Made by a program: the position numbers and the translations under genes
The notes under the pieces: model-generated
Databases searched by the model: none
Seen by the model: only the letters and a program-made list of their open reading frames with translations
Told to the model about the DNA's origin: nothing
NCBI GenBank assembly: GCA_002839375.1
Contig: PGXY01000003.1
Span: 33,863-97,862 of the forward strand
Direction of reading: 5' to 3'
From: Spirochaetae bacterium HGW-Spirochaetae-1
GTDB lineage: Bacteria; Spirochaetota; UBA4802; UBA5550
DNA: 64,000 nt
Part shown: one piece after another, positions 1 to 64,000 of the stretch
Position numbering within the stretch: the first letter of the stretch is position 1
How the letters are laid out: each line of letters starts with the position of its first letter

Positions 1-216
1 TCGTTTATTAATAAAACGAAGGAGCAGTGTGGGGATTGAATATAATTTGTTTAAAAGAAAGGGGTCAGAGCATTTTTTTATAGAAAGAGGCTCTGCCCCC
101 TAATATTATACAGTTATTATTTATGCCAACGATAAGAGGGACAGTGCCCCATTGAAAAAGTATACTTTCTCCGCTTAAATTAAAAAATAAATTTATTTGT
201 AACAAATACTCAACAA
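1..216. repeat. Intergenic segment with a GGGGTCAGAGC hairpin end
   Basis: No coding signal was seen. GGGGTCAGAGC at 61-71 faces GGCTCTGCCCC at 89-99, so the two can pair as an imperfect stem-loop. The same GGGGTCAGAGCC end recurs at about 2177, 14555 and, degenerated, 15980. This is probably one end of a dispersed repeat. A second short GC-rich inverted motif, GGGACAGTGCCCC, lies near 138-150. The rest is AT-rich and presumably holds the promoter of the TetR gene. Confidence 0.5.
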
Positions 217-243
217 TTGAACTATTATACTATAATAGTTCAA
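217..243. promoter_or_regulatory. 27-bp perfect palindrome, probable TetR operator
   Basis: The arms are TTGAACTATTATA and its exact reverse complement around one central C. The palindrome lies just before the TetR start at 265 and contains a TATAAT hexamer (231-236), so a bound repressor would cover the likely -10 region. TetR-family dimers commonly bind palindromes of this size in front of their own gene. Binding and autoregulation are inferred. Its position also argues against translation starting at the in-frame TTG at 217. Confidence 0.65.
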
Positions 244-264
244 TATGTCAAAGTTGAAAATATC

Positions 265-852
265 ATGAACAAAGAAAAAAGGCAGAAAATCCTGGAATCA
301 GCAGAAAAACTCTTTAATCGTTTTGGCATAAAAAAAACAGCCGTGGATGATATTGCATCTCTCGCCCATGTTGCCAAGGGTACCATTTATAATAATTTTG
401 GCAGCAAGGAAGGTATTCTGAATGAGCTTTTAAAGGAAAAAATAAAAGAATTTGAAAAAGGCATAGAATATTCCCTGCAATCAATAAAAGACCCCCTGAG
501 TCGCCTGAAGGTTATCCTAACAGAGCGAATTAATATTCTTATAAACAATCCTTTTCTTTCAGATGGTCTGCTTCGCATCAATGAAATCAGCCTTAAACAG
601 TTAAGCCAGGACCTTGACAGAAAACTTCAACAGCTTATAAGTAAAATTATAGACAAGGATTTATCACGAATTTCCGAGCGGGATAAAGGTCATATTATCG
701 ATACTCTTTTTTATACACTACGCGGTATTGAAGAAACAATAAAAGAAAAATTTGACTCTATCACGAGGGAGCACATCGAACAAGATCTAGATTATCTTAT
801 AAAACGGATTTTTCCTGCTATAAAAACTAAAAACACAAATTACAAAAAGTAG
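265..852 (+). CDS. TetR/AcrR family transcriptional regulator
   Basis: This 195-residue protein has a classical N-terminal TetR helix-turn-helix at about residues 8-55 (ILESAEKLFNRFGIKKTAV, then VAKGTIYNNFGSKEGIL), where the TIYNNFGSKE recognition-helix signature is clear. The C-terminal helical half would bind an unknown ligand and dimerise. ATG 265 was chosen because the upstream in-frame TTG at 217 is the first base of a perfect palindrome that looks like the operator. The gene is followed after 9 nt by a membrane protein gene and then an HD-domain gene on the same strand, so it probably controls this small operon and itself. The ligand cannot be predicted. Confidence 0.9.
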   Translation: MNKEKRQKILESAEKLFNRFGIKKTAVDDIASLAHVAKGTIYNNFGSKEGILNELLKEKIKEFEKGIEYSLQSIKDPLSRLKVILTERINILINNPFLSDGLLRINEISLKQLSQDLDRKLQQLISKIIDKDLSRISERDKGHIIDTLFYTLRGIEETIKEKFDSITREHIEQDLDYLIKRIFPAIKTKNTNYKK

Positions 853-861
853 AGAAGGAAC

Positions 862-1596
862 ATGATTACCGTTGACACACTGATATTTAATTTTATTCTG
901 TTTTCCATTGCAGGGTGGTTGCTTGAAGTCCTGTATCGCTCCATAATAAACCGGCGCTTCATCAATCCCGGTTTCAATAAAGGTCCCTATGTACCTCTTT
1001 ATGGGGTAGCATCTATTGTCATTATTCTCACCTATAGTTTTATCAAGGACCAGCCCCTGTATATACGTGCAATCATCTATTTCACTGCTACCACCGTACT
1101 GGAATATGTAACCGGAGAAGTATTGCTGCTCGTATTCAGACGACGTTGTTGGGACTACAGAAAAAACTTACTTAACTTCAGAGGCCATATTTGCCTATCC
1201 TTTTCCCTGGCATGGGTCGCTGCTTCTTTTGTTTTTGAGTTCATGCTCTACCCACTTTCATCAACTATTGTCAATCTAATGCAAGTTGATGTTATGAGAA
1301 TGGTAAATATGACGTTCCTGGCATTATTGACTATTGATGTCTTCCATTCATCGGATCTCAGGGTCAGAGCAATTACTGTAAACAGACAACTCCTTGATCT
1401 CTTGTCGGAGCGATTTGATACATTCATCCATGAGATTGTAGGGATCTCTTTAATGCATGCTCCTTTACTGGGAGCCAAACGTCAATTGGTGAAGCTGTAT
1501 GCGGTAAATATGCAGGATATCGGCCTCTTCGTTCGTAAAACACGACGCCAGATTGACGAAATACGGGACAGATTCGACCAACGCAGATATAGATGA
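862..1596 (+). CDS. PF06541-family integral membrane protein (putative ABC transporter permease)
   Basis: The 244-residue protein starts with a hydrophobic helix ending in GWLLEVLYRSIINRRFINPGF and continues with GPYVPLYGVAS, TVLEYVTGEVLL, WDYRKNLLNFRGHICL. These blocks are characteristic of the PF06541 (ABC_trans_CmpB) membrane family. About four to five transmembrane segments fill residues 5-150. The last ~90 residues are charged and probably cytoplasmic, with helical character. Despite the family name no ATPase is nearby and transport is unproven. A good ribosome site (GAGAAGGA) precedes the ATG. It lies between a TetR regulator and an HD-domain gene, probably one operon. Confidence 0.8.
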   Translation: MITVDTLIFNFILFSIAGWLLEVLYRSIINRRFINPGFNKGPYVPLYGVASIVIILTYSFIKDQPLYIRAIIYFTATTVLEYVTGEVLLLVFRRRCWDYRKNLLNFRGHICLSFSLAWVAASFVFEFMLYPLSSTIVNLMQVDVMRMVNMTFLALLTIDVFHSSDLRVRAITVNRQLLDLLSERFDTFIHEIVGISLMHAPLLGAKRQLVKLYAVNMQDIGLFVRKTRRQIDEIRDRFDQRRYR

Positions 1597-1638
1597 TAGT
1601 GGAAACTCGCTATAATGATAGAGGGATCGGAGCATAGT

Positions 1639-2151
1639 ATGGTCTTAAAAACAAAATCTATGAGGTCAAAAATTAGACGGCGGGAAATACTCAACAAAAT
1701 GCATAAAATCCCGGAAATTAAAGAAATACTGGAACATGAGCTCTTTATTTCTCTGGAATCCTTTCGTCATCATGGATCCATTTCATGCCTGGAACATAGT
1801 CTCAGTGTAGCAATTAAGGCCTTTGAAATGGCCCGAGGGGGCAGAGCCGATGAAATCGCCACTACTCGTGCCGCACTGCTCCATGATTTTTACCTCTATG
1901 ACTGGCACATTGACAGCCCGGGTCTTCACGGGTTTAAACACCCCTACATCGCCCTACGTAATGCACAAAAATATTTTACTCTGAGCAACATTGAAAAGGA
2001 CGCGATAAAACGACACATGTGGCCTCTGACCCCTATACCGCCACGATATCGTGAATCAATGATAGTTTCCATTGCTGACAAGGCCGTCACTTGGGAGGAC
2101 TATCTGGGGAGAATGAAGAACGAAAAACATGAATTGTGTTCCGAATTGTGA
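1639..2151 (+). CDS. HD-domain protein, putative phosphohydrolase
   Basis: This short HD-superfamily protein shows H (CLEHSLSVA), HD (LLHDFYLYDW), two further histidines (HGFKHPYIA, IKRHMWPLTP) and a late Asp (VSIADKAVTWEDY), the usual order of metal ligands. Similar proteins hydrolyse phosphate esters or nucleotides, but the substrate here is unknown. ATG 1639 is preferred because GGAG lies six bases before it; an in-frame ATG at 1615 is possible. It is the third gene of the TetR group. The downstream DNA to 2413 is non-coding and repeat-derived. Confidence 0.75.
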   Translation: MVLKTKSMRSKIRRREILNKMHKIPEIKEILEHELFISLESFRHHGSISCLEHSLSVAIKAFEMARGGRADEIATTRAALLHDFYLYDWHIDSPGLHGFKHPYIALRNAQKYFTLSNIEKDAIKRHMWPLTPIPPRYRESMIVSIADKAVTWEDYLGRMKNEKHELCSEL

Positions 2152-2176
2152 CGAAGTATGCCATTCTTTTGCAGCA

Positions 2177-2320
2177 GGGGGTCAGAGCCTGCCTGGAAAC
2201 CACTTATTCTGTGAGGCTAAGACCCCAGCCCCCGTCGAATATACTCATTTTGTACTTTTATCTATCAATACTAGCCACTCTTTTGAAGGGGTTAAAAAAA
2301 TGATACTCTGACCCGCCTCA
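2177..2320 (-). repeat. Dispersed repeat, inverted copy D with paired ends
   Basis: Read on the minus strand from about 2295 to 2214 the sequence matches the ~80-bp repeat found at 12541, 14489 and 15913: an ACCCCTT-type arm, an AT-rich middle ending ATGAGTATATTCG, then CGGGGGCTGGGGTCTTAGCC. A GGGGGTCAGAGCC on the plus strand at 2177-2189 faces GGCTAAGACCCC at 2215-2226, so the ends can form a stem-loop. No minus-strand gene starts after this copy. A third GGGTCAGAG end lies, inverted, at about 2306-2314. Confidence 0.55.
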
Positions 2321-2413
2321 GTAGTACCTTGCCGAAAAATGGAAACAGAGACAGTTTAATACCTCTTCGAAACAATGGCAGCCATGAAACTTTTTACATT
2401 TTTCAGTGCAAGC

Positions 2414-4909
2414 TCACCGGGCAATGACGACTTTTTCCATTTTGTTCAGGATTATTTTACCGTTATCATCACGCTTGGCCTGAATGTGTATGTAATACAG
2501 GCCGGGACCGAGACGCTTCTGTGCCTTGTTGGTGCCGCGCCATCCCTGGTCCTTGATGTTCTGGCCGCCTTTACGGAAAGCACCATCAAGCAAGGTCGTT
2601 ACCGGGCGGCCCTTGATATCATAGACCTTGATGGTCACATAGGCGTCGTGCGAGAGATAATACGCCGGATAGGCTACAGGATTGGATTTGGTTATGACAT
2701 TGTTCAGGATACGCGTTGGCCAGGGCTGAAAGGTGGGCTGGGTGGTGTTGACCCAGAAACGCCATTCATTGTCATCCCATGGAGTGGCTGCACCTACAAG
2801 ATCAAGCTCAGAATTATGATCTACATAGCTGGTCCCCGTAGTTGTATTTATCTCCAATATAAACCGCACTCCCGTATTAGCGGTCAATAATGAATGAGTG
2901 GTCGGTATAAAAACATCCCATTGATTAGGCGCGTATTTATTCATGGAAAAACTAAATCTCGTAACATTATCCACGAGATTTAAAATATTATCATCAGATT
3001 CGACTCCCTGATTTAATCCATCTCCCGCGGCGATTACATTAACGGATGTCGGCAAGGTATCTCCCTCAATTGAAGCAATAATATGTATGGCATTTTGTCT
3101 AACTGGTTTTGAGCTTCCATCGTTATCGGAAAATAAAGTATCTGTATATCTGGTAATACCATCGGAAAGAGTAATTGTCACGGAAGAGGCCGCTGTCTGT
3201 GCATGCAGAATAGTCGTGCCATCGCTTCTCGGTCTGTTGGCTACCGCCACTTCATTGCCATAGACATCAGCGGCAGAAACAATGAATTCATAGGTTGTAA
3301 GTGCGCTGAGACCCGTAATGTCTGCAAAGGAAGTCGTGGCGTCACTAAGATCATAGGTCCCGCCGGCGTTATATACAGCCGCTGTATAGCGGTCGATCAT
3401 GGACCATGGCGAAGTGTCGGTGATATCATATACACGGAAATACAGCCGGTATGTGTTAAAATCTCCATCCGCCGCTGGAGGAACAGCATCAACAGGATTC
3501 CATTCTATCCGTATGGACGATGCCGTTGATGAAGTAAAAAGAGCGCCGTTAGCCACAGGGGCATTCCCGTCAAAGGGAGGCGAAGCTAAACCCGGCGGGT
3601 CGCCGTTTTCCCAGTGTATTCGGTGTGTGACAGGTTGTGTGATATATGTGGCATTATTCCTGTGCTGACCGTAAGTGAGTGCGCTTCCAAAGGCTCCATC
3701 ATAGGTATTGTAAATTTCATGATTATGTGTATCAGTAACATCGGCTGCTACGGTAATTCCCGTTGTATTGAGCGCCGCTATCCCGAAATTTGCACCATTC
3801 GGGATGGTAACAATAGTTATAACATTTTGAGTGGAGTCACGCAGTTCAATTGTTGTATTGCCTATCATGGCGCCGCCGCCGGCGAGCAGCCTGGCATTGA
3901 CGCGTACCTGGGTTCCGCTTACCAGCAGGCTTCGATAATAATTGGCCGGGTCATTATCAACTCCGCCGCCGTTAAAGAAAATAATATCCGTCACCTCAAT
4001 TTCATTGCAGTAAATCGAAAGATTATTAGCCGTATCCACGGGCCCGCCTGTTGTGGTCATGGCAGCTCGGAGGACCACTGTATACGCTGCTGCAGCATTG
4101 GGAACACCGGCCACATTAAAGGCCGAGTCTGCCACATTTACAGTCTGCCCATCAGTTTCATCAGCATCGACGCCCACAGAATAATTACCGGCTCCCGGTG
4201 CGACAATAAGGGTAGTACCGGTGATCTCACCGGCGCCGGAATCGGCACGGGATGCTACGGCATCAGCCGTAGTTGCTCCGGGAATATCATACACAATCTC
4301 ATCACCGGTCACCTGGAAGGGCCCGTGATAACGATTCACATAACCATCGGCAGCTTCATCATTCAGTGCGAAATTGAGTATGCGGATGCTGGATACCACT
4401 CCATATGATACGCTCTGAGTGTCAGTGTCCGTTGATGTAACAGTTGCCGATGCTTCCACTGAACGATTAGCTGCCCAACCAGACTCAGCTGTTGACCATA
4501 AAATGGTTATTCCCAGGGTTGCCGTAAAATTCTGTGGTGTTCCCGTAACGTTTACAGTGGAAAGAGTTATAGGCCCTGTCTGCGAAGTAATGGCGACTGT
4601 CGGGACTGCCGGCCATATGCCAGAAAGGCTTACTGCCGCCACTAAATTCGTTGCATTGTTGATCGTAACCCGCACATCACTGACAGCCGACCAGTCAGTG
4701 GGAGATGCCGCTGGATCAATTACCTGTACACTGAAATTATAAGTCTTACCGGCAAGATAATATCCCCGACCATCTGAAAGAGTCGTAGGATTTGCCGGCG
4801 TGAGAGAGATGGCGGTTATTGCACCTTTGACTCCACTCTGAGGTATCAGAATTAAGGCAGTGAAGAAGAAAACAAGCACAAGAAGGCGGTTTTCGGTCAA
4901 TTTTGTCAT
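2414..4909 (-). CDS. Large secreted protein with fibronectin III and FlgD-Ig-like domains
   Basis: The 831-residue product has a basic-hydrophobic signal peptide (about residues 1-29, ending GVKGA). Long Thr/Asn/Ala-rich beta-sandwich segments follow, rich in VTINNAT and VNVTGT-type strands. A fibronectin type III-like domain lies at about 450-560 (IRIEWNPVDA, ITGLSALTTYEFIVSAADVYGN). At the C-terminus is a FlgD-Ig-like module (VTIKVYDIKGRPVTTLL, then WRGTNKAQKRLGPGLYYIHI). In other bacteria such C-terminal modules often end secreted or surface-attached proteins. No enzymatic motif was found. The gene is divergent from the giant lipoprotein gene starting 163 bp away, so shared control is possible. 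No strong ribosome site precedes the ATG. Confidence 0.75.
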   Translation of the reverse strand: MTKLTENRLLVLVFFFTALILIPQSGVKGAITAISLTPANPTTLSDGRGYYLAGKTYNFSVQVIDPAASPTDWSAVSDVRVTINNATNLVAAVSLSGIWPAVPTVAITSQTGPITLSTVNVTGTPQNFTATLGITILWSTAESGWAANRSVEASATVTSTDTDTQSVSYGVVSSIRILNFALNDEAADGYVNRYHGPFQVTGDEIVYDIPGATTADAVASRADSGAGEITGTTLIVAPGAGNYSVGVDADETDGQTVNVADSAFNVAGVPNAAAAYTVVLRAAMTTTGGPVDTANNLSIYCNEIEVTDIIFFNGGGVDNDPANYYRSLLVSGTQVRVNARLLAGGGAMIGNTTIELRDSTQNVITIVTIPNGANFGIAALNTTGITVAADVTDTHNHEIYNTYDGAFGSALTYGQHRNNATYITQPVTHRIHWENGDPPGLASPPFDGNAPVANGALFTSSTASSIRIEWNPVDAVPPAADGDFNTYRLYFRVYDITDTSPWSMIDRYTAAVYNAGGTYDLSDATTSFADITGLSALTTYEFIVSAADVYGNEVAVANRPRSDGTTILHAQTAASSVTITLSDGITRYTDTLFSDNDGSSKPVRQNAIHIIASIEGDTLPTSVNVIAAGDGLNQGVESDDNILNLVDNVTRFSFSMNKYAPNQWDVFIPTTHSLLTANTGVRFILEINTTTGTSYVDHNSELDLVGAATPWDDNEWRFWVNTTQPTFQPWPTRILNNVITKSNPVAYPAYYLSHDAYVTIKVYDIKGRPVTTLLDGAFRKGGQNIKDQGWRGTNKAQKRLGPGLYYIHIQAKRDDNGKIILNKMEKVVIAR

Positions 4910-5071
4910 TATTATCGCTTTATATTGTTGCTATTTTTTTAGTATTTTATTACTATTAACATGAATAGATATGCTCTTTTAGAGTGATTCTTTGTATAAA
5001 ATATATAATATACGGCTATTTAGCAAGTAAAATACTGTTACAGTGATGAATAAAATAAGAGGCTTTTTTAC
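4910..5071. promoter_or_regulatory. Divergent promoter region of the two giant surface-protein genes
   Basis: This AT-rich 162-bp gap separates the divergent starts at 4909 (minus) and 5072 (plus). It includes TATATAATATA around 5002-5012, a plausible -10 element for the plus gene, but I see no matching -35 box. AAGAGG near 5058 is a likely ribosome site for the lipoprotein. Confidence 0.4.
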
Positions 5072-8000
5072 ATGATATTTAAATCGGTTAAATTTTTATA
5101 TAGTTCAATCTTTTGTATATCCATTATGCTTGGAGCATCGTGTGGGGATATTGCTCCCACTATAGATGTAAACGACATTATCACAACTACACCCAGCACA
5201 CCGCCGGGATCAACGGAGATGACCGCTTCACTGGTGTTTCCATCAATTAATTCCCGCAATGATGCAAATATTGTCCTTTCCTTCTCTGATGTTGTGGACA
5301 GCACGACTCTCACGGGAAGACTGACTATTGACGGCTCAACATCGGGAGCTCATGTCTTCACCGGAATCAGCGGGAATTCCAGCGTCTATTCCCTTGACCC
5401 TACTGTTAATTTCGCCAATAGCGAGACCGTCACTGTGACACTCAGCACCGGTATAACTAATTTCGACGGCAGCAAAAATCTCCGTATGGCCACCACGGCT
5501 ACAACAACCGTTTTCAATTTCACTGTGGCAGCCACCACAACAGGCCAGCCTTCAGAAGATCCCTACATCATTACTGGATCACAGTACCCTGCGCCGGGAA
5601 GCACGGTGAGCATAAACGAAGACAGAATATATGTTGCCTTTTCAAAAGAGGTTATGAACGTTTCCGGTAATTATACCATAACGGGCAGCACCAGCGGCGC
5701 TCTTGAAGGTATAGCTGTTGCAACCGATGTCAACCTGGATGGTCTTGTATGGGAGCTGCCGATATCGGGATCTCCCGTCTATGGAGAAACAATTACTGTT
5801 GAACTCACCGCAGGCATTACCGATACGTTTCTGGCACCCATAACTCTCGTTACATGGGATTTTGATATTGAAGCGGCACCGACGACCTTTGACCCCTTTG
5901 AGATATATCCAACTTCCGTCCGCGTGACCAATGTCACAGAAAACAGCGCCATAATCAGATGGACTACTAATGCCCCGGTACTGGACACGGACGCACGGGT
6001 CAATTATGCAGAGGATACCGGGTATGTCAACAGCGAAGATGAAGGGGCCACAGGCACCGAATCCTTCACCGTGCACGCCGTAACGCTCACCGGCCTTGCG
6101 TCGGGGAAAAAACACTATTACCAGGTCTATTCTGAAAACGCAGCAGCAGCTTCCGATACTTATATAGGCACTTTTATAACGGATTTTGGCGCTGCGGATA
6201 CATCTGATCCCGTGAGTACCACCGGAAACAATAAAAGCGGCATTACCCTTGTACAGAACACGGATAACGGCGGCACCCCGAACGGTTCGTCGTATGCTGT
6301 TTGGCTCAACGGTCTGGATGCCTATGCTTTCTTCTTCGATACGGACGCTTCAATCCCATGGGGGCTTGACGGCGAGGTCATCGACAGTAATGGCTCATCC
6401 ACGGCCGTTACGGCAATTCGTGACGGTTTCGGTTCGATGATTGTGGCAATGAATGACGCATCCAATAATATCCGCGCTAAAATGGTCTCTGACAACGCCG
6501 GGACTATAGAATACGCCGATATATGGCATGGCGGCGCCACCGCATGGGGTAACTCAGCCGCCTCGGCGGGCAACAGCATCGGAACCGGAACAAATGTGAG
6601 TATGGCCGTGGTATGGGGAGGGCTGGGCAACAACAACGCCGATGGAGATTTCATTACACCCCTCACTTCGGGCGATATTGAGATGGATATTCCGGCAAAT
6701 CCCTTTTATGATTTCGATTCGGATTTAATGACCGGCATCACCGCCAGCGATTTACTGATAAACACAGGCACCCATGGCATCGTAACTGCAACCCCATCGA
6801 CAAACTTCCGTCATGTCAGCGGCCAGTCTTCATCGATCATAAGCGCAACAAACAATTACGCCATCGGAGACATCAGCACTACTGATCCATTAGTCAGCGC
6901 CATTGACCACCTTATCAACAATATGGGCAATCCCGCCACATTATACCGTGACGATGCAAATCCGACAGCCGGACTCCCTGTGGAAGTTAATGTATATACA
7001 GCCCATGGATACAATCCTGACAAGGGGACATGGCAGGTGGACGCCGGTGATATCCTTTATGACGGCACATCTATTTACAGGATAATCAGCGCTGTTACGG
7101 AAATTGACTTCGCAACCGCCAACACCACTGAATATACCGGCAACAGCAATGACGCTTTCAACCCAACGCTCCTGAAGGACGCACTGGCGGATTTTATAAC
7201 AGATGGTGTTGCCGCGGGTGATCTTGTTATACGAACGGACCTCACCGATTATGCTACGGTTACAGCTGTTGTTTCCGCCACTGAACTTGAACTTTCCGAT
7301 CAGATATTCACCGCAACGGGACAACCCTACACAATATATCCTGAGATCAGAAGCGGCATTTCCAATAACAGCTGGTTTGAGGAAAGTCAGGTTGATGACG
7401 GGACGGATTTCCAGAGTGGTACACCTGCCATTACTGGCGGTGGGGTCGGAGTAGGTGATCTTGTACGTGACAGTAACGGTAACACCCTGGCAAATGATGA
7501 TGATTATGCTTATGTTGATACGGTTGACAATGAAACCCAGCTTACTCTTACGGCCGCAATAATGGAGTCAAGCATAGGAGGAACCAATAATACCTATTTC
7601 ATCTATCAAACCAGCGCCGCAGCAATAAGCTCCGGCAATACAGGGGCTTTCCCAACAAGCCGGCTCTATGATGCAGCAGCAACATTTATTACTGACGGAA
7701 CAGTTGCTTCGGGAGATATTATTGAAAACATTAGTCTCACATCCTATGCGTTTATTGACTCCATCGCTTCGGAAACAGAAATTGACGCTGCTACTACGGG
7801 ATTCTTCACGGCCAGCGGACAAAATTACCAGATACATACCGGCAGATATTGCGACACCCACTTTGGGGCAACCATGTTTACCAGCTACTACGAGATTACC
7901 GTTGACAGCGATATTAACGCAAATCTTTCAACATTCACTATTTATAACACCCTGGTCAGTGGTACCGCAGATGCAGAGCCCACCAACCCTCTCTATGATG

Positions 8001-9529
8001 ATGATGCCAACTTCACGGCCATACCTGTCCAGGATAATGACGTGGCGGTCAATGTTACGGCTGGCTCCACCGCGGTGAGCCTGGTGGACAGTATCGGATT
8101 TACTATGCGGGCCAGAGCCATAGGTATGGATGACAATATTATGAACGACGGAGATTCCTATTATCTCCTTCGCTTCATCGATCCGGCTGAATATGTCAAT
8201 ATTACCCAGATAGGAACATCCACCGGCGATGCCCTGAACACCCTCATCGATACCAACGGAACTTTTGCCACTGCAACCGATGAAGTCAAAAAAGGAGACA
8301 TCATATACAATCTGACGGACAACCGTTATGCTGTTGCGGCTACTGATTCCAGCATCGACAATGAAGTCGAACTTAACAAGGACATCTTCGATACCGGGGA
8401 AGATTACATCATAATTAGAAGCGACATTCCCGTAATTGAAACGGGCGTTAATACCGGCACTGGAGCGACCCTCACCGACACCAGCGCAGCCTTCACTTCG
8501 GCCAACGCCCCGGTAACACCGGGAGACATTGTGCATAATACTACTACAGGTGATGACGCTGTAGTAGTAACGATAAATACTGGTACGCAGCTGATCCTGA
8601 ACAGTGCTATCATGAACAGCGGCGACAGCTATTACATCGCCCAGCCACGGGTACTCTTTGCCTATCAAACAGGAGGGGGCATCTACGCAACACTGGTAAA
8701 TCTTAGGGATGGTTCACTCTTTGACCAGGACAACGACGGAGACAATACAAATGACGAACTTACCATAGCCGCAGCCGGAACAAATCCTCATATAATCAGC
8801 GATGGACTGGGAAGCAGTTTCATTGCATATCAAAATGCCGGAACAATCTATGTCCGGACAATTGATGGAGCAGGGAATAATCTGAGCGGCACATACTCGA
8901 TAGCCGGAACTATTCTTGATGTAATAAGCGATAATAATAACGGCATTTATCTTCTCTATCAGAATGGCGGCAATTGGGGAGTTGATCGGTTATCTGTTCC
9001 AACGGCTTCCGCCTGGGGCGGCGCGGTAACTCTTGCAGGAAGTGACACAGTATTGACTGTATGTCCTTCGGGGGATGCTATCATCACCTATGTCGACGGC
9101 AGCAACGATATTGTGATGACAAAACTGGTTGCCGGATCAGGCACTGTTTCAAACAGTTACACTATCGAAGTGGGCACCGGTGACCCTTATACTCCTGTTT
9201 ATTACATACTCTCACTTTCCATAACCGGCGATGAAAACGGCGGTGCGATAGTGTCCTGGATCGACGACCGTTATTACACCAACATGGGCCTGACTGCCTT
9301 CACTCAGACCTTCGATACAACACTTACGCCGGAACAAGACAATGATACGGTTTCCGGAGACTATACCGGCCTGTTCCTCAATGCCCTAAGCACCGATGAC
9401 AATGACGAAGCGTGGATACGCCCACTCTATTTCAACGATGGAGGCACCCCCTATGGCGCCCTGTATCTGTGGCTGGATTACCGCAATGCTCAAGCTGATA
9501 TCTACTACTATACTCTGAACAGGCCTTAA
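5072..9529 (+). CDS. Giant repeat-containing surface lipoprotein
   Basis: The 1485-residue protein opens with a lipoprotein signal (IMLGASC, Cys24). Two SbsA/Big_5-like Ig domains follow (about 45-155 and 165-270; AFSKEVMNVSGNYTI). A fibronectin-like domain comes next (about 280-370; VTNVTENSAIIRWTTN, LTGLASGKKHYYQVYSEN). From about 690 to 1200 there are at least six diverged copies of a 75-110-residue unit with the pattern ..DTSAAFT...V..GDIVHNTT....A.V..I.. and ending in a D-x-Y-x-I strand. The C-terminal ~300 residues contain propeller-like strands (FAYQTGGGIYATLVN, SWIDDRYYTNMGLTAF, WLDYRNAQADIYYYTL). No catalytic motif was seen. It is probably exported and lipid-anchored. Confidence 0.75.
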   Translation: MIFKSVKFLYSSIFCISIMLGASCGDIAPTIDVNDIITTTPSTPPGSTEMTASLVFPSINSRNDANIVLSFSDVVDSTTLTGRLTIDGSTSGAHVFTGISGNSSVYSLDPTVNFANSETVTVTLSTGITNFDGSKNLRMATTATTTVFNFTVAATTTGQPSEDPYIITGSQYPAPGSTVSINEDRIYVAFSKEVMNVSGNYTITGSTSGALEGIAVATDVNLDGLVWELPISGSPVYGETITVELTAGITDTFLAPITLVTWDFDIEAAPTTFDPFEIYPTSVRVTNVTENSAIIRWTTNAPVLDTDARVNYAEDTGYVNSEDEGATGTESFTVHAVTLTGLASGKKHYYQVYSENAAAASDTYIGTFITDFGAADTSDPVSTTGNNKSGITLVQNTDNGGTPNGSSYAVWLNGLDAYAFFFDTDASIPWGLDGEVIDSNGSSTAVTAIRDGFGSMIVAMNDASNNIRAKMVSDNAGTIEYADIWHGGATAWGNSAASAGNSIGTGTNVSMAVVWGGLGNNNADGDFITPLTSGDIEMDIPANPFYDFDSDLMTGITASDLLINTGTHGIVTATPSTNFRHVSGQSSSIISATNNYAIGDISTTDPLVSAIDHLINNMGNPATLYRDDANPTAGLPVEVNVYTAHGYNPDKGTWQVDAGDILYDGTSIYRIISAVTEIDFATANTTEYTGNSNDAFNPTLLKDALADFITDGVAAGDLVIRTDLTDYATVTAVVSATELELSDQIFTATGQPYTIYPEIRSGISNNSWFEESQVDDGTDFQSGTPAITGGGVGVGDLVRDSNGNTLANDDDYAYVDTVDNETQLTLTAAIMESSIGGTNNTYFIYQTSAAAISSGNTGAFPTSRLYDAAATFITDGTVASGDIIENISLTSYAFIDSIASETEIDAATTGFFTASGQNYQIHTGRYCDTHFGATMFTSYYEITVDSDINANLSTFTIYNTLVSGTADAEPTNPLYDDDANFTAIPVQDNDVAVNVTAGSTAVSLVDSIGFTMRARAIGMDDNIMNDGDSYYLLRFIDPAEYVNITQIGTSTGDALNTLIDTNGTFATATDEVKKGDIIYNLTDNRYAVAATDSSIDNEVELNKDIFDTGEDYIIIRSDIPVIETGVNTGTGATLTDTSAAFTSANAPVTPGDIVHNTTTGDDAVVVTINTGTQLILNSAIMNSGDSYYIAQPRVLFAYQTGGGIYATLVNLRDGSLFDQDNDGDNTNDELTIAAAGTNPHIISDGLGSSFIAYQNAGTIYVRTIDGAGNNLSGTYSIAGTILDVISDNNNGIYLLYQNGGNWGVDRLSVPTASAWGGAVTLAGSDTVLTVCPSGDAIITYVDGSNDIVMTKLVAGSGTVSNSYTIEVGTGDPYTPVYYILSLSITGDENGGAIVSWIDDRYYTNMGLTAFTQTFDTTLTPEQDNDTVSGDYTGLFLNALSTDDNDEAWIRPLYFNDGGTPYGALYLWLDYRNAQADIYYYTLNRP

Positions 9530-9559
9530 TACAAAACAAACATTTTTACAAAAGCATAG

Positions 9560-10603
9560 TCATATCCAACATATATCACCCTTCACAAAAAGGGTGATAT
9601 TCTCTTTTAACCGCCGGGAAGCAGCAACACTCATATCTTTATCCACGAGTATTACCGAAATATCCTTTTTCTTTTCCAGCACTTTCAGCGCCGCGTCACG
9701 ACCCATAACAAACAGGGCCGTGGCCCAGACGTCGGCCAGCATGGGGTCATTGCACAGAACCGAAACCGAGGCTAATGTCTCCGCCGGGTAACCGGTCCGT
9801 GGATCAATAATGTGATGATACCGTTTTCCCTTATACTCGGCGAAGCGTTCATAGTCACCGCTCGTGGCCACGGACTCCCCGTCCGGCATGGCAATAGCCA
9901 TAAGCAGTTCCGGCTCACGGGGATGGCGAAGGCCCGTAACCCAGGGTTTTCCGTATTTACTCCCCATAACCAGAAGATCACCGCCCTCCTCGACGATGGC
10001 ATTCCTCACGCCCTTTTCCTTTAAAATTTCCATGGCGCGACGCACGGCATAGCCCTTGGCAATGCCGCCGAGTCCGATCTTCATGCCCCTCCGGCGAAAA
10101 AAGATTGTCCGCTTTGAGGCATCAAGGATAATATTACGGTAATCCACAAGAGGCATCATGCTTCTGACAGCGCCCTCCCGTGGCGGAATGAAATGTTCGC
10201 TTTTATAATTCCACAGCTGTGCCAGGGAAGCGAAGCTGACATCGAAGGCGCCGCCGCTTTCCCGCGATACTCCCTGGGCCGCATCAAAGACCAGAAAGGT
10301 ATCGGCGGAAACCGTGACGGGAGAAAACTGGGCCGATGCATTGATCCGCCACACGTCGCCTTCACGGCTCACGGGGCTCATGAGTTTCTCGATACGTTCT
10401 ATCTCATCAAAGGCGGCCGACGAGGCGCGGGCCGCGGTTGTATCATCGGCGATTATCGTGAGATTGATGATAGTGCCCAGCTGCGGCCGGCTCACCTGAT
10501 GCATGCTCTCACGGCACGCCGTATTCATGGTTGTCAGAATGATAAGGTACATCAGTGCAGTATGGCGGTATGTTTTAATAACTGTATTCATGATCCGGCA
10601 CAT
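9560..10603 (-). CDS. apbE: FAD:protein FMN transferase (ApbE), lipoprotein form
   Basis: ApbE transfers FMN from FAD to a threonine of target flavoproteins, usually subunits of Nqr/Rnf, outside the cytoplasmic membrane. Visible family blocks are LGTIINLTI after the signal, GGIAKGYAV, the Mg-binding EEGGDLLV, SGDYERF, HHIIDPRTGYP and ADVWATALFVMG. An N-terminal hydrophobic segment ending in TTMNTAC suggests a lipoprotein. The 347-residue length is normal. Either ATG 10603 or ATG 10591 could start it. No Rnf or Nqr genes are visible in the window. The last codons form a transcription-terminator-like hairpin. Confidence 0.9.
   Translation of the reverse strand: MCRIMNTVIKTYRHTALMYLIILTTMNTACRESMHQVSRPQLGTIINLTIIADDTTAARASSAAFDEIERIEKLMSPVSREGDVWRINASAQFSPVTVSADTFLVFDAAQGVSRESGGAFDVSFASLAQLWNYKSEHFIPPREGAVRSMMPLVDYRNIILDASKRTIFFRRRGMKIGLGGIAKGYAVRRAMEILKEKGVRNAIVEEGGDLLVMGSKYGKPWVTGLRHPREPELLMAIAMPDGESVATSGDYERFAEYKGKRYHHIIDPRTGYPAETLASVSVLCNDPMLADVWATALFVMGRDAALKVLEKKKDISVILVDKDMSVAASRRLKENITLFVKGDICWI
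9573..9600. terminator. Hairpin shared by converging transcripts
   Basis: An 11-bp perfect stem (ATATCACCCTT and its complement) with a six-base loop lies between the lipoprotein gene and the 3' end of apbE, followed on the plus strand by TCTCTTTT. It overlaps the last codons of apbE, so it probably ends the plus-strand transcript and may also act on the minus one. Confidence 0.5.
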
Positions 10604-10623
10604 TTATATAGAATATATATCAC

Positions 10624-10651
10624 GTACGGTACGGTCGCGACCGTACCGTAC
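10624..10651. promoter_or_regulatory. 28-bp perfect palindrome between HAD and apbE genes
   Basis: Two 14-base arms (GTACGGTACGGTCG and its complement) meet without a spacer. The palindrome lies three bases after the HAD gene stop and 20 bases before the apbE start on the same strand. It has internal GTACG repeats and no T-run, so it may be an operator for apbE or a small repeat-type hairpin rather than a standard terminator. Confidence 0.45.
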
Positions 10652-10653
10652 TA

Positions 10654-11349
10654 TTATTTAATCCAGAATTCCCGTTCAATTTCCTGCACAACTCCGGGGA
10701 TATCCCGAAAGCCGTGCACTATCCAGCGTTCTCCGGCTATCTCCCTCTCACCGGCATGACCGAAGGCGCAGCCTACAAAGGGAACATCATTCTTTTTCGC
10801 GGCCATGCGGTCCGATTCGCGGTCACCTATCATGATGATGAGATCATTGGCTTCTACCCTCTTTCGGTAGAGGGACACGATATCGCTCTTATCGGGAATA
10901 TCATTGTTAATGTAGAGGAGGGGTGAAGAAAAAAACTTCAGAATAGAATGAGTATGCAGGATGGCCTCAATATACTCGCGCCTGCCGTTGGATGCCGTAA
11001 GTATTTTATATGACTCCTTCCAGAATCCCTCGAGAACCTCATAACATCCGTCGATGAGCCTCCCTCCCCCCCTGCTTATAATGGTCACGAAACTGCTGTT
11101 GCACGCATCATTCACCAGCATGAGTTCATCTTCCCCGAGCTGGGGGAAAAACCGGATATATATCTCGTGGGCCGGCAGGCCTACCAGGGCCATAATTTCC
11201 CGGTGGTCGGGTATACGCATGTCATCGCGCCCCAGCCTGCGGGCGGCATCAATTATGCCGTTTCGGAAGGCGTCCACCACGATATCAGCTGAATCATAGA
11301 TGGTGCCGTCGATATCAAAGGCGAGATATGTTGTGCCCTTTTTTTGCAT
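10654..11349 (-). CDS. HAD-superfamily hydrolase, phosphoglycolate-phosphatase-like
   Basis: All HAD motifs are present in 231 residues: motif I FDIDGTIYD (nucleophile and acid Asp pair at about 11 and 13), motif II TASNG, a conserved basic residue in the DKSDIV region, and motif IV MIGDRESDRMAAKK. The C1-type cap lies between motifs I and II. Relatives dephosphorylate phosphoglycolate or other small phosphoesters. The next gene on the same strand is apbE, after a palindrome, so they may or may not be co-transcribed. The substrate is unassigned. Confidence 0.8.
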   Translation of the reverse strand: MQKKGTTYLAFDIDGTIYDSADIVVDAFRNGIIDAARRLGRDDMRIPDHREIMALVGLPAHEIYIRFFPQLGEDELMLVNDACNSSFVTIISRGGGRLIDGCYEVLEGFWKESYKILTASNGRREYIEAILHTHSILKFFSSPLLYINNDIPDKSDIVSLYRKRVEANDLIIMIGDRESDRMAAKKNDVPFVGCAFGHAGEREIAGERWIVHGFRDIPGVVQEIEREFWIK

Positions 11350-11497
11350 AATAATATGTGTGAATTACTCCGCATAACTGTCAATAAAAAAAGCACTTTT
11401 AATCCTTGACGCGCCATTTACCCTTCTATTAAAAGGATATTCTGTGGCCTTTACCGCCTTTTCCCGGCTAAGAAAATAATTTCACCCCGGGTTACTC

Positions 11498-12427
11498 ATG
11501 ATTGACAAGGAAATGAAGGTGAATACGGCAGTTAAAATCGGCAGTCTTGTCCTCAAAAACCCCGTAACCGTTGCTTCGGGAACAGCAGGCTACGGCGAGG
11601 AACTTTCCCGTTTCATGGATATATCCCGCCTCGGTGCCATCTTCACCAAGGGCCTGAGCCTGAAACCCCGTATCGGAAACCGGGGCAACAGGGTCCTGGA
11701 AACTCCATCGGGACTGCTCAACTCAATCGGACTGGAAAATGTGGGACTCGATGCCTTTCTCGATAAAAAGCTCCCTTTTTTGTTAAAAAATAATGCCGAG
11801 GCCATCCCCAATGTGGCGGGTCATTCCGAGGATGAAAACGTGGAACTGTGCCGCATCCTTTCGGTCACGGGGGGCATACATGCCGTGGAGCTTAACGTAT
11901 CGTGCCCGAATGTTAAGGAGGGCGGTATCGCCTTCGGTACGAACCTGGAGGTCTTCACTCGTCTCCTGGAAAAAGTGAGGAAAGCCACGCAATGCGTCCT
12001 CATCGTGAAGCTTTCCCCGAACGTGACAGACATCACCCAGTTCGCCCTGCGGGCTCAGGAAGTGGGCGTTGACGCCCTTTCGGCAGTGAACACCTACCTG
12101 GGAATGAAAATCGACATAAAAACAGGCAAACCTCACTTCAACAACAAGGTAGCCGGCCTTAGCGGACCGGCCATACGCCCCCTGGCTGTGAGGACAGTGT
12201 ACCAGATATGCGAGAAGGTGAACATACCGGTCATCGGCCTGGGAGGCATCGCCTCACTGGAAGACATGCTGGAATTCATGATGGCCGGGGCCGCTGCGAT
12301 TTCCGTGGGCACCATGAACATGGTGGATCCCGACATCTCGGTGAGACTCATTGATGAGCTTGAATCATATATGCAGAATGAGAAAATCACCGATATTGCG
12401 GCGATCATCGGAAAGGCGCACCGTTGA
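11498..12427 (+). CDS. pyrD: Dihydroorotate dehydrogenase, class 1 (PyrD)
   Basis: The enzyme oxidises dihydroorotate to orotate in pyrimidine synthesis. The 309-residue FMN-barrel protein has LKNPVTVASGTAGYG at the N-terminus, ELNVSCPNVKEGG with the catalytic-base Cys typical of class 1B, LIVKLSPNVTDI, GLGGIASLEDMLEFMMAGA and AISVGTMN (phosphate binding). Class 1B enzymes normally pair with PyrK for electron transfer to NAD, but no pyrK is visible here. Start may be 11498 or 11513; neither has a convincing ribosome site. Confidence 0.92.
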   Translation: MIDKEMKVNTAVKIGSLVLKNPVTVASGTAGYGEELSRFMDISRLGAIFTKGLSLKPRIGNRGNRVLETPSGLLNSIGLENVGLDAFLDKKLPFLLKNNAEAIPNVAGHSEDENVELCRILSVTGGIHAVELNVSCPNVKEGGIAFGTNLEVFTRLLEKVRKATQCVLIVKLSPNVTDITQFALRAQEVGVDALSAVNTYLGMKIDIKTGKPHFNNKVAGLSGPAIRPLAVRTVYQICEKVNIPVIGLGGIASLEDMLEFMMAGAAAISVGTMNMVDPDISVRLIDELESYMQNEKITDIAAIIGKAHR

Positions 12428-12479
12428 TTTTCGCCCCCGGCGTATAAATTAATTATTTGGGAATAAACCGGTCGTCGCC

Positions 12480-12621
12480 GCCCCCGGAGGGGGCTTAGAA
12501 TTAAAACTTTTTATTGATATTTATAAAAAACAGCCAATTATTAAACCCCTTGTGGGGGTGGCGACTGCATATTGATATATATTAGCAGATTTATTCGCCG
12601 GGGTCGGCCTCTATGCTTCTT
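12480..12621 (+). repeat. Dispersed ~80-bp repeat copy A before the hisC-like gene
   Basis: A GCCCCC/GGGGGC mini-hairpin (12480-12494) is followed by repeat copy A (12541-12620): ACCCC..GGGGGTGGCGAC arm, AT-rich centre, ATTCGCCGGGG and a degenerate TCGGCCTCTATGC end. The end lies 57 bases before the downstream start codon and in the same orientation as that gene. Copies B and C have equivalent positions before other genes. Confidence 0.6.
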
Positions 12622-12676
12622 TAAGTATATTATACAATATTATATTTTAAAAAATTATTCTTTTCCGGAGAAACAC

Positions 12677-13723
12677 ATGAAATACTGGAACAGCACACTG
12701 CAAAAAATGGACGAGTACGTTCCCGGCGAGCAGCCGGAAAATCTCGATCAGTACATAAAACTCAACACCAATGAAAATCCTTTCCCTCCTTCAAAATCAG
12801 TCCTGGAGGCCATAAGGAACGCCGTCAATGACAATCTGCGCCGTTATCCCAATCCCACGGGCAATACGGTAAGGGGACTCTTTGCTGCGGAGAACGGCAT
12901 CAGCGCCGACAATGTCTTCATAGGAAACGGGTCTGATGAAATTTTCACGCTCATTTTCAGAGGCTTCATCGAAAAAAACGGGACCGCTGCGTTCCCCTAT
13001 CCTTCCTACTCTCTGTATAACACTCTTGCCCAGGGAAACGGTATCGCCTTTGAAACGGTGCCCCTCAAAAAGGATTTCTCCTACGACCTGAATCTCTTTC
13101 TGAAAAAAGCCTATGACCTGGTGATCATCGCCAATCCCAATAATCCCACGGCGACCTATTGTTCCGTCGAGGAGATCGACCGTTTCTGTTCCAGGTTCAA
13201 AGGACTGCTGGTCGTTGATGAGGCATACATCGATTTCTACGGCGGATCTTCGCTCGCGCTTATACAAAAATACGACAACCTCATTGTCACCCGCTCCTTT
13301 TCAAAATCCTACTCCCTGGCAGGACTCCGCGTGGGCATGGCCCTGGCCAATGCCGACATTATACGGGGGCTGGTGAAGATAAAGGATTCGTATAACGTGG
13401 ATATGCTTGCCCTTGCGGGCGCGGGCGCGGCACTTAAAGACACCAAAGCATTCAATTACAACATAGAGATGATGAGAAACAACAAGGAGTACCTGGAAGA
13501 GCGCCTCGAAGGGCTGGGATTCACCTCGATTCCTTCCAGAGCCAATTTCATCTTTACAAAACATCCCGGTGTTTCGGCCACGGAGATATACGAGGCCCTG
13601 AAGGAACAAAAGATACTCGTGCGCCACTTCAAAGGAGATGTCCTGTCCGAATATATCCGCATATCGGTGGGCACCATGATGGAGATAAAGGCCCTGTGCA
13701 AGGCCCTGGAGACTATTGTGTGA
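12677..13723 (+). CDS. hisC: HisC-like PLP-dependent aminotransferase (histidinol-phosphate aminotransferase family)
   Basis: This 348-residue fold-type I aminotransferase has family signatures: YIKLNTNENPFPPS, RRYPNPTGNTVRGL, IGNGSDEIF, IIANPNNPTATY, VVDEAYIDF, and the PLP-lysine block RSFSKSYSLAGLRVG. Arg near the end (EYIRISVGT) binds substrate carboxylate. HisC transfers the amino group from glutamate to imidazole acetol phosphate in histidine synthesis, but the family also includes aromatic aminotransferases and no other his gene is near. ATG 12677 has GGAG eight bases upstream, and the longer in-frame extension runs through AT-rich repeat DNA. The gene overlaps the converging lipoprotein gene by 11 bp. 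Confidence 0.85.
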   Translation: MKYWNSTLQKMDEYVPGEQPENLDQYIKLNTNENPFPPSKSVLEAIRNAVNDNLRRYPNPTGNTVRGLFAAENGISADNVFIGNGSDEIFTLIFRGFIEKNGTAAFPYPSYSLYNTLAQGNGIAFETVPLKKDFSYDLNLFLKKAYDLVIIANPNNPTATYCSVEEIDRFCSRFKGLLVVDEAYIDFYGGSSLALIQKYDNLIVTRSFSKSYSLAGLRVGMALANADIIRGLVKIKDSYNVDMLALAGAGAALKDTKAFNYNIEMMRNNKEYLEERLEGLGFTSIPSRANFIFTKHPGVSATEIYEALKEQKILVRHFKGDVLSEYIRISVGTMMEIKALCKALETIV

Positions 13724-14360
13724 ACCGGATAATTTTCCCCGAGGTGTTGGTAACGGTGCTGCGCTGAACCAGTTCATCAAAGGTGAGCTGATTGATTTCG
13801 TATTTCAGCACGTCCTCTTTCTGTATCCAGATATTCACCTGCTCATCGGAATCGACGCCCTTCCATTTAAAACCGATGACCATTCCCACGACTTCTTTTT
13901 CACCGAAGATGGTCTTGCACGAGTTCATGGTTTCCATAATGGATTCCATGTACTCATGAATGAGGGCCAGGGCGACCCTGTCATACTGTTTATTTGAAAT
14001 ATCCCCGGCCAGAATGTCCAGTCCCAGGTAAAGCCGGTCACGATCTGATGACTTCTTGTCAAAATAGAAACCGATACTCCCCTTGCCGATGGTCATGCCC
14101 TTGTTTTCCGTGATATCGCCGGCGATGCCAATGAGATATTTATGATAACGGTCCTGAAATGCCGCTCCATTGGTGGTATAACGCTGAATGTCAACAAGCA
14201 GATCGGCATACTTTTCATTCTTTTCCTGAGAGTATTGATTGAGAATGGCCTTTTCCCTCACCTCTCTCTGCCTGTCAGGATCCTTGACTGAACGGGAACC
14301 ACAGGTGGAAAGAAACAGAATGATTATGATGATAAAAAATTTGACAATTCTGGAGTTCAT
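13713..14360 (-). CDS. Small lipoprotein of unknown function
   Basis: The 215-residue product begins MNSRIVKFFIIIIILFLSTC, a compact lipoprotein signal with lipobox LSTC. The rest is soluble and mixed alpha/beta: a helical segment (REKAILNQYSQEKNEKYADLL), then IGIAGDITENKG, LYLGLDILAGD and VVGMVIGFKWKGVD. No family was recognised. The start at 14360 gives a normal signal peptide; ATGs farther upstream would add an atypical N-terminus. The 3' ends of this gene and the hisC-like gene overlap, which leaves no room for a separate terminator. Confidence 0.7.
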   Translation of the reverse strand: MNSRIVKFFIIIIILFLSTCGSRSVKDPDRQREVREKAILNQYSQEKNEKYADLLVDIQRYTTNGAAFQDRYHKYLIGIAGDITENKGMTIGKGSIGFYFDKKSSDRDRLYLGLDILAGDISNKQYDRVALALIHEYMESIMETMNSCKTIFGEKEVVGMVIGFKWKGVDSDEQVNIWIQKEDVLKYEINQLTFDELVQRSTVTNTSGKIIRFTQ

Positions 14361-14488
14361 GGCGATTACATACCTCGTTTGCATGATAACACTTTTCAAT
14401 ATAATTATCGTATAAAATCGGTATAAATTAAAGCACGAAATTACCCCTGAGATATAAGACTTGGTTTCCGGGGGGTCAGAGCTTCGGT

Positions 14489-14568
14489 TTAAACCCCCTC
14501 AAGGGGGTGGTGACAATCGATAAATGAGCATAATGAGTGTCTTCGCCGGGGACCGGGGTCAGAGCCCT
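14489..14568 (+). repeat. Dispersed ~80-bp repeat copy B before the NamZ-like gene
   Basis: This is the best-preserved copy: a perfect ACCCCCT-CA-AGGGGGT hairpin at 14493-14508, TGGTGAC, an AT-rich centre with ATAAATGAGCATAATGAG, then CTTCGCCGGGG and CCGGGGTCAGAGCC ending near 14568. The preceding 14471-14482 carries another GGGGGTCAGAGC, as if two elements abut. The copy ends about 52 bases before the chosen start of the downstream gene. Confidence 0.65.
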
Positions 14569-14619
14569 CCCGATTCCCGGGATTTAACTAATATGGAAAA
14601 TAGACCGAAAATAAGTAAC

Positions 14620-15891
14620 ATGAAAAGTAAAATAATTCAAAAACACGGAACATTGATACGAATACTTATATTCCCGGCAATTATTTCTATTTTATCCTGT
14701 TTATCCTGCGCCTCAAAAGCCGACTACTACCTCCCCGTTACTCCTTCATATGTGAAGACGGGACTGGAGGTATTTCTAAAAAAGCATGCGAAAAAATACA
14801 AGGGAAAAAACTGTCTCCTCATCACCAATCATTCCGGGGTAAACCGCGACCTGCAGTCAAATATAAACCTCCTCCGGGAAAAGGGTATCATCATCTATAT
14901 GGTCATGGCCCCGGAACACGGCATTTACGGATACGAAAACGAGTATGATAAAAGGCTGTATAACGGCGACGATACGCACGGCGCCGTCATCTACAACATG
15001 CATAAACTGGAACAGGGTCAGGTCCGTTTCCTGGCCGGAAAGGCCGATATAGTCATCTTTGATATCCAGGATATGGGCATGCGCTGCTACACCTATGTTT
15101 CGGACCTGAAGTTCGTCATGGACGACCTGCACGATACGGACAAGGAACTCATTGTACTGGACCGCCCCGATCCCATAGGCTACCTGGGCATTGACGGGGC
15201 CATGCTCGACAATAAATTTTTCACCCGTTTCGTCAGTTCCTTCCCGGCCCCCTTTATATACAACATGACCATGGGAGAAGCGGCCCTCTATTACCGCGGC
15301 GAAACGGGAAAGAAAATCAAGCTCCGTGTCATTCCCATGCAGGGCTATGACCGCCGTATGTTTTATCATAATACGGGCCTTCCCTGGATACCGCCCTCGC
15401 CCAATCTGCCCACGTATGAATCGGCCATAATCTACTCAGGCATGGTTCTCATGGAAGGAATAAACATTTCCCTTGGCAGGGGGACCACCAAGCCATTCCA
15501 GTATATCGGCGCCCCCTGGATAGACGCGGCTACATTCTGCCGTGACCTTAACGGCCTGGGCCTTAAAAATTTCCGATTCAGGCCCATTTACTTTGAGCCC
15601 ACATTCAGCAAATATCGAGGACAAAAATGCGGCGGCGCCCACATCCTTTACACCGGCGGTGTCTTCAGCCCCACGGAAGTTTCCTACAGGATAATTCAGT
15701 ATATCCTGAAAAATTATCGTTATGCGAAATGGGAAAAACACAAGGTCTGGTACAGTGTAGACACCCTGGCCGGAACCGATACCTTCAGAACATCCATAAA
15801 CGAAGGAAAGAGCTTCGGGGAATTCCAGGCTTCCATAAAGAAACGACAAAAGAAATTCCTCAAAAAAAGAAAGAAATATACCCTGTATTGA
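14620..15891 (+). CDS. DUF1343 / NamZ-like exo-beta-N-acetylmuramidase, lipoprotein
   Basis: PF07075 (DUF1343) includes NamZ, which removes terminal N-acetylmuramic acid from peptidoglycan fragments. Family blocks are LLITNHSGVNRDL, APEHGIYG, DIVIFDIQDMGMRCYTYVS, IVLDRPDPIG, MTMGEAALYY, PWIPPSPNLPT and EGINISLGRGTTKPFQYIGAPW. The product (423 residues from this start) begins with a signal ending LSCLSC, suggesting an outer-membrane or periplasmic lipoprotein. ATG 14620 fits the signal peptide best; 14593 is possible, and 14524 lies inside repeat DNA. It may serve cell-wall recycling or scavenging. GalM lies next downstream, separated by another repeat copy. Confidence 0.85.
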   Translation: MKSKIIQKHGTLIRILIFPAIISILSCLSCASKADYYLPVTPSYVKTGLEVFLKKHAKKYKGKNCLLITNHSGVNRDLQSNINLLREKGIIIYMVMAPEHGIYGYENEYDKRLYNGDDTHGAVIYNMHKLEQGQVRFLAGKADIVIFDIQDMGMRCYTYVSDLKFVMDDLHDTDKELIVLDRPDPIGYLGIDGAMLDNKFFTRFVSSFPAPFIYNMTMGEAALYYRGETGKKIKLRVIPMQGYDRRMFYHNTGLPWIPPSPNLPTYESAIIYSGMVLMEGINISLGRGTTKPFQYIGAPWIDAATFCRDLNGLGLKNFRFRPIYFEPTFSKYRGQKCGGAHILYTGGVFSPTEVSYRIIQYILKNYRYAKWEKHKVWYSVDTLAGTDTFRTSINEGKSFGEFQASIKKRQKKFLKKRKKYTLY

Positions 15892-15912
15892 TTCTTTTCC
15901 AATATGACAGAG

Positions 15913-15995
15913 CATATGCCCCCGAGGGAGGGGCGAGTATCAATAAATGCAAGGATTGAGCATATCCGCCCGGGGCCGGTTTCAGAGCCTGAATC
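15913..15995 (+). repeat. Dispersed ~80-bp repeat copy C before galM
   Basis: The copy contains GCCCCCGAGGGAGGGGC, an AT-rich centre ATCAATAAATGCAAGG, TTGAGCATATCCGCCCGGGGCCGG and TTTCAGAGCC. It has the same orientation as copies A and B and ends about 34 bases before the galM start. Confidence 0.6.
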
Positions 15996-16028
15996 AGCAT
16001 GTGAGCCTAGAGGATAATTGAAAACACA

Positions 16029-17054
16029 ATGAAAGAATACCGCGGTAAATGTCCTCACGGAGAGGATGTGTATCTCTGCACCCTGTCCAACAAAAACAAT
16101 ATGTCCGTTGCAATCACCAATTACGGCGGAACAATTACATCCCTCTCGGTACCGGACCGTCACGGTGTCATCGAAGATATCGTGCTCGGTTTTGATGCGG
16201 TGGAGGAGTATTACGGCGTGCATCCCTACTTCGGCGCCATGGTTGGACGCCATGCCAACCGGATTGGCGGCGCCTCCTTTACACTCGGCGGAAAGATATA
16301 CCGCCTTGCCGCCAACGACAACGGCATTAATCATCTTCACGGGGGTCTGCGCGGATTCGACAGGAAAACATGGACCGTGGAGCGCCATGATGAACATTTG
16401 CTGCAGCTATCCTGCCAAAGCCTTAACGGCGAAGAGGGATACCCGGGAAACCTTGAAGTGAATGTCACCTATGAACTCACGGAAGACAACAGGCTCTCCC
16501 TGCACTATTGCGCTACAACCGACGCTGCCACGCCGGTCAATCTCACCAATCACAGCTACTTCAATTTAACCGCCGGCCGGGATACGGTTCTTTTTCACAA
16601 GATATTGATCAATGCCGATGCATACACTGCGACCGATGAAAGCCTGATTCCCACGGGACATCTAATCCCCGTCAGGGGTACGGCCATGGATTTTACTGTT
16701 TTAAAGGCGATCGGGAAAGATCTGAACGGCGTAAAAGGCGGATACGACCACAACTATGTTCTTAACTCGTGGGACCGGAAAATGCAATTCGCAGCCGAGG
16801 TTGTTGAACCGGTGAGCGGCCGCTGCATGGAATTATATACCACAATGCCGGGCCTGCAGTTTTATACGGGCAATTTCCTCGATGGAAGCATCACGGGAAA
16901 GAAAGGAACCATTTACAATAAGCATGCCGGCTTCTGTCTTGAAACGCAATACTTTCCCGACTCCCCGAACAGGCCCGAATTTCCCTCGTCCATATTGCTG
17001 CCCGGCGAGGAATACAGTCATGCGACAGTCTATTGCTTTTCCGTGAAACCTTAG
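16029..17054 (+). CDS. galM: Aldose 1-epimerase (mutarotase, GalM)
   Basis: GalM interconverts alpha- and beta-anomers of aldoses such as galactose and glucose. The 341-residue protein has ITNYGGTITSLSVPD, GAMVGRHANRI, NHLHGG, the catalytic-acid His in NHSYFNL (about residue 175), DHNYVLN and the catalytic-base Glu in FCLETQYFPDSPNRP (about 304). No signal peptide was seen, so it is probably cytoplasmic. The gene starts about 34 bases after repeat copy C. No galactose-pathway genes accompany it. Confidence 0.92.
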   Translation: MKEYRGKCPHGEDVYLCTLSNKNNMSVAITNYGGTITSLSVPDRHGVIEDIVLGFDAVEEYYGVHPYFGAMVGRHANRIGGASFTLGGKIYRLAANDNGINHLHGGLRGFDRKTWTVERHDEHLLQLSCQSLNGEEGYPGNLEVNVTYELTEDNRLSLHYCATTDAATPVNLTNHSYFNLTAGRDTVLFHKILINADAYTATDESLIPTGHLIPVRGTAMDFTVLKAIGKDLNGVKGGYDHNYVLNSWDRKMQFAAEVVEPVSGRCMELYTTMPGLQFYTGNFLDGSITGKKGTIYNKHAGFCLETQYFPDSPNRPEFPSSILLPGEEYSHATVYCFSVKP

Positions 17055-17090
17055 CGGAATAAATATATCCCGGTCTCTGAACCAGCCCCG

Positions 17091-19541
17091 TCACATAATC
17101 ATGAAGTCCATATAATTCTGAATTTCCCTGGGATAGCTGTTCTGCTCATCCTGGTACTTTTTGAAGCGGCGCTCATATGCCTGCACGGTCTTTAAATTGA
17201 CATTCTTATAACGGGTGGCATACTGTGAAAATGCAGGCATATTCTCCAGCCTGTCCCGTATATCCTTTTTAAAGGGAACGTGCTTGAAAAACATTTCCCT
17301 GACGGCTGAATTGAGTTTCATTATGCCGTCCTTTTCATACATGACCCACGTCACATAATCATCGGCAAAACGATCGCGGTCCGTTCTGAGGCTACGGAAT
17401 TTTTCCTTTATCTTCTCTTTCGCTTCCGCCGAAAGTTTTGAATTCTTTTTATAGGTATTGATATAATCGAAATATTCCCCCGTAAGTCCTCCCTCGATGG
17501 GATCGCCCCACATGGCTCCCTTCATGGTCTTGTTCAGTTCCCACCGGAAACAGGCGAGGGTATGTGCCATATTACGCGCCATGTCACCCATAAAAAATAT
17601 CGGCACCACGATGCGTCCCCGGGAACGTTTATTAGTTCCTGCCAGTTCCTGCCACAAAAGGGTTCTCGTCCCGACAATGGGCAGTATTACTATATGGGGA
17701 AGAATTTCTTCCTTGATGATCTCCCGGGCATCCCCTATTTTCAGGACCGTTTCACGATAGAACAGGGAAAAATCCGTCTCCCTCACTTCATTGAGGGCCG
17801 ACTCCACAATCCTCTTCGTGGAGAAAATGGCCTTGAGGCTTCCCCTGACAATGTGCGATGTCAGGATAGGCAATGCCGTAGCAGTGGATCCCGAACAGAC
17901 CGCCGCGGTGCTGGCCAGCCTCTGATCTATCTCGTACATGGTCATCTTGATATTACTATCAACCATGTCTTCTTCCTCACGCTTCTTCTTGCTCTTATGC
18001 TTTTCCTCTTCCATGAGATGGCTCTCATAGGTGAGTCCCATCTCGGTAATACTGGGAGTTTCCTCTCCATTATAGATGAGAGACAGGAACTCCGGTTCCC
18101 GCATGATACTGTAGTCAGTGCTTTTTTCACGCAGTTCCACAAGTTCCTTTAAATCCAGAATCTGTTCAGGCTCAAGCAGGGCTTCATCAAGGTACCCGAA
18201 ATTCAGCATGAGCCGGACCGGCAGGGGTATTACCGATTCAGAAACGCTCCGCATAAAGACCTGCTTGTAGAGATCCCAGTATGCCCTGCTGAGAAAACGA
18301 CGCATTTTACGGCCGTCCGATTCCGTGCTGAAGGGATTTTTTGAGGTCTTGAAATCGTTGAGCATTTTGAGGAAACGATTCTGAAACTCCTTGTCCACAA
18401 GGGAGAACTCGAATATCTGGTTCAGGGAATTCTTCAGGTTGCCGATATCGATATTCCTGACCGGGGACACTTGTTTTTCCGGCTGTTGTACAGTCCCGGC
18501 ATCGCCCGGTACACGGTTTGTGTAATATTGATGAATAAACCTGATCCCGGGATACACCGCCGTGAGTTTTTTCCCAGCCACGTCTTCATAGATGGCATTG
18601 ATCTTCACCAGGAGAGACAGCAGGTTCTTGACAAAATCATCACTGAGCCTTCCGCTGTTCCGCCACACCTCGAAGCCGCTGCCCTGTACCAGATACGTGG
18701 ACAGGCTTTCCTCACCGCCGAAAAGGCTTTGCATTTCGCGATCCATCTGGTCGTGCATGGATTCGATCCTGTCGAGGGAACGCATATAAAGATCGGATAA
18801 TATTTCGAAAATGCTCTCGGCGATTGAAAAATCTGATTTTATAACGGCACCGAAGACCGGGCCTTCCATCTGCAGCAGCTTTTTCACCAGCACCGTGGAG
18901 TCCTTCTTCATCATGGAATCCAGGGATTCTCCCGGAACCTCATAGCGCCTGCTGAGATAGCGGCTGTTATCCGTTATGAGAAACTTGGCGCTGAACTGCT
19001 GGGGCATCTGAGCCGCGCTGGAGGAATAATTTTTGACCAGCATCTCGGCCTTTGAATCAAGGGCTGCAGGTGCGCCGCTTCCCGACAGTACTTTGTATAC
19101 TATTGCGAGGTTGTCGCCGATCATGCATATATTCTGATAGAGCTTGGCGAACTTACCGGCTTCACTGACGGTGACATTAACACGGTTGAAGAGTTGGCGC
19201 AGGATATTGGCAGCCATGGACAGGTCGGTTACAATTAAATCCCTGAAGCCATTGGGACCCAGGGGATACCGTGAGATATATGAATCTTCCAGTGCCCGTA
19301 CGGATTTCAGGTAGGGGCCCTTCATGAGACTGCTGAAACCGGCAATAACGGTTTTTCCCCTGACGACCGATATCCTCCTGCTTTTTGAGAGAATGATACT
19401 GGGGTCGAGTCCGTTAAATTCAGCTGATGCCGAAAGGACCTCAAGGCTTCCGCTGTTAAGTGAGAGTATCTCCATGGGAGTCTCACCCTGCACAAAAAGG
19501 GTTTCTCCGCTTTTTAATAATTCCTGTCTTTCGTCAGCCAT
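17091..19541 (-). CDS. Large cytoplasmic protein with N-terminal cyclic-nucleotide-binding-like domain
   Basis: Residues 1-120 look like a cNMP-binding jelly roll: GETLFVQGETPMEILSLNSGSLEVL, VIAGFSSLMKGPYLKSVRALEDSYI and a following helix. The arginine-bearing phosphate-binding cassette is not obvious, so ligand binding is uncertain. The remaining ~690 residues are helical with no recognised domain, including a charged stretch near 510-525 (EEEKHKSKKKREEED). I have an unverified impression of similar long proteins in spirochaetes. A ribosome site (AAGGAG/AAGGGA) precedes ATG 19541. The HNH gene lies 16 bases upstream on the same strand, probably in one operon. Confidence 0.55.
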   Translation of the reverse strand: MADERQELLKSGETLFVQGETPMEILSLNSGSLEVLSASAEFNGLDPSIILSKSRRISVVRGKTVIAGFSSLMKGPYLKSVRALEDSYISRYPLGPNGFRDLIVTDLSMAANILRQLFNRVNVTVSEAGKFAKLYQNICMIGDNLAIVYKVLSGSGAPAALDSKAEMLVKNYSSSAAQMPQQFSAKFLITDNSRYLSRRYEVPGESLDSMMKKDSTVLVKKLLQMEGPVFGAVIKSDFSIAESIFEILSDLYMRSLDRIESMHDQMDREMQSLFGGEESLSTYLVQGSGFEVWRNSGRLSDDFVKNLLSLLVKINAIYEDVAGKKLTAVYPGIRFIHQYYTNRVPGDAGTVQQPEKQVSPVRNIDIGNLKNSLNQIFEFSLVDKEFQNRFLKMLNDFKTSKNPFSTESDGRKMRRFLSRAYWDLYKQVFMRSVSESVIPLPVRLMLNFGYLDEALLEPEQILDLKELVELREKSTDYSIMREPEFLSLIYNGEETPSITEMGLTYESHLMEEEKHKSKKKREEEDMVDSNIKMTMYEIDQRLASTAAVCSGSTATALPILTSHIVRGSLKAIFSTKRIVESALNEVRETDFSLFYRETVLKIGDAREIIKEEILPHIVILPIVGTRTLLWQELAGTNKRSRGRIVVPIFFMGDMARNMAHTLACFRWELNKTMKGAMWGDPIEGGLTGEYFDYINTYKKNSKLSAEAKEKIKEKFRSLRTDRDRFADDYVTWVMYEKDGIMKLNSAVREMFFKHVPFKKDIRDRLENMPAFSQYATRYKNVNLKTVQAYERRFKKYQDEQNSYPREIQNYMDFMIM

Positions 19542-19557
19542 TGATTCCCTTCACTCC

Positions 19558-19905
19558 TTAAGAGTTTTTGATCGTATCCATGTATTCTTCCCATTCCAGG
19601 GGAAGCAGGTGCTTTTTCTTATTATTGCATTCCTTGCAGGCCGGCACAAGGTTTATTTTATCTGACGTGCCGCCCCTGGCGAGCGGTATTTTATGATCCA
19701 TGGTAAGGTCTGAAGGAGCGAAGTGCCGCCCGCAGTAATGGCATATGCCGGGAGCCGTTTTCTTCTTCCACCAGGCCGTCTGGCGCAAATCCCGCGCCTT
19801 TTGTTTCTCCCGGGAGATATATGCCGATTCGCCGTCACCGCCTTGGGCGAAAAGGCCGTTTTCCCGGGGCCTTCTTTTATCGCGCTTTCTGTCCCTGTAA
19901 GCCAT
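19558..19905 (-). CDS. HNH endonuclease-like protein
   Basis: This small 115-residue basic protein has a typical HNH/zinc arrangement: CHYCGRHFAPSDLTMDHKIPLARGGTSD as the first half (two Cys and the D-H pair), then INLVPACKECNNKKK (Asn, two Cys). The N-terminal 45 residues are strongly basic and could bind nucleic acid. Host versions of such short HNH proteins often have unknown roles and are not necessarily mobile. It precedes the 816-residue cNMP-like gene by 16 bases on the same strand. Confidence 0.8.
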   Translation of the reverse strand: MAYRDRKRDKRRPRENGLFAQGGDGESAYISREKQKARDLRQTAWWKKKTAPGICHYCGRHFAPSDLTMDHKIPLARGGTSDKINLVPACKECNNKKKHLLPLEWEEYMDTIKNS

Positions 19906-19995
19906 TATGGGCGGATCTCCAGAGGTATTGTAGAATAAATAAACATTTTGTCAATAATTATTGAGATTAAGCGTACTGCAGGGAAGAGGCATGCC

Positions 19996-20934
19996 TCATC
20001 CCATACAATCAGTATCGGCAGGACGATACCCATTTATGAAGGAAAGGCCGTCCATGGTTTTTTTTGTTTCAGGCTGAATGGCGACCAGTTCAAGGATCCC
20101 CTTCCCTGTTCCGGCCATGAGGCGTTTTTTCCCATAAACGGCCATTTCTCCGGGACGGAGAGAAAGAGCCGTATCAGGCACACCATGGGAAAGCGATGTT
20201 TTCCATACCTTTAACTCCCGGGAGCGGAACGTGGTCCATGCAACGGGCTTGGGATTGAGTCCCCGCACCAGGTTGTGTATATCAACGGCAGACCGCGTCC
20301 AGTCAATACGGGCCGTTTCACGGGTAATCTTGCCGCAATAGGTGGCCTCGTCGTCCTTCTGCTGAACCGATACGGCCTTCCCCGAGGCCAGGAGTTCTAT
20401 TGATTCATTGAGAAGGCGCACCCCCAGGGGCAGAACCGCATCGGATAGGTCGGCCGCCGTCATATCATCGGTTATAGCGACCTTTTCCTGGCGGATAATA
20501 TCGCCGGCATCCATACGTTCGTTTATGAGCTGCACTGATACGCCCGTTTCACGCTCACCGTTGATCAGGACCCATTGCAAGGGAGCGGCGCCCCGATAGG
20601 CCGGTAAAAGCGACGGGTGGAGATTAATCGTTTTCAGTGGCGGGTAATCAAATACGGCCCGGGGAATGAGTTTCCCGTAGGCGACCACCACATATATCTG
20701 CGCATCATATTTATTCAGCTGATCGAAAAAAGCGGGATCGTTCAGTGATTCGGGCTGCAACACGGGGATATCATGACACTGGGCTTCATGCTTGGCCGGG
20801 CATATCTGCATATGCTGGTTTCTTCCCGTTTTTTTGTCGGGCTGGGTTACCACGAAGCATATCTCATGGACCTTGAAAAGTTCCTCGAGGCAGTAGAGGG
20901 CAATATCAGGCGTGCCAAAAAATCCTATTTTCAT
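19996..20934 (-). CDS. fmt: Methionyl-tRNA formyltransferase (Fmt)
   Basis: Fmt formylates initiator Met-tRNA using 10-formyl-tetrahydrofolate. Signatures are MKIGFFGTPDIALYCLEEL, VVTQPDKKTGR, VVVAYGKLIP, the folate/catalytic block NLHPSLLPAYRGAAPLQW, TGVSVQLINERMDAGDI and a C-terminal OB-like tRNA-binding domain (about 205-312). At 312 residues the length is normal. Its ATG shares one base with the stop of def (TAATG), so the two are translationally coupled in the common def-fmt operon. Confidence 0.95.
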   Translation of the reverse strand: MKIGFFGTPDIALYCLEELFKVHEICFVVTQPDKKTGRNQHMQICPAKHEAQCHDIPVLQPESLNDPAFFDQLNKYDAQIYVVVAYGKLIPRAVFDYPPLKTINLHPSLLPAYRGAAPLQWVLINGERETGVSVQLINERMDAGDIIRQEKVAITDDMTAADLSDAVLPLGVRLLNESIELLASGKAVSVQQKDDEATYCGKITRETARIDWTRSAVDIHNLVRGLNPKPVAWTTFRSRELKVWKTSLSHGVPDTALSLRPGEMAVYGKKRLMAGTGKGILELVAIQPETKKTMDGLSFINGYRPADTDCMG

Positions 20935-21440
20935 TACATCGCGTTCAGTTTTTTTAATTTTTTTAGATGGGGACGAAGCTCATTGCGCTCATAAGATTCG
21001 AGGTAGTCGATGAACAATATTCCATTGAGATGGTCGATCTCATGCTGAAGGACCCGGGCCAGAAGTCCACTGGCCTCGATTTCAGTCTCCTTGCCTTCGG
21101 GGGTAATGCCCGTCACCAGGACTTCCGAGGGACGGATTATATCGGCGTTGACTCCCGGTACGGAAAGGCATCCCTCTTCGTAGGGTTCTGTCATGTCCGA
21201 TGACTCTTTAATCACGGGATTGATGAGCGTCAGCGAAGGGCCGCCGCTATCCTCGATATCAAGAATGATCAGCCGCTTACTCACATCGACCTGCGGGGCC
21301 GCAAGACCGATACCCTTGGCCCTGTACATTATTTTATACATGGATTCAATAAGACTTATCACATCCTGGTCTATATTGATGATTTCTTCAGCTATGGACT
21401 TCAGTGTTTCGTTCCCGAAAAATACAAGACTTGGTGTCAT
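20934..21440 (-). CDS. def: Peptide deformylase (Def)
   Basis: Def removes the formyl group from nascent proteins. All three motifs are present in 168 residues: GIGLAAPQ, EGCLSVP (metal-ligand Cys) and QHEIDHLNGILF (two metal-ligand His and catalytic Glu). ATG 21440 is chosen because the protein then starts MTPSLVFFGNETLK, as in relatives. The reading frame stays open to 21626 but the extra 62 residues are AT-rich-encoded and unlike the family, and they would approach the divergent tRNA promoter. It overlaps fmt by one base. Confidence 0.93.
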   Translation of the reverse strand: MTPSLVFFGNETLKSIAEEIINIDQDVISLIESMYKIMYRAKGIGLAAPQVDVSKRLIILDIEDSGGPSLTLINPVIKESSDMTEPYEEGCLSVPGVNADIIRPSEVLVTGITPEGKETEIEASGLLARVLQHEIDHLNGILFIDYLESYERNELRPHLKKLKKLNAM

Positions 21441-21589
21441 AATAATTATCTGCCTTCTCCCTATGCTTTTATCTATATTCCAAGGTATAAACTTCATATA
21501 AAAACAGCAACAGGTTTTTACTAAAAAAAAGTCCTTCCCTGTCAGGATCTTTGCAAAAAAAGAAAATGATTTAATTTTATGCTTTTTTC

Positions 21590-21617
21590 TTGACAGATAT
21601 CCGCTATATTGTTTTAT
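21590..21617 (+). promoter_or_regulatory. Promoter of tRNA-Asp
   Basis: TTGACA at 21590-21595 and TTTTAT at 21612-21617 are separated by 16 bases, which places the transcription start about 14 bases before the mature tRNA. The -35 is perfect and the -10 matches four of six consensus bases. Confidence 0.55.
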
Positions 21618-21637
21618 GTATCTCACGTTTTAAAAAT

Positions 21638-21712
21638 GGGGTTGTAGCTCAGTTTGGTTAGAGTACCTGCCTGTCACGCAGGGTGTCGCGAGTTCGAGTC
21701 TCGTCAACCCCG
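21638..21712 (+). tRNA. tRNA-Asp (GTC)
   Basis: A full cloverleaf is visible: acceptor GGGGTTG/CAACCCC with discriminator G, D-arm GCTC..GAGT, anticodon stem CCTGC/GCAGG with loop CTGTCAC (anticodon GTC), and T-arm with GTTCGAGTC. The 3' CCA is not encoded. A strong promoter lies upstream and a terminator eight bases downstream, so it is a single-gene transcript. Confidence 0.95.
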
Positions 21713-21720
21713 AATTAAAA

Positions 21721-21755
21721 GGCCGTCCGGACAAGTTCAGGACGGCCTTTTTTTT
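21721..21755 (+). terminator. Rho-independent terminator of tRNA-Asp
   Basis: The perfect stem GGCCGTCC/GGACGGCC encloses an 11-base loop and is followed directly by eight T residues. Confidence 0.9.
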
Positions 21756-21868
21756 ATAGATATTTTCTTCCGGCATACGGGAAAATCCCCGCCGTTTTTA
21801 ACTGAAAAATCATCAGTTCCAGGCGCCGATAATGGCACCGGTCTATATTTTGAGAGGACCGGAATTCT

Positions 21869-22411
21869 TCAGCTGTATTTCTTCAGCAAGGATTCATACA
21901 GATTATTATACTTCTCATGAATCATTTTTCTGTCAAATTCCTTGAAATCTATGAGCATGGCATTCAGTTCGCTGTCGGTAAAATATCTCTCCGTATTGGG
22001 AAAAAACACCCTGTCTTCTTTGATGATATGCCTGGGATAAAAATTTATCAGGAACGTCAGCTTTTCAATTATTACATCGATACTTTTCTCGTTCCCCCCG
22101 ATGTATTTATTGTTTGCCGCCACCAGATCTTCTACGGCATTTCTCGCGATCATATGCTCATCAACCAGCTCCCTCATTATCCTTGTGTCATCGCTGTTCA
22201 GTTTTTTCATTTCCAGTTCTTTAAACAGAATATCTTCTTCTTTACCATGATGCGTCCGGTCCGCATAGGTCCTGATAAAATCAACAACGGTATCAATGAA
22301 AACTGTATTTACTTTTCGCTCTTTTTCTATAACATCCAATTCTCTGTTTACGAGGTCCAGCATCTTTTCAATAAGCCGGTGTTCAATCATCAACGGTCCT
22401 CGTGGTTTCAT
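21869..22411 (-). CDS. Hemerythrin HHE domain-like protein
   Basis: The 180-residue four-helix protein has the HHE cation-binding pattern: EHRLIEKML (helix 1), THHGKEEDILFKEL (helix 2), DEHMIARNAVEDL (helix 3) and PRHIIKEDRVFFP (helix 4). These supply the His and Glu ligands for a di-iron site that may bind oxygen, nitric oxide or iron. Such proteins are common in anaerobes under redox stress. A strong AGGAGG ribosome site precedes ATG 22411. An inverted repeat lies about 50 bases upstream at 22459-22483. Confidence 0.85.
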   Translation of the reverse strand: MKPRGPLMIEHRLIEKMLDLVNRELDVIEKERKVNTVFIDTVVDFIRTYADRTHHGKEEDILFKELEMKKLNSDDTRIMRELVDEHMIARNAVEDLVAANNKYIGGNEKSIDVIIEKLTFLINFYPRHIIKEDRVFFPNTERYFTDSELNAMLIDFKEFDRKMIHEKYNNLYESLLKKYS

Positions 22412-22458
22412 GGCAGCCTCCTGGATTTGCGGATTGGGTTTTTGGGAAAAAAGCTAGT

Positions 22459-22483
22459 GTGCAGATAACGTTATCTTACGCAC
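22459..22483. promoter_or_regulatory. Inverted repeat upstream of the hemerythrin-like gene
   Basis: AGATAACGTTATCT (22463-22476) is a perfect 14-bp palindrome, flanked by GTGC and GCAC that can extend the stem with a small bulge. It could be an operator or a hairpin at the edge of the AT-rich inserted segment that starts here. Confidence 0.35.
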
Positions 22484-22539
22484 GTTGAGTTTAGCACAAT
22501 ATAAAATTTTAAATGACCAACAAGTATTTGCCACAGTTG

Positions 22540-22559
22540 CGGGCAATGTCGTTTGCCCG
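22540..22559 (-). terminator. Hairpin just after the DUF2971 gene
   Basis: CGGGCAA/TTGCCCG form a 7-bp stem with a six-base loop, four bases beyond the stop codon of the minus-strand DUF2971 gene. No T-run follows, so terminator function is only probable. Confidence 0.4.
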
Positions 22560-22562
22560 TTA

Positions 22563-23633
22563 TCAGGTACAATTACATTTTATTTTATTACTAAAAGATT
22601 TTAGTTTCTCTAGAAATACCTTAAATTCAATATAATTAATATTCTCTGCATGAAAAATATGTATTTTATTTACTAGAAGTGACCCAACTTCATCATCTAG
22701 TTTTTTATCATAATTGGATAATTTTTGAAATTTAATAGATATTTTAGAATCCTCAATACTTTCACTCAATAATTTTATTTTTATTTTATCCCATAATCCT
22801 TCAATTTTAGTTTTTAAATATTTTACATTTACATCTATCATTCTTGGTATTCCATTAATCCAATTTATTTGATAGAAGAATAAATCTTTTTTCATACAGT
22901 ATTCGTGTAATTTAGAGATGTAATCATTATTAAAATTATAGCTTATAATAATGCCTAAGATACAATCGCTTACATCAAGATATACATTTTCATATTCGTT
23001 TTTATTATTAACAATTAAATATCGATATTCATTTTCTTCCTGCCAATCAATTGATTTTTTAAAAAAAATCTCCTTCAGACATTTTGTTTCGTAGTCATCA
23101 AGTGCATTAGCACAAATTTCTTTTGAAAAATCATTAAATGTAATTCCATGATTACTATTTTCTTCATCCAAATTATATTCTAAATTGCCAGAATATTTAA
23201 TATTATATCTCAATTCATTAAATTTTAAATCAATTTGTGTTTTATCAAAAACGATGCAACAACCTGCGTGACTTTCAGCATACTGAGCCCACATACGAGG
23301 TTTAGCATATCCATAATCGAATATTGAATTTATGACATTTTTATCTTGGCAGAAACATACAACATTAAATTTGTTTGTTAGTATTTTATAATCAATTCTT
23401 TCCTCTGCTAAAGGTAAAATCTTTTCATCTACATAACCGTATCCTTTCAGAATACATTTGCCAAATGGATAATTTCTTTGCAAATCAGGTATATGTGGTA
23501 ATGCTTCTCTGGGATCATTAGTATTGCTTAACTGGCCAAATCGTAATTCACCAGGTTGAAGTATATAAAGTATTCCAATTTTTTCACTAGTGTAATGATA
23601 TAAAACTTCTTTTTGATTAAAGTAATTATTCAA
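22563..23633 (-). CDS. DUF2971 family protein
   Basis: The protein (356 residues) begins LYHYTSEKIGILYILQPGELRFGQLSNTNDPRE, the usual opening of PF11185 (DUF2971), followed by VVCFCQDKN, RMWAQYAESHAGCCIVFDK and WQEENEYRYLIVN, where family members have similar blocks. The function is unknown; genes of this family are often accessory. Start is TTG 23633 with GAGG six bases upstream. The gene is conspicuously AT-rich compared with both neighbours and codes with A/T-ending codons, a clear sign of recent transfer. It is bounded by a hairpin on one side and a GC-rich repeat segment on the other. Confidence 0.8.
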   Translation of the reverse strand: MNNYFNQKEVLYHYTSEKIGILYILQPGELRFGQLSNTNDPREALPHIPDLQRNYPFGKCILKGYGYVDEKILPLAEERIDYKILTNKFNVVCFCQDKNVINSIFDYGYAKPRMWAQYAESHAGCCIVFDKTQIDLKFNELRYNIKYSGNLEYNLDEENSNHGITFNDFSKEICANALDDYETKCLKEIFFKKSIDWQEENEYRYLIVNNKNEYENVYLDVSDCILGIIISYNFNNDYISKLHEYCMKKDLFFYQINWINGIPRMIDVNVKYLKTKIEGLWDKIKIKLLSESIEDSKISIKFQKLSNYDKKLDDEVGSLLVNKIHIFHAENINYIEFKVFLEKLKSFSNKIKCNCT

Positions 23634-24243
23634 TTTATGCCTCAGTGAAATTCAAAGTATTTGCGCCTAACTAAAAGAATCCGCAATATTTCCTGAATAG
23701 AAAATCCTCATTCCCCGATGCCCACGAAAATCTTCCCAAATTCATTGAGAATTATTACTGGAATAAATCTCCCGAAAGTCAACCACTATAGTACAGCATC
23801 AGGTAAAAAGAAATGTTCAAAAAGATTCATGCAATTAACTTCACTATAGAAAGAGAGGGCACGGATGCCCGAACGCTTTGGCTGCGGCCGACCCACACGA
23901 CGTGGGAAGTGCCGCGAAGGACAAGGATGTCCGAGAGCGGCCGAGGACGGCCAAGGATGGCCTCCGCAGGACGCACAGAATGAGTTACCTGATCCAGAAA
24001 ATCTCTTAGCCCGTCGCGGCCGGCGACCGCCTTTTTTCGCCTCTTTTTTGTGGCGTGACAAAAAAGGGGCAAAGGGCCTGTCCCGGACCCGCGGGACATC
24101 CCACCCGGCAGAGAATCCTGCCACAACCCGCCCGCCATGCGCAATGGCAAGCCCCTTAAAAGTCCTTGACTTAAAGGTCTCGGGCCATGAAAATACCTGT
24201 CTCATCCCGAAACGGGACATGTCAATGACGGGAGGACACTATC
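23634..24243. other. Non-coding mosaic with tandem short hairpins
   Basis: No credible gene lies here; the open frames on both strands translate to low-complexity Arg/Ser/Pro-rich text. From 23857 to 23962 there is a series of 14-nt hairpins with five-base stems and four-base loops: GGGCACGGATGCCC (23857), GGACAAGGATGTCC (23919), GGCCGAGGACGGCC (23939) and GGCCAAGGATGGCC (23949, sharing GGCC), plus CCCAC/GTGGG around 23892-23906. GGA sits in the loop of the four main ones. A longer stem, CTTTTTTGT/ACAAAAAAG, lies near 24045-24070. GC content jumps relative to the adjacent DUF2971 gene. Confidence 0.5.
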
Positions 24244-24906
24244 ATGAAAAAATACACGGCGCTTCTCTTATTCCTGGTCCTGGCGGGCTGCGCCTCCAGT
24301 GCGCAGCGCAATACATCCATGGACACCGGCTCATACAAGATGTCCATGACGGGAAAATCGGGCCTCCAGGAATTCCCGCCCGAAAAACGGATCATTGTTC
24401 TCAATGCCGATATCACCATCGAAACCGACAATACCGAGTCCCTTTCCGCCGAAATCATCAATCTATCTAAAAAGTATAACGGCTATGTCCTGTCGTCGGG
24501 AAACAGGAAAATCGTCATCCGCATCGACGCGGAAAAATTCAAGGAAGGCATTGAGGATATCGCAAAGCTGGGAACCATCATCGAGAAACGCTTTTACAGC
24601 GAGGATATCACGGAAGAGTTCCGCGACGCCCAGATCAGGCTCGACAATAAACTTAAGGCCCGGGACCGCTATCTTGAACTGCTTAAAAAAGCCGAAAATG
24701 TGGAAGCCACACTGAAAGTGGAAAAGGAACTGGAGCGCCTGAACGAGGAGATCGATTCCCTGAAGGGTAAGATAACGCGCCTTTCGCACCTGGCTCAGTT
24801 CTCCACCATCACCATTTACCTGCAAAAAAAAGTAAGGCCCGGTCCCCTGGGCTGGGTTTTCTGGGGTCTGTATAAGGGGATCAAATTCCTTTTTGTGTGG
24901 GACTGA
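24244..24906 (+). CDS. DUF4349 domain lipoprotein
   Basis: The 220-residue protein starts with a lipoprotein signal (LVLAGC, Cys about 16). A DUF4349-like body follows: RIIVLNADITIETDNTESLSAEIINLSKKYNGYVLSSG, then IDAEKFKEGIEDIAKLGTIIEKRFYSEDITEEFRDAQIRL, and a coiled coil at about 140-185 (ELLKKAENVEATLKVEKELERLNEEIDSLKGKI). It ends with a hydrophobic stretch GWVFWGLYKGIKFLFVW. The family is widespread on bacterial envelopes with no settled function. GGGAGG lies before the ATG. It heads a run of five plus-strand genes up to 27806. Confidence 0.8.
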   Translation: MKKYTALLLFLVLAGCASSAQRNTSMDTGSYKMSMTGKSGLQEFPPEKRIIVLNADITIETDNTESLSAEIINLSKKYNGYVLSSGNRKIVIRIDAEKFKEGIEDIAKLGTIIEKRFYSEDITEEFRDAQIRLDNKLKARDRYLELLKKAENVEATLKVEKELERLNEEIDSLKGKITRLSHLAQFSTITIYLQKKVRPGPLGWVFWGLYKGIKFLFVWD

Positions 24907-24944
24907 AAATATTTTAGGTAAATTCTCGCGGGGAAGGAGACGGC

Positions 24945-25637
24945 ATGAAGAGACCCGGCATGATCGGCGGTATAGGCCCCGAATCGACAATTGACTACTA
25001 CCGTTCCATTATCGGCACATACCGGGAACGCACCGGCGGCACCGACTACCCGGAGATCCTTGTATACAGCATTGACATGACACGCATGCTGGATCTCATC
25101 GCCGGGGACAGGACCGAAGAGGTGATAAACCTCCTTTCCGGGGCGGCACGGTCCCTGGCCGCTTCCGGGGCCGATTTTGCCTTCATGGCCTCCAACACAC
25201 CCCATTACGTTTTCCGTGAAGTTGCCTCCCGTTCCCCCATTCCTCTCCTGAGCATCGTCGGTGCGACCTGCGACGCCGTAAGAAAGGCAGGCCTGGGGCG
25301 CGCCGGTCTCCTGGGTACCCGTTTCACCATGGAAAAGGATTTCTACACCGGCCCCTTCGCCGACGCGGGGATAATCCTGGTGGTGCCCGATGCCGCCAAA
25401 AGGGAATTCATCCACTGGAAAATCTTCAGCGAACTGGAGCTGGGCATCGTTACCGACGAGACCCGGAAGGCCTTCCTGGAAATAATTGGCGGCATGAAAC
25501 GCAGGAAAAATATCGAGGGGATCATCCTGGGCTGCACCGAGCTTCCCCTCTTGCTTAAACAGGGCGACGATGACATTCCCTTCTTCAACACCGTAGAGGA
25601 ACACGTGCAGAGCATTGTTGATTTCATGCTCCTCTAG
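24945..25637 (+). CDS. Aspartate/glutamate racemase family protein, Ser83/Cys197 variant
   Basis: The protein (230 residues) has the Asp/Glu racemase fold signatures GMIGGIGPESTIDYY, SGADFAFMASNTPH, LLGTRFTM and GIILGCTELPLLL. Two-cysteine racemases use a Cys in each half. Here the second is Cys197 in GCTEL, but the first position is Ser83 (SNTPH). E. coli YgeA has Thr83/Cys197 at the matching positions and is active on L-aspartate and L-glutamate, so one-sided chemistry is plausible. The substrate is not assigned. A strong GGGAAGGAG ribosome site precedes ATG 24945. Confidence 0.85.
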   Translation: MKRPGMIGGIGPESTIDYYRSIIGTYRERTGGTDYPEILVYSIDMTRMLDLIAGDRTEEVINLLSGAARSLAASGADFAFMASNTPHYVFREVASRSPIPLLSIVGATCDAVRKAGLGRAGLLGTRFTMEKDFYTGPFADAGIILVVPDAAKREFIHWKIFSELELGIVTDETRKAFLEIIGGMKRRKNIEGIILGCTELPLLLKQGDDDIPFFNTVEEHVQSIVDFMLL

Positions 25638-25753
25638 TATTTAATCGATTCTCACGGCCTTTTCCCGGGAAAAAAGCACCGCCGTCAAAATAGTTCTTGT
25701 ATGAACATCAGATTCCTGCAATAGTGCATCCAAAGCCCGGGGAGGGGCACTGT

Positions 25754-26626
25754 ATGAAAGGAACAATAATCCTGGTGTGCATGGCCGTGTCGCTGGTATT
25801 CACGCACGGAACTTCGCATGGCAATTCATTCAAGGCAACCTACCTGAAGCTCATCGAAAGCAGGGATTTCGACAAACTGGCCGTTCATCTCCGGGAATGG
25901 GAAAAGGCAAACTCCGCTGATCCCGAACTCTTTATCGCTTTCTTCAACTACCACATCTACCGGAACAGTGAGACCGTCACGGTTTACGGAAATGATCCCG
26001 ATTCTCCGGAAGCATTCCAGGAAAAAATCAGCTTCAAAAAGGCCGATGTCATGACGGGCATTCACTATCTCAATGAGGGACTGAAACTCTACCCGGCCCG
26101 GCTCGACATGCACATGGGGATAATCAGCATGCTCGGTGAAATTGAAGACTATGAAAAACAGAAGAATCATATCCTCATCATGATCGGGCTCGTCCCGGTC
26201 TATCACGATTTATGGCTCTGGTCCGACGGTGCCGTCGTTATCGATTTCGACGAGAAGTTCCAGAACGAGATCCAGAACAGGATCAACGTCTACATGAGCC
26301 TGAGCGACATCCTGCCCTTTCAGTACGCGCGGGATATTTCCCTGGAGATGATAAAGCTCTATCCCCGGACCATCTGGTGGTACAACAATATTGCCTCGTT
26401 CCATATGCATGATAACGATATGACGGCGGCCCTGAAATATTTTAAAATGGGCGAGGCCATCGACCCGAAAGATGAAATCATCATTTACAATATCGCTTAC
26501 TGCTTTGAAATGATGAAAGACCTGCCCCAGGCCGTGATCTACTACGAGAAGCTGCTGCACTCCACCAATCCCGATGCCAGGAAGGAAGCCATGGCAAAGA
26601 TAGAATCTCTCAAAAAGAAACAGTAA
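25754..26626 (+). CDS. Exported tetratricopeptide-repeat protein
   Basis: From ATG 25754 (GGAGGGG six bases upstream) the 290-residue product has a signal peptide MKGTIILVCMAVSLVFTHG. Helical repeats follow; the last two read as TPRs (TIWWYNNIASFHMHDNDMTAALKYFKMGEAIDP and DEIIIYNIAYCFEMMKDLPQAVIYYEKLLH, about 205-275). It probably scaffolds protein contacts in the periplasm. The next gene begins 17 bases later. No close family was recognised. Confidence 0.75.
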   Translation: MKGTIILVCMAVSLVFTHGTSHGNSFKATYLKLIESRDFDKLAVHLREWEKANSADPELFIAFFNYHIYRNSETVTVYGNDPDSPEAFQEKISFKKADVMTGIHYLNEGLKLYPARLDMHMGIISMLGEIEDYEKQKNHILIMIGLVPVYHDLWLWSDGAVVIDFDEKFQNEIQNRINVYMSLSDILPFQYARDISLEMIKLYPRTIWWYNNIASFHMHDNDMTAALKYFKMGEAIDPKDEIIIYNIAYCFEMMKDLPQAVIYYEKLLHSTNPDARKEAMAKIESLKKKQ

Positions 26627-26643
26627 TCACGGACCGGTTTACC

Positions 26644-27354
26644 ATGCAAAAAAATATTGAAAAAATACTGACAGCTCACCTGGATAAAAAGTACTATGAA
26701 TACGGGTTCGCCGACCTGAAGGGACTGCTGGTGCCTGAATTATCCTCCTTCCGTTGCGGCATCGCTATTCTGAGAAAGCTCGACAATGAGATCATTAACG
26801 ACATCACAAAAGGTCCCACCCTTAAATACTTCAATCTATATAATGACATCAACGATGAGCTCACGGGGAAAATCACCGTCATTGAAGGTGAACTTCAGGC
26901 CCTGGGAATTCATGCCAGGGGAATGCACCCCACAAAAAGCGACGGGGAACTCAACGGGGATTCTTCAGGGACACTAAGGACTGACTTTTCGCATAAAATG
27001 ACGGGCACCCGTGCCGGTCTCGGCTGGATAGGAAAAACCGATCTTTTTATCTCGGAGAAATACGGACCGAGGATACGGCTGGCCTCGATCCTCATCGACG
27101 CGGATGTTTCACCGGACCGTGAGCCCGTTTCTGAAAGCCGCTGCGGGGCCTGCGATCTCTGCGTGAAAGCATGCCCGTCAGGCGCCGCAACGGGTGCACC
27201 ATGGAACACAACCCTGGACCGCGATGTATTTTTTGACGCCTTCAAATGCCGGGAGCATTGCCGTTACGTGTCCAGGAAAAACATCGATAAAGAAATCAGT
27301 CTCTGCGGAATCTGTGTTTCGGTCTGCCCCGTGGGGATAAAAAATAAAATATAG
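26644..27354 (+). CDS. Short QueG-like double 4Fe-4S protein
   Basis: The 236-residue protein shares the C-terminal half of epoxyqueuosine reductase-type proteins: GTRAGLGWIGKTDLFIS, YGPRIRLASILIDAD, a first cluster motif CGACDLCVKACPSGA, CREHC, and a second cluster motif LCGICVSVCPVG. True QueG is about 350-380 residues and binds cobalamin with its N-terminal half. This protein keeps only a short, divergent N-terminus, so it is a QueG/reductive-dehalogenase relative of unknown substrate rather than a confident queG. It lies 17 bases after the TPR gene and 20 before DUF1353. Confidence 0.7.
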   Translation: MQKNIEKILTAHLDKKYYEYGFADLKGLLVPELSSFRCGIAILRKLDNEIINDITKGPTLKYFNLYNDINDELTGKITVIEGELQALGIHARGMHPTKSDGELNGDSSGTLRTDFSHKMTGTRAGLGWIGKTDLFISEKYGPRIRLASILIDADVSPDREPVSESRCGACDLCVKACPSGAATGAPWNTTLDRDVFFDAFKCREHCRYVSRKNIDKEISLCGICVSVCPVGIKNKI

Positions 27355-27374
27355 CCTGACAGGAGGGCCCGGAT

Positions 27375-27806
27375 ATGGCGACGAACGGTTTTCTTGATCC
27401 CCTTGATATCCGCAGCGATGACCCGTCGAAGAAGATTGTCATTCTCAACAGGGATCTCCGCTACCGCGATGCCCATGGAACCATCTACACCATTCCCGCC
27501 GAATTCCGGTGCGACCTTGCTTCGGTGCCATGGTGGCTCCGGTCCCTGGCGCCCCCCTGGCACCAGTCTGCCCGGGCAGGCCTCCTCCATGACTGTGGGT
27601 ACCGGTGGTTCGAGGTATGGCAGTGTAGCAGGAAAAAAGTTGATTCTCTCTTTTCCGGGGCACTGCGGTCCGACGGTGTGGGCAGGGTCAGGGCCGGTCT
27701 CATGATGATGTCCGTACGGGTCTTCGGTAAAAAAGCCTGGAAAAAATGGAGAAACATGCCGGAAAACCTCAAGGGAGTCAGACCCGTGGATATCTTCACA
27801 CCGTGA
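27375..27806 (+). CDS. DUF1353 family protein
   Basis: The 143-residue protein carries the PF07087 signature: FRCDLASVPWWLRSLAPPWHQSARAGLLHDCGYR. Relatives occur in phages and bacterial chromosomes, and the function is unsettled. The conserved Asp, His-Asp and Arg-rich arrangement could support a hydrolase, which is only inference. AGGAGG precedes ATG 27375. It is the last gene of the plus-strand run, ending 43 bases before the converging DUF5924/DUF2914 gene. Confidence 0.8.
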   Translation: MATNGFLDPLDIRSDDPSKKIVILNRDLRYRDAHGTIYTIPAEFRCDLASVPWWLRSLAPPWHQSARAGLLHDCGYRWFEVWQCSRKKVDSLFSGALRSDGVGRVRAGLMMMSVRVFGKKAWKKWRNMPENLKGVRPVDIFTP

Positions 27807-27848
27807 TCCTGTAGATATCATTCCGGGTTATAGCAAAGAAATGATATC

Positions 27849-28952
27849 CTATATCGCTTTTTCCCGCTCGCCCGTCTCTCCGGCCGGGGGCTGTTCAAGA
27901 ACGAAAGAACCCTTTCCCAGGAACTGCCCTCCCCCGTTCCATACTTCCACGGTATAGACACCGGCCCCTTCCAGGGCCAGGTGCCGTGACCAGGTCCTGA
28001 AGCCCCGGCGCCGGCCCCCGCGTATATCTTTCAGGGTGACGGAAAAGAGTTTCTTCTCATTTCGGTACCACACGTGGCTGATATCATCGCGGAGCCCCCG
28101 GGGAGCGAAGACCGATGTGAAGAAGTATATCTCCCTGGGAGAATCGTATTCGAGAACCCTGAAGGGCTCCAGGGGATTATTATCGGCGACTCCCGTGGCT
28201 GCCGTTGTACTCATGAGCCTCAGCGGCACAGGCGGGATGATACTTCTGCCCGCGGTAAGAGCAGCTAAAACCAGAACAATGCCGGCAGTAACCAGGCGGC
28301 TGTTTTTTTTATTTTTATGAATATGCATGTGGGGATATATAAAGATGAACATGAACAGCAGTGCTATGATTCCCGAGATTACCACGTTCCAGAAACTTCT
28401 CATGGCAAAAACCACGGGAAGAACCACATTGAGCACGGAGAAAAATACGAGGGCATATAAAACCGATGTGCGCAGCGGAGACTTGCTGATCCACTTGTCA
28501 TATATGTAATACCAGTTGATGATGAGAACCAGGCACGCCAGGATTATGATGTACAGTACATTGACTGACCGGATCGTCATGGACTCAAGGTAGAAAGGAA
28601 CAACAAAGAGTAGCATGTCATTGAGAATGAACAGAAGCAGCGCATCGGCCATGCGGCCCCGCACCCCTGCAGATTCCCACTGCCGGTAAACCCTGAGGAT
28701 GATGAAAAAGAAAGACACCAGTACCAGGACAAAAACCACGGGGACATATTCAAATCCCCTTCTGAAAAGAAGTATGCACAGCGCCGCTGAGGTGAGGGCA
28801 AAGATAGGCTGTATCTTCATGATCCTAATCAGGCCCGGAGGCATGTCCGTGAAAACCCTGTTGAGATATTGCCCCATACCCCTGATCCCCGGGACAAAAG
28901 AACTCCGGGGCGGCATCCCTTCGGTAAAATATATGGCAGCTTTTTTAAACAT
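27849..28952 (-). CDS. Membrane protein with DUF5924-like and DUF2914 domains
   Basis: The protein (367 residues) has about seven transmembrane helices between residues 45 and 240. A periplasmic C-terminal domain of DUF2914 type follows: FFTSVFAPRGLRDDISHVWYRNEKKLFSVTL, RRGFRTWSRHLALEGAGVYTVEVWNGGGQFLGKGSFVL. This combination is a recognised envelope architecture with no proven role. The C-terminus is charged. It is transcribed toward the DUF1353 gene and is probably monocistronic. Confidence 0.75.
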   Translation of the reverse strand: MFKKAAIYFTEGMPPRSSFVPGIRGMGQYLNRVFTDMPPGLIRIMKIQPIFALTSAALCILLFRRGFEYVPVVFVLVLVSFFFIILRVYRQWESAGVRGRMADALLLFILNDMLLFVVPFYLESMTIRSVNVLYIIILACLVLIINWYYIYDKWISKSPLRTSVLYALVFFSVLNVVLPVVFAMRSFWNVVISGIIALLFMFIFIYPHMHIHKNKKNSRLVTAGIVLVLAALTAGRSIIPPVPLRLMSTTAATGVADNNPLEPFRVLEYDSPREIYFFTSVFAPRGLRDDISHVWYRNEKKLFSVTLKDIRGGRRRGFRTWSRHLALEGAGVYTVEVWNGGGQFLGKGSFVLEQPPAGETGEREKAI

Positions 28953-29145
28953 TGATGTACCTGTTCAAACAATAACACTCCTGCAACGGCAATAATAGTC
29001 GAAGCAATTTCGAAATGTATATGAGAAGTAACCGGTAAATTTTGCAATAAAAAAACCTATTCCAAGAGACATCCTATTTTTATTGACATATATGGTATGG
29101 GCGGGTCTTGTAATAATAAACAGGAAGAAGGATACACGACAAACA

Positions 29146-29871
29146 ATGAAATCACAGGATTCCCATTACCATTCTTACAATATATCCCCCGAATCGCTCC
29201 TGGCGGAGATGGAGACTCTCCTGAAAAAACTGGTGCAGGGGGATTTCCCGTCTCCCCACGAAGAAAATTTCCAGGCCCTGTACAATAAATTTCTTTCTTT
29301 GTACGATTTTTTCCAGGAGGAAGTTCTTATCCTTTCAGGACAAAAGTCCGTCTGTTCCGCGGGGTGTTCCCGGTGCTGCCGGCACTGGGCCGAAGAAGTG
29401 TACTCTTTTGAAGCAGCCATTGCAGCGGAGTATATCCGGGAGAATATTCCCGGTGAAATCGATGCCATCCTCCGCATCCTCCATGATTCCATGGCCGCTT
29501 ATGAAAAAATATCGGGGCTGATTGATGGAAAACCGGTGACGGACAACGATGGCAATGTTTCAGAAGATATGGACCCCCTGGACCTCACCCTGGCCTGTTT
29601 CTATCAGCTCGGCATCCCCTGCCCGATGCTGGACAGCACGGGCAGCTGCCGCATTTATCCCGTAAGACCCCTGGCATGCCGCATTTATATCAACGTCAGG
29701 GATGCGGTCTTCTGTGAACCGGAACGCATTCATTCCGGCGAGGAAGCGACCTGCATAATAGACCCCGGCGAAACCGTGGACAAACTCCTGGAACACCTGC
29801 ACCGGCGATATGACAGTTCCCAGGGCCTGAGCGCGCTGCGTCCCCTGCTGGCCCGGTACCTGGAAAAATAA
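29146..29871 (+). CDS. YkgJ-type Cys-cluster (CxxCxxCC-like) protein
   Basis: The 241-residue protein has an N-terminal helical part and a cysteine core: VCSAGCSRCCRHW at about residues 67-80, then LGIPCPMLDSTGSCRIYPVRPLACRIYINVRDAVFCEPE at about 160-200. This matches the zinc/iron-chelating YkgJ-like family, in which the RIYPxRPLxCR block is typical. Metal binding is predicted; the biological role is not known. ATG 29146 fits best; in-frame starts at 29083 and 29092 would add a hydrophobic N-terminus overlapping a TTGACA that could belong to its promoter. Confidence 0.75.
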   Translation: MKSQDSHYHSYNISPESLLAEMETLLKKLVQGDFPSPHEENFQALYNKFLSLYDFFQEEVLILSGQKSVCSAGCSRCCRHWAEEVYSFEAAIAAEYIRENIPGEIDAILRILHDSMAAYEKISGLIDGKPVTDNDGNVSEDMDPLDLTLACFYQLGIPCPMLDSTGSCRIYPVRPLACRIYINVRDAVFCEPERIHSGEEATCIIDPGETVDKLLEHLHRRYDSSQGLSALRPLLARYLEK

Positions 29872-30047
29872 AAACAATCAACGGGTTCCCGCAGCTACAT
29901 CCGCTCAGACACTATTGTTGTCTTCATAATCATCCTCGGATTATAATCATTGCAAGCATGTTGTCGATTTATGTACAATGGCAGGCAGGAAGGTTGCTGA
30001 AAGTTGTATAGGTGTTATTTTTATGGGAAGAGGATGTTGGGCGGTAG

Positions 30048-30068
30048 GGCGGGTTTGAAACCCGCCCG
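30048..30068. terminator. Perfect GC-rich hairpin after pckG
   Basis: GGGCGGGTTT and its complement AAACCCGCCC flank a single G, 29 bases beyond the pckG stop on the minus strand. There is no strong T-run. Palindromes of this type also occur as small interspersed repeats in bacteria. Confidence 0.45.
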
Positions 30069-30096
30069 TACGAAATCCGTCCGTATAATATTTCAA

Positions 30097-31899
30097 TTAT
30101 CCTTTCAATCTCTTTTCCAGTGCATCGAGCTCGATTTTCAGCTCCCCGGGAAGCCTGTCGCCGAAGCTGGCATAATGCTCCCTGATAAGCGCCACTTCCC
30201 TGAGCCAGCCTTCTTTGTCTACGGTGAGAAGCTCCTTCATATCGGCGTCGCTCACATCGGCAAGACCGGTCCTGTCAATGGCATCCACGGGGGGCATGTA
30301 GCCAATTTCAGTCTTTATGGCCTTGCCCGTACCGGCACAGCGTTCAAATACCCACTCAAGGACACGGCTGTTCTCGCCGTATCCCGGCCACAGCCATTTC
30401 CCGTCGGAAGTTTTACGGAACCAGTTGACGTAGAATATTTTGGGCAGCTTATCCTCGGTGGAATTTTTCCCTATTTTGATCCAGTGTTTAAAATAATCTC
30501 CCATATGATAGCCGCAGAAAGGAAGCATGGCAAAGGGGTCACGGCGGACCGTACCGGCCTTGAGATCCAGGGCCGCGGCTGTCACCTCGGAACCCACGAT
30601 CGATCCCAGGAATACGCCGTGGTTCCAGTCAAAGGACTGGTGCACCAGGGGCACAGTGCTGGGACGCCTGCCGCCAAAGAGGAAGGCGCTGATGGGCACA
30701 CCCGCCGGGTCTTCCCATGAATCGTCGATAACCGGGCACTGTTTTGCCGGGGCCGTGAAGCGCGAGTTGGGATGGGCTGCCGGTTTTTCTGATTTTCCCG
30801 CCTCCCACTCATTGCCGGTCCAGTCGATAAGTTTTCCCGGGGCGTCGTAACCGATGCCTTCCCACCAAACATCTCCGTCCTCCGTGAGGGCAACATTGGT
30901 ATAGATAGTATTCCGGTCAATGGATTTCATGGCGCTGGGATTGGACTGCAGGGATGTTCCAGGAGCGACACCGAAAAATCCGGCTTCAGGGTTAATGGCA
31001 TAGAGTCGTCCGTCTTTCCCGAATTTCATCCAGGCAATATCATCACCCACCGTTTCAACTTTCCATCCCGGGATAGTGGGAATCAGCATGGCCAGGTTGG
31101 TCTTTCCGCAGGCCGAGGGGAAAGCGCCGGCGATGTATTTTTTCTCGCCCTTCGGGTTGGTGATGCCCAGAATGAGCATGTGTTCCGCAAGCCATCCCTC
31201 GTCGCGGGCCATGGCCGAAGCGATCCGCAGGGCCAAACATTTTTTTCCCAGGAGGGCGTTTCCGCCGTATCCCGAGCCGTAGGACCAGATGGTCCTCTCT
31301 TCGGGAAAATGTGATATATATTTTTTATCCAGAGGTGCGCAGGGCCACTGGCCATTGTCTTTCTCACCATCAGCCAGAGGTTTTCCCACGGAGTGCATGC
31401 AGGGGATGAATTCGCCGTTTTCTCCAAGAACATCAAGCACCTTTGTCCCTACGCGGGTCATGGTATGCATGTTGGTGACGACATAAGGCGAATCGGTAAT
31501 TTCGATACCTATTTTTGATATGGGTGAGCCAACAGGGCCCATGCTGAAGGGTATGACATACATGGTCCTTCCCTTCATACAGCCTTTATAGAGGCCCCTC
31601 ATGGTTTTCTTCAGCTCTTCGGGATCGACCCAGTTGTTGCTCGGACCGGCGGCGTCCTTTGTTTTTGCCGCAATATAAGTCCTGTTTTCAACACGCGCCA
31701 CATCGGAAACATCGGACCTGAAAAGATGGCAGTTAGGAAGTTTTTCTTTATTAAGTTCAACGGCAAGCCCCTCGGCCACCATTTCCCTGAAAAGGCGGTC
31801 GTATTCTTCCTGTGATCCATCACACCAGCAGATTTCGTCCGGTGTCGTCATGGCGGCCATTTCCTCGACCCATTTTAAAAGCTTTTGATTTTTAACCAT
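30097..31899 (-). CDS. pckG: Phosphoenolpyruvate carboxykinase, GTP-dependent (PckG)
   Basis: PckG interconverts oxaloacetate + GTP and PEP + CO2 + GDP. The 600-residue length is typical of the GTP form. Visible motifs are [35 protein letters not shown], the kinase P-loop [16 protein letters not shown] with the reactive Cys, GDDIAWM, the guanine/PEP loop [12 protein letters not shown], and FGDRLPGEL at the C-terminus. A good AGGAG precedes ATG 31899. In an anaerobe it may run in either direction to balance PEP and C4 acids. It stands alone between non-coding stretches. Confidence 0.96.
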
Positions 31900-32299
31900 G
31901 GTTGCTCTCCTCTATATAATATTATGCTGCTGTTTCTTTCGACTATCGATCAGGTCATTTTTACCCCGTGTGCAGCCCGCAAAAGGCCCAGACTTCCATA
32001 AAGAACCCTGTGGAGCCCCATCCTTTTGCAATTTTCCGGATTTAATATTTCAGGCTGTTTCTGACGAACAGGGCAAATCTGAAGCGGATCTCATTGAACT
32101 GTCCGGGCTATGAAAAGATCTGCCGAAGGAAGCGATGTATCCCTTCAGGATCTTGGGTTACACACTGTTTGCCAAAATAGGCTAAGGGATGAAAAAAGGC
32201 AACCGTCATTTTATCGATGCAGGAAAAAATTGTCATTATTATTCAGACTGCTCAGATGAGAATAATTCATCAAAAATCCGTTTTATCACACCAATGGCC
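31900..32299. pseudogene. Intergenic region with a possible decayed gene tail
   Basis: The 5' region of pckG lies at the left edge (TATATAATATTATG near 31912). On the plus strand from about 31970 one frame reads KEPCGAPSFCNFPDLIFQ, AVSDEQGKSEADLIELSGL, then an in-frame TGA at 32111, then KDLPKEAMYPFRILGY and TLFAKIG with a stop at 32183. The text on both sides of the TGA looks protein-like and stays in frame, with no start or ribosome site. This suggests the tail of a dead gene. Nothing else was seen in this gap. Confidence 0.3.
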
Positions 32300-35230
32300 C
32301 TACACAACTTTCCGTATTTCCCGCACGTTGATATTGACGGCGCCGTGGTCCTCTTCAACACGGCCCCGAATGATCCAGGGTACATCTTCTTCCAGTTGAT
32401 GGGAAAAACGGCGGTAGGCTTCAGGGAAAAAAACCGTTTCATACATGGCCGTTTCGTCCTCGAAGCTGACGAACTCCATGGGATTCCCCGACGAAGTAAG
32501 GATTGCCTTTCTCGTCACGGGCCATCCCGTCACGGTAATGATTTCCCCGATATGCCGCGGGATATCATGGGCAGGAATTTTCCGATACGAGGCTGTCTTC
32601 TCCTGCCAGAAGAAAAGCGGGTGACGATCGCAGAGGAAGCCCATGACCCGGTATTCCTGCCGCAGCCGTTCCTGAAGCGGCTTTTCCCTCACCCTGGGGA
32701 GCTCCTGGACAGGGCTGTCGAAAAGCGAGGCACCCGCCTCTCCGGCGCCCTCACCCCGGTTTATCAGGATATGCCACAGCTGCGCGGCCCTCCCCAGACC
32801 CGGGGACACACTGTCAAGGGCGCCGGAGGCAACCAGTATCTCGTAATCGGCAGATGTGATATGGACACGCCGGTCCAGGTCTCCCAGGCTCCTGAAGGGA
32901 CCACCGCGTCGGCGTTCCTCCACCAGGGCCTTTATCGTGGCAAGTCTCAGTCCCGCTGCCGCCATAAAGCCGACCCGCATTCTTTTTCCCTTCCCCCGGA
33001 AGCGGTAACCGCTTTCATTGACATCAAGGGGATCGATTGTCATGCCAAGGCGGCGGGCCTCGCTGATATAGCCCGGCAGAGTATAGTAGCCGCCCCCGTT
33101 GGATATGACGGCGGCCATGAATTCGGCGGGATAATGAGCCTTGAGCCAGGCCGACTGGAACGACACCATGGCGTAAGACGCCGAATGTGGTTTACAGAAG
33201 GAATAACCGTCAAAGGACTCTATCATGGCCCATATGGCTGCGCAGGCATCATCATCTACGCCGTTCCGCGAGGCCCCGTCATAAAACCGTTCCCGGTATT
33301 CCTTCAGCTTCACCTCACGGTTTCTTTTCGTCAGGATTTTTCTCAGGCCGTCGCCCTCGGCGGGGGTGAAACCGGCCAGGGCCACTGCCACTTTTGACAC
33401 ATCCTCCTGGTAGCACATGATGCCGTAGGTTTCCGCCAGTATATGATCGAGGCGCGGATGCAGTGATTTCCATGGCTTTCCCCCGAGACGCTCCACGTAT
33501 TCCGTAATGAAGCGATTTGCCGCAGGCCGTATTATGGAGGAATGAATAACAAGGTGACCGAAATCCCCCTTCCCTGTCTTCTTCTGGAGCTGCCGCATAG
33601 CCGGCGACTCCACGTAAAAAACGCCCATGGTGTCGCCCCGGGCGAGCATATCCATGGTTTTTTCATCGCTCACGGGATCCCAGGTCCGCTCATCGACGTG
33701 CATGCCGTTCTCCTCCAGGTTGGCCAGGGCGTCCCTGATGACGGCCAGGGAACGGTTTCCCAGGAGATCGATCTTCACCAGGCCCGCTGCCTCGGCCCCG
33801 TCCTTGTCCCAGGTTATGACCGGAACGTTTTTCGCGGCCCGCTCCACGGGAACATAATCCCTGATAAGCTCCGGCGTCATGACCAGACCTCCCACGTGAA
33901 CACTGAGATGACGCGGAAACCCCCTGATCCGGAAGGCCGTGTCAAGTATACGCCGCCACAGCGGATCAACATGCGTTCCCATGCCGGCCTGCCTTTCCCT
34001 GAACAGCTGCCGCTCGAAGGCCGTTATCTCGTCATCGGGAAGACCGTGAGCCCGGGCCACATCGCGCAGGGCCGAGGCCTCGCGGAAATGGATATGGGTC
34101 GATACCATAGCGCACCGGTCGCTGCCAAATTCGTTCATCACGTCGTTGATAATGGCGTCGCGCTCATCCCAGGCGAAATCAACATCGATATCGGGCGGAT
34201 CCAGACGCTCGGGATTAAGAAAACGCTCAAAATAGAGATTATGCCTGATTGGGTCCACGTTGGTTATGTCCAGACAGTACGACACGATACTGGCGGCGGC
34301 GCTTCCCCGGCCGCAGGTCCGTGATGTTTTTTTCACAATATCGGCCACAATGAGAAAGTACGATGCGAAGCCCTTTTCAACTATTATTGAAAGTTCATAA
34401 TCGATGCGCTCCATGACCGATTCGGAAAGCTCGCCGTACCGGACCTCGGCCCCTTCCAGGGTCCGCGAGCGGAGCAGTGATGCGGCACTGTCCCTGTCTC
34501 CGCCGTAGACGGGAAATATGAATCCCTCGAAGATGCGCGCAAACCGGCATCTCCCGGCTATTGATACCGTATTGGCCATGGCTTCGGGACAATCGGAAAA
34601 GATATGCCGGGCCTCGTCGGGCGAAAAAAACAGGGAATCGGCGGGAGCGCAGTCCACTCCGCGCAGGTTATCCACGGTGTCCCTGGCCGCTATGGCCCGC
34701 AGTACCCGGTGAACATCATAGTCTTCCTTCTCCAACAGAGTCACTTCACCAACGGCAGCCGGGGGAACCCGGAACCTGACCGAGGCGGTCAGTATCTTCC
34801 GCGAAAAGGGAGTCACCATGGCGTAGAGTTCTTCAACATGTCCCGCCAGTTCCTCCAGGAGCCCGGGAGAATCGGTGAGAAGAATATTTCCCGCCGAGGC
34901 GGCCGTGAGCAGCGGCGCCAGGCCCCTATCCTCCCCCGTCATTACCGATGAAATGAGACTGGTCAATGCTGAAAATCCCATTTTGTTTTTTACCAGCACC
35001 AGGGCCCTTTCGTCGTTCTTCCGGACCTCGGCGCCGACAATGGGCCGTATGCCCCGGTCCCGACACGCCTCAAGGAAATCATGAACACCGTAGAGATTAT
35101 TGATATCCGTAAGCGCCATGGCATCGTACCCCAGGTCGGCGGCCCGGGCCACAAGCTCGCCGATAGTCCGCGTCCCGTAGAGCAGGGAATGACAGGAACG
35201 AACCTGGAGATGAACAAATTCACCGCGCAT
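32300..35230 (-). CDS. Error-prone DNA polymerase III alpha homologue, ImuC/DnaE2-like
   Basis: The 976-residue C-family polymerase contains an N-terminal PHP domain, GRGSAAASIVSYCLDITNVDPI, the catalytic PDIDVDF (about 340-347), the finger/active-site block FCKPHSASYAMVSFQSAWLKAHYPAEFMAAVISN, a helix-hairpin-helix region (VHITSADYEILVASGALD) and a C-terminal OB fold (IGEIITVTGWPVTRK). The PHP start reads VHLQVRSCHSLLYG: the HxH metal ligands of replicative DnaE are gone, as in translesion DnaE2. It lies in one operon with a Y-family protein that overlaps it, the arrangement of ImuB-ImuC mutasomes. ATG 35230 has GGAGG six bases upstream; a GTG at 35233 is also in frame. Confidence 0.85.
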   Translation of the reverse strand: MRGEFVHLQVRSCHSLLYGTRTIGELVARAADLGYDAMALTDINNLYGVHDFLEACRDRGIRPIVGAEVRKNDERALVLVKNKMGFSALTSLISSVMTGEDRGLAPLLTAASAGNILLTDSPGLLEELAGHVEELYAMVTPFSRKILTASVRFRVPPAAVGEVTLLEKEDYDVHRVLRAIAARDTVDNLRGVDCAPADSLFFSPDEARHIFSDCPEAMANTVSIAGRCRFARIFEGFIFPVYGGDRDSAASLLRSRTLEGAEVRYGELSESVMERIDYELSIIVEKGFASYFLIVADIVKKTSRTCGRGSAAASIVSYCLDITNVDPIRHNLYFERFLNPERLDPPDIDVDFAWDERDAIINDVMNEFGSDRCAMVSTHIHFREASALRDVARAHGLPDDEITAFERQLFRERQAGMGTHVDPLWRRILDTAFRIRGFPRHLSVHVGGLVMTPELIRDYVPVERAAKNVPVITWDKDGAEAAGLVKIDLLGNRSLAVIRDALANLEENGMHVDERTWDPVSDEKTMDMLARGDTMGVFYVESPAMRQLQKKTGKGDFGHLVIHSSIIRPAANRFITEYVERLGGKPWKSLHPRLDHILAETYGIMCYQEDVSKVAVALAGFTPAEGDGLRKILTKRNREVKLKEYRERFYDGASRNGVDDDACAAIWAMIESFDGYSFCKPHSASYAMVSFQSAWLKAHYPAEFMAAVISNGGGYYTLPGYISEARRLGMTIDPLDVNESGYRFRGKGKRMRVGFMAAAGLRLATIKALVEERRRGGPFRSLGDLDRRVHITSADYEILVASGALDSVSPGLGRAAQLWHILINRGEGAGEAGASLFDSPVQELPRVREKPLQERLRQEYRVMGFLCDRHPLFFWQEKTASYRKIPAHDIPRHIGEIITVTGWPVTRKAILTSSGNPMEFVSFEDETAMYETVFFPEAYRRFSHQLEEDVPWIIRGRVEEDHGAVNINVREIRKVV

Positions 35231-36398
35231 CACGGTCCTCCATCATGGTAATGCCCACACGCAGGGATTTTTCCCCGAACCTGCCCCGGACGGCATCCAC
35301 GGCCTTCTGCAGGGCCTCGGCCCGGGCCGCTTCGGGAGGAACAAAAAGATCGAGCTGGATACATCCCGCCAGGAGCCCCGCAAGGGACAGGGAAAGCTTT
35401 CTGATCCGTACGCGCCGCCGCAGGGATTTCAGGAGCAGGGACCGGGCCGCGTCGAATATCTCGCGGTCCGTAAAGGTGTGGCGGGGCAGTCGCACCGCGG
35501 CACCTTCATTCTTCCCGTCGGTGTACATCAGGCCTATCTCCACGGACCGGGCCGCCATGTTGTTCTGCCTGAGCCGCATCCCCGCCTCCTCGGCCAGGGA
35601 AAAAAGACACGCCGTCATCTCCCCCGTGTCCATGACATCGCGATCCAGTATCCTTTCGACCCTGATGCGGCCGCCATGGGATGACGCCCCGGCAACGGGC
35701 GTAAAATCGATACCCCGGGCCGAGTCGCGGAGCTTGATACCCCTTCCGCCCAGGGCGGCCGTTATGTTCCCGTCGGAAAGATCGGCCAGGTCCCCGATCT
35801 CCCTGACTCCCAGGATATCCATGCGCTCACCCAGCTTTTTCCCGATGCCCGGAAGAAGACCGATATCCTGGCGGCCCATGAAGCTCCGCTCGTCGCCGGG
35901 AAGCACGTAGACGAAACCGTCGGGCTTGACCACACGCGTGGCTACCTTGGAAACCAGGCGGTTCACGGCCAGTCCCGTAACGGGCTGCACGCCCATGCGC
36001 TGCCATATCTCACGCTTGATGCGGGCCGCCAGGTCCACGGAATTGCCGAAGAGGCGGCGCATCCCCGTTATATCGGCAAAGAGATGCCCCCCGGAAACCT
36101 GTTCCACCAGGGGCGAGTAGCGCGAGGTCAGGGCGAAGAGCTCTCTTTCGGCGCGGGCGCAGCGGTCATAGCGCGGTGCGATGACAGGAATATGGCCCAT
36201 GCGCCGCCGCACCAGGTCCACGGGCATGCCCCGGCGGATTCCCTCCCGGAAGGCCTTTTCGGAGACATCGAAAACCACGGTGCGTCCCTCGCCGGGTGGT
36301 GCGATGATGAAGGGCTCCCCCCGCAGGGAGGGGCTGCACAGCTCTTCGATCGAGGCCATAAAATTGGCAATATTGAGGTGTAGTATCTGGCGTTCCAT
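35220..36398 (-). CDS. ImuB-like Y-family polymerase homologue lacking catalytic carboxylates
   Basis: This 392-residue protein aligns with DinB along its whole length, including GQ/HhH-like LLPGIGKKLGERMDILGV and a little-finger domain. The metal-binding residues are lost: the DinB block HVDMDCFFA reads HLNIANFMA (Asn9, Ala11) and the LSLDEAYLD block reads VSGGHLFAD (Gly104, His105). A canonical beta-clamp motif QLDLF is kept at 348-352. These features are those of ImuB, a non-catalytic adaptor bridging the clamp and ImuC. ATG 36398 has AGGAAAGGA upstream. It overlaps the ImuC-like gene by 11 bp. Confidence 0.8.
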   Translation of the reverse strand: MERQILHLNIANFMASIEELCSPSLRGEPFIIAPPGEGRTVVFDVSEKAFREGIRRGMPVDLVRRRMGHIPVIAPRYDRCARAERELFALTSRYSPLVEQVSGGHLFADITGMRRLFGNSVDLAARIKREIWQRMGVQPVTGLAVNRLVSKVATRVVKPDGFVYVLPGDERSFMGRQDIGLLPGIGKKLGERMDILGVREIGDLADLSDGNITAALGGRGIKLRDSARGIDFTPVAGASSHGGRIRVERILDRDVMDTGEMTACLFSLAEEAGMRLRQNNMAARSVEIGLMYTDGKNEGAAVRLPRHTFTDREIFDAARSLLLKSLRRRVRIRKLSLSLAGLLAGCIQLDLFVPPEAARAEALQKAVDAVRGRFGEKSLRVGITMMEDRDAR

Positions 36399-36466
36399 GG
36401 TATCCTTTCCTTTTCGCCGCAAAGCGGATGCGGCAGCACCTGTCACGCCGCGATGACCCGGTAGTC

Positions 36467-37270
36467 CTACCGCACGGCAATACCCTGTCGCGCCAGGAGG
36501 GACGAGAGCATCTGCGCATTGGCCGGGGCCTGGCCCCGCCGGTGATTGTTGAAGTAGACACGGACCTGCCGGGCACCGTTCATCATGACCATGATACGGT
36601 CAATCCAGGCCGACAGCTCCTCGTCGTTGTAGAGATAATCGAAGCGGGCCGCCGCGTCGGACCCCCACCAGTTCTTTTCGTTTCTCCCGTGAAAACGGAT
36701 ATAGGCAAGGTCCGAGGTAACAATATCCACGGGAGGCGGAAGGCCCCGGAGGCGCGGCGTATCCACGGAACAGAAGGCGACACGGCGTTCCTGCAGGGCG
36801 GTGATGACCCTTTTGCTCACCCATTCCGTGTTCCGGAATTCCACGGCCAGGGGAAGCTCGCGCATCTCCTCCAGCAGGGCATTCAGATACCGGCGGTTAT
36901 CGGGCGAATAGTGAAAGCTGAAGGGAAACTGCAGGAGCACCGCCGCCAGTTTTTCATCCTCCAGGAGGGGATCCAGGGCGCCGCGGTACTGCTTCACAGC
37001 ATCCCTCCATGAATGGGCATCGACACGGTGTGTGAGGGACTCATGGGCCTTTATGGAAAAATCCACGCGGCCTTCGCTGCGGCGCAGTATGGCGGCGAGC
37101 TGTTTTTTTTCGGGCATGCGGTAATAGCTGAAATTCAGCTCCAGCGTGGAAAAATGCCCGCTGTAATAAGAAAGAAATTCATCCCTGCCCACATGGGCGG
37201 GATAAAAGGTGCCCCGCCAGTCGAGGTAATCGTAACCCGATGTTCCTATCCGCACTTCCGCCATGGACAT
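36467..37270 (-). CDS. DUF72 (YecE-like) TIM-barrel protein
   Basis: The 267-residue protein matches PF01904: RIGTSGYDYLDWRGTFYP, YYSGHFSTLELNFSYYRMP, FSIKAHESLTH, AAVLLQFPFSFH, LAVEFRNTEW, CSVDTPRL, YIRFHGR and VYFNNHRRGQAPANAQML. The family forms a barrel related to xylose isomerase-type proteins, with undefined biochemistry and a suspected nucleic-acid role. The ImuB-like gene starts 69 bases downstream on the same strand, so it probably heads the repair operon. Start ATG 37270 has GGGAA nearby; ATG 37264 is possible. Confidence 0.85.
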   Translation of the reverse strand: MSMAEVRIGTSGYDYLDWRGTFYPAHVGRDEFLSYYSGHFSTLELNFSYYRMPEKKQLAAILRRSEGRVDFSIKAHESLTHRVDAHSWRDAVKQYRGALDPLLEDEKLAAVLLQFPFSFHYSPDNRRYLNALLEEMRELPLAVEFRNTEWVSKRVITALQERRVAFCSVDTPRLRGLPPPVDIVTSDLAYIRFHGRNEKNWWGSDAAARFDYLYNDEELSAWIDRIMVMMNGARQVRVYFNNHRRGQAPANAQMLSSLLARQGIAVR

Positions 37271-37487
37271 TTCCGTGATTCCCTTTCACTCTGTTCTTCA
37301 TTCCGTTATAATGACAACATACTATACATATGTTGCGTAGTCAAGAAAAAAAGCGGCTTCCCTTGACTCTTTATTGACAATTCAGTATTTTCATAGGATT
37401 TATCCCATACCGCCTTTTCAGCGCACGGACCGGCAAAAACGGCGGTGATACCTGTCTCAAAAATATTTTCACGGGAGCATGGGACCC

Positions 37488-39152
37488 ATGACCAGCGGAA
37501 AAAAATTACCTCTCATCCCGGCCATCACTCTTTCATTGGCCTTAGCCGTTTCCCTGCTTCTGTCCTCCTGCAATTACCGGCTTTGGCAGTATCCCTTCGG
37601 CTCCCCGCCCCCCTTCGATACGTCCCTTTTGGCCGAAGGCATATCGTCATCGGAGATAAACCTGTCCTGGACCATGCCCGTGGAGGAACCCGATACAAGG
37701 GTCTTCCAGGTATATCGCGACAATGTCCTCATTGCCTCCACGGCATCACATTTTTATACCGACACGGGACTAGCGACGGAAAGTGCGCATGAATACTACG
37801 TCATAGCCTCGGACGGAACAGCGGAACTCCTGCGCACCGTCACCGTAACGGCCGCCGCCTATCCGGCAGGGAACACCTTCTATATCGATCCTGCTTCGGG
37901 AAGCATGAGCAACAGCGGTTCATCGGGCAGCCCATGGCATACACTCCAGGAGGTGATCGAGGCCGGTTTCATCGAAATGAAGGCCTATGCAACCCCCTAT
38001 GAAGAGGGGGCTGATATGATCACCGTCAATGGCGGCGCTCATATCCAGGGAGGCGACACCCTCATTCTCCGCAGCGGCTATCACGGCGAAATATATCTTC
38101 GCAGCGCCTGCAACGAACGCTTCATCACCATAAAGGCCCAGGCGGGTCACACACCGACGGTTTCCCGGGTCACCTTTCTCGCCGCCTCACGGTGGCGCCT
38201 CAACGGCGTCACCATCACACAGGAGGCCGCACCGGTCTATGAACGATCAACCCTGGTTAGTGTCGCCTCGGGTAACTGGCACGGGCCCACGGACCATATC
38301 ATCGTGGAAAATTGCGATATATATTCCATAAACGACGCGTCCTCCTGGTCGGCCGAACAGTGGGACACCCTGTCGTGCAACGGTATCGGCTGCACCGGCG
38401 AGGAATCGCGGTTCCTGAACAACACGCTGAGAAACTGCAACTTCGCCATTTCCATTGATGGAAAACGGAACCTCGTCAGGGGCAACCGGGTGATAAATTT
38501 CGCCGGCGACGGCATGCGCGGCAACGGCCACGATCTGGTCTTTGAATACAACACGGTAAAAAACTGCTACGCGGTAAACCTGAACCACGACGACGGTTTC
38601 CAGTCATTTTCGGTGAACGGCGCCCCTCCCTGGGAGCGCGTGGTCCTGCGGGGAAATATCATCATCAATCGTGACGATCCGGCACAGCCCCTGCAGGGGA
38701 GCCTGCAGGGAATTGGCTGCTTCGATGGATTCTACATAGACTGGATAATCGAGAACAATGTGGTGGTGGTAGACCACTGGCACGGCATATCGCTCTACGG
38801 CGCCCTCAACTGCCGCGTGATGAACAACACCGTGATCAATCCCTATTCCGACCGCGATACCTGGATACTGATCAACCCGCACAAGGACGGCAGACCGAGC
38901 GCCGACTGCCTGGTGCGCAATAATATCACCGAGAATATCATCATTACCACGGGAGCCTCGGAGGATCACAACTATATCCTGGAACGAAACTTCAATCTTT
39001 TTGAGAATGCCGGGGGCTTCATTTTCAGCCTTGCGGCAGATGCCGCATCACTTATCGATACAGGCTCGCCCGATATGGCCCCGCTATATGACATCGAAGA
39101 ATCAGCCAGACCTTCTGGCAACGGTGTAGACATCGGGGCCTATGAGCGGTAA
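37488..39152 (+). CDS. Lipoprotein with fibronectin-like and right-handed beta-helix domains
   Basis: From ATG 37488 the 554-residue protein has a lipoprotein signal (LLLSSC). A fibronectin III-like domain occupies about 45-125 (GISSSEINLSWTMPVEEPDTRVFQVYRDN). A right-handed parallel beta-helix spans about 130-520 with repeats such as HIIVENCDIYSIND, ESRFLNNTLRNCNFAISIDG, HDLVFEYNTVKNC, VVLRGNIIINRDD and CRVMNNTVINPYSD. It ends GVDIGAYER, a common ending of beta-helix polysaccharide-binding or lyase proteins. No catalytic residues can be assigned. ATG 37479 is also in frame but sits too close to its GGGAG. It is divergent from the DUF72 operon. Confidence 0.75.
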   Translation: MTSGKKLPLIPAITLSLALAVSLLLSSCNYRLWQYPFGSPPPFDTSLLAEGISSSEINLSWTMPVEEPDTRVFQVYRDNVLIASTASHFYTDTGLATESAHEYYVIASDGTAELLRTVTVTAAAYPAGNTFYIDPASGSMSNSGSSGSPWHTLQEVIEAGFIEMKAYATPYEEGADMITVNGGAHIQGGDTLILRSGYHGEIYLRSACNERFITIKAQAGHTPTVSRVTFLAASRWRLNGVTITQEAAPVYERSTLVSVASGNWHGPTDHIIVENCDIYSINDASSWSAEQWDTLSCNGIGCTGEESRFLNNTLRNCNFAISIDGKRNLVRGNRVINFAGDGMRGNGHDLVFEYNTVKNCYAVNLNHDDGFQSFSVNGAPPWERVVLRGNIIINRDDPAQPLQGSLQGIGCFDGFYIDWIIENNVVVVDHWHGISLYGALNCRVMNNTVINPYSDRDTWILINPHKDGRPSADCLVRNNITENIIITTGASEDHNYILERNFNLFENAGGFIFSLAADAASLIDTGSPDMAPLYDIEESARPSGNGVDIGAYER

Positions 39153-39193
39153 AGAAAACCCGGCGCTTTTAAAACAAAGTAACGGCGCACGTA

Positions 39194-39976
39194 TCAGTAT
39201 TCTTTTGGCGTCTGCGAAAGCAGTATCTTTGTAAGAAAAGAATGGGGAACTATCTTTCCCAGCTTGGCAGCCCACTTGGTTCCCGGGGGGAAAATATTTT
39301 CACGCATTTCCTTCCTCAGGCCCTTCAGCACATATTCTGCCGCTTTTTCTTCACTGATTTCATTAGGAGCTGGTATGCCATCATTGCGCACTGCCTCGGT
39401 ATCGACAAATCCGGGATGGATGGTCTGTACAATAATGTGCCGGTACCCGAAATGCTTCAGTTCCATTCTCGCGGTTTCAAGAAATATCCGTGCCGCCGCC
39501 TTTGCCGCGGTGTAGTCTCCCTGCATGGGAATACCGAACCATGTGGCCTGGGAATTCATGTGGGCAATCATGCATCGGGTTTTTTGCTTTTTCATCTGTT
39601 CCATGAGAGGGCCGTAAAAATTCAGCATAGTATAGTAATTGGCTTCTAAACAAAATTTTATTGTTTTCACAGGGGTGGTAAGCGTGTTTGACGGGGGACC
39701 GATACCGATGTTGAGTATGGCGATATCAATGATACCGTATAGTTTGACAATTTCCGAAATCACCTTTTCAGCATGTTCCGGCGATGTTGCGTCTCCGGCA
39801 AAATAAAGGCATTGACTTCCCGCAGCTTCTATCAACGCCGCGGTCTCCCGGAGAAGGTTTTCACGTCGGGCGGTGATAATTATGCGATTGTTAAATTTTG
39901 CCAGGGCGAGTGCCGTTCCGCGTCCGATTCCCGATGAAGCACCGGTAATCAGTATCACCTTATTACTATATTCCAT
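39194..39976 (-). CDS. Short-chain dehydrogenase/reductase (SDR)
   Basis: This 260-residue classical SDR has the cofactor motif TGASSGIGRGTALAL, ITARRENLL (the Arg suggests NADPH preference), FAGDATSPEHAEKV, ILNIGIG in place of NNAG, the catalytic Ser in MNSQATW, YTAAKAAARIFLE (Tyr and Lys), and IHPGFVDTEAV. The substrate is unknown; relatives reduce lipid, sugar or steroid ketones. ATG 39976 has GAGGG upstream; a longer frame to 40012 has no support. It stands alone downstream of a terminator serving the neighbouring operon. Confidence 0.85.
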   Translation of the reverse strand: MEYSNKVILITGASSGIGRGTALALAKFNNRIIITARRENLLRETAALIEAAGSQCLYFAGDATSPEHAEKVISEIVKLYGIIDIAILNIGIGPPSNTLTTPVKTIKFCLEANYYTMLNFYGPLMEQMKKQKTRCMIAHMNSQATWFGIPMQGDYTAAKAAARIFLETARMELKHFGYRHIIVQTIHPGFVDTEAVRNDGIPAPNEISEEKAAEYVLKGLRKEMRENIFPPGTKWAAKLGKIVPHSFLTKILLSQTPKEY

Positions 39977-40035
39977 AATTACCCTCACTATGCATTTCCC
40001 TTTATCATACAAAATAGCCTGGACCTGGCAACAAA

Positions 40036-40062
40036 AAAATGGGGGCGAGGTGCCCCCATTTT
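40036..40062 (-). terminator. Rho-independent terminator of the hydrolase/propeller operon
   Basis: AAAATGGGGGC and its complement form an 11-bp stem around a five-base loop. On the minus strand the stem is followed by a T-run, as expected for the end of the operon whose last gene stops at 40116. Confidence 0.8.
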
Positions 40063-40115
40063 CTGATATATGACGATGTCTCTGTTATTGTCGCAATAAA
40101 AGAATGCTCATCGTC

Positions 40116-41207
40116 TCATGGAACGGTAATCACATTAACCTGATTACCAAAATTGGAGTAAGGCTCATAGAGCATTCCCACTTCCGTGACGATGAGTTCA
40201 TCTTCAGCTATCCAGCCGCCATTGCCAAAATGGGCCGAAGATGGGCTCTGCAGTTTTCCGCCGCCCGCTTTTGCTACAGTGCCGTTTTCCTCATCGATGA
40301 TAAGGACCGATCCCGCGAAAAAACTCGCCACGGCCAGGGTTGGCCTGCCATTGTAGATGACTGCGTCCAGGTCATCGAAAAGTCCCATAGCTGAATATAC
40401 TGTTTCCACAGTACCGGCCGAACCGTCACTGTTGATGGCCACTTTTTTCACCTGGGCCGGCTTGCTTGAATTAATATTGAAATCGGTGAAGTACAGCACA
40501 TCATCGCGGATGCACATGCCGTTGGGGGAATTCACCCCATCCCCGGCCGACGCCCAGGTCTCCTGGGTTGTCACGGGAATGGCATCGCTGGAAACCGTCA
40601 CCTTCACAATTTTCCCCTGCGGCAGAAAGGTCTCGTCGGCCACATAGAGGTTCCCCTGAGAGTCGGCCGCCATGCCATTGGGAAGCATCATTCCATCAAA
40701 ATGATGAATTTCCTCAAAGACCAGTTTGTCGGGTCCTCCGGCCCTGAGGTCCGCCCGGAGAAGTACCTTGTCCATCATGGCGTCTGTCAGAAAAACCAGT
40801 TTATCCAGGATGTTCTTCGCCTGGAGAAGTTCAGCCAGGTCCAGTGGAGGCATCGTCTCATAATTTTTTCCGCAGATGACATAGAGCCATGGCCCTACCT
40901 GGGCAAGCCCGGCATACATCGAAGAGTATTCCGACGGCATGAGCATGACTGCCCCATCCTTTGTGATTTCCGCCACATTGGCACCGGTCATGAAAATCCT
41001 TCCCGTATCGGTAAATAAAATGTTTTCGGCATTACCCATTTTGATGGGAAATTCAGGCCCCATATCAGTGCCGCTGTCCGTAGTATCACTGACCTGGCCT
41101 GTTCTGTCCGATGCCGACAGCGCGTCACCCGACGAGGTGCTCATGTCACAGGCGCTGAAAAGAACAAGCACTGATATAAGTATCAAAAAATATCTTATCC
41201 TAATCAT
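40116..41207 (-). CDS. Lipoprotein with SMP-30/NHL-like beta-propeller
   Basis: The 363-residue protein has a lipoprotein signal (LVLFSAC, Cys about 20). A six-bladed-propeller type sequence follows, with SMP-30/gluconolactonase-like blades: LPNGMAADSQGNLYVADE, GVNSPNGMCIRDDVLYFTDFNI, RPTLAVASFFAGSVLIIDEENG. The PNG turns match the family, but the catalytic metal ligands could not be mapped with confidence, so an enzymatic (lactonase) or binding role is open. It lies 22 bases downstream of the CocE-like hydrolase in one operon. Confidence 0.7.
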   Translation of the reverse strand: MIRIRYFLILISVLVLFSACDMSTSSGDALSASDRTGQVSDTTDSGTDMGPEFPIKMGNAENILFTDTGRIFMTGANVAEITKDGAVMLMPSEYSSMYAGLAQVGPWLYVICGKNYETMPPLDLAELLQAKNILDKLVFLTDAMMDKVLLRADLRAGGPDKLVFEEIHHFDGMMLPNGMAADSQGNLYVADETFLPQGKIVKVTVSSDAIPVTTQETWASAGDGVNSPNGMCIRDDVLYFTDFNINSSKPAQVKKVAINSDGSAGTVETVYSAMGLFDDLDAVIYNGRPTLAVASFFAGSVLIIDEENGTVAKAGGGKLQSPSSAHFGNGGWIAEDELIVTEVGMLYEPYSNFGNQVNVITVP

Positions 41208-41229
41208 TGTATATAATCCTCCCGAACTA

Positions 41230-43695
41230 TTAACACGCTCTTCTTCTCAGTTTTCTGGTCAGCATTATGAGTCCCAGGGGAAACAGCATGAACACGGCAA
41301 AGCTTACCATCTCCGCCGGCATGTTCCGGCCCGACCTGCCGTAAACAGCGGCATCAGCCGATGTGCCGCAGCCGATGGAACCGCCGGACATGAGATACTT
41401 GTCCATATCCTTTGTCTCTCCGACCCATTCCCATGTATCGTTCTCGTCATTTTTATTTGCCGTTGAAAAATCGATCCGGGCCTCATGTTTGTCATCTATG
41501 ACGATGGTATTCGTCGATGGCTGCATGAAGGGCAGAAGGTGGGGAAAATCCGATGCTGAAATGCTGACACGCACGCGATGTCCCTTTTTGAAAACGTTAC
41601 AGGTGGGCCACAACTCGATGCAGTACTGATACAGATCTCCTTCATTGATGAGTAACGGATTCTTATCAGGCCTGTCATAGAATGGATCAAAGGGAACATA
41701 ATCGGGATCCAGTGCGTGTTGCGCCGTTTCTTCCCCATTTTCATCGACATATGTTCCAACGAGTCCCGTGGGATCATACTGACGGTGTGATGCCGCGAGC
41801 CAGCCGGAACTCACATTACGGGCATGGCCGTCGGGGAATACATCGGTTAGTTCCGATACCCACTGCACATCCCTGCTCTTCATGACATCTATGAGAAGAT
41901 TGCTTTCAACACCGAACTTCTTTTTGAGTACTGCCGCCGTAAATTCCACACCGGCCTGCTCAAGCTCAGTGCCGAATTCAGTCTTAGCCCAGAATTTCAG
42001 CGTCACGGGACCCACTATCTCCATGTCCCCGGAGAGAGGCTCCGTGGTAAAGGTGAGGCACTTCTTCTCATCGGTGCGCTCGTCGTCGTACCACTGCTTT
42101 TCGTCAATGTTGTTATTCAGGTAGAACTTGTACATGTCCGAAACCATGGCATTGGCACCGGCACCCCAGCGCACGGCAGACCGGGAGTTGGCTCCATTCA
42201 GGTTCATGTTAGGATCAAATACTATGGGTTTATGCACAAGAACGGGATTGTCTCCCGCGACATTCTTAGCCGTACTCAGACTGAAATTGTTGTCGGCGAA
42301 CTCGCCGTCTTCATCTTCGGTGTACCAGTCGCCGGAAATGGCCGACGGGGCAAATTTTGTGAGATATAAAGCCTTTGTTGACACGCGGCTTGCCGGCAGG
42401 GGCCAGGATTTCTCGGCGCGCCATTTGTTCTCTCCCATTACATAGAGTATGACAGGAAACTCTTCCATGAACGGGTCATCTTTACCCTTGATCTTCCAGT
42501 CAAACCAGCGTCCCGGAAGGGCGCCGCTGAAAGTGGAATTGATGCCCATGGCTGCTGATCCGGACATGTGATAGTATTCACCGATAAGCATTTTCTTGTC
42601 GGAAGTGGCATGTTTTGAAAATCCATACTGGTAATTATTCAGCGTGCCCCGCGTGAAAATATCAAACCATCCGCCCACGGTGAAAACCGGCAGCTTGCTT
42701 GAGATGGTATAATTGTCCCCCTCGGGAAAACCCCATCCGCCCACGGGTTTCTGCGGCCAGTAGATCATGGGTGATTTGGCGTCATAGAAATAGCCGTCCT
42801 TCATATGGTCTATGTCCATGATCATTCCCACTGTTTCGGGAACATAGTTCCAGTGCTCCAACCACACGTCAGCGGCCTCATCTATGATTGCCGGTGTGAG
42901 TTCTCCGTTTACACCCAGAAGAATTGTGGGCGGAAGGATAGCGAGCATATCCACCATGCCGAGCCACATGGGAATGAAGGCCAGATCCAGGTTCCCGCCG
43001 TGGGCCACGATGTCGCGATACGCGTCGGACATGGGCACAATGGGAAAAATGGCCTTCAGGTGTTTCGGCTCTCCCGTTTTAGGATCCAGGTCCACAAGGC
43101 CGGCCGTGAGAACCTGTATGATGGCCAGGTAGGACATGCCGAACATGCCCACAGTTCCGTCAGACCATGTTCTGGCCGGTATATATCTGTCCACGACATA
43201 CCTGATGTCATACTGCTCCACCAGGTCAAAAGAAGCCCATTCACCCGATGAAGTCCCGGTTCCCCGGATATCCACGGCCATGACATTATATCCCCGTGAC
43301 ACCAGACCGATACCGGTTAACACACAGAGTTCCCGGCGATAAGGTGCAGCGATAAGGATAGTGGGAAGTTTTTTGTCACCGGCAGGGCGTATAATGGTGG
43401 CCCAGAGATCACAGTCCCCGCTGCTCTTGGGATTCTCGCTCATGGGCACCGTGACCCGTACATTCAGTGCGATACGCGCATCTTCGGCACCCGCTTCCGT
43501 CAGTGCTTCACTTATCTGCCGCGCCGCTGTACTATCAAGCTGCCCTGAACAGCCCTCGCAGGAATCATCACTTATCAAATTGTATTCATTATTAATATCA
43601 CTACTGCTCAATTCAACCCCGTCGCCAGAACAGCCGAGACTGACAAGAGCCATAAACAGCATCAACAAAACTGTCACTTTCAAACCTTTGACCAT
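41230..43695 (-). CDS. CocE/NonD-family hydrolase with lipobox and C-terminal membrane tail
   Basis: The 821-residue protein has a lipoprotein signal (LVSLGC, Cys about 22). An S15/CocE alpha/beta-hydrolase domain follows (TILIAAPYRRELC, VDIRGTGTSSGEW, nucleophile block GMFGMSYLA), then a C-terminal jelly-roll typical of PF08530 (VTLKFWAKTE, HRVRVSISASDFPHLLPF). Members hydrolyse acyl esters or X-Pro peptides. The last 50 residues are unusual: Gly/Ser/Cys-rich GGSIGCGTSAD, then a hydrophobic helix FAVFMLFPLGLIML and KLRRR, resembling MYXO- or Synergist-CTERM sorting tails. It leads the operon with the propeller lipoprotein. Palindromes lie in its upstream region. Confidence 0.82.
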   Translation of the reverse strand: MVKGLKVTVLLMLFMALVSLGCSGDGVELSSSDINNEYNLISDDSCEGCSGQLDSTAARQISEALTEAGAEDARIALNVRVTVPMSENPKSSGDCDLWATIIRPAGDKKLPTILIAAPYRRELCVLTGIGLVSRGYNVMAVDIRGTGTSSGEWASFDLVEQYDIRYVVDRYIPARTWSDGTVGMFGMSYLAIIQVLTAGLVDLDPKTGEPKHLKAIFPIVPMSDAYRDIVAHGGNLDLAFIPMWLGMVDMLAILPPTILLGVNGELTPAIIDEAADVWLEHWNYVPETVGMIMDIDHMKDGYFYDAKSPMIYWPQKPVGGWGFPEGDNYTISSKLPVFTVGGWFDIFTRGTLNNYQYGFSKHATSDKKMLIGEYYHMSGSAAMGINSTFSGALPGRWFDWKIKGKDDPFMEEFPVILYVMGENKWRAEKSWPLPASRVSTKALYLTKFAPSAISGDWYTEDEDGEFADNNFSLSTAKNVAGDNPVLVHKPIVFDPNMNLNGANSRSAVRWGAGANAMVSDMYKFYLNNNIDEKQWYDDERTDEKKCLTFTTEPLSGDMEIVGPVTLKFWAKTEFGTELEQAGVEFTAAVLKKKFGVESNLLIDVMKSRDVQWVSELTDVFPDGHARNVSSGWLAASHRQYDPTGLVGTYVDENGEETAQHALDPDYVPFDPFYDRPDKNPLLINEGDLYQYCIELWPTCNVFKKGHRVRVSISASDFPHLLPFMQPSTNTIVIDDKHEARIDFSTANKNDENDTWEWVGETKDMDKYLMSGGSIGCGTSADAAVYGRSGRNMPAEMVSFAVFMLFPLGLIMLTRKLRRRAC

Positions 43696-43769
43696 ATTCC
43701 CTCCTCACAACCCATAATGAAATTGTAGTATTATAAAACTGCACTGGCAAAAAAAATCAAACATTTTTT

Positions 43770-43840
43770 AACCGTCTGGACGGTTTTATGTATACGTAAA
43801 AAAATATTCCCTTTTAAGGAATATGTCATATATATGACAT
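43770..43840. promoter_or_regulatory. Cluster of three palindromes upstream of the CocE-like gene
   Basis: AACCGTC-TG-GACGGTT (43770-43785), ATATTCC-N7-GGAATAT (43804-43824) and the perfect 18-bp ATGTCATA-TA-TATGACAT (43823-43840) lie between the AraC gene end and the hydrolase start. None has a T-run on the minus strand. They look like operator sites; the second and third overlap. Confidence 0.45.
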
Positions 43841-43957
43841 TATTAGTCCCCATGTCGTTCGACCTTGCAAACCCGAACTAAAAAAATTGTCATTTTTTTA
43901 ATTTTATACCTGTTTTAGTTCATTACATGAAGGGAAAGGACGGCAGTGAAGAGTGTT

Positions 43958-45115
43958 TTATGATTTTCCATCGACAAGTTTGTCTTTCCGGAATTCTGTG
44001 GGGGTCATTCCAGTCACCTGTTTGAACACTGTATTAAAGGTAGTTTTTGAATTGAAACCTGAATTGAAGGCGATATTGAGTATATTAACATCGCGGTATT
44101 GTGGATCGACAAGCATCTTCCGGGCCTCATCGACCCTGTAGGTATTAATGAACATGTAAAAATTCTGATTCAGTCCCGTATTTATGATAATGGAAAGATG
44201 ATGATGGGGAATTTTCACCAGGTCGGCCAGTTCCCGCAGGGTCAGTGAGTCCCTGAGATAGGGTTTATGTACTTTCATGTATTGCATCAGTTCTTCCATA
44301 TACTGTAACCGGATATCATCATCAAGTCTTAATTTTTCATATTTGGGGGCTCTGTCCCCCGCTTCCGGCAGATCGCTGTTTTCACTTCGGGAGAATATTT
44401 CGGGATACCGGATGGTTAAAAAGGTGGATATATATATGGTTGCCAGATAGACGATTAATATAACCAGGACATGACCGCTATTTACATAATTGACCCGGAG
44501 ATCTTTAATCCGGAGCAGCAGGATAATCAATAAAACCACGAATACTGAGGCACCAGCAAGGAAAAAGGACAGCCAGATTAGCCTGATTTTCTCCACATCG
44601 GAGAAATAATATTTCAACCGCTGCTTATACTGTCGCACAATATAGATTGAACGATAAATGTACACCAGTATTAAGACAAGAAACAGTTTAACCACGTTGG
44701 AATATGAGAAGAGCGTTGTATTGTCCTGAAAAGGACTCAAATCCATGGTGCCATCCCATTCAATGATCCGATGGCGGATAATCATGTATAAAATAAAAAC
44801 CGTGAAGGGCAAAAAATGAGGCACATAGCGGGATATCTGCTTTCCCATACTGCCGGTGATGGACAGCGTATACAGATACATGAGCGGCCCATAGAGAAGA
44901 TAAAAAGAGATATTCACATATACCAGATAATAAAAAACCGTATGATTACCCATAATCTTGAAATAATTCATGGACATGCCCAGAGAAATGGCAAAGAAAA
45001 GCATGGCCAGTATTTTATTTGAAAGAATGTTCTTCTTTCTGAACAGGAGGACCATACCCAGAAATATTCCCTGGGATATGGCAACAATAATCATAATGGT
45101 AATAATTTCCGACAC
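43958..45115 (-). CDS. Membrane-bound AraC-family transcriptional regulator
   Basis: The 385-residue protein has seven to eight predicted transmembrane helices in residues 1-240 (AISQGIFLGMVLLF, FLPFTVFILYMII, VLVILIVYLATIYI). A cytoplasmic AraC DNA-binding domain follows at about 280-385: LTLRELADLVKIPHHHLSIIINTGL and ILNIAFNSGFNSKTTFNTVFKQVTGMTPTEFRK. Such regulators sense a membrane or external signal without a separate kinase. It lies upstream of the CocE-like operon on the same strand and is a plausible regulator of it through the palindromes in between. Ligand unknown. Confidence 0.85.
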   Translation of the reverse strand: MSEIITIMIIVAISQGIFLGMVLLFRKKNILSNKILAMLFFAISLGMSMNYFKIMGNHTVFYYLVYVNISFYLLYGPLMYLYTLSITGSMGKQISRYVPHFLPFTVFILYMIIRHRIIEWDGTMDLSPFQDNTTLFSYSNVVKLFLVLILVYIYRSIYIVRQYKQRLKYYFSDVEKIRLIWLSFFLAGASVFVVLLIILLLRIKDLRVNYVNSGHVLVILIVYLATIYISTFLTIRYPEIFSRSENSDLPEAGDRAPKYEKLRLDDDIRLQYMEELMQYMKVHKPYLRDSLTLRELADLVKIPHHHLSIIINTGLNQNFYMFINTYRVDEARKMLVDPQYRDVNILNIAFNSGFNSKTTFNTVFKQVTGMTPTEFRKDKLVDGKS

Positions 45116-45278
45116 GACAGTTCATCCGATTGCGACATCTGTCCCGCGCGGGGCAGGCATATATGCACACTGTATGAGCGGACATACTGAGTCCCGATTC
45201 CGTATCATGGGATAATCAGGGAGGCTCAGAGCAGGAAAGGATACACCAAAAAACAATTTTTGTCAAGACATATCCTTA

Positions 45279-45620
45279 TTAAAGACGCGGCGGATGCATA
45301 TCCCCACGGTCGATAGTTTTAAAAAAGCGGCTCCAGGAATAGGTCCCCGTGAGTTCGATGGCTCCTTTGTGGCATATGGCCCGGCAGTCGCCGCAGGCGA
45401 TGCACTGGCCCAGGCCAGGATCCTTGCCCAGCACGCCGTCACGGGGTCGCATATGAGCTTTTTTATCTGCAATATAGATGGAATCGGCCGGGCAGGCCTC
45501 GGCGCAGATGCCGCAGCCCGTGCATTTATTTTCATCGATAGTGATTGTTCCCCACGATATCTGTTTCAGGTTTTTATAATCGGGCATGAATATTTTTTCG
45601 AAGAATCCCATTTTTGCCAT
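45279..45620 (-). CDS. Two-cluster 4Fe-4S ferredoxin-like protein
   Basis: The 113-residue protein has two complete 4Fe-4S motifs: Cys33/36/39/43 (CTGCGICAEACP) and Cys73/76/79/83 (CIACGDCRAICHKG). It has short N- and C-terminal extensions. ATG 45620 is preceded by AAGGAGAC; the longer frame to 45743 overlaps the nitroreductase gene and lacks support. It lies 10 bases after the nitroreductase-like gene and is the last gene of a five-gene minus-strand group. A likely role is electron supply to the dehydratase/reductase system or to the flavoenzyme, an inference from position. Confidence 0.88.
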   Translation of the reverse strand: MAKMGFFEKIFMPDYKNLKQISWGTITIDENKCTGCGICAEACPADSIYIADKKAHMRPRDGVLGKDPGLGQCIACGDCRAICHKGAIELTGTYSWSRFFKTIDRGDMHPPRL

Positions 45621-45630
45621 AACTGTCTCC

Positions 45631-46350
45631 TTAATATACAACCTGTTTTTTTCCATCCTCATACCAGTCCACGGCATGGGTCTCACGGGGCACCATCCCG
45701 TCAGGGTTACCCCGGGGCCATCCAACGGCGATACTGGTGACAAATTTATAGGGATATGATATTCCCAGTCTTCTCTTCCACGTGGGGCTGTACTTGAATG
45801 CCGGTTTTGAAAAGCTTATCCAGCAGGTTCCCAGCCCCATGCTGTGGGCCGCGAGGACGATATTCTGGCCGGCAATGCCGCAGTCCAGGTCAGGATTACC
45901 CACGCCGCGTACATCCTTGAATACGAGGATCACCGTGGGGGCGCCGTGGAAAAGTCCCAGCCTTTCACGGGCGATAAGATCAACGGCACCGAAAGGCACG
46001 GGATGCAGCTCGAAACGGTTGAAACGAATGATCAGCTTGGTCAGGGGGCGCAGCCAGTAGAATCCCGGTCTGCGGTAATCGATCATGGCCCTGAATATTC
46101 TAAGATACCATGACACCGTTTCCGTCATCTCCCGGATCACTTCCTGGTCCCGGATCACTATGAACTTCCATGGCTGGGCATTGCCCGCCGAAGGAGCGAA
46201 TCGTGCCGCCTCGAGAAGGCGTTTGATCATGAATTCCGGAACCTGTTCTTTTTTATAGAGGCGAACGCTGCGCCGGTTCAGGATCACTTCCTCGGTTTCC
46301 GTATAATTTTTTTTAAGTTTTTCCACGTTTCCTTCCCGAATATTTTTCAT
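45631..46350 (-). CDS. Nitroreductase-family flavoprotein
   Basis: The 239-residue protein has RRSVRLYKKEQVPEFMIKRLLEAARFAPSAGNAQPWKFIVI, the FMN-binding start of the family, then GIAGQNIVLAAHSMGLGTCWI and SIAVGWPRGN. A middle insertion (about 85-135, hydrophobic/basic, FRAMIDYRRPGFYWLRPLTKLIIRFNR) suggests membrane contact or a special partner. Members reduce nitro groups, quinones or enones, or dehydrogenate. It sits between GMC oxidoreductase and ferredoxin, with gaps of 15 and 10 bases, so the three are surely co-transcribed. The substrate is unknown. Confidence 0.85.
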   Translation of the reverse strand: MKNIREGNVEKLKKNYTETEEVILNRRSVRLYKKEQVPEFMIKRLLEAARFAPSAGNAQPWKFIVIRDQEVIREMTETVSWYLRIFRAMIDYRRPGFYWLRPLTKLIIRFNRFELHPVPFGAVDLIARERLGLFHGAPTVILVFKDVRGVGNPDLDCGIAGQNIVLAAHSMGLGTCWISFSKPAFKYSPTWKRRLGISYPYKFVTSIAVGWPRGNPDGMVPRETHAVDWYEDGKKQVVY

Positions 46351-46365
46351 ATAGAAACACCTCGC

Positions 46366-47760
46366 TCATTTTTTCAGGGGCTTCAGCAATCCTTTCTTTT
46401 TAAAATTGCTGTCCCGGACAAACCGATCTTCGGGCTGCACCTTTCCCAGCAAAAACTTGGACAGGAGCCGCGACATGCCCATGATGCTGAGACTGGGCGG
46501 GGCTCCGGGAGAAACGGGAAAAACACTGGCGTCGCATACATACAGGTTTTCGAATTCACTCCTGAAATCCCTCTGTACATACTTGCCGATTTCAATGGTC
46601 CCGCCGGGATGCCCGCCGGCCCAGCGGAGTTCCGAGATACTGTTCTCCTTCGCCCTGGCGCGGATCAGGATTTCCCTGGCCACATCAACGCCCTTCTGCA
46701 TGCGTTTTTCATCGCTTGGTGTCATGGGTTTACTGGTCCTCTCATTGGGGTATATCTCTCCCTTGTCGTCCTCAGCCAGTTTTACGAAGAGGCCCATGCC
46801 CCGCTTAACCCAGGGCAGCTTGTACCAGTTTTCCCGCATGACCTTGGGGCGGATCATGTTCATGACGCACCAGGTTCCCCAAGCACCATTGTTTCCTATC
46901 ATAAAACCGTCGCTGTCGGCAAAAGTTTCAATGGCGTGTGAAAAAGTTTGTTCTCCCCATTGCCCGCCTTTGGGGTCTTTGCTCAGGGCGAAGAGTATGG
47001 TCATGGGGTCCATGAAAAAACGCTTACCTGCATAGTTAACGCCCGATCGCAGCAGTATCCCCGGACTTCCGATACCGCCGGCAGCGAGAATAATGGTATC
47101 GCCGAATATCTTTTCACCGGTTTTCATTTCCACGCCCAGGACCTTTTTCCCGGTATCATCGAAAACAAGCCGGTGAACCGGGGAAGAGACCCGCAGTTCA
47201 GCGCCATATTCCTCAACGGCCTTATCCACATAGCGCCTCGTGGTCCACTTTGCGTCCCGGGGACAGCCCAGCATGCACCAGTCGCATCCCAGTTTGCACT
47301 TCTCGGGGTCGACAAATTTTTCCTGTTCCTCGAAGTGGGCACCCATATCTTCAGCGGCCTTCATCATTCTTTGAAAACCCGTATTTCCATTACGGTTGTA
47401 AAATTCCGGGGGAAGCGTTTTAACACCGATTTCCTTTTTGATTTCATCGGTCTCGGTCCTGAAATCGATACCCATCTTTTTTATAAATTTTTCCGTGGGA
47501 TCGAAAACGTTACCCTGGTATATCATGGACGAACCGCCCACAGTGAGTCCCCGTTCCATTACGACACCTTCTTTGGACCGGTTGAACATAAAAAACCTTT
47601 CCGATAGACGCATACCCAGGGGGAAGCCGATAAAATGTTTATGGTACGCCCCCCGTTCCAGCATGAGCACTTTCTTGCCGGCCCTGGCAAGCTCCAGTGC
47701 CACGGGCGCTCCGCCGGGCCCCGTTCCTATTACGATGTATTCATACTGTTTCTGATTCAT
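46366..47760 (-). CDS. GMC-family FAD oxidoreductase with a four-cysteine motif
   Basis: The 464-residue protein has the FAD dinucleotide fold VIGTGPGGAPVALELARAGKKVLMLERG, the GMC block GLTVGGSSMIYQGNV, IILAAGGIGSPGILLRSG and a C-terminal LYVCDASVFPVSPGAPPSLSIMGMS. A CX3CX2CX3C motif (Cys155, 159, 162, 166) in the substrate region could hold an Fe-S cluster or zinc. Related GMC proteins act on long-chain or steroid alcohols. It is placed 15 bases upstream of the nitroreductase gene and 49 bases downstream of the dehydratase-subunit gene. GAGAGG precedes its ATG. Confidence 0.87.
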   Translation of the reverse strand: MNQKQYEYIVIGTGPGGAPVALELARAGKKVLMLERGAYHKHFIGFPLGMRLSERFFMFNRSKEGVVMERGLTVGGSSMIYQGNVFDPTEKFIKKMGIDFRTETDEIKKEIGVKTLPPEFYNRNGNTGFQRMMKAAEDMGAHFEEQEKFVDPEKCKLGCDWCMLGCPRDAKWTTRRYVDKAVEEYGAELRVSSPVHRLVFDDTGKKVLGVEMKTGEKIFGDTIILAAGGIGSPGILLRSGVNYAGKRFFMDPMTILFALSKDPKGGQWGEQTFSHAIETFADSDGFMIGNNGAWGTWCVMNMIRPKVMRENWYKLPWVKRGMGLFVKLAEDDKGEIYPNERTSKPMTPSDEKRMQKGVDVAREILIRARAKENSISELRWAGGHPGGTIEIGKYVQRDFRSEFENLYVCDASVFPVSPGAPPSLSIMGMSRLLSKFLLGKVQPEDRFVRDSNFKKKGLLKPLKK

Positions 47761-47809
47761 TTAATGCCTCTCGGATTTTAATAGTTTCATTCATCGAATC
47801 TGATACATG

Positions 47810-49003
47810 CTACAGATATACCTTGTAATTGTCCCCTGAAGTCCGGACAAGATCATCACTCGTGGCTTTTTTATTACGCACCTGTTCAAAGAAGGCCTGG
47901 ACCCGGGTCCGTATCTGTCCCTGCCCGCCGCCGTAGAGCTCCCGCTCCAGGGCAAGGATGGGGAAATTTTTCTTCACCGCGTCCTTCCGATAAATAAAAA
48001 GTTCCCCTCCCCACAGATCGCAAAATTTCAGTTTCTCGGCGATGATAGCGTCAATGGCATACTCTTTTTTAATATCCTCAATATAAGCAAGACGCTTACG
48101 AAAATCATTCATCATGCGGGGACACGAGAGATGCGATAGATAGCGCACCGCCAGGGCCCGAACAGGTTCCCCTGATTCATCGACGGCAAGATTGAAATGC
48201 CTGCTGCCAAGGCAAATATTATCGGCAACAATAACGGCGCCGCAGTCCTCGATTAGTTCCATGTGCCCGATCTCTTCAATGCATCCCGATGAAAAAAATA
48301 TGCGGAGATCATCGGGCCGGGAGACAACACGTTCCTGACAACCCTGAATGAAGGACTCCAGCATCGCGATAGCGTCCTCCACAGGCATGGCCGTTATGCA
48401 GAGCATCAGTGCCAGAATTTCGCTTCCCTTTACGGGAACATTCTTCGCTTTTCGCAGTTCATAAATATCGGCAAGAAGTTTCCGTTTTCTGTTATACAGC
48501 CGTATGGATTCGGCGATATTCCCATCCTCGATAGTTACACTGAAATGTTTCTCAACAGCGCCTTTAAACTTATGTATTTCAGCAGTAAACTGATCCATGG
48601 CCAGGTCATTCACCAGGTGCGGTGCGACAAACATATATCTGAAATCAGGCGCCACATCGGCATGCCTCCAGTTGTCGTAGAGCCTGCGCGTATGATCACA
48701 GCCGTTCATAAATACAATGCCGTCGAGAAAATGGAAATCCCCCTCCATGACTTTATTGAAGCAGTTGCGCACAAAAGTGCAATTCAGGGCTGAAAAATAG
48801 ATATCCCCCTTGGCCGTACCCGATCCGGCAACGGCCCTCATGCGGTACGGGATGAATCCGGCAGCATGTATAATTTCTTCAGGAACGTAGGAGCAGAAAT
48901 ACCCGATTATCTTTTTTCCTTCCCTTTTTGCGGAATCAAGGAATTCGTTGTAATCCTTTGCGGCCAGTTCCTTCACTTTTTCAAAGATGTCCATCATATC
49001 CAC
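47810..49003 (-). CDS. 2-hydroxyacyl-CoA dehydratase/benzoyl-CoA reductase-type catalytic subunit (small)
   Basis: The 397-residue protein matches the HgdB/BcrB/FldC family: IIGYFCSYVPEEIIHAAGFIPYRMRA, then cluster-ligand candidates Cys75 (NCTFVRN), Cys102 (NGCDHTRRLYDNW) and Cys328 (LKFCDLWGGE), and SSGCIEEIGHMELIEDCGAVIVADNICLGSRHF. Such subunits hold a 4Fe-4S cluster and bind acyl-CoA; an ATP-driven activator injects one low-potential electron. A GTG start at 49003 has AGGAG six bases upstream. Its start overlaps the stop of the larger subunit gene, showing translational coupling. The substrate cannot be read from sequence. Confidence 0.87.
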   Translation of the reverse strand: MDMMDIFEKVKELAAKDYNEFLDSAKREGKKIIGYFCSYVPEEIIHAAGFIPYRMRAVAGSGTAKGDIYFSALNCTFVRNCFNKVMEGDFHFLDGIVFMNGCDHTRRLYDNWRHADVAPDFRYMFVAPHLVNDLAMDQFTAEIHKFKGAVEKHFSVTIEDGNIAESIRLYNRKRKLLADIYELRKAKNVPVKGSEILALMLCITAMPVEDAIAMLESFIQGCQERVVSRPDDLRIFFSSGCIEEIGHMELIEDCGAVIVADNICLGSRHFNLAVDESGEPVRALAVRYLSHLSCPRMMNDFRKRLAYIEDIKKEYAIDAIIAEKLKFCDLWGGELFIYRKDAVKKNFPILALERELYGGGQGQIRTRVQAFFEQVRNKKATSDDLVRTSGDNYKVYL

Positions 49004-50403
49004 CCGTGACTCCTGAAGAATTCCGTAACCGAGTTGCGCACTCCCGCTTCGTCAAGATGCCGTTGATCCATTATATCGATGCTCAGGTACAGCGTGGGAA
49101 GTTTTCTTTCACGGCATATGTCCTGAATGATCTTCACCGCGGCCCATCCGTGCTTGCATCCCTGGTGACCCGTGAATATCATACAGTCCACATTATAGGC
49201 CTCTATGGCCGCCTCCATTTCATCGGTAATGAACTCAACGGGACCATGGCACTGCCGGCCCATGGCCAGGTGCATCTGTGTCTTGGCAAAATCCCGTATC
49301 ATGCTTTCCTTTGATGAAGTATCAATATCGACAGTTGACACATTGCCGATGAAATCGGCAACCACAACGGCGCCGTATTCTTCTTCCATCCATTTGAAGA
49401 GATAGGTAAAAAAGGCAATGGGAGGAAACCAGAGCAATATCCGTATTTTCTCCTTCTTTACAACGCCCTTCCCTTTTATATAATTACTGTGAATGGCCTT
49501 GTGCATGGCCTCGGCCATTTTCAGTGCGTAGGGGGAACGGACATTAATTTCACGCACGACCCAGGCAAAGAGGAGGTTGATATGCGTACCCGGACAGGGA
49601 ATGGCGCGGTTCATCTCGCATATCTCCGAGAGATAATAATTGAACTTATTCAGCCGGTTCAGCATGTCCGTGAGTTTTTCCCAGTCTATCTTCCGGTCCA
49701 GGTGCTTTTCCAGGAACTCTATCTGCTTCCATACCTGCTTCTCAAAGTATTCATAGGAATATTCATCACGCCAGTATGGCACATCAAAAATAAAGGAAGG
49801 AACCTCGAGCAGATATTCGAAAGACTGGGTGATAGAAACATTGGTGTCGCAGGGATGGGAACCGGCAATGGTCATGGCCGGTTTCGGGATCTGGCCCAGG
49901 ACATAAGCCCCCATATCGAGTTTCATGGCCGAGCAGTATTCCACGGGTACACCGTAGCTCTCGGCCTCTTCAATAAGGGACCAGGGGCCGGCGGCCCCGT
50001 ACACATTGCCAAAAACATTGAGCAGCGCCGAGTTAAAGGAGGTCACATCAAAGGCCTCAAGCATCTCGGGATTCAATATCCACTCAACCCATATCACGGG
50101 CTTGCCCTTTTTCACGCTCCTTATGACGTCGTTTATATTTTCAATAACGGCCTTTGCTCCATACCCATAGGCCTTGAAAACATCGGGCGAGAGAAGACCG
50201 GCGCCCACGGTAAGCAGTCCGTACCGCAGTTTCCGGTTAAGGAAGTTTTCCCTCAAGGGCACATAGAGAGGGCGCAGGACGAAAAGCAGGACTGTTGCCA
50301 GACGCGGCACCTTGGAGAAAAAATAAACGAGATACAGAAGCATCCTGGTCAGTTTCAGCATTTTAAGAGGCTTCAGTTTTTTCACCCTGTTTTCAGCAGC
50401 CAT
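48994..50403 (-). CDS. 2-hydroxyacyl-CoA dehydratase/benzoyl-CoA reductase-type catalytic subunit (large)
   Basis: The second catalytic subunit (469 residues) belongs to the same fold. Ligand candidates are Cys157 (YCSAMKLDMGAY), Cys185 (SHPCDTN) and Cys416 (GHQGCKHGWAAVK), and the typical tail TLYLSIDIMDQRHLDEAGVRNSVTEFF is present. Unusual is a basic-hydrophobic N-terminus (about 10-50: KLTRMLLYLVYFFSKVPRL and ATVLLFVLRPLYVPL), suggesting membrane association. ATG 50403 has GGGAGAGGG upstream. It heads the minus-strand group and is divergent from the two ATPase activator genes across about 190 bp. Substrate unknown. Confidence 0.83.
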   Translation of the reverse strand: MAAENRVKKLKPLKMLKLTRMLLYLVYFFSKVPRLATVLLFVLRPLYVPLRENFLNRKLRYGLLTVGAGLLSPDVFKAYGYGAKAVIENINDVIRSVKKGKPVIWVEWILNPEMLEAFDVTSFNSALLNVFGNVYGAAGPWSLIEEAESYGVPVEYCSAMKLDMGAYVLGQIPKPAMTIAGSHPCDTNVSITQSFEYLLEVPSFIFDVPYWRDEYSYEYFEKQVWKQIEFLEKHLDRKIDWEKLTDMLNRLNKFNYYLSEICEMNRAIPCPGTHINLLFAWVVREINVRSPYALKMAEAMHKAIHSNYIKGKGVVKKEKIRILLWFPPIAFFTYLFKWMEEEYGAVVVADFIGNVSTVDIDTSSKESMIRDFAKTQMHLAMGRQCHGPVEFITDEMEAAIEAYNVDCMIFTGHQGCKHGWAAVKIIQDICRERKLPTLYLSIDIMDQRHLDEAGVRNSVTEFFRSHGWI

Positions 50404-50594
50404 ATCCCTCTCCCGGAAATTGATAAAAGGCGACAATACTTATGATACACATTATACACATTACATTAAAGCTGTCGTGTACTTTATGAAGTAATAATTT
50501 ACAATATTCAAATAGTGCCGTGATCAATCCTTGACAAATTTTACTATTTCATGCACTATCATGTGACAGAATTAAGAGGATAGACAAAAAAGTC
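50404..50594. promoter_or_regulatory. Divergent promoter region of the dehydratase/activator module
   Basis: This gap lies between divergent starts at 50403 and 50595. On the plus strand TTGACA (50531-50536) and CACTAT (50554-50559) are 17 bases apart, a plausible sigma70-type promoter for the activator genes with a weak -10. No clear minus promoter was chosen. Confidence 0.45.
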
Positions 50595-51455
50595 ATGGGC
50601 ATCAATAATGAAACAGGCAATGATTCATGTATCACCGCCGGTTGCGATGTGGGGTCCCTCACGGCCAAGGCCGTGCTCCTGCGCGGCAATACAGTGCTGG
50701 CATCTTCCATCATACGGGTCAAACCCACGGCACGCCAGTCGGCCGACGCGGTAATGCATGAGGTTCTCTCTTCGCAGGGCCTGCGAATGGAGGATATTGA
50801 TTTCTGCTGCAGCACCGGGTACGGGAGGCTGGAAATTCCCTTTGCCGGCATGAACATGAGCGAAATTTCCTGTCACGGCATGGGAGCCCACTGGGCGGAA
50901 CCATCAATCCGCACCATAATAGATATTGGCGGGCAGGACTGCAAGGCCATCAACATCGACGACCGCGGCATGGTCACGGATTTTATCATGAACGATAAGT
51001 GTGCTGCCGGCACGGGCCGTTCCCTGGAAATGCTGGCCAGAACCATCGGCGTGCCTCTGGAAAAGTTGGGTCCCCTGTCGGCAAAATCCCGCAGACCCCT
51101 CATGATCAGCAACAAGTGCAGTATCTTCATGGAACTGGAAGTAATCGACGCATTATATAGAAGAAAAAAGCTCAGGGATATCGCCGGCGGTCTTTCCGAT
51201 GCCGTTGCCCGGCGCGCCGTGAGCCTGGCAAAATCCCTTGTCATCACACCGCAGGTCTGTGTAACCGGCGGTGTTTCGAAAAACCAGGGGGTCCTCAGGC
51301 AAATCGAAAAACTCATGGATATCAGGCTTAAATCCCTCTCCATTGATCCGCAACTCATGGGCGCCCTGGGAGCTGCGATATTCGCCATGCGGGCACTGAC
51401 AGACAAGAAAGACAACAAGGAGGCCATGAACATCCATGATAACGGCAGGAATTGA
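50595..51455 (+). CDS. BadF/BadG/BcrA/BcrD-type ATPase activator, first copy
   Basis: The 286-residue protein has the actin-fold ATPase signature of dehydratase activators: AGCDVGSLTAKAVLL (phosphate 1), STGYGR, IIDIGGQDCKAI (110-117 region, complete DIGGQD), NDKCAAGTGRSLEM with cluster Cys136, SNKCSIF with Cys175, and VCVTGGVSKNQGV. The two Cys bind a 4Fe-4S cluster between the subunits of a dimer. It would couple ATP hydrolysis to electron delivery into the catalytic subunits encoded divergently. Its end overlaps the second activator gene by 20 bp. Confidence 0.9.
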   Translation: MGINNETGNDSCITAGCDVGSLTAKAVLLRGNTVLASSIIRVKPTARQSADAVMHEVLSSQGLRMEDIDFCCSTGYGRLEIPFAGMNMSEISCHGMGAHWAEPSIRTIIDIGGQDCKAINIDDRGMVTDFIMNDKCAAGTGRSLEMLARTIGVPLEKLGPLSAKSRRPLMISNKCSIFMELEVIDALYRRKKLRDIAGGLSDAVARRAVSLAKSLVITPQVCVTGGVSKNQGVLRQIEKLMDIRLKSLSIDPQLMGALGAAIFAMRALTDKKDNKEAMNIHDNGRN

Positions 51456-52224
51456 TGTAGGGACACGTTTCCTGAAGATATCCATTGTAGACGGCACCGT
51501 GCTCATCGGTTCCGCCGTCGTGGAGATGAGGGGTACATTCAAAAAAACCTCAGTCGGCGCTTTTGACAGGGCTCTTGCCGCCGCCGGCATCAAAAAAAGA
51601 AATATAAAAAAAATAATTGCTACGGGATACGGCGGGCATCTGGTAAAAAAGGCTATTTATACCCTCAAGGATTCGGCCTGCATCGCCCGGGGAGCCTGGC
51701 TTCAGGACAGGAGAATAAAGACCGTAATCGATGCCGGGGGCCTCTTCATCAAGGTTGTCACCATAGATGAAAGCGGTTTTCTGGAACAAAGCTATGAGAA
51801 CGAAAAATGCGCCGCCGGCAGTGGACGGTTCCTGGAGATGATCGCGGAATCCATCGATATTCCTTTCAGCGACATTTCACGATTCGCCGCAGATTCCATG
51901 AATCCCTATGTATCCACGAGCACCTGCGCGGTTTTCGCCGAGAGTGATATCATCACCCAGATCAACATGGGCCGCCATGGGGGAGACATCATCGCCGGGG
52001 TGATCAACTCCATCGCAGCAAAAACAGTGACACTGGTACAGGGAGCGTCAGCTGAAGGTCCCGTGGCCATCACGGGAGGACTGGCAAAAGTACGTCACTT
52101 CAGGGACGAACTCATAAAGCGCCTGGATCATGAAATCATCGACTGCCCTATTGATCCCCAGGTGCTGCCCTCCTACGGAGCGGCGCTGCTGGCCCAGGGG
52201 ATTGAGCTCAACCGGCGGCATTGA
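51436..52224 (+). CDS. BadF/BadG/BcrA/BcrD-type ATPase activator, second diverged copy
   Basis: This 262-residue paralogue has TAGIDVGTRFLKISIVDG, ATGYGG, EKCAAGSGRFLEM with Cys125, STCAVFAES with Cys164, and VAITGGLAKVRHF. The DIGGQD block is degenerate (IDAGGLFIKVV, 98-108), losing the Gln-Asp pair. It overlaps the first activator gene. A heterodimer of one complete and one altered ATPase, like BcrA/BcrD, is a reasonable inference. Whether the altered copy hydrolyses ATP is not known. Confidence 0.88.
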   Translation: MITAGIDVGTRFLKISIVDGTVLIGSAVVEMRGTFKKTSVGAFDRALAAAGIKKRNIKKIIATGYGGHLVKKAIYTLKDSACIARGAWLQDRRIKTVIDAGGLFIKVVTIDESGFLEQSYENEKCAAGSGRFLEMIAESIDIPFSDISRFAADSMNPYVSTSTCAVFAESDIITQINMGRHGGDIIAGVINSIAAKTVTLVQGASAEGPVAITGGLAKVRHFRDELIKRLDHEIIDCPIDPQVLPSYGAALLAQGIELNRRH

Positions 52225-52413
52225 CAACCCCCGCCATGGAAAGGCGGTAAAATATATCGACCGCTATGATATTTACCAGAATTTGCCAACATAACACTTT
52301 ATGAAGTTCCATCATTCCCGTCTTCACATGGTACAAGACAGGAAGAATATAAATGTATATGCTTATTCTGTAAGTATGTACAACACAAAATGAATTCCAT
52401 GGGGAGATTTAAT

Positions 52414-53820
52414 ATGAGAGATGTTTATATCATCGCATCGCACACCATCCGTTTCGGACGGTACCTGGAAAAGACCATCCCGGAACTATCAGAAATGACC
52501 GTAACGCCCTGCCTCAAAGAGGCCGGTCTTAACAAGCAGGATATTCAGGCGCTGTGGTTCGCCAATTCAGCCTGGGGGGAATACCGACGACAGACCTGCA
52601 TCCGGGCCCAGGTGGCTCTCCGGCCTATGGGCATCGACACCATTCCCATGACAAATGTGGAGAACGCCTGCGCCGGCGGCTCCACGGCCCTGCATCATGC
52701 CTGGATGGCTGTTGCAGGCGGGGTGCATGATATCACCATGGCCCTGGGCGCTGAGAAAATTTATGATAAAAATCAGGCCCTTGTGTTCTCCGGGTTTCTC
52801 ACGGGAATGGATGTGGGCAACCTTATCAGCATCATGCAGGATTTTACCAAGTACAGTCTGACCGAACAGGATAGGACAGATATGAAGAACCACCGCGTCA
52901 AATATCCCATGCCGGTAAAAAGCGGCGGTAAAAAGACAAAATCCCTCCGGGACAAATATAAAGACATCCGCGATAATCTTGTGGTGGCCGTCAGGATCGG
53001 CGAAAGCATGGGTTATGATGTGCTGAAGGAATTACGAAAACTGGGTTCAGGCGACCATTCGCCCTTCATGGATGTGTACGGGCATGAAGCACGGAAGCAC
53101 ATGAGGAAATACGGCACAACCATAGAGCAGCTGGCCTTCATTGCCTCAAAAAATCATTTTCATTCCACTATGAATCCCAATGCTCAGTACCAGTTCGATG
53201 TGGCCTTCGAGGATGTACTGCGTGACAGGCTGGTAACCTGGCCCCTCACCCGATCCATGTGCGCCCCCATTGGCGACGGGGCCTCCTCAGCCATTCTCTG
53301 TGACGAAAAAACCGTGCGACGCCTGGGCCTCATGAGCCAGGCTGTAAAAATACGCGCCTCGGTTATGGGTTCCGGCAGGGCACGCCTGGAGGATGAGCCC
53401 AACATAGGCGAACGTCTGGCCCGACGGGCCTACGATATTTCAGGTACCGACCCCAAAGACATGAACGTGGCCGAGGTGCATGATGCCACGGCCTACGGTG
53501 AACTGCACCAGACCGAAAACCTGGGATTCTGCAAAAGGGGCGAAGGCGGGCATCTGGCTTTGAGCGGTGCAACTAAACTTGGCGGACGCATACCCGTCAA
53601 CACCAGCGGTGGCCTTGAGTCCCGGGGTCATCCCATCGGTGCTTCCGGTCTGGGGCAGGTTCATGAAATCGTGACACAGCTCCGCGGAAAGGCGGGACAG
53701 CGCCAGGTAAATAAAGCACGACTCGGCATCGCTGAAAATGGCGGAGGTGCCCTGGGTGTTGAAGAGGCTGCCATGTGCATACATATACTTGAAGCGCCTT
53801 CCGGCAAATCAAAAAAATAA
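52414..53820 (+). CDS. SCP-x-like thiolase / acetyl-CoA acetyltransferase family protein
   Basis: From ATG 52414 (GGGGAG seven bases upstream) the protein has 468 residues. It has the thiolase nucleophile block NVENACAGGSTALHHAWMAVAGG, MCAPIGDGASSAILCDE, DMNVAEVHDATAYGELHQTENLGFC, and the catalytic GGLESRGHPIGASGLGQVHEI. The motif HD-T in place of HNAF puts it in the SCP-x/lipid-transfer thiolase branch, which acts on branched or sterol side-chain 3-ketoacyl-CoA or has non-degradative roles. It follows the activators by about 190 bases and precedes the acyl-CoA ligase. A cytoplasmic role in acyl-CoA cleavage or condensation is likely. Confidence 0.85.
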   Translation: MRDVYIIASHTIRFGRYLEKTIPELSEMTVTPCLKEAGLNKQDIQALWFANSAWGEYRRQTCIRAQVALRPMGIDTIPMTNVENACAGGSTALHHAWMAVAGGVHDITMALGAEKIYDKNQALVFSGFLTGMDVGNLISIMQDFTKYSLTEQDRTDMKNHRVKYPMPVKSGGKKTKSLRDKYKDIRDNLVVAVRIGESMGYDVLKELRKLGSGDHSPFMDVYGHEARKHMRKYGTTIEQLAFIASKNHFHSTMNPNAQYQFDVAFEDVLRDRLVTWPLTRSMCAPIGDGASSAILCDEKTVRRLGLMSQAVKIRASVMGSGRARLEDEPNIGERLARRAYDISGTDPKDMNVAEVHDATAYGELHQTENLGFCKRGEGGHLALSGATKLGGRIPVNTSGGLESRGHPIGASGLGQVHEIVTQLRGKAGQRQVNKARLGIAENGGGALGVEEAAMCIHILEAPSGKSKK

Positions 53821-53894
53821 CAGGCACCCTCTCAGGAGCGTTCTATCAAATCAATCAGAAAAAAGTAGAGAACAGGATAATAGGGGAGTAACCA

Positions 53895-55601
53895 ATGAAC
53901 AGATTGACAATCGGTAAAATCAGGATGATGAAAAACATGATGCGTTCCATCACCATCTTCCTCATAAAAGAATTCAGGAGAGGAACTCTCAGGGCCAACA
54001 TCAGGGGCATTAAAAAAATGGAACTTCAGGAGGAAATGTCCTGGGGTGAACTGATAGAAGAGCAGGCCCGCAAATATGGAGAAAAGACATTCCTCATTTT
54101 CGAAAAAGAGACATACAGCTATGAAGATATGGATAAAAACGCCAATCGCATGGCCAATTTTTTCCTCTCGCTGAAAGGGGAAAAGGGAAAGGGCGTAGCC
54201 CTGTTCATGGAAAATTCACCACGTTTCCTCGATGTCTTCATTGGACTTCAGAAAATCGGCATGTATTCAGTCCCCGTGAACACATCACTCAAGGGCGACA
54301 GCCTGTTGTATATCCTGAACCACTGCGACGCTCAGTACCTGGTAATAGACGACATATATCTTGACCTATTGTTAAAAATAATAGACAGGTTTGAGAACAT
54401 AAAAACCATCATCGTCAATAAAACATCTCATAATATTCAAGAGACTTCTGGCAAATATTATTCACTCCAGGAAGCCTACGGCATGTCATCGGTTAACCCG
54501 GAAACCGGATACAACAAAGAAGACATCTGCTTCATCACCTATACATCGGGAACAACGGGTCTGCCCAAGGGTGTCGTATACCGCTATAAAAAAACACCAG
54601 TCAAAAGCCTGTCCCTGGTGGCATACATGCTCTTCAGGAAAAAGGATATTCTCTATACCGCCATGAAACTCTTCCATGGCAACGCGCTCTTCGTCACCAC
54701 GACCTGTGCCATGTGTGCCGGTTCCACCGTGGTCCTGTCACGGAAATTTTCCGCCAGCCGTTTCTGGGATGATATCCGTAAATATAAAATTACATCTTTC
54801 AACACAATCGGGGCCATGATTCCCATGCTCATGAAACAGCCGGAAACCCCCCTTGATAGAAAAAACAATGTCCGCTTCATCATATCTGCGGCATGTCCTG
54901 CAAACCTATGGGAACAGTTTGAGAAACGCTTCGGCCTCACCATCTATGAAGCCTACGGTGCAGTGGATGGCGGCGGCAAGATAATCCTGAACCTGGGGAC
55001 AGCACCCGTGGGTTCCATCGGCAAACCGCCCATGAAAGTAATTCACAGGCTTGTGGACAGCGGAATGAATGATGTCCCCCTGGGAGCCGAGGGTGAACTG
55101 GTCTTTGCCGCCCCTAAAAACACCGGTAAAGGCAGCTCCGTTGAATATTACAAGAACGAGAAGGCCAGCAGTGAAAAATCAGACAGCGAATGGATTTTTA
55201 CCGGCGACATAATGAAAAAGGATGAAAAGGGCTACCTCTATTTCGTAGGCAGAAATACGGAGTCTATGCGCATAAAAGGAGAAAATGTTTCAGCCTTTGA
55301 AGTAGAGCAGGCCCTGCAAAAACATCCCCATGTCATGGAAGCTGCAGTTTATGCCGTGCCGTCGGAACTGGCCGAGGATGACATTATGGCCAGCATAACT
55401 CTCGTTGAGGGCCAAAAGATTTCCGAGAGAGATATCCTTGAATTTATAAAGGATAACCTGCCGAAATTTGCCGTGCCGCGCTATGTGAAGATTGTTGATG
55501 AATTCGCTAAAACCGAAACCTTCAGGATTAAGAAGAAGGAGATCGAGTCCATGGGCATAGTTCCCGGCACCTATGATTCTCAACAGAATGCATTCCGGTA
55601 A
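53895..55601 (+). CDS. AMP-forming acyl-CoA synthetase, long-chain/FATP-like
   Basis: The 568-residue ANL enzyme has the P-loop FITYTSGTTGLPKGVVYRY, motif IYEAYGAVDGG, WIFTGDIMKKDEKGYLYFVGR, GENVSAFEVEQAL and the C-terminal lysine region ETFRIKKKEIE. It activates a carboxylic acid to acyl-CoA through an acyl-AMP. A basic N-terminal ~45-residue extension precedes the core (WGELIEEQARKYGEKTFLIF). The order resembles fatty-acid-transport-type ligases, suggesting a long-chain or bulky substrate. GGGGAG precedes ATG 53895. It ends the plus group, before a strong terminator. Confidence 0.9.
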   Translation: MNRLTIGKIRMMKNMMRSITIFLIKEFRRGTLRANIRGIKKMELQEEMSWGELIEEQARKYGEKTFLIFEKETYSYEDMDKNANRMANFFLSLKGEKGKGVALFMENSPRFLDVFIGLQKIGMYSVPVNTSLKGDSLLYILNHCDAQYLVIDDIYLDLLLKIIDRFENIKTIIVNKTSHNIQETSGKYYSLQEAYGMSSVNPETGYNKEDICFITYTSGTTGLPKGVVYRYKKTPVKSLSLVAYMLFRKKDILYTAMKLFHGNALFVTTTCAMCAGSTVVLSRKFSASRFWDDIRKYKITSFNTIGAMIPMLMKQPETPLDRKNNVRFIISAACPANLWEQFEKRFGLTIYEAYGAVDGGGKIILNLGTAPVGSIGKPPMKVIHRLVDSGMNDVPLGAEGELVFAAPKNTGKGSSVEYYKNEKASSEKSDSEWIFTGDIMKKDEKGYLYFVGRNTESMRIKGENVSAFEVEQALQKHPHVMEAAVYAVPSELAEDDIMASITLVEGQKISERDILEFIKDNLPKFAVPRYVKIVDEFAKTETFRIKKKEIESMGIVPGTYDSQQNAFR

Positions 55602-55630
55602 GGGGCTATAACACAAAAATCAAAAAACCG

Positions 55631-55660
55631 GCGGGAGTCCTCATGGACACCCGCTTTTTT
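55631..55660 (+). terminator. Rho-independent terminator after the acyl-CoA ligase gene
   Basis: GCGGGAGTCC pairs with GGACACCCGC, with one A-A mismatch and a TCAT loop, and is followed by six T residues. It closes the activator-thiolase-ligase transcript. Confidence 0.9.
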
Positions 55661-55699
55661 ACTGTGATGAACAATCTCGACTGACGTCAGCAAAAGATG

Positions 55700-56026
55700 T
55701 CAGGGATTGAGGAATTTAAATACGGTAATAAGCACGGTAACCATGGTGAAACCCACGGTTATTAGAGCTGTTATCCTGGTGAAACGCTTTTCGAAAGATT
55801 CAAAACGCTTATCTACCTGTTCAAAACGCTTATCCATCAGTTCAAATCCCTGTTTCATAAGATCCCGCTGGTTCTTCAGTTCCTCTTCAACACGCACCAG
55901 GCGTTCCCGTATCTCCATATCCCGCTCATAGAAGGTCTTAGTATAATTCATGTTCGCAAGCCAATCAGGCAGGTTCTGCTGCACATATGCGCCGATCCGG
56001 AACAGGTCATCTTCTTTTAACGTCAT
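55700..56026 (-). CDS. Small coiled-coil protein with C-terminal transmembrane anchor
   Basis: The 108-residue protein has a short N-terminal helical part and a coiled coil at about 30-80 with heptad-like repeats (MDKRFEQVDKRFESFEKRFTRI). A single hydrophobic helix (ALITVGFTMVTVLITVF) lies at the end. The layout resembles small DUF1640/CCDC90-like membrane coiled coils but no family is certain. ATG 56026 has GGGGAAGAG upstream. It stands alone, converging with the acyl-CoA ligase gene. Confidence 0.65.
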   Translation of the reverse strand: MTLKEDDLFRIGAYVQQNLPDWLANMNYTKTFYERDMEIRERLVRVEEELKNQRDLMKQGFELMDKRFEQVDKRFESFEKRFTRITALITVGFTMVTVLITVFKFLNP

Positions 56027-56318
56027 CTTCTCTTCCCCACCTTTGTTAATCATAAGAAAATTTACTCCTTTTGTCAAGAATTATGGCTATATTAATGATA
56101 CGAACGCGGTATACCTGAAGTTAAAATATTTTTGTTATCGATATAATGAGAGTATTGTCTCCTGGATATTATTCAGACAGAAATTCCGCAAAAGCTTGAT
56201 TTTTATTATATTCAGATTTAATCTGGCATAATGAAATCGGCCCCATGCCCTGACAATGAAATTTGGCACAAAAAGCCATGAATAGCATGGTAGAATTTTG
56301 AACTAGAGAGGAGTCTAT

Positions 56319-57671
56319 ATGCGCAATAAAATAAAACTTCCAATCACCCTGATAGTATTTTTACTTATAATAATTCCTTTTTCACTTCTCCGGGCCTGGG
56401 ACCTACATACCCTCATTTCATATCCCGTGTTCTCTTCCATGAAGGAAGTGACGAATCGGCCTGCGGTAAAAGCTGAAAGCCTGGAAAGTTTCCTCGCTGC
56501 CGTGGAAGGAGACCTGCAAGCTGCGTTGGAGAAGGAAGAGGCCTGGGCGCGGAAAAACATGGCCCATTATGCGCCCGTTCCGGAGGCTCTTGTCTTCAGA
56601 AAAACAGGAAACCGGGATGACATCATAAGACGCTTCACTGAAGCGATCAGGATAAATCCCTTGGCAAAACTGCGCCTGTACCTGGAACTTTTACCCGGCG
56701 AAAACACCGGCGGAAGACCCCTCCTGGCGCCCGAAGCAGTCAGCGTATTTCAGGATAATGAATGGCTCAAAGGCGTCACCCTTGTATCGCTCCGCGAGGG
56801 CGAAGCGGTGACTCCCCTGCAGGTCCTGGTATCGGCTAACGATGAGCCAGACCTGGGCCTCGACGTAGGACTCTATACCGACAATAAAACGGAATATGGA
56901 CGGCGATACGGGTTCGGTGTCCAGCCCTTCGGCAACCCGAACCTGGAATACGGCAGCCAGGCCCCCTTTCACATGGGCTTCTATCATGAATCATCAGTTG
57001 TATTCAAGGCCGCCCCGTTTCTAAAACAGAGCTATCCCGAATACCGTATTCATCTCTACAAATCCCTGGCGGAGCTGGCCTTCCGTACCGGCCATGATTA
57101 CTGGGGATGGCGATTCACGGGCTGGGGCCTTCACTACCTGACGGACCTGGCCCAGCCCTATCATGCCCAGGCTCTTCCCGGCGTGGGAACAACGCGGATG
57201 ATCTTCATCAATCTCCTTGACATGATGGGAATTCACGGCCCGAAAAACAAAATGATCCAGATCGTCTCAAACCGCCACACCGCCATGGAAAAATTCGAAC
57301 GTCTGATCCTTGAGAAGGCCTACAGGGAGAATAACAGTGCCTACTATCAGTTTCAGATCCTGGGAGGCGATCGCCCCATTCCTGCCTATAATGATTCCGT
57401 ACCCCGAAATATAATCGCAGCAAAGGCAAGTGCCATTTCAGCGAACCTGGATGAGGCTATTGAGGACAACATGCCGGAACGCCTTGTCTCGGACCCGAAG
57501 TTCGAACTGGGAACGAGCCGGGAGCAGTATGTTTTACTGGATATAATCGCAAAAGAAAAGGGCGACGCATCGGTGAAAAAACTCGAATCAATGATGGGAA
57601 ACATGCTGGAGCCCTTCTCTCTTTATGGTCGCGCCTATATCGTGGAGATACTCAAATCGAGCAACCGATAG
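56319..57671 (+). CDS. Secreted phospholipase C/P1-nuclease-like zinc protein
   Basis: The 450-residue product has an N-terminal signal ending SLLRA, after which the mature chain would begin WDLHTLI. A tryptophan at the mature N-terminus, whose amino group binds zinc, is the hallmark of the zinc-dependent phospholipase C / P1 nuclease fold. A later block FRTGHDYWGWRFTGWGLHYLTDLAQPYHAQAL carries the H...D..QP.H ligands of that family. The remaining His/Asp ligands (HMGFYHES, NRHTAMEKF) are plausible. It could cleave phospholipids or nucleic acids in the periplasm or outside. AGAGGAG precedes the ATG. A long GC-rich hairpin follows. Confidence 0.7.
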   Translation: MRNKIKLPITLIVFLLIIIPFSLLRAWDLHTLISYPVFSSMKEVTNRPAVKAESLESFLAAVEGDLQAALEKEEAWARKNMAHYAPVPEALVFRKTGNRDDIIRRFTEAIRINPLAKLRLYLELLPGENTGGRPLLAPEAVSVFQDNEWLKGVTLVSLREGEAVTPLQVLVSANDEPDLGLDVGLYTDNKTEYGRRYGFGVQPFGNPNLEYGSQAPFHMGFYHESSVVFKAAPFLKQSYPEYRIHLYKSLAELAFRTGHDYWGWRFTGWGLHYLTDLAQPYHAQALPGVGTTRMIFINLLDMMGIHGPKNKMIQIVSNRHTAMEKFERLILEKAYRENNSAYYQFQILGGDRPIPAYNDSVPRNIIAAKASAISANLDEAIEDNMPERLVSDPKFELGTSREQYVLLDIIAKEKGDASVKKLESMMGNMLEPFSLYGRAYIVEILKSSNR

Positions 57672-57715
57672 GAAGTGCAGCAACAGACTCACCTTCCCGA
57701 GCCTTTCCAATGTAT

Positions 57716-57749
57716 GCTCCGGCGTCCGGCGATTGCCGGACGCCGGAGC
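57716..57749. terminator. Perfect 15-bp hairpin after the phospholipase-like gene
   Basis: GCTCCGGCGTCCGGC and its exact complement enclose a GATT loop. The stem is very stable, but only scattered T residues follow, so it is either a terminator or a small interspersed palindrome. Confidence 0.5.
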
Positions 57750-57881
57750 TCTATCTGTTATAAGAAAAAGCCTGAATATACACAAAAAATGCTTTTACCT
57801 GGACTCGTTTCGCATATATAATAAGGGAACCTCATTATTAGAGGTGCCCGTAAACAAGCCATATCATATCCAGGCAAGTGC

Positions 57882-58910
57882 ATGAAAAAAATGACAAAAA
57901 TAATTCTGGTTTTACTAACGATACTCTTACTGTGTACGGCAGTACTGTTGTTATGGCACTATTCTCCGGCTAAATACCATGAGAGTGATGGAACAGGCAG
58001 CAATGAAACTGTGCGTTTGGCCATGGCCTATGGTGTTATAACCACTCCCGTCCTGATCGCCTATGAAAAAGGCTTTTTCAGGGATGAAGGGCTCAACGTG
58101 ATCATCACGGGCCGGTACAGAAGCGGCAAGCAGGCTTTTGACGCCATGCTGGCAGGCGAGGCGGATATCTCCACACCGGCCACGACGCCGGTGGTCCTTA
58201 ACAGCTTTAAACGACATGATTATTCCATATTCGTGACCTATACAACTACCTATGAAGGCATCAAGATAATCGCACGGAAAGACCGGGGAATAACCACAGC
58301 TTCAGATCTAAAAGGAAAAAAAATAGCCCTCACCCGGGGAACTATTTCGCAAATCCTTATCGATTCACTACTGGGGTATCATAAAATCCTGCCTCATGAA
58401 GTCACGGTCATCAATTCCAGCACCCAGGAAATGATTGAGGCGCTGACAAAGGGGCGCGTTGACGCTATTTCCACATGGGAGCCTTACGCGAACCAAGCGC
58501 TCACCAAGCTGCACGGAATAGGAATTCAGATTCCCACATCGAAGGTTTACCGCGTTGCCATAAACCTGGCGGCCATGAACGATTTTATCAATACACACCC
58601 CGAGATTCTCCAAAAATTGATCCGGGCTCTGGAGAGATCCATTCAATTTATTAACAGTAACAGGCGCGAGGCACAGGAAACAGCGGGACGGATTCTGGAC
58701 ATGAATGTGGATGCTATAGATATTTTCTGGAATGACATCAGCTTTAAAATATCCCTCGATCAACTCCTCATTATTACAATGGAGAATGAAGCACGGTGGG
58801 AAATTGAAAACAGCAATAAGCAGATACCGAATTATCTGGATTTCATATATTACGACGCTCTTGTGAAAGTTAAACCGGAGGCAGTTACTATTTTCAGGGA
58901 GGCAAAATGA
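57882..58910 (+). CDS. NMT1/SsuA-type periplasmic substrate-binding protein, coupled to a sensor kinase
   Basis: The 342-residue protein has one N-terminal membrane/signal segment (about 6-26) and then the binding fold: [101 protein letters not shown]. Relatives bind sulfonates, nitrate or pyrimidine precursors for ABC importers. No permease or ATPase gene is present; instead the stop overlaps the ATG of a hybrid histidine kinase by four bases. A role as ligand-sensing partner of the kinase is inferred. The lipobox is imperfect (LLLC), so it may stay anchored by its signal segment. Confidence 0.85.
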
Positions 58911-60991
58911 AAATCAGCACACGGCTGAATATCAGCGCGGGACTATCATTGCTTTTCATCTCCGCTTTTTTTATATTCCTCATCCATTCCTCTCACAACA
59001 TGAACAGAGAACTGGAGAAATCCATAGTTGCTAATAATCTGGTTCAAGAATCAGCCAACCTGATTCTTTTGACCAACGATTACATGATGCATAATAATGA
59101 AAGAACGCTCAAGCAATGGCAGATAGTGTATAACAACATAAATAAAACACTGGAGCAAAACAGGGAATTATTTGCATTAAGCCCCATAAACAATGAAATG
59201 AATCTCCTTCATGGATATTTTCAGAGGCTTATCTCCGAATATTCTTTGAGGGATAAGCTTTTAACTAAAAACGAAAAACCGCTCGAAATAAAAAAAATAA
59301 ATATCGCCATTACCATGCTCTCGGATCAGATGCAGGTAAATTCACAGGCTATTCTCATGACGGTATTCCGAATGAAAAAAGAGACTGACATGACTATAAA
59401 AAATATACAGGCCGGCATCAACAGGGCGATAATCATCGTTTCACTGATTGTTATAATTACTATAATTTTTAATTCCCTGATGACTATAAAGGGGATCGTA
59501 AATCCCCTGAAACACCTGATGAACTGGACAGATTCTATGCAGGAAGAAAAACTGGGAGACCCGATCGTGATAACCGAAGGGGAATCACTTCTGATAGGCG
59601 ATGATGAGCTCAGCGAACTTGCAAAGTCCTTTAATCGAATGAGCAACCGGTTAAAGGACTCCTTTAACAGCCTCCAGGAAGAAATACGAACACGGCGAAA
59701 AACAGAAGAAGAATTAAAGGAATACCGCGATCACCTGGAGGATGTGGTCATGAAAAGAACATCGGAACTCTATGAGGCCAACCAGGATCTGGCTGCTGCC
59801 AGAGACAGAGCGGAAACCGCCAACAAGGCAAAGAGTGAATTTCTTGCCAACATGTCCCATGAAATACGCACACCCATGAACGCAATACTTGGACTCACGG
59901 AAATTCTGAAAAATAATGAAGAAAACGCCAATTCACTCCGCCACCTTGAGTCCATTAATTCAAACGGGCTCATGCTTCTCAACCTCATAAATGACATTCT
60001 CGATCTTTCAAAAGTAGAAGCGGGAAAACTTGTAATCCTCCCTAAAGCAGTCGACATCAGATCCCTGATCGGTGAAATAGAACTGCTCTTCAGCGGAATA
60101 ATTGAGGGCACGGGACTGCAGTTTATAGGAACAATTTCACCCGATACGCCTGTCACACTCATGCTGGATAATATCCGCCTGCGCCAGGTGCTGATCAATA
60201 TCGTGGGCAATGCTTTGAAATTCACCGAGTCGGGATACATAAAACTTACAGTCCTATGCCGGCCATCGGATGAGACCGTTGAAAAAAGATGCGGACTTTC
60301 AATTTCCGTTGAAGATACGGGTACGGGAATACCCGAAAATATGCTGAAAAAAATATTCGAGTCCTTCGAACAGCACCGAACTGAGCGGACAAAGGAGCAG
60401 GGAGGTGCAGGCCTGGGCCTTGCCATTTCAAAAAAGCTGATTGAAATGATGGGAGGAACTATCACGGTTTCCAGCGAAGAAGGAAAAGGAAGTACATTCA
60501 CCATTGAGTTAAAAAATGTTGAAATAGCAGCTCCCGTTGACGCAGTGCAGAATGAAAAACCGGCCCGCACCGACCCTGAGTATAGGATACTGTCAAAAAA
60601 ATTAATTCTCATTGCCGATGATATTGAAATCAATCGTGAAATCATAATGGAATTCCTTAATCCCTATAATTTTACATTTCTTGAAGCGGAGGACGGTTAT
60701 AAAACGATAGACCTGGCGCGCCGGCACCATCCCGACCTCATTCTTCTGGACATGAAAATGCCCAGACTGGATGGATACAAAACAGCGGAAATTATCAAGA
60801 ATGATGACAACCTGAAATCGATTCCCCTCATTGCCGTTACAGCGTCAGCCATGACGCTTGAGGAGGATAAAATAAAAGGTATGTGCGACGCTTATCTGAG
60901 AAAACCATACAGCATGAATGACTTAAAGCGGGAAGTTATGCGCTTTTTTACCGATGACAGTGCAGAAACAATTTCCCATGAAGAATATTGA
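58907..60991 (+). CDS. Hybrid sensor histidine kinase
   Basis: The 694-residue protein has two transmembrane segments (about 8-27 and 172-195) flanking a helical periplasmic sensor domain. Next are a HAMP-like linker (about 195-255), a coiled coil, and a HisKA domain ([18 protein letters not shown], His about 318). HATPase_c motifs follow ([42 protein letters not shown]), then a C-terminal receiver ([13 protein letters not shown], phosphoacceptor Asp near 614 in [13 protein letters not shown], Lys in LRKPYS). No separate response regulator or output domain is adjacent. The coupled binding protein probably presents the signal. Confidence 0.93.
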
Positions 60992-61030
60992 CCGGACATC
61001 GTATCCCCACCTATCATTCTCTACCTGGTA

Positions 61031-62698
61031 TTATGCATCTTCCTTCATCACCGCCCGGTACTCGCTGGGCGTCAGGTTCGTCTGGCGTTTGAACTGGCGG
61101 TGGAAGTGAGTCAGGTTGTCAAATCCCACATGGTAGGCGATGTCAATTATCTTCGCCTCCGTATCGGCGAGGAGGTCCTTTGCCGCCTCGATTCTCCTGG
61201 TATTGATATAGCTTGATATATTGGTCCCCGCCACCTTCCGGAACACCTGCCCCATGTAGTCCTCGTTGAGGCCGAACTTCTTCGAGAGTTCCTTCCGGTC
61301 ATATCTTTCGCGGTAATGGTCGTCGAGATATTCTATGACCTCGTTTATCACGTCACGCGGTTCAGGTTTGCTGTCGGTTTTCTGCATGGCGTTGATCATA
61401 CGCTGAAAACGCTGTGATTTCTTCAGCAGCGCCGAATAAAGATTATCCTTTTCCCTGCGCGTCCTTTCGAATTCATAGATGTAATACACGCTGAAAAGAG
61501 TAAATACCAGGGGCACGTGCATGAATATGACCAGGGGAAGCTCGTTGAACCGGAATGATATTAGATACCAGGAATTGCGCATAACAGAGATTGGAACGGG
61601 AATCGCTATGAAAAGAAAGTACCAGTAGCCCCGGGGATCCTTTCTCGCCGAATTAAAGAACAGAAAGGCCGAGGAGAATATGAAGATGTTGATCAATACA
61701 ATGGCCGCAAACCCGCCATAGCGGATCAGGACTACCGTAGATGGTGAAAAAGCGATCAGTCCCTCTACAACCGCCAGCAGCAGGGAATAAATCGTTACGG
61801 TATACCTGTTACACGAATTGAGAAACTCACCGACGCCCAGAAAAACAAAAAAGTTAGCAAGGACATAGAGGGACAGGAACAGCTTGTACCTGACCAGGCC
61901 GTCCAGGGAAAAAGGCGATTCAAGAGTGAGAAGATTGCAGAGAAGGGTTAAAAGTACAATAATAGAAAAATAAAGATATTCTCTTTTTTCCCTCCTGGTC
62001 ATATACAGTATGAGAAGACCAAGAAAAAAAAGCATGTTGAAAAAGAGAGATACAAAATTGGTAATCATGGGACCGAAGGCCTTCAGGTAATAAGAAAAAT
62101 AGTCTGACGAAACATCGGCAAGTTCAACGGAACCGCTTATCCCGTTCAGCACATGGGAATATATTCTCAGTGCCACCACGTTATTCCCGCCGTACCGGAT
62201 AAGGGATGAAGGAATATGATACACACGGGGATTCTGCCAAGACATGTGATAGGCCAGGCCTTTCCCGGGAATAACACCGGTGCCGCCTATTTGCTGGCCA
62301 TTGAACCAGGCCTCGTCGGCTATACCGATCCTGCCCATGACCAGGGAAAGCAACCTGCCCTGCCATTCACTGCCGATGATAACTTTTTTCCTCAGCCATA
62401 TGGTTGAGGTCAAATCATCATTTTTTTCAATGGTCCGTCCCCAGTCGCCCGGTATAACCTGGCCGGGGAAACGGCTATCATCAAAATCCGGACTGGCATA
62501 CTCCGGTGAATCGGTTATGATTATCTTCCATAATCCCGACAGATTAAGCGCATTTATGCCTGTATCATGTTCGGTTGTGCAGGCAGTCATGAGAACGAGC
62601 ATCAAAAAAGATACCGCGCCCAGGAGGTAATAATTTCGATATGTCACTGTTCCCTTCACATGAGTACTCCATCGATGGGATTTGTTTAAATCTAGCAT
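61031..62698 (-). CDS. Membrane AraC-family regulator with lipobox, sugar-binding-like and 7TM domains
   Basis: The 555-residue protein reads, in order: a hydrophobic segment ending LVLMTAC (Cys40), and an extracytoplasmic galactose-binding-like domain (about 50-185; SGLWKIIITDSPEY, WLRKKVIIGSEWQGRLLSLVMGRI and DEAWFNGQQIG, as in glycoside hydrolase 2 sugar-binding domains). About seven transmembrane helices follow (200-415), then a cytoplasmic AraC domain (455-555; YDRKELSKKFGLNEDYMGQVFRKVAGTNI, IIDIAYHVGFDNLTHFHRQFKRQTNLTPSEYRAV). The plan resembles 7TMR-DISM receptors fused to a DNA-binding output. ATG 62698 has TAGGA upstream. It is divergent from the acyl-CoA synthetase-like gene. Confidence 0.85.
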   Translation of the reverse strand: MLDLNKSHRWSTHVKGTVTYRNYYLLGAVSFLMLVLMTACTTEHDTGINALNLSGLWKIIITDSPEYASPDFDDSRFPGQVIPGDWGRTIEKNDDLTSTIWLRKKVIIGSEWQGRLLSLVMGRIGIADEAWFNGQQIGGTGVIPGKGLAYHMSWQNPRVYHIPSSLIRYGGNNVVALRIYSHVLNGISGSVELADVSSDYFSYYLKAFGPMITNFVSLFFNMLFFLGLLILYMTRREKREYLYFSIIVLLTLLCNLLTLESPFSLDGLVRYKLFLSLYVLANFFVFLGVGEFLNSCNRYTVTIYSLLLAVVEGLIAFSPSTVVLIRYGGFAAIVLINIFIFSSAFLFFNSARKDPRGYWYFLFIAIPVPISVMRNSWYLISFRFNELPLVIFMHVPLVFTLFSVYYIYEFERTRREKDNLYSALLKKSQRFQRMINAMQKTDSKPEPRDVINEVIEYLDDHYRERYDRKELSKKFGLNEDYMGQVFRKVAGTNISSYINTRRIEAAKDLLADTEAKIIDIAYHVGFDNLTHFHRQFKRQTNLTPSEYRAVMKEDA

Positions 62699-62708
62699 AC
62701 ATTCCTAA

Positions 62709-62770
62709 CCTGTCAATCATTGTTATTTCTCAATGCGCGCTTTTCCACCTGTCAATATTTAATTGACAGG
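62709..62770. promoter_or_regulatory. Repeated CCTGTCAA boxes between divergent genes
   Basis: CCTGTCAA occurs at 62709-62716 and 62748-62755 and, inverted as TTGACAGG, at 62763-62770; the last two form an 8-bp inverted repeat with a seven-base spacer. They fill the short region between the AraC-type regulator and the acyl-CoA synthetase-like gene, and probably are its binding sites. TTGACA within them may also serve as -35 elements. Confidence 0.5.
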
Positions 62771-62827
62771 GGTCCTTTTTCATGAAAAACTGAAGAAAAT
62801 ATATAAACATCAGGGAGTGAGTATACC

Positions 62828-64000
62828 ATGAACACACAAACGGGCTCACCGCATTATCTCCACAAATTTTTCTATCCCGAAAGCCTTGTCGTTATAGGTG
62901 TTTCACTGAAACGCATCAACCTGGGTAAAATTATAGTCATGAACAATAAGAACATCGGGTATACGGGACGCCTTTACGGCATCGGCAGGGATGAAGGAGA
63001 GGTAAGCGGCGTACCGGTTTATAATGACCTGTCGAAAATACCTGAAATACCCGACGCGGCCATCATCATAACCCCGGCCAAAACCATACCGGCCATCATG
63101 ACCCAGTGCGGTGAAAAGGGAATAAAACATGTTGTCATCGAGTCGGGAGGCTTCAGTGAGTATTCCCGCGGCGATCACAGCCTTGAGCAGGAGGTCCTGG
63201 AAGCAGCCCGCCGCTACGGAATCCGTATCATCGGGCCCAACTGCATCGGGACCATCAATATAGAAAACCACCTGGCCATGCCCTTTGCCATTTTCAAGGG
63301 ATCGGGCATGATATATCCGGGTCCCATATCCATCATCTCCCAGAGCGGCGGCGTCGGAGACACCTATCTCCGCATAGCCATAGAGAATCACGTCTTCTTC
63401 AACAAGTTCGTGGCCACGGGAAACAAGCTCGACCTGGACGAGGTTGATTACCTGGATTACCTCATGCAGGACCCGCAGACAAAATCCATTTTCATGTACC
63501 TGGAGGGTTTCAGCCGCGGCCGTGAATTCTTCGACCTGGCCATGACCTCGGAAAAGCCCATCGTGGTGCAGAAGTCCAACCGCTCCGCCATGAGTGCCGG
63601 CATCGCCCAATCACACACCGCTGCCCTCTCGGCCGCTGACGATGTAGTAGGATCGGCCCTGCACCAGGCAGCCGTTATACGCGTCAAGGACGAATCAGAG
63701 CTTATCGTCGCTGCAAAAACTCTGCTCCTGCCCCTCATGAAAGGGAAACGTGTCGCAGTCCTTTCACGGTCAGGGGGCCATGCCGTCATCACCGTGGATG
63801 CCTGCTACAAGTACGGCTTCGAACTCGTCCCTTTTCCCGGCGAATACCTTGAAAAAATAAAAACGTTATATGATACAAATATCATCGCCCACCAGAACCC
63901 GCTGGATCTCGGCGAGATATTCGATTACACCATATTCATAAAGATTCTCGAGGAAACCCTTAAACTGGACAACGTCGACGGTATTATATTCAACCATGTG
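62828..64000 (+). CDS. Acyl-CoA synthetase (NDP-forming)-like protein, 5' part only
   Basis: The reading frame from ATG 62828 is open to the window end (391 codons seen). It starts MNTQTGSPHYLHKFFYPESL, with a CoA-binding Rossmann domain (VVIGVSLKRINLGKIIVMNN, IIITPAKTIPAIM, HVVIESGGFSEYSR, IIGPNCIGTIN). A succinyl-CoA ligase-like domain follows (ISIISQSGGVGDTYLRIA), and the phosphohistidine block is IAQSHTAALS. Such proteins make or use acyl-CoA with ADP/ATP, or carry an ATP-grasp domain that would lie beyond the window. GGGAGTGAG lies upstream. It is divergent from the AraC-type regulator and probably controlled by it. Confidence 0.85.
   Translation, partial: MNTQTGSPHYLHKFFYPESLVVIGVSLKRINLGKIIVMNNKNIGYTGRLYGIGRDEGEVSGVPVYNDLSKIPEIPDAAIIITPAKTIPAIMTQCGEKGIKHVVIESGGFSEYSRGDHSLEQEVLEAARRYGIRIIGPNCIGTINIENHLAMPFAIFKGSGMIYPGPISIISQSGGVGDTYLRIAIENHVFFNKFVATGNKLDLDEVDYLDYLMQDPQTKSIFMYLEGFSRGREFFDLAMTSEKPIVVQKSNRSAMSAGIAQSHTAALSAADDVVGSALHQAAVIRVKDESELIVAAKTLLLPLMKGKRVAVLSRSGGHAVITVDACYKYGFELVPFPGEYLEKIKTLYDTNIIAHQNPLDLGEIFDYTIFIKILEETLKLDNVDGIIFNHV

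Follow-up and report, generated by a model that had tools for sequence, protein, structure and literature searches.

The closest described systems to the repeat reported here are the REPINs, inverted doublets of REP sequences that together with an intervening spacer form a hairpin (PMC3116915), and the GTAG and CGTC REPs, which occur mainly as head-to-head dimers, often as heterodimers, downstream of genes (PMC3733652). The CGTC repeats have no dedicated transposase, and they occur in spirochaetes (PMC3733652). The family we describe comprises about 90 half-elements of about 63 nt each in the 5.2-Mb genome of Spirochaetae bacterium HGW-Spirochaetae-1; it is apparently undescribed, and ordinary in kind. 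We consider it highly probable that its copies in the window studied here (64,000 nt of contig PGXY01000003.1, positions 33,863 to 97,862) represent a dispersed non-coding palindromic mobile repeat, REPIN- or MITE-like in the way it works.

The initial annotation of this window had reported three look-alike copies of an element. These are real, with plus-strand starts at about 12541, 14490 and 15915, but the set was incomplete, lacking a fourth that lies on the minus strand (12433-12499). The copies, their neighbouring genes and the motifs of a second, separate repeat are as follows.

61-71 and 2178-2188, plus strand: further GGGGTCAGAGC motifs in the window
11498-12427, plus strand: pyrD (dihydroorotate dehydrogenase; PF01180, E 3e-72), upstream of the pair
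12433-12499, minus strand: half-element, G-C closed, 5-run type (model match 56.1 bits, E 8.5e-16); P1 at 12480-12494 (GCCCCC-GGA-GGGGGC on the plus strand), P2 at 12439-12443 with 12475-12479, terminal G-run (on the minus strand) at 12434-12438
12541-12604, plus strand: half-element, A-T closed, tail GGGGT (copy 1 of the initial annotation); P1 at 12545-12559, P2 at 12560-12564 with 12595-12599, tail GGGG at 12600-12603
12677-13723, plus strand: hisC-like aminotransferase (PF00155 and synteny), downstream of the pair
14473-14483, plus strand: GGGGTCAGAGC motif of the RAYT-linked family, flanking copy 2
14490-14552, plus strand: single half-element (copy 2) between two divergent genes; P1 at 14493-14508, P2 at 14509-14513 with 14543-14547, tail GGGG at 14548-14551
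14556-14566, plus strand: second GGGGTCAGAGC motif flanking copy 2, the source of the string 'GTCAGAGCC' in the initial annotation
14620-15891, plus strand: namZ (exo-beta-N-acetylmuramidase; PF07075, PF20732), with a lipoprotein-like start at 14620
15915-15977, plus strand: single degenerate half-element with an imperfect P1 (copy 3), between namZ and galM
16029-17054, plus strand: galM (aldose 1-epimerase; PF01263)

In the window sequence the minus-strand copy begins 6 nt past the pyrD stop codon and forms with copy 1 a single head-to-head pair in the pyrD-hisC interval, the two being separated by a spacer of about 42 bp. Copies 2 and 3 are both unpaired halves. The distances of 34-57 nt originally given from copy to start codon are right (57, about 52 and 34 nt), and reading the window confirmed the common C4-5/G4-5 hairpin and AT-rich middle; the window copies also have CGCCGGGG or CGCCCGGGG in common. 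Two further parts of the proposed consensus had to be dropped: the '(A/T)TGAG' end of the AT-rich centre is not conserved across the family alignment, and 'GTCAGAGCC' is missing from copy 1 and from the other family copies, the repeated unit stopping at CGCCGGGG(G). That string belongs to the separate GGGGTCAGAGC repeat, and it was the two GGGGTCAGAGC copies flanking copy 2 that misled the consensus.

Within the genome, a degenerate core pattern matched nine times, eight of these with an identical length of 51 nt, and its reversed control gave no match. A sequence-only model built on 11 copies returned 94 matches at E<1, of which about 70 remained at E<1e-3; 90 halves were aligned and then re-read with a profile, and the copy count is possibly a lower bound, 150 candidates having been scored by the model search. 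Neighbouring halves less than 250 bp apart (n=27) lie head-to-head in 24 cases, head-to-tail in three and tail-to-tail in none. The copies resolve into 66 units, 24 pairs and 42 singles, and every one is intergenic as judged with a simple hexamer gene caller (66/66), as against a window that is about 88% coding. The spacers within pairs in this genome span about 20-110 bp and have no visible likeness to one another, and 17 of the 21 typed pairs are heterodimers in which one half is A-T closed and the other G-C closed (10.1 expected, p=0.002). Since no inverted partner was detectable beside 37 of the 42 singles, and about five had a recognisable partner remnant, the pair may not be the sole unit. 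Outside the stems the half-elements of this genome are strongly diverged and give no sign of current mobility.

The distribution of the family along the genome is uneven, with a dense cluster of several units at G000:C3 157-178 kb (L045, L046). The genes in this densest region (C3:155-180 kb) are ordinary and unrelated, and none of the ten proteins scanned there is a transposase. Elsewhere, three similar half-elements in one orientation are spaced about 870-920 bp apart beside a Fic-domain gene (L047, G000:C2, 183.9-185.8 kb), an arrangement that looks like a local duplication.

Each half is laid out as a P1 hairpin, GGCGA, an AT-rich stretch, TCGCC and GGGG(G). P1 is in most copies a 6-bp stem with a triloop, and P2 a stem of 4-5 bp closing an AT-rich loop of about 30 nt, followed by four or five G residues. 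Three combinations of P1 pairs are common, with A-T or G-C at the outer position and C-G or T-A at the inner; the outer pair is Watson-Crick in 67 of 72 halves (shuffle mean 40, maximum 50) and the inner in 64 of 72 (shuffle mean 36, maximum 50). P2 (GGCGA/TCGCC) also covaries, most clearly in relatives, where its fourth position is paired in 41 of 43 halves as GC, CG, AT or TA (shuffle maximum 28). Such counts can be inflated by sequence relatedness, but the occurrence of several pair types across different genera speaks for genuine constraint. The terminal G-run tracks the P1 C-run in length (30 and 31 concordant versus 4 and 1, p=2e-13) in both closing-pair types; this may reflect two subfamilies, or the tail may pair alternatively with the 5' arm of P1. 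Folded as DNA, the whole window pair forms one large hairpin (z -4.3 versus shuffles), and a copy of the pair from a relative, G004, folded as RNA, gave z -4.5. Isolated halves showed no clear gain in folding over shuffled sequences (z -1.9 to 0.1), and the case for the fold is therefore made by covariation and by the pair.

Compensatory changes in a conserved fold, together with three sense copies 34-57 nt upstream of start codons in the window, are what would be expected of a structured cis-regulatory RNA in the 5' UTRs of hisC, namZ and galM, for example a riboswitch or a leader, and such an RNA was one of two readings initially offered. Covariation alone is, however, unable to tell an RNA function from a hairpin required by a mobile repeat, and the placement of the family speaks against a leader. 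Pairs hug gene 3' ends (median 18 bp) and stay clear of start codons (median 120 bp; p=2e-8), so that the 5'-UTR position is no property of the family; they lie between tandem genes in 18 cases, divergent genes in three and convergent genes in three. Singles between co-directional genes are sense in 13 cases and antisense in nine (p=0.52), and the earlier statement that all copies are oriented like the downstream gene already fails for the fourth window copy, which faces the opposite way. The neighbouring genes are functionally unrelated and form no coherent set, the P2 loop, where a ligand might bind, is poorly conserved across the family alignment, and no relevant Rfam match was found at gathering or relaxed thresholds. 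The survey of the whole genome and of relatives that had been proposed as a check returned the compensatory changes but neither the orientation bias nor the 5'-UTR bias. We regard a regulatory RNA as very improbable, and that reading as largely refuted.

The same position next to gene 3' ends, with G+C-rich hairpins pointing in both directions, raises the alternative that the element is maintained as a bidirectional terminator or a 3'-end stabiliser of mRNA, roles that REPs are thought to have in other bacteria (PMC3733652). Yet TTT follows P1 within 6 nt, in the inward reading, in only 14 of 74 hairpins, none of the four window copies scored as terminator-like, solitary halves have no preference for a matching orientation at 3' ends, and presence among relatives is patchy. 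Maintenance for such a function appears improbable to us; it could be a secondary effect of insertions.

Within the taxonomic family, six of the 20 genomes have the element, this one included, and it was absent under stricter filters from 373 other genomes sampled across the phylum; viral contigs gave no match to the element profile. Among the matches listed from a pattern scan of a genome collection, almost all were chance matches in G+C-rich genomes, and the one true pair among them lay on VFJS01000030, from a 'Spirochaetia bacterium' MAG that is apparently the same genome as G004. Synteny of pyrD, hisC and the gene after them extends across most of the taxonomic family, and the gap between pyrD and hisC is 31 bp or less in nine of 16 relatives (estimated at minus-strand loci from the end of the pyrD alignment), versus 250 bp here, with the pair inside. 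Gaps as long as 410 bp occur in some relatives that have no element there, which leaves gap length by itself suggestive. More telling is the lack of the element: neither the 17 other hisC orthologues nor those of namZ in relatives gave a significant match to it. Judged from these alignments, the minus-strand copy and copy 1 look like an insertion between pyrD and hisC, and the element-free orthologues and short gaps weigh most heavily of all against a gene-specific role in regulation.

In G004 two copies of about 330 bp are 95% identical, which suggests recent mobility in that genome, while the others are about 75-78% identical; a spacer of about 100 bp is conserved among the G004 copies of the family. 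The initial suggestion of a mobile repeat adopted as a 5' UTR therefore survives in its first half, on the strength of about 90 dispersed intergenic copies, head-to-head pairs, the pyrD-hisC insertion and near-identical copies in a relative; the adoption as a 5' UTR does not. Two structural variants were seen in relatives. An outer inverted repeat containing GTAG, CCCTCTCCC...GGGCTNACTTCTACC / GGTAGAAGTNAGCCC...GGGAGAGGG, encloses the copies in G004 (L244, L247, L250, L253, L256, L259, L261, L264), an arrangement suggesting that one repeat family is nested in the other or that the two move together. Compact variants occur in G014 (L088, L093), in which the halves appear to share a central hairpin, giving a cloverleaf-like form with an outer C/G stem.

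With regard to the enzyme that might move such a repeat, this genome carries five RAYT-like genes (Y1, PF01797). The palindromes flanking four of them are GGGGTCAGAGC or GGGTCAGAGC, and those flanking the fifth are GCTCAGAGTAAA; the GGGTCAGAGC variant sits at one RAYT gene, and the GCTCAGAGTAAA palindrome at the fifth (L312, G000:C11, about 192.2-193.2 kb) includes a 32-nt perfect inverted repeat. The GGGGTCAGAGC motif has 168 exact copies in the genome (reversed control 0), often in inverted pairs. RAYT linkage of the element itself was considered and rejected, as none of 20 Y1 loci carries it (seven in G004, five in this genome and eight in three other relatives; flank sequences were examined in detail at nine loci).

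The missing RAYT linkage, and the presence of two dissimilar ends on either side of an internal region conserved in G004, would fit a MITE of a classical DDE transposon whose terminal inverted repeats are the outer C/G runs, as opposed to the single-strand hairpin route proposed for REPINs. Against this, the stems within each end covary, which recognition of double-stranded terminal inverted repeats would not need, and no transposon with such ends was found: no pair of element ends was seen around a transposase gene, and neither the loci read nor the spacing of hits, in a set where several assemblies are fragmented, contained an autonomous parent with the same ends. None of 23 pairs has a target-site duplication of 5 bp or more, a weak point since the copies are old. 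We judge a DDE-type MITE unlikely.

We favor instead a palindromic mobile repeat whose unit would be a head-to-head inverted pair of usually unlike halves of about 63 nt around a short, unconserved AT-rich spacer. When single-stranded, the pair would form one large hairpin, probably the target of a transposition enzyme; both this mode of mobilisation and the recognition of a single strand are what we infer. Insertions would survive between genes, mostly just past stop codons, and the minus-strand copy together with copy 1 would be such a pair put between pyrD and hisC.

Compared with known systems, the element resembles REPINs (PMC3116915) in its palindromic ends arranged as inverted pairs, a spacer of low conservation, intergenic position, compensatory changes and large single-strand hairpin. 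It differs from them in that each end consists of two stems over about 63 nt and not of one short REP, that the search yielded no RAYT with matching flanks, and that the spacer ranges widely in length, from about 20 to 110 bp. The initial remark that no family with such a layout is described thus holds for the family itself, which we did not find described, but not for the layout, inverted heterodimers of palindromes being that of REPINs. Like the GTAG and CGTC REPs (PMC3733652), the element is mostly head-to-head, commonly heterodimeric and located downstream of genes, and as with CGTC no dedicated transposase was found for it. In contrast to both, it is a two-stem unit with a terminal G-run and a 6-bp triloop stem of C4-5/G4-5, and the family alignment has no GTAG or CGTC tag beside P1, GTAG being present only in the outer repeat around the G004 copies. 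As neither the tag nor RAYT linkage, both of them defining traits, was found, we call the element REPIN-like and do not file it in the GTAG or CGTC families. The GGGGTCAGAGC palindromes are likewise dispersed, often in inverted pairs, in the same genomes, but they differ in sequence and directly flank RAYT genes. With bacterial MITEs and other small mobile sequences (PMC2229807) the element shares short length, non-coding character and inverted ends, but it has no target-site duplication or identified parent transposon.

More tentatively, and with some doubt, we speculate that the family is a distinct class of palindromic mobile repeat within one spirochaete family, with bipartite two-stem ends, unlike halves, a G-run whose length follows the P1 stem and spread by a non-RAYT enzyme. 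For the annotation of similar loci, covariation and a 5'-UTR position in one window are too little for a riboswitch call, as a mobile repeat that needs a hairpin mimics that signal. The element adds an orphan two-stem REPIN-like family to the spirochaetes, beside RAYT-linked repeats in the same genomes, and with it the question of what mobilises untagged repeats becomes testable in relatives such as G004.

Follow-up and report, generated by a model that had tools for sequence, protein, structure and literature searches.

A conserved pair of overlapping activator genes, one with an altered nucleotide site, beside a predicted double-cubane-type reductase in a spirochaete genome

We analyzed a stretch of 64,000 nucleotides (the window) from contig PGXY01000003.1 of Spirochaetae bacterium HGW-Spirochaetae-1. 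Two genes on its forward strand, designated here actA (50595-51455, 286 amino acids) and actB (51436-52224, 262 amino acids), have reading frames that overlap by 20 bases. Both products passed the cut-offs of NCBIfam TIGR00241 (acyl-CoA dehydratase activase; 220.9 bits for ActA and 158.4 for ActB, cut-off 125.4) and of Pfam PF01869 (BcrAD_BadFG; 174.3 and 109.3 bits, cut-off 31.5). The nucleotide site of these activators, which we take to be of the ASKHA type, carries phosphate-1, phosphate-2 and adenosine motifs. ActA is the canonical half, with DVGSLTAK as phosphate-1, DIGGQD as phosphate-2 (50922-50939) and TGGVSKN as adenosine motif. ActB is the altered half: its phosphate-1 motif reads DVGTRFLK (51454-51477; family norm DxGSxxxK), its phosphate-2 motif reads DAGGLF (51730-51747), where the first Asp is retained but Leu and Phe stand in place of the Gln and the second Asp, and its adenosine motif reads TGGLAKV (52072-52092; family norm GGVxxN). 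The xxGGQD form, a usual but not family-defining trait, is thus present in ActA and missing from ActB. Both cluster cysteines are found in each protein: C136 (51000-51002, in KCAAGTGR) and C175 (51117-51119, in KCSIF) in ActA, and C125 (51808-51810, in KCAAGSGR) and C164 (51925-51927, in TCAVFAESD) in ActB, all on the forward strand. A previous sequence-only reading of this region had reported the DIGGQD/DAGGLF difference and the retention of both cluster cysteines by the altered copy, and our analysis confirmed these observations.

Among solved structures, the nearest relative of ActA was MbdQ of 3-methylbenzoyl-CoA reductase (E 1.1e-60), and that of ActB was HadI (E 2.1e-34). The equivalog cut-offs for BcrA, BcrD and BzdQ (TIGR02259, TIGR02261, TIGR03192) were not reached, the best score being that of ActA against BzdQ (196.6 versus 380.2 bits). 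ActB was modelled with AlphaFold from an alignment of two rows, and the model was poor (pLDDT 56.3, pTM 0.51). The two genes probably each encode one half of an ATP-driven electron pump that serves an enzyme resembling benzoyl-CoA reductase.

Two genes on the reverse strand encode HGD-D subunits (PF06050). The product of 47810-49003 (397 amino acids) is a counterpart of BzdN and DCCP, both of which it matched in PDB. Its C37, C75, C102, C264, C294 and C328 align with the six cysteines common to these two proteins and are invariant in seven aligned rows, including two more proteins of this genome. The product of 48994-50436 (480 amino acids) is a counterpart of BzdO and MbdO, with PDB matches that were weak (E 2.7e-11 to MbdO and 5.8e-11 to BzdO). 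Its C168, C196 and C427, invariant in five rows, align with the BzdO [4Fe-4S] ligands Cys95, Cys128 and Cys380, as numbered in PMC11971306; against BzdO, the segment with the third of these cysteines does not reach significance alone, and the MbdO alignment shifts the second by one residue. Of the two residues that flank the active-site cluster of BzdO, His131 is matched by Asn in this weak alignment, and the Glu65 region falls outside it.

The same source describes the BzdN double cubane as held by six cysteine thiolates, without numbering them, and states that dehydratases have lost the double cubane (PMC11971306). On the basis of these six thiolates, the six aligned cysteines of 47810-49003 were taken as predicted double-cubane ligands. 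In the alignment, HadC lacks two of the six, all of which are present in 47810-49003. The gene content of class I benzoyl-CoA reductases, i.e., two different activators and two HGD-D subunits, was found in the window and in four related loci, and their double-cubane and [4Fe-4S] cysteines were found by alignment. 2-Hydroxyacyl-CoA dehydratases, by contrast, normally have one homodimeric activator; two different activator genes were present in all five loci. Because the double-cubane and [4Fe-4S] cysteines are retained and dehydratases lack the double cubane, the enzyme served is probably a reductase, of the class I benzoyl-CoA or double-cubane type, rather than a 2-hydroxyacyl-CoA dehydratase. 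The dehydratase comparison made in the sequence-only reading needs correcting accordingly. The name benzoyl-CoA reductase would nevertheless be unwarranted, since the proteins are below all equivalog cut-offs and Asn aligns with BzdO His131.

Several other redox and CoA-related genes lie close by. On the reverse strand, a GMC-family oxidoreductase (46366-47760) has relatives by the reductase genes in three of the four related loci (L045, L046 and L047). It is accompanied on the same strand by a nitroreductase-family flavoprotein (45631-46350), a possible electron input, and a 4Fe-4S dicluster protein (45279-45743; the ORF begins upstream of the match), a possible electron donor. On the forward strand, a thiolase-like protein (52390-53820) and an AMP-forming acyl-CoA ligase (53895-55601) both have relatives beside the pair in two of the four (L046 and L047). 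The thiolase-like protein scored below the cut-off for each of the 25 NCBIfam families listed for it (303 bits against 420 at best), and its two matched parts seem to be separated by an insert.

In four of the five loci, genes for an acetyl-CoA-synthase-like protein and a CooC-like ATPase directly follow actB (L046:7751-9312, L047:11323-12917, L045:456-2001 and L048:9840-11437). The first resembles the central portion of acetyl-CoA synthase (E 2.7e-6 to PDB 6ytt) and has a C-x4-C-x2-C-x5-C tail of four C-terminal cysteines; the second has a CxC motif (E 2e-12 to PDB 3kje). This arrangement suggests a metal-insertion module tied to a double-cubane reductase. The window locus lacks both genes, and profile searches of this genome detected only more distant versions, on contig 7. 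There, a ten-gene cluster (L051:6260-16373, corresponding to 146260-156373 of contig 7) encodes two HGD-D enzymes of double-cubane type, an activator pair that is symmetric (DIGGQD in both halves) and a further activator on its own, together with two acetyl-CoA-synthase-like proteins and one CooC-like ATPase. Relatives of these acetyl-CoA-synthase-like and CooC-like genes are found next to activator genes in various other genomes of this order.

The ActA/ActB pair was detected in 5 of the 46 genomes of the order (the same 46 genomes make up the class), and these five genomes represent three families (f1, f4 and f7). A profile built from the five ActB sequences separated them clearly in these 46 genomes, with five members at 445 bits or more and the next match at 217 bits. 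In a phylum sample of 392 genomes, the same five were the only matches above 217 bits among the best candidates, of which at most six per genome were scored and kept only at E 1e-45 or better. A scan of genome contigs added one distant relative, in Secundilactobacillus (L044), whose two domains are included in the domain count given below. A contig-end fragment in one genome (L126 in G006) resembles a sixth ActB and lacks the adenosine Asn; the GGLF region is absent from the fragment.

Identity of the other four ActB orthologues to the window protein is 39-52%. All five have GTR[FY] in phosphate-1 and D-x-GGLF in phosphate-2, and all replace the family Asn of the adenosine motif by Val, Ile or Leu; all retain the first Asp of each phosphate motif (D7 and D99). 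DIGGQD is present in all five ActA partners, and the two cluster cysteines are invariant across ActA and ActB orthologues. The two frames overlap in all five loci (with starts as called mechanically), and both HGD-D subunits share the locus with the pair in every case. Since GGLF occurs in all five orthologues and two further motifs, which the sequence-only reading had not mentioned, are altered alike, the change in ActB is not a sporadic mutation.

ActB evolves faster than ActA, yet is under purifying selection. Between two of the genomes (G006 and G022; NG86 method), ActA had a dN of 0.078 and a dS of 1.292, and ActB a dN of 0.184 and a dS of 1.447, with dS near saturation. Sequencing error or a pseudogene was ruled out as a source of ActB by the five orthologues and by dN far below dS. 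In the tree, ActA and ActB each formed a clade (support 100/99), and the splits {window, G043} and {G006, G022} were present in both. Branch sums, added by hand from the Newick tree, were about 1.9 for ActA and about 3.8 for ActB. Together, the shared splits and branch sums imply that the two genes travel together and that ActB evolves approximately twice as fast. In the best tree, ActB adjoins other altered halves, those of genome G024 and Rhizobium, possibly as a result of long-branch attraction. AU tests rejected none of the alternative groupings of ActA with ActB (p 0.080), ActB with the second pair (p 0.084), or ActA and ActB with all pairs (p 0.165). That ActB is a plain BcrD or BzdQ orthologue was rejected on the equivalog cut-offs and on its separation from MbdP in the best tree, a joint clade of ActB and MbdP being itself not rejected (p-AU 0.137).

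To place ActB in a wider context, 98 non-redundant activator domains (at least 40 bits and at least 180 residues, near-identical copies dropped) were compared. They came from three sources: sequences similar to ActB, PF01869 matches in this genome and P0002 plasmid hits. Both cluster cysteines are retained in all 98 domains. The xxGGQD form is present in 88, including all 44 single activators. Each of the ten domains with an altered phosphate-2 motif belongs to a tandem pair with a canonical partner and none to the 44 singles (Fisher p 0.0019, for a sample that is neither random nor independent, as five of the ten altered rows are the single orthologous group of ActB). The others are G024 (DIQGQS), Rhizobium L093 (YIGADS) and halves of three fused proteins (IIGGEK, SLGGEN and ELGGED). 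Arg in phosphate-1 was also found in three domains with intact GGQD. The sample contained 27 tandem pairs, of which 24 are encoded by separate genes, and among the latter only the ActB group is altered at all three motifs.

The G024 pair (L063:9079-10737) combines DIGGQD with DIQGQS and adjoins two divergent HGD-D proteins. In the Rhizobium leguminosarum plasmid pair (L093:5147-6873), the first half has YIGADS and lacks TGYGR, and the second has DVGGQD; two HGD-D genes and rhodanese-like genes are found nearby.

A second sample was drawn from another class of the phylum, with 30 loci from 30 of its 198 genomes identified by a TIGR00241 search (domains of less than 150 residues dropped). It comprised 13 two-domain proteins and 17 one-domain loci; one of the two-domain proteins with an altered half (L147) is split across two frames, and the single domain of L145 may have been part of a longer, fused protein. 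Altered phosphate-2 motifs were present in 9 of the 26 paired halves (seven EMGGED, one EIGGEG and one DIGGES) and in none of the 17 single-domain loci; seven of the nine are the mild EMGGED form, and all nine are in fused-type two-domain proteins. GGQD was found in both halves of 4 of the 13. The fused activator-dehydratase proteins (L144, L146-L149 and L151-L158) have two N-terminal activator domains, the first of which is altered in 9 of 13.

One protein of this genome did not fit the pattern. A fused protein of 1605 amino acids (contig 12, about 43866-45410; L011 and L013), below the filter for the 98 domains, reads DIGGED in the clearer of its two activator domains, the other being barely recognizable; neither half has xxGGQD. 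If counted, it would be a tandem pair without such a half and would speak against the presence of one canonical half in every pair. Other matches dropped by the filter were a piece of one canonical activator (L124) and a sugar-kinase-like stretch (L012). The counts of altered halves in both samples indicate that, at the level of sequence motifs, asymmetry in activator pairs is recurrent but not universal. Pairing in itself did not predict asymmetry: 17 of the 24 pairs encoded by separate genes, including the pair on contig 7 of this genome, are canonical at phosphate-2 in both halves, which the sequence-only reading had not noted.

It is probable that ActA and ActB form a heterodimer. The earlier proposal of a heterodimer with one special half has the best support, given the overlapping genes in five of five loci, the splits shared by the trees, and the retention of cysteines in all 98 domains while phosphate-2 is altered only in paired halves; the corrections made above concern the type of enzyme served and the link between pairing and asymmetry. 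From motifs, conservation and linkage we infer the heterodimer, the loss of hydrolysis in ActB, the cofactors, the electron path and the reaction. ActA:ActB would be an obligate heterodimer with one [4Fe-4S] cluster held between C136/C175 of ActA and C125/C164 of ActB. ActA would bind and hydrolyze ATP. ActB would retain the fold and cluster ligands around a remodelled nucleotide site and, in view of GTRF, GGLF and an adenosine motif without Asn, would probably not hydrolyze ATP. The dimer would receive a low-potential electron, possibly from the dicluster protein encoded nearby, and ATP hydrolysis in ActA alone would lower the potential of this electron. The electron may then pass to the predicted double-cubane cluster of 47810-49003 and on to the predicted [4Fe-4S] site of 48994-50436, and these two subunits would carry out ATP-coupled reduction of a CoA thioester. 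A cluster-bridging heterodimer in which ActA hydrolyzes ATP and ActB does not is, in our assessment, somewhat favoured by these data. The solved 3-methylbenzoyl-CoA reductase, with its two unlike activator subunits, and the published cost of one ATP per electron in benzoyl-CoA reductases also speak for it.

The two sites might instead both bind and hydrolyze ATP, with GGLF as a tolerated variant that contacts phosphate through the backbone. We regard this as rather unlikely, albeit with several points on its side or against a single working site. The leading Asp of both phosphate motifs is retained in ActB, which may therefore still bind nucleotide; its phosphate-1 Arg recurs in the three domains with intact GGQD, and the Ser to Thr replacement is mild. 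Other ASKHA proteins, e.g., actin, have hydrophobic residues near the GGLF position and yet hydrolyze ATP. MbdP of the solved 3-methylbenzoyl-CoA reductase is also altered, more mildly, and its family spends one ATP per electron; PMC6739815 reports this cost for benzoyl-CoA reductases, against most probably two ATP per electron in the dehydratases. Loss of the adenosine Asn is not decisive, because DCCP-R and one single activator (L138) also lack it and because changing this residue in E. coli acetate kinase lowered the rate only about 2-fold and raised the Km for ATP, as reported in PMC4390882. The same paper reports that changes in phosphate-2 and adenosine residues of acetate kinase cut catalysis greatly. 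Two working sites are also difficult to reconcile with the presence of the Gln and Asp of GGQD in 88 of 98 domains and all 44 singles, and with three motifs altered together in every ActB orthologue.

Another possibility is that ActA forms a homodimer and needs no partner, as is usual among dehydratases, with ActB serving separately in regulation or storage. Close relatives of ActA include the solved HgdC and HadI, which work singly, and a review allows either homodimers or heterodimers for such activators. The overlap of the genes in all five loci, the same splits in both trees and the retention of cluster cysteines in ActB while its nucleotide motifs changed argue against this view, which we consider improbable. 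A decaying copy of the activator on its way to loss could account for the roughly doubled rate of ActB, but its frame is intact in all five orthologues, dN is far below dS, and the same changes persist at 39-52% identity; this explanation is already disfavoured and has very little probability.

Among the closest known systems is the 3-methylbenzoyl-CoA reductase (PDB 9gai), of the class I kind, which likewise has two different activator subunits, MbdQ and MbdP, and a two-subunit HGD-D enzyme, MbdN and MbdO. MbdQ is canonical (DMGGQD, GGVAKNVG) and MbdP is altered (DIGGQT, GGIMRWG); only the Asp of GGQD is replaced in MbdP, by Thr, whereas ActB replaces both Gln and Asp by Leu-Phe. The BZD type (BzdPQ/BzdNO) has the same kinds of genes, and the six BzdN/DCCP and three BzdO [4Fe-4S] cysteines align; however, the window proteins fall well short of the equivalog cut-offs for BzdN, BzdO and BzdQ, the last being the activator subunit compared. 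The 2-hydroxyacyl-CoA dehydratase activators HgdC and HadI belong to the same family and share the cluster motif with ActA and ActB. They are single proteins that form homodimers, whereas ActA and ActB are products of two different genes. The NCBIfam model nearest to 47810-49003 was that of DCCP (198 bits, below the cut-off of 350). DCCP is a homodimer according to PMC11971306, whereas the window locus has two kinds of catalytic and two kinds of activator subunits. Among the titles and opening lines of abstracts listed by searches of an open-access collection, we found no activator pair with one altered nucleotide site and, beyond PMC11971306, no paper on the MbdQ/MbdP structure or DCCP-R.

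Tandem BcrA-family activators may repeatedly become dimers of "one motor, one holder", with the ActA:ActB pump running on a single ATP site; we put this forward as a tentative generalization that is somewhat less likely to hold than to fail. In such dimers, the ATP motor would persist in one half; its partner would no longer hydrolyze ATP but would still need its cluster cysteines. ActA:ActB would then be the most radical case encoded by separate genes, the altered half still being a member of the family despite three changed motifs. If this is true, a cost of one ATP per electron would be built into a pump that serves an undescribed double-cubane reductase. We hypothesize that altered halves are linked to the ATP cost per electron. 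The ATP-coupling mechanisms of activators are not yet fully understood, as noted in PMC6739815, and ActA/ActB, with one intact and one clearly remodelled site, is a natural case for asking whether the ATP cost is set by how many sites hydrolyze. The altered halves are also candidates for identifying residues needed to hold the cluster and to dock, independently of hydrolysis. Finally, since several activators, both tandem and fused, are asymmetric, this may be a recurring route in the family.
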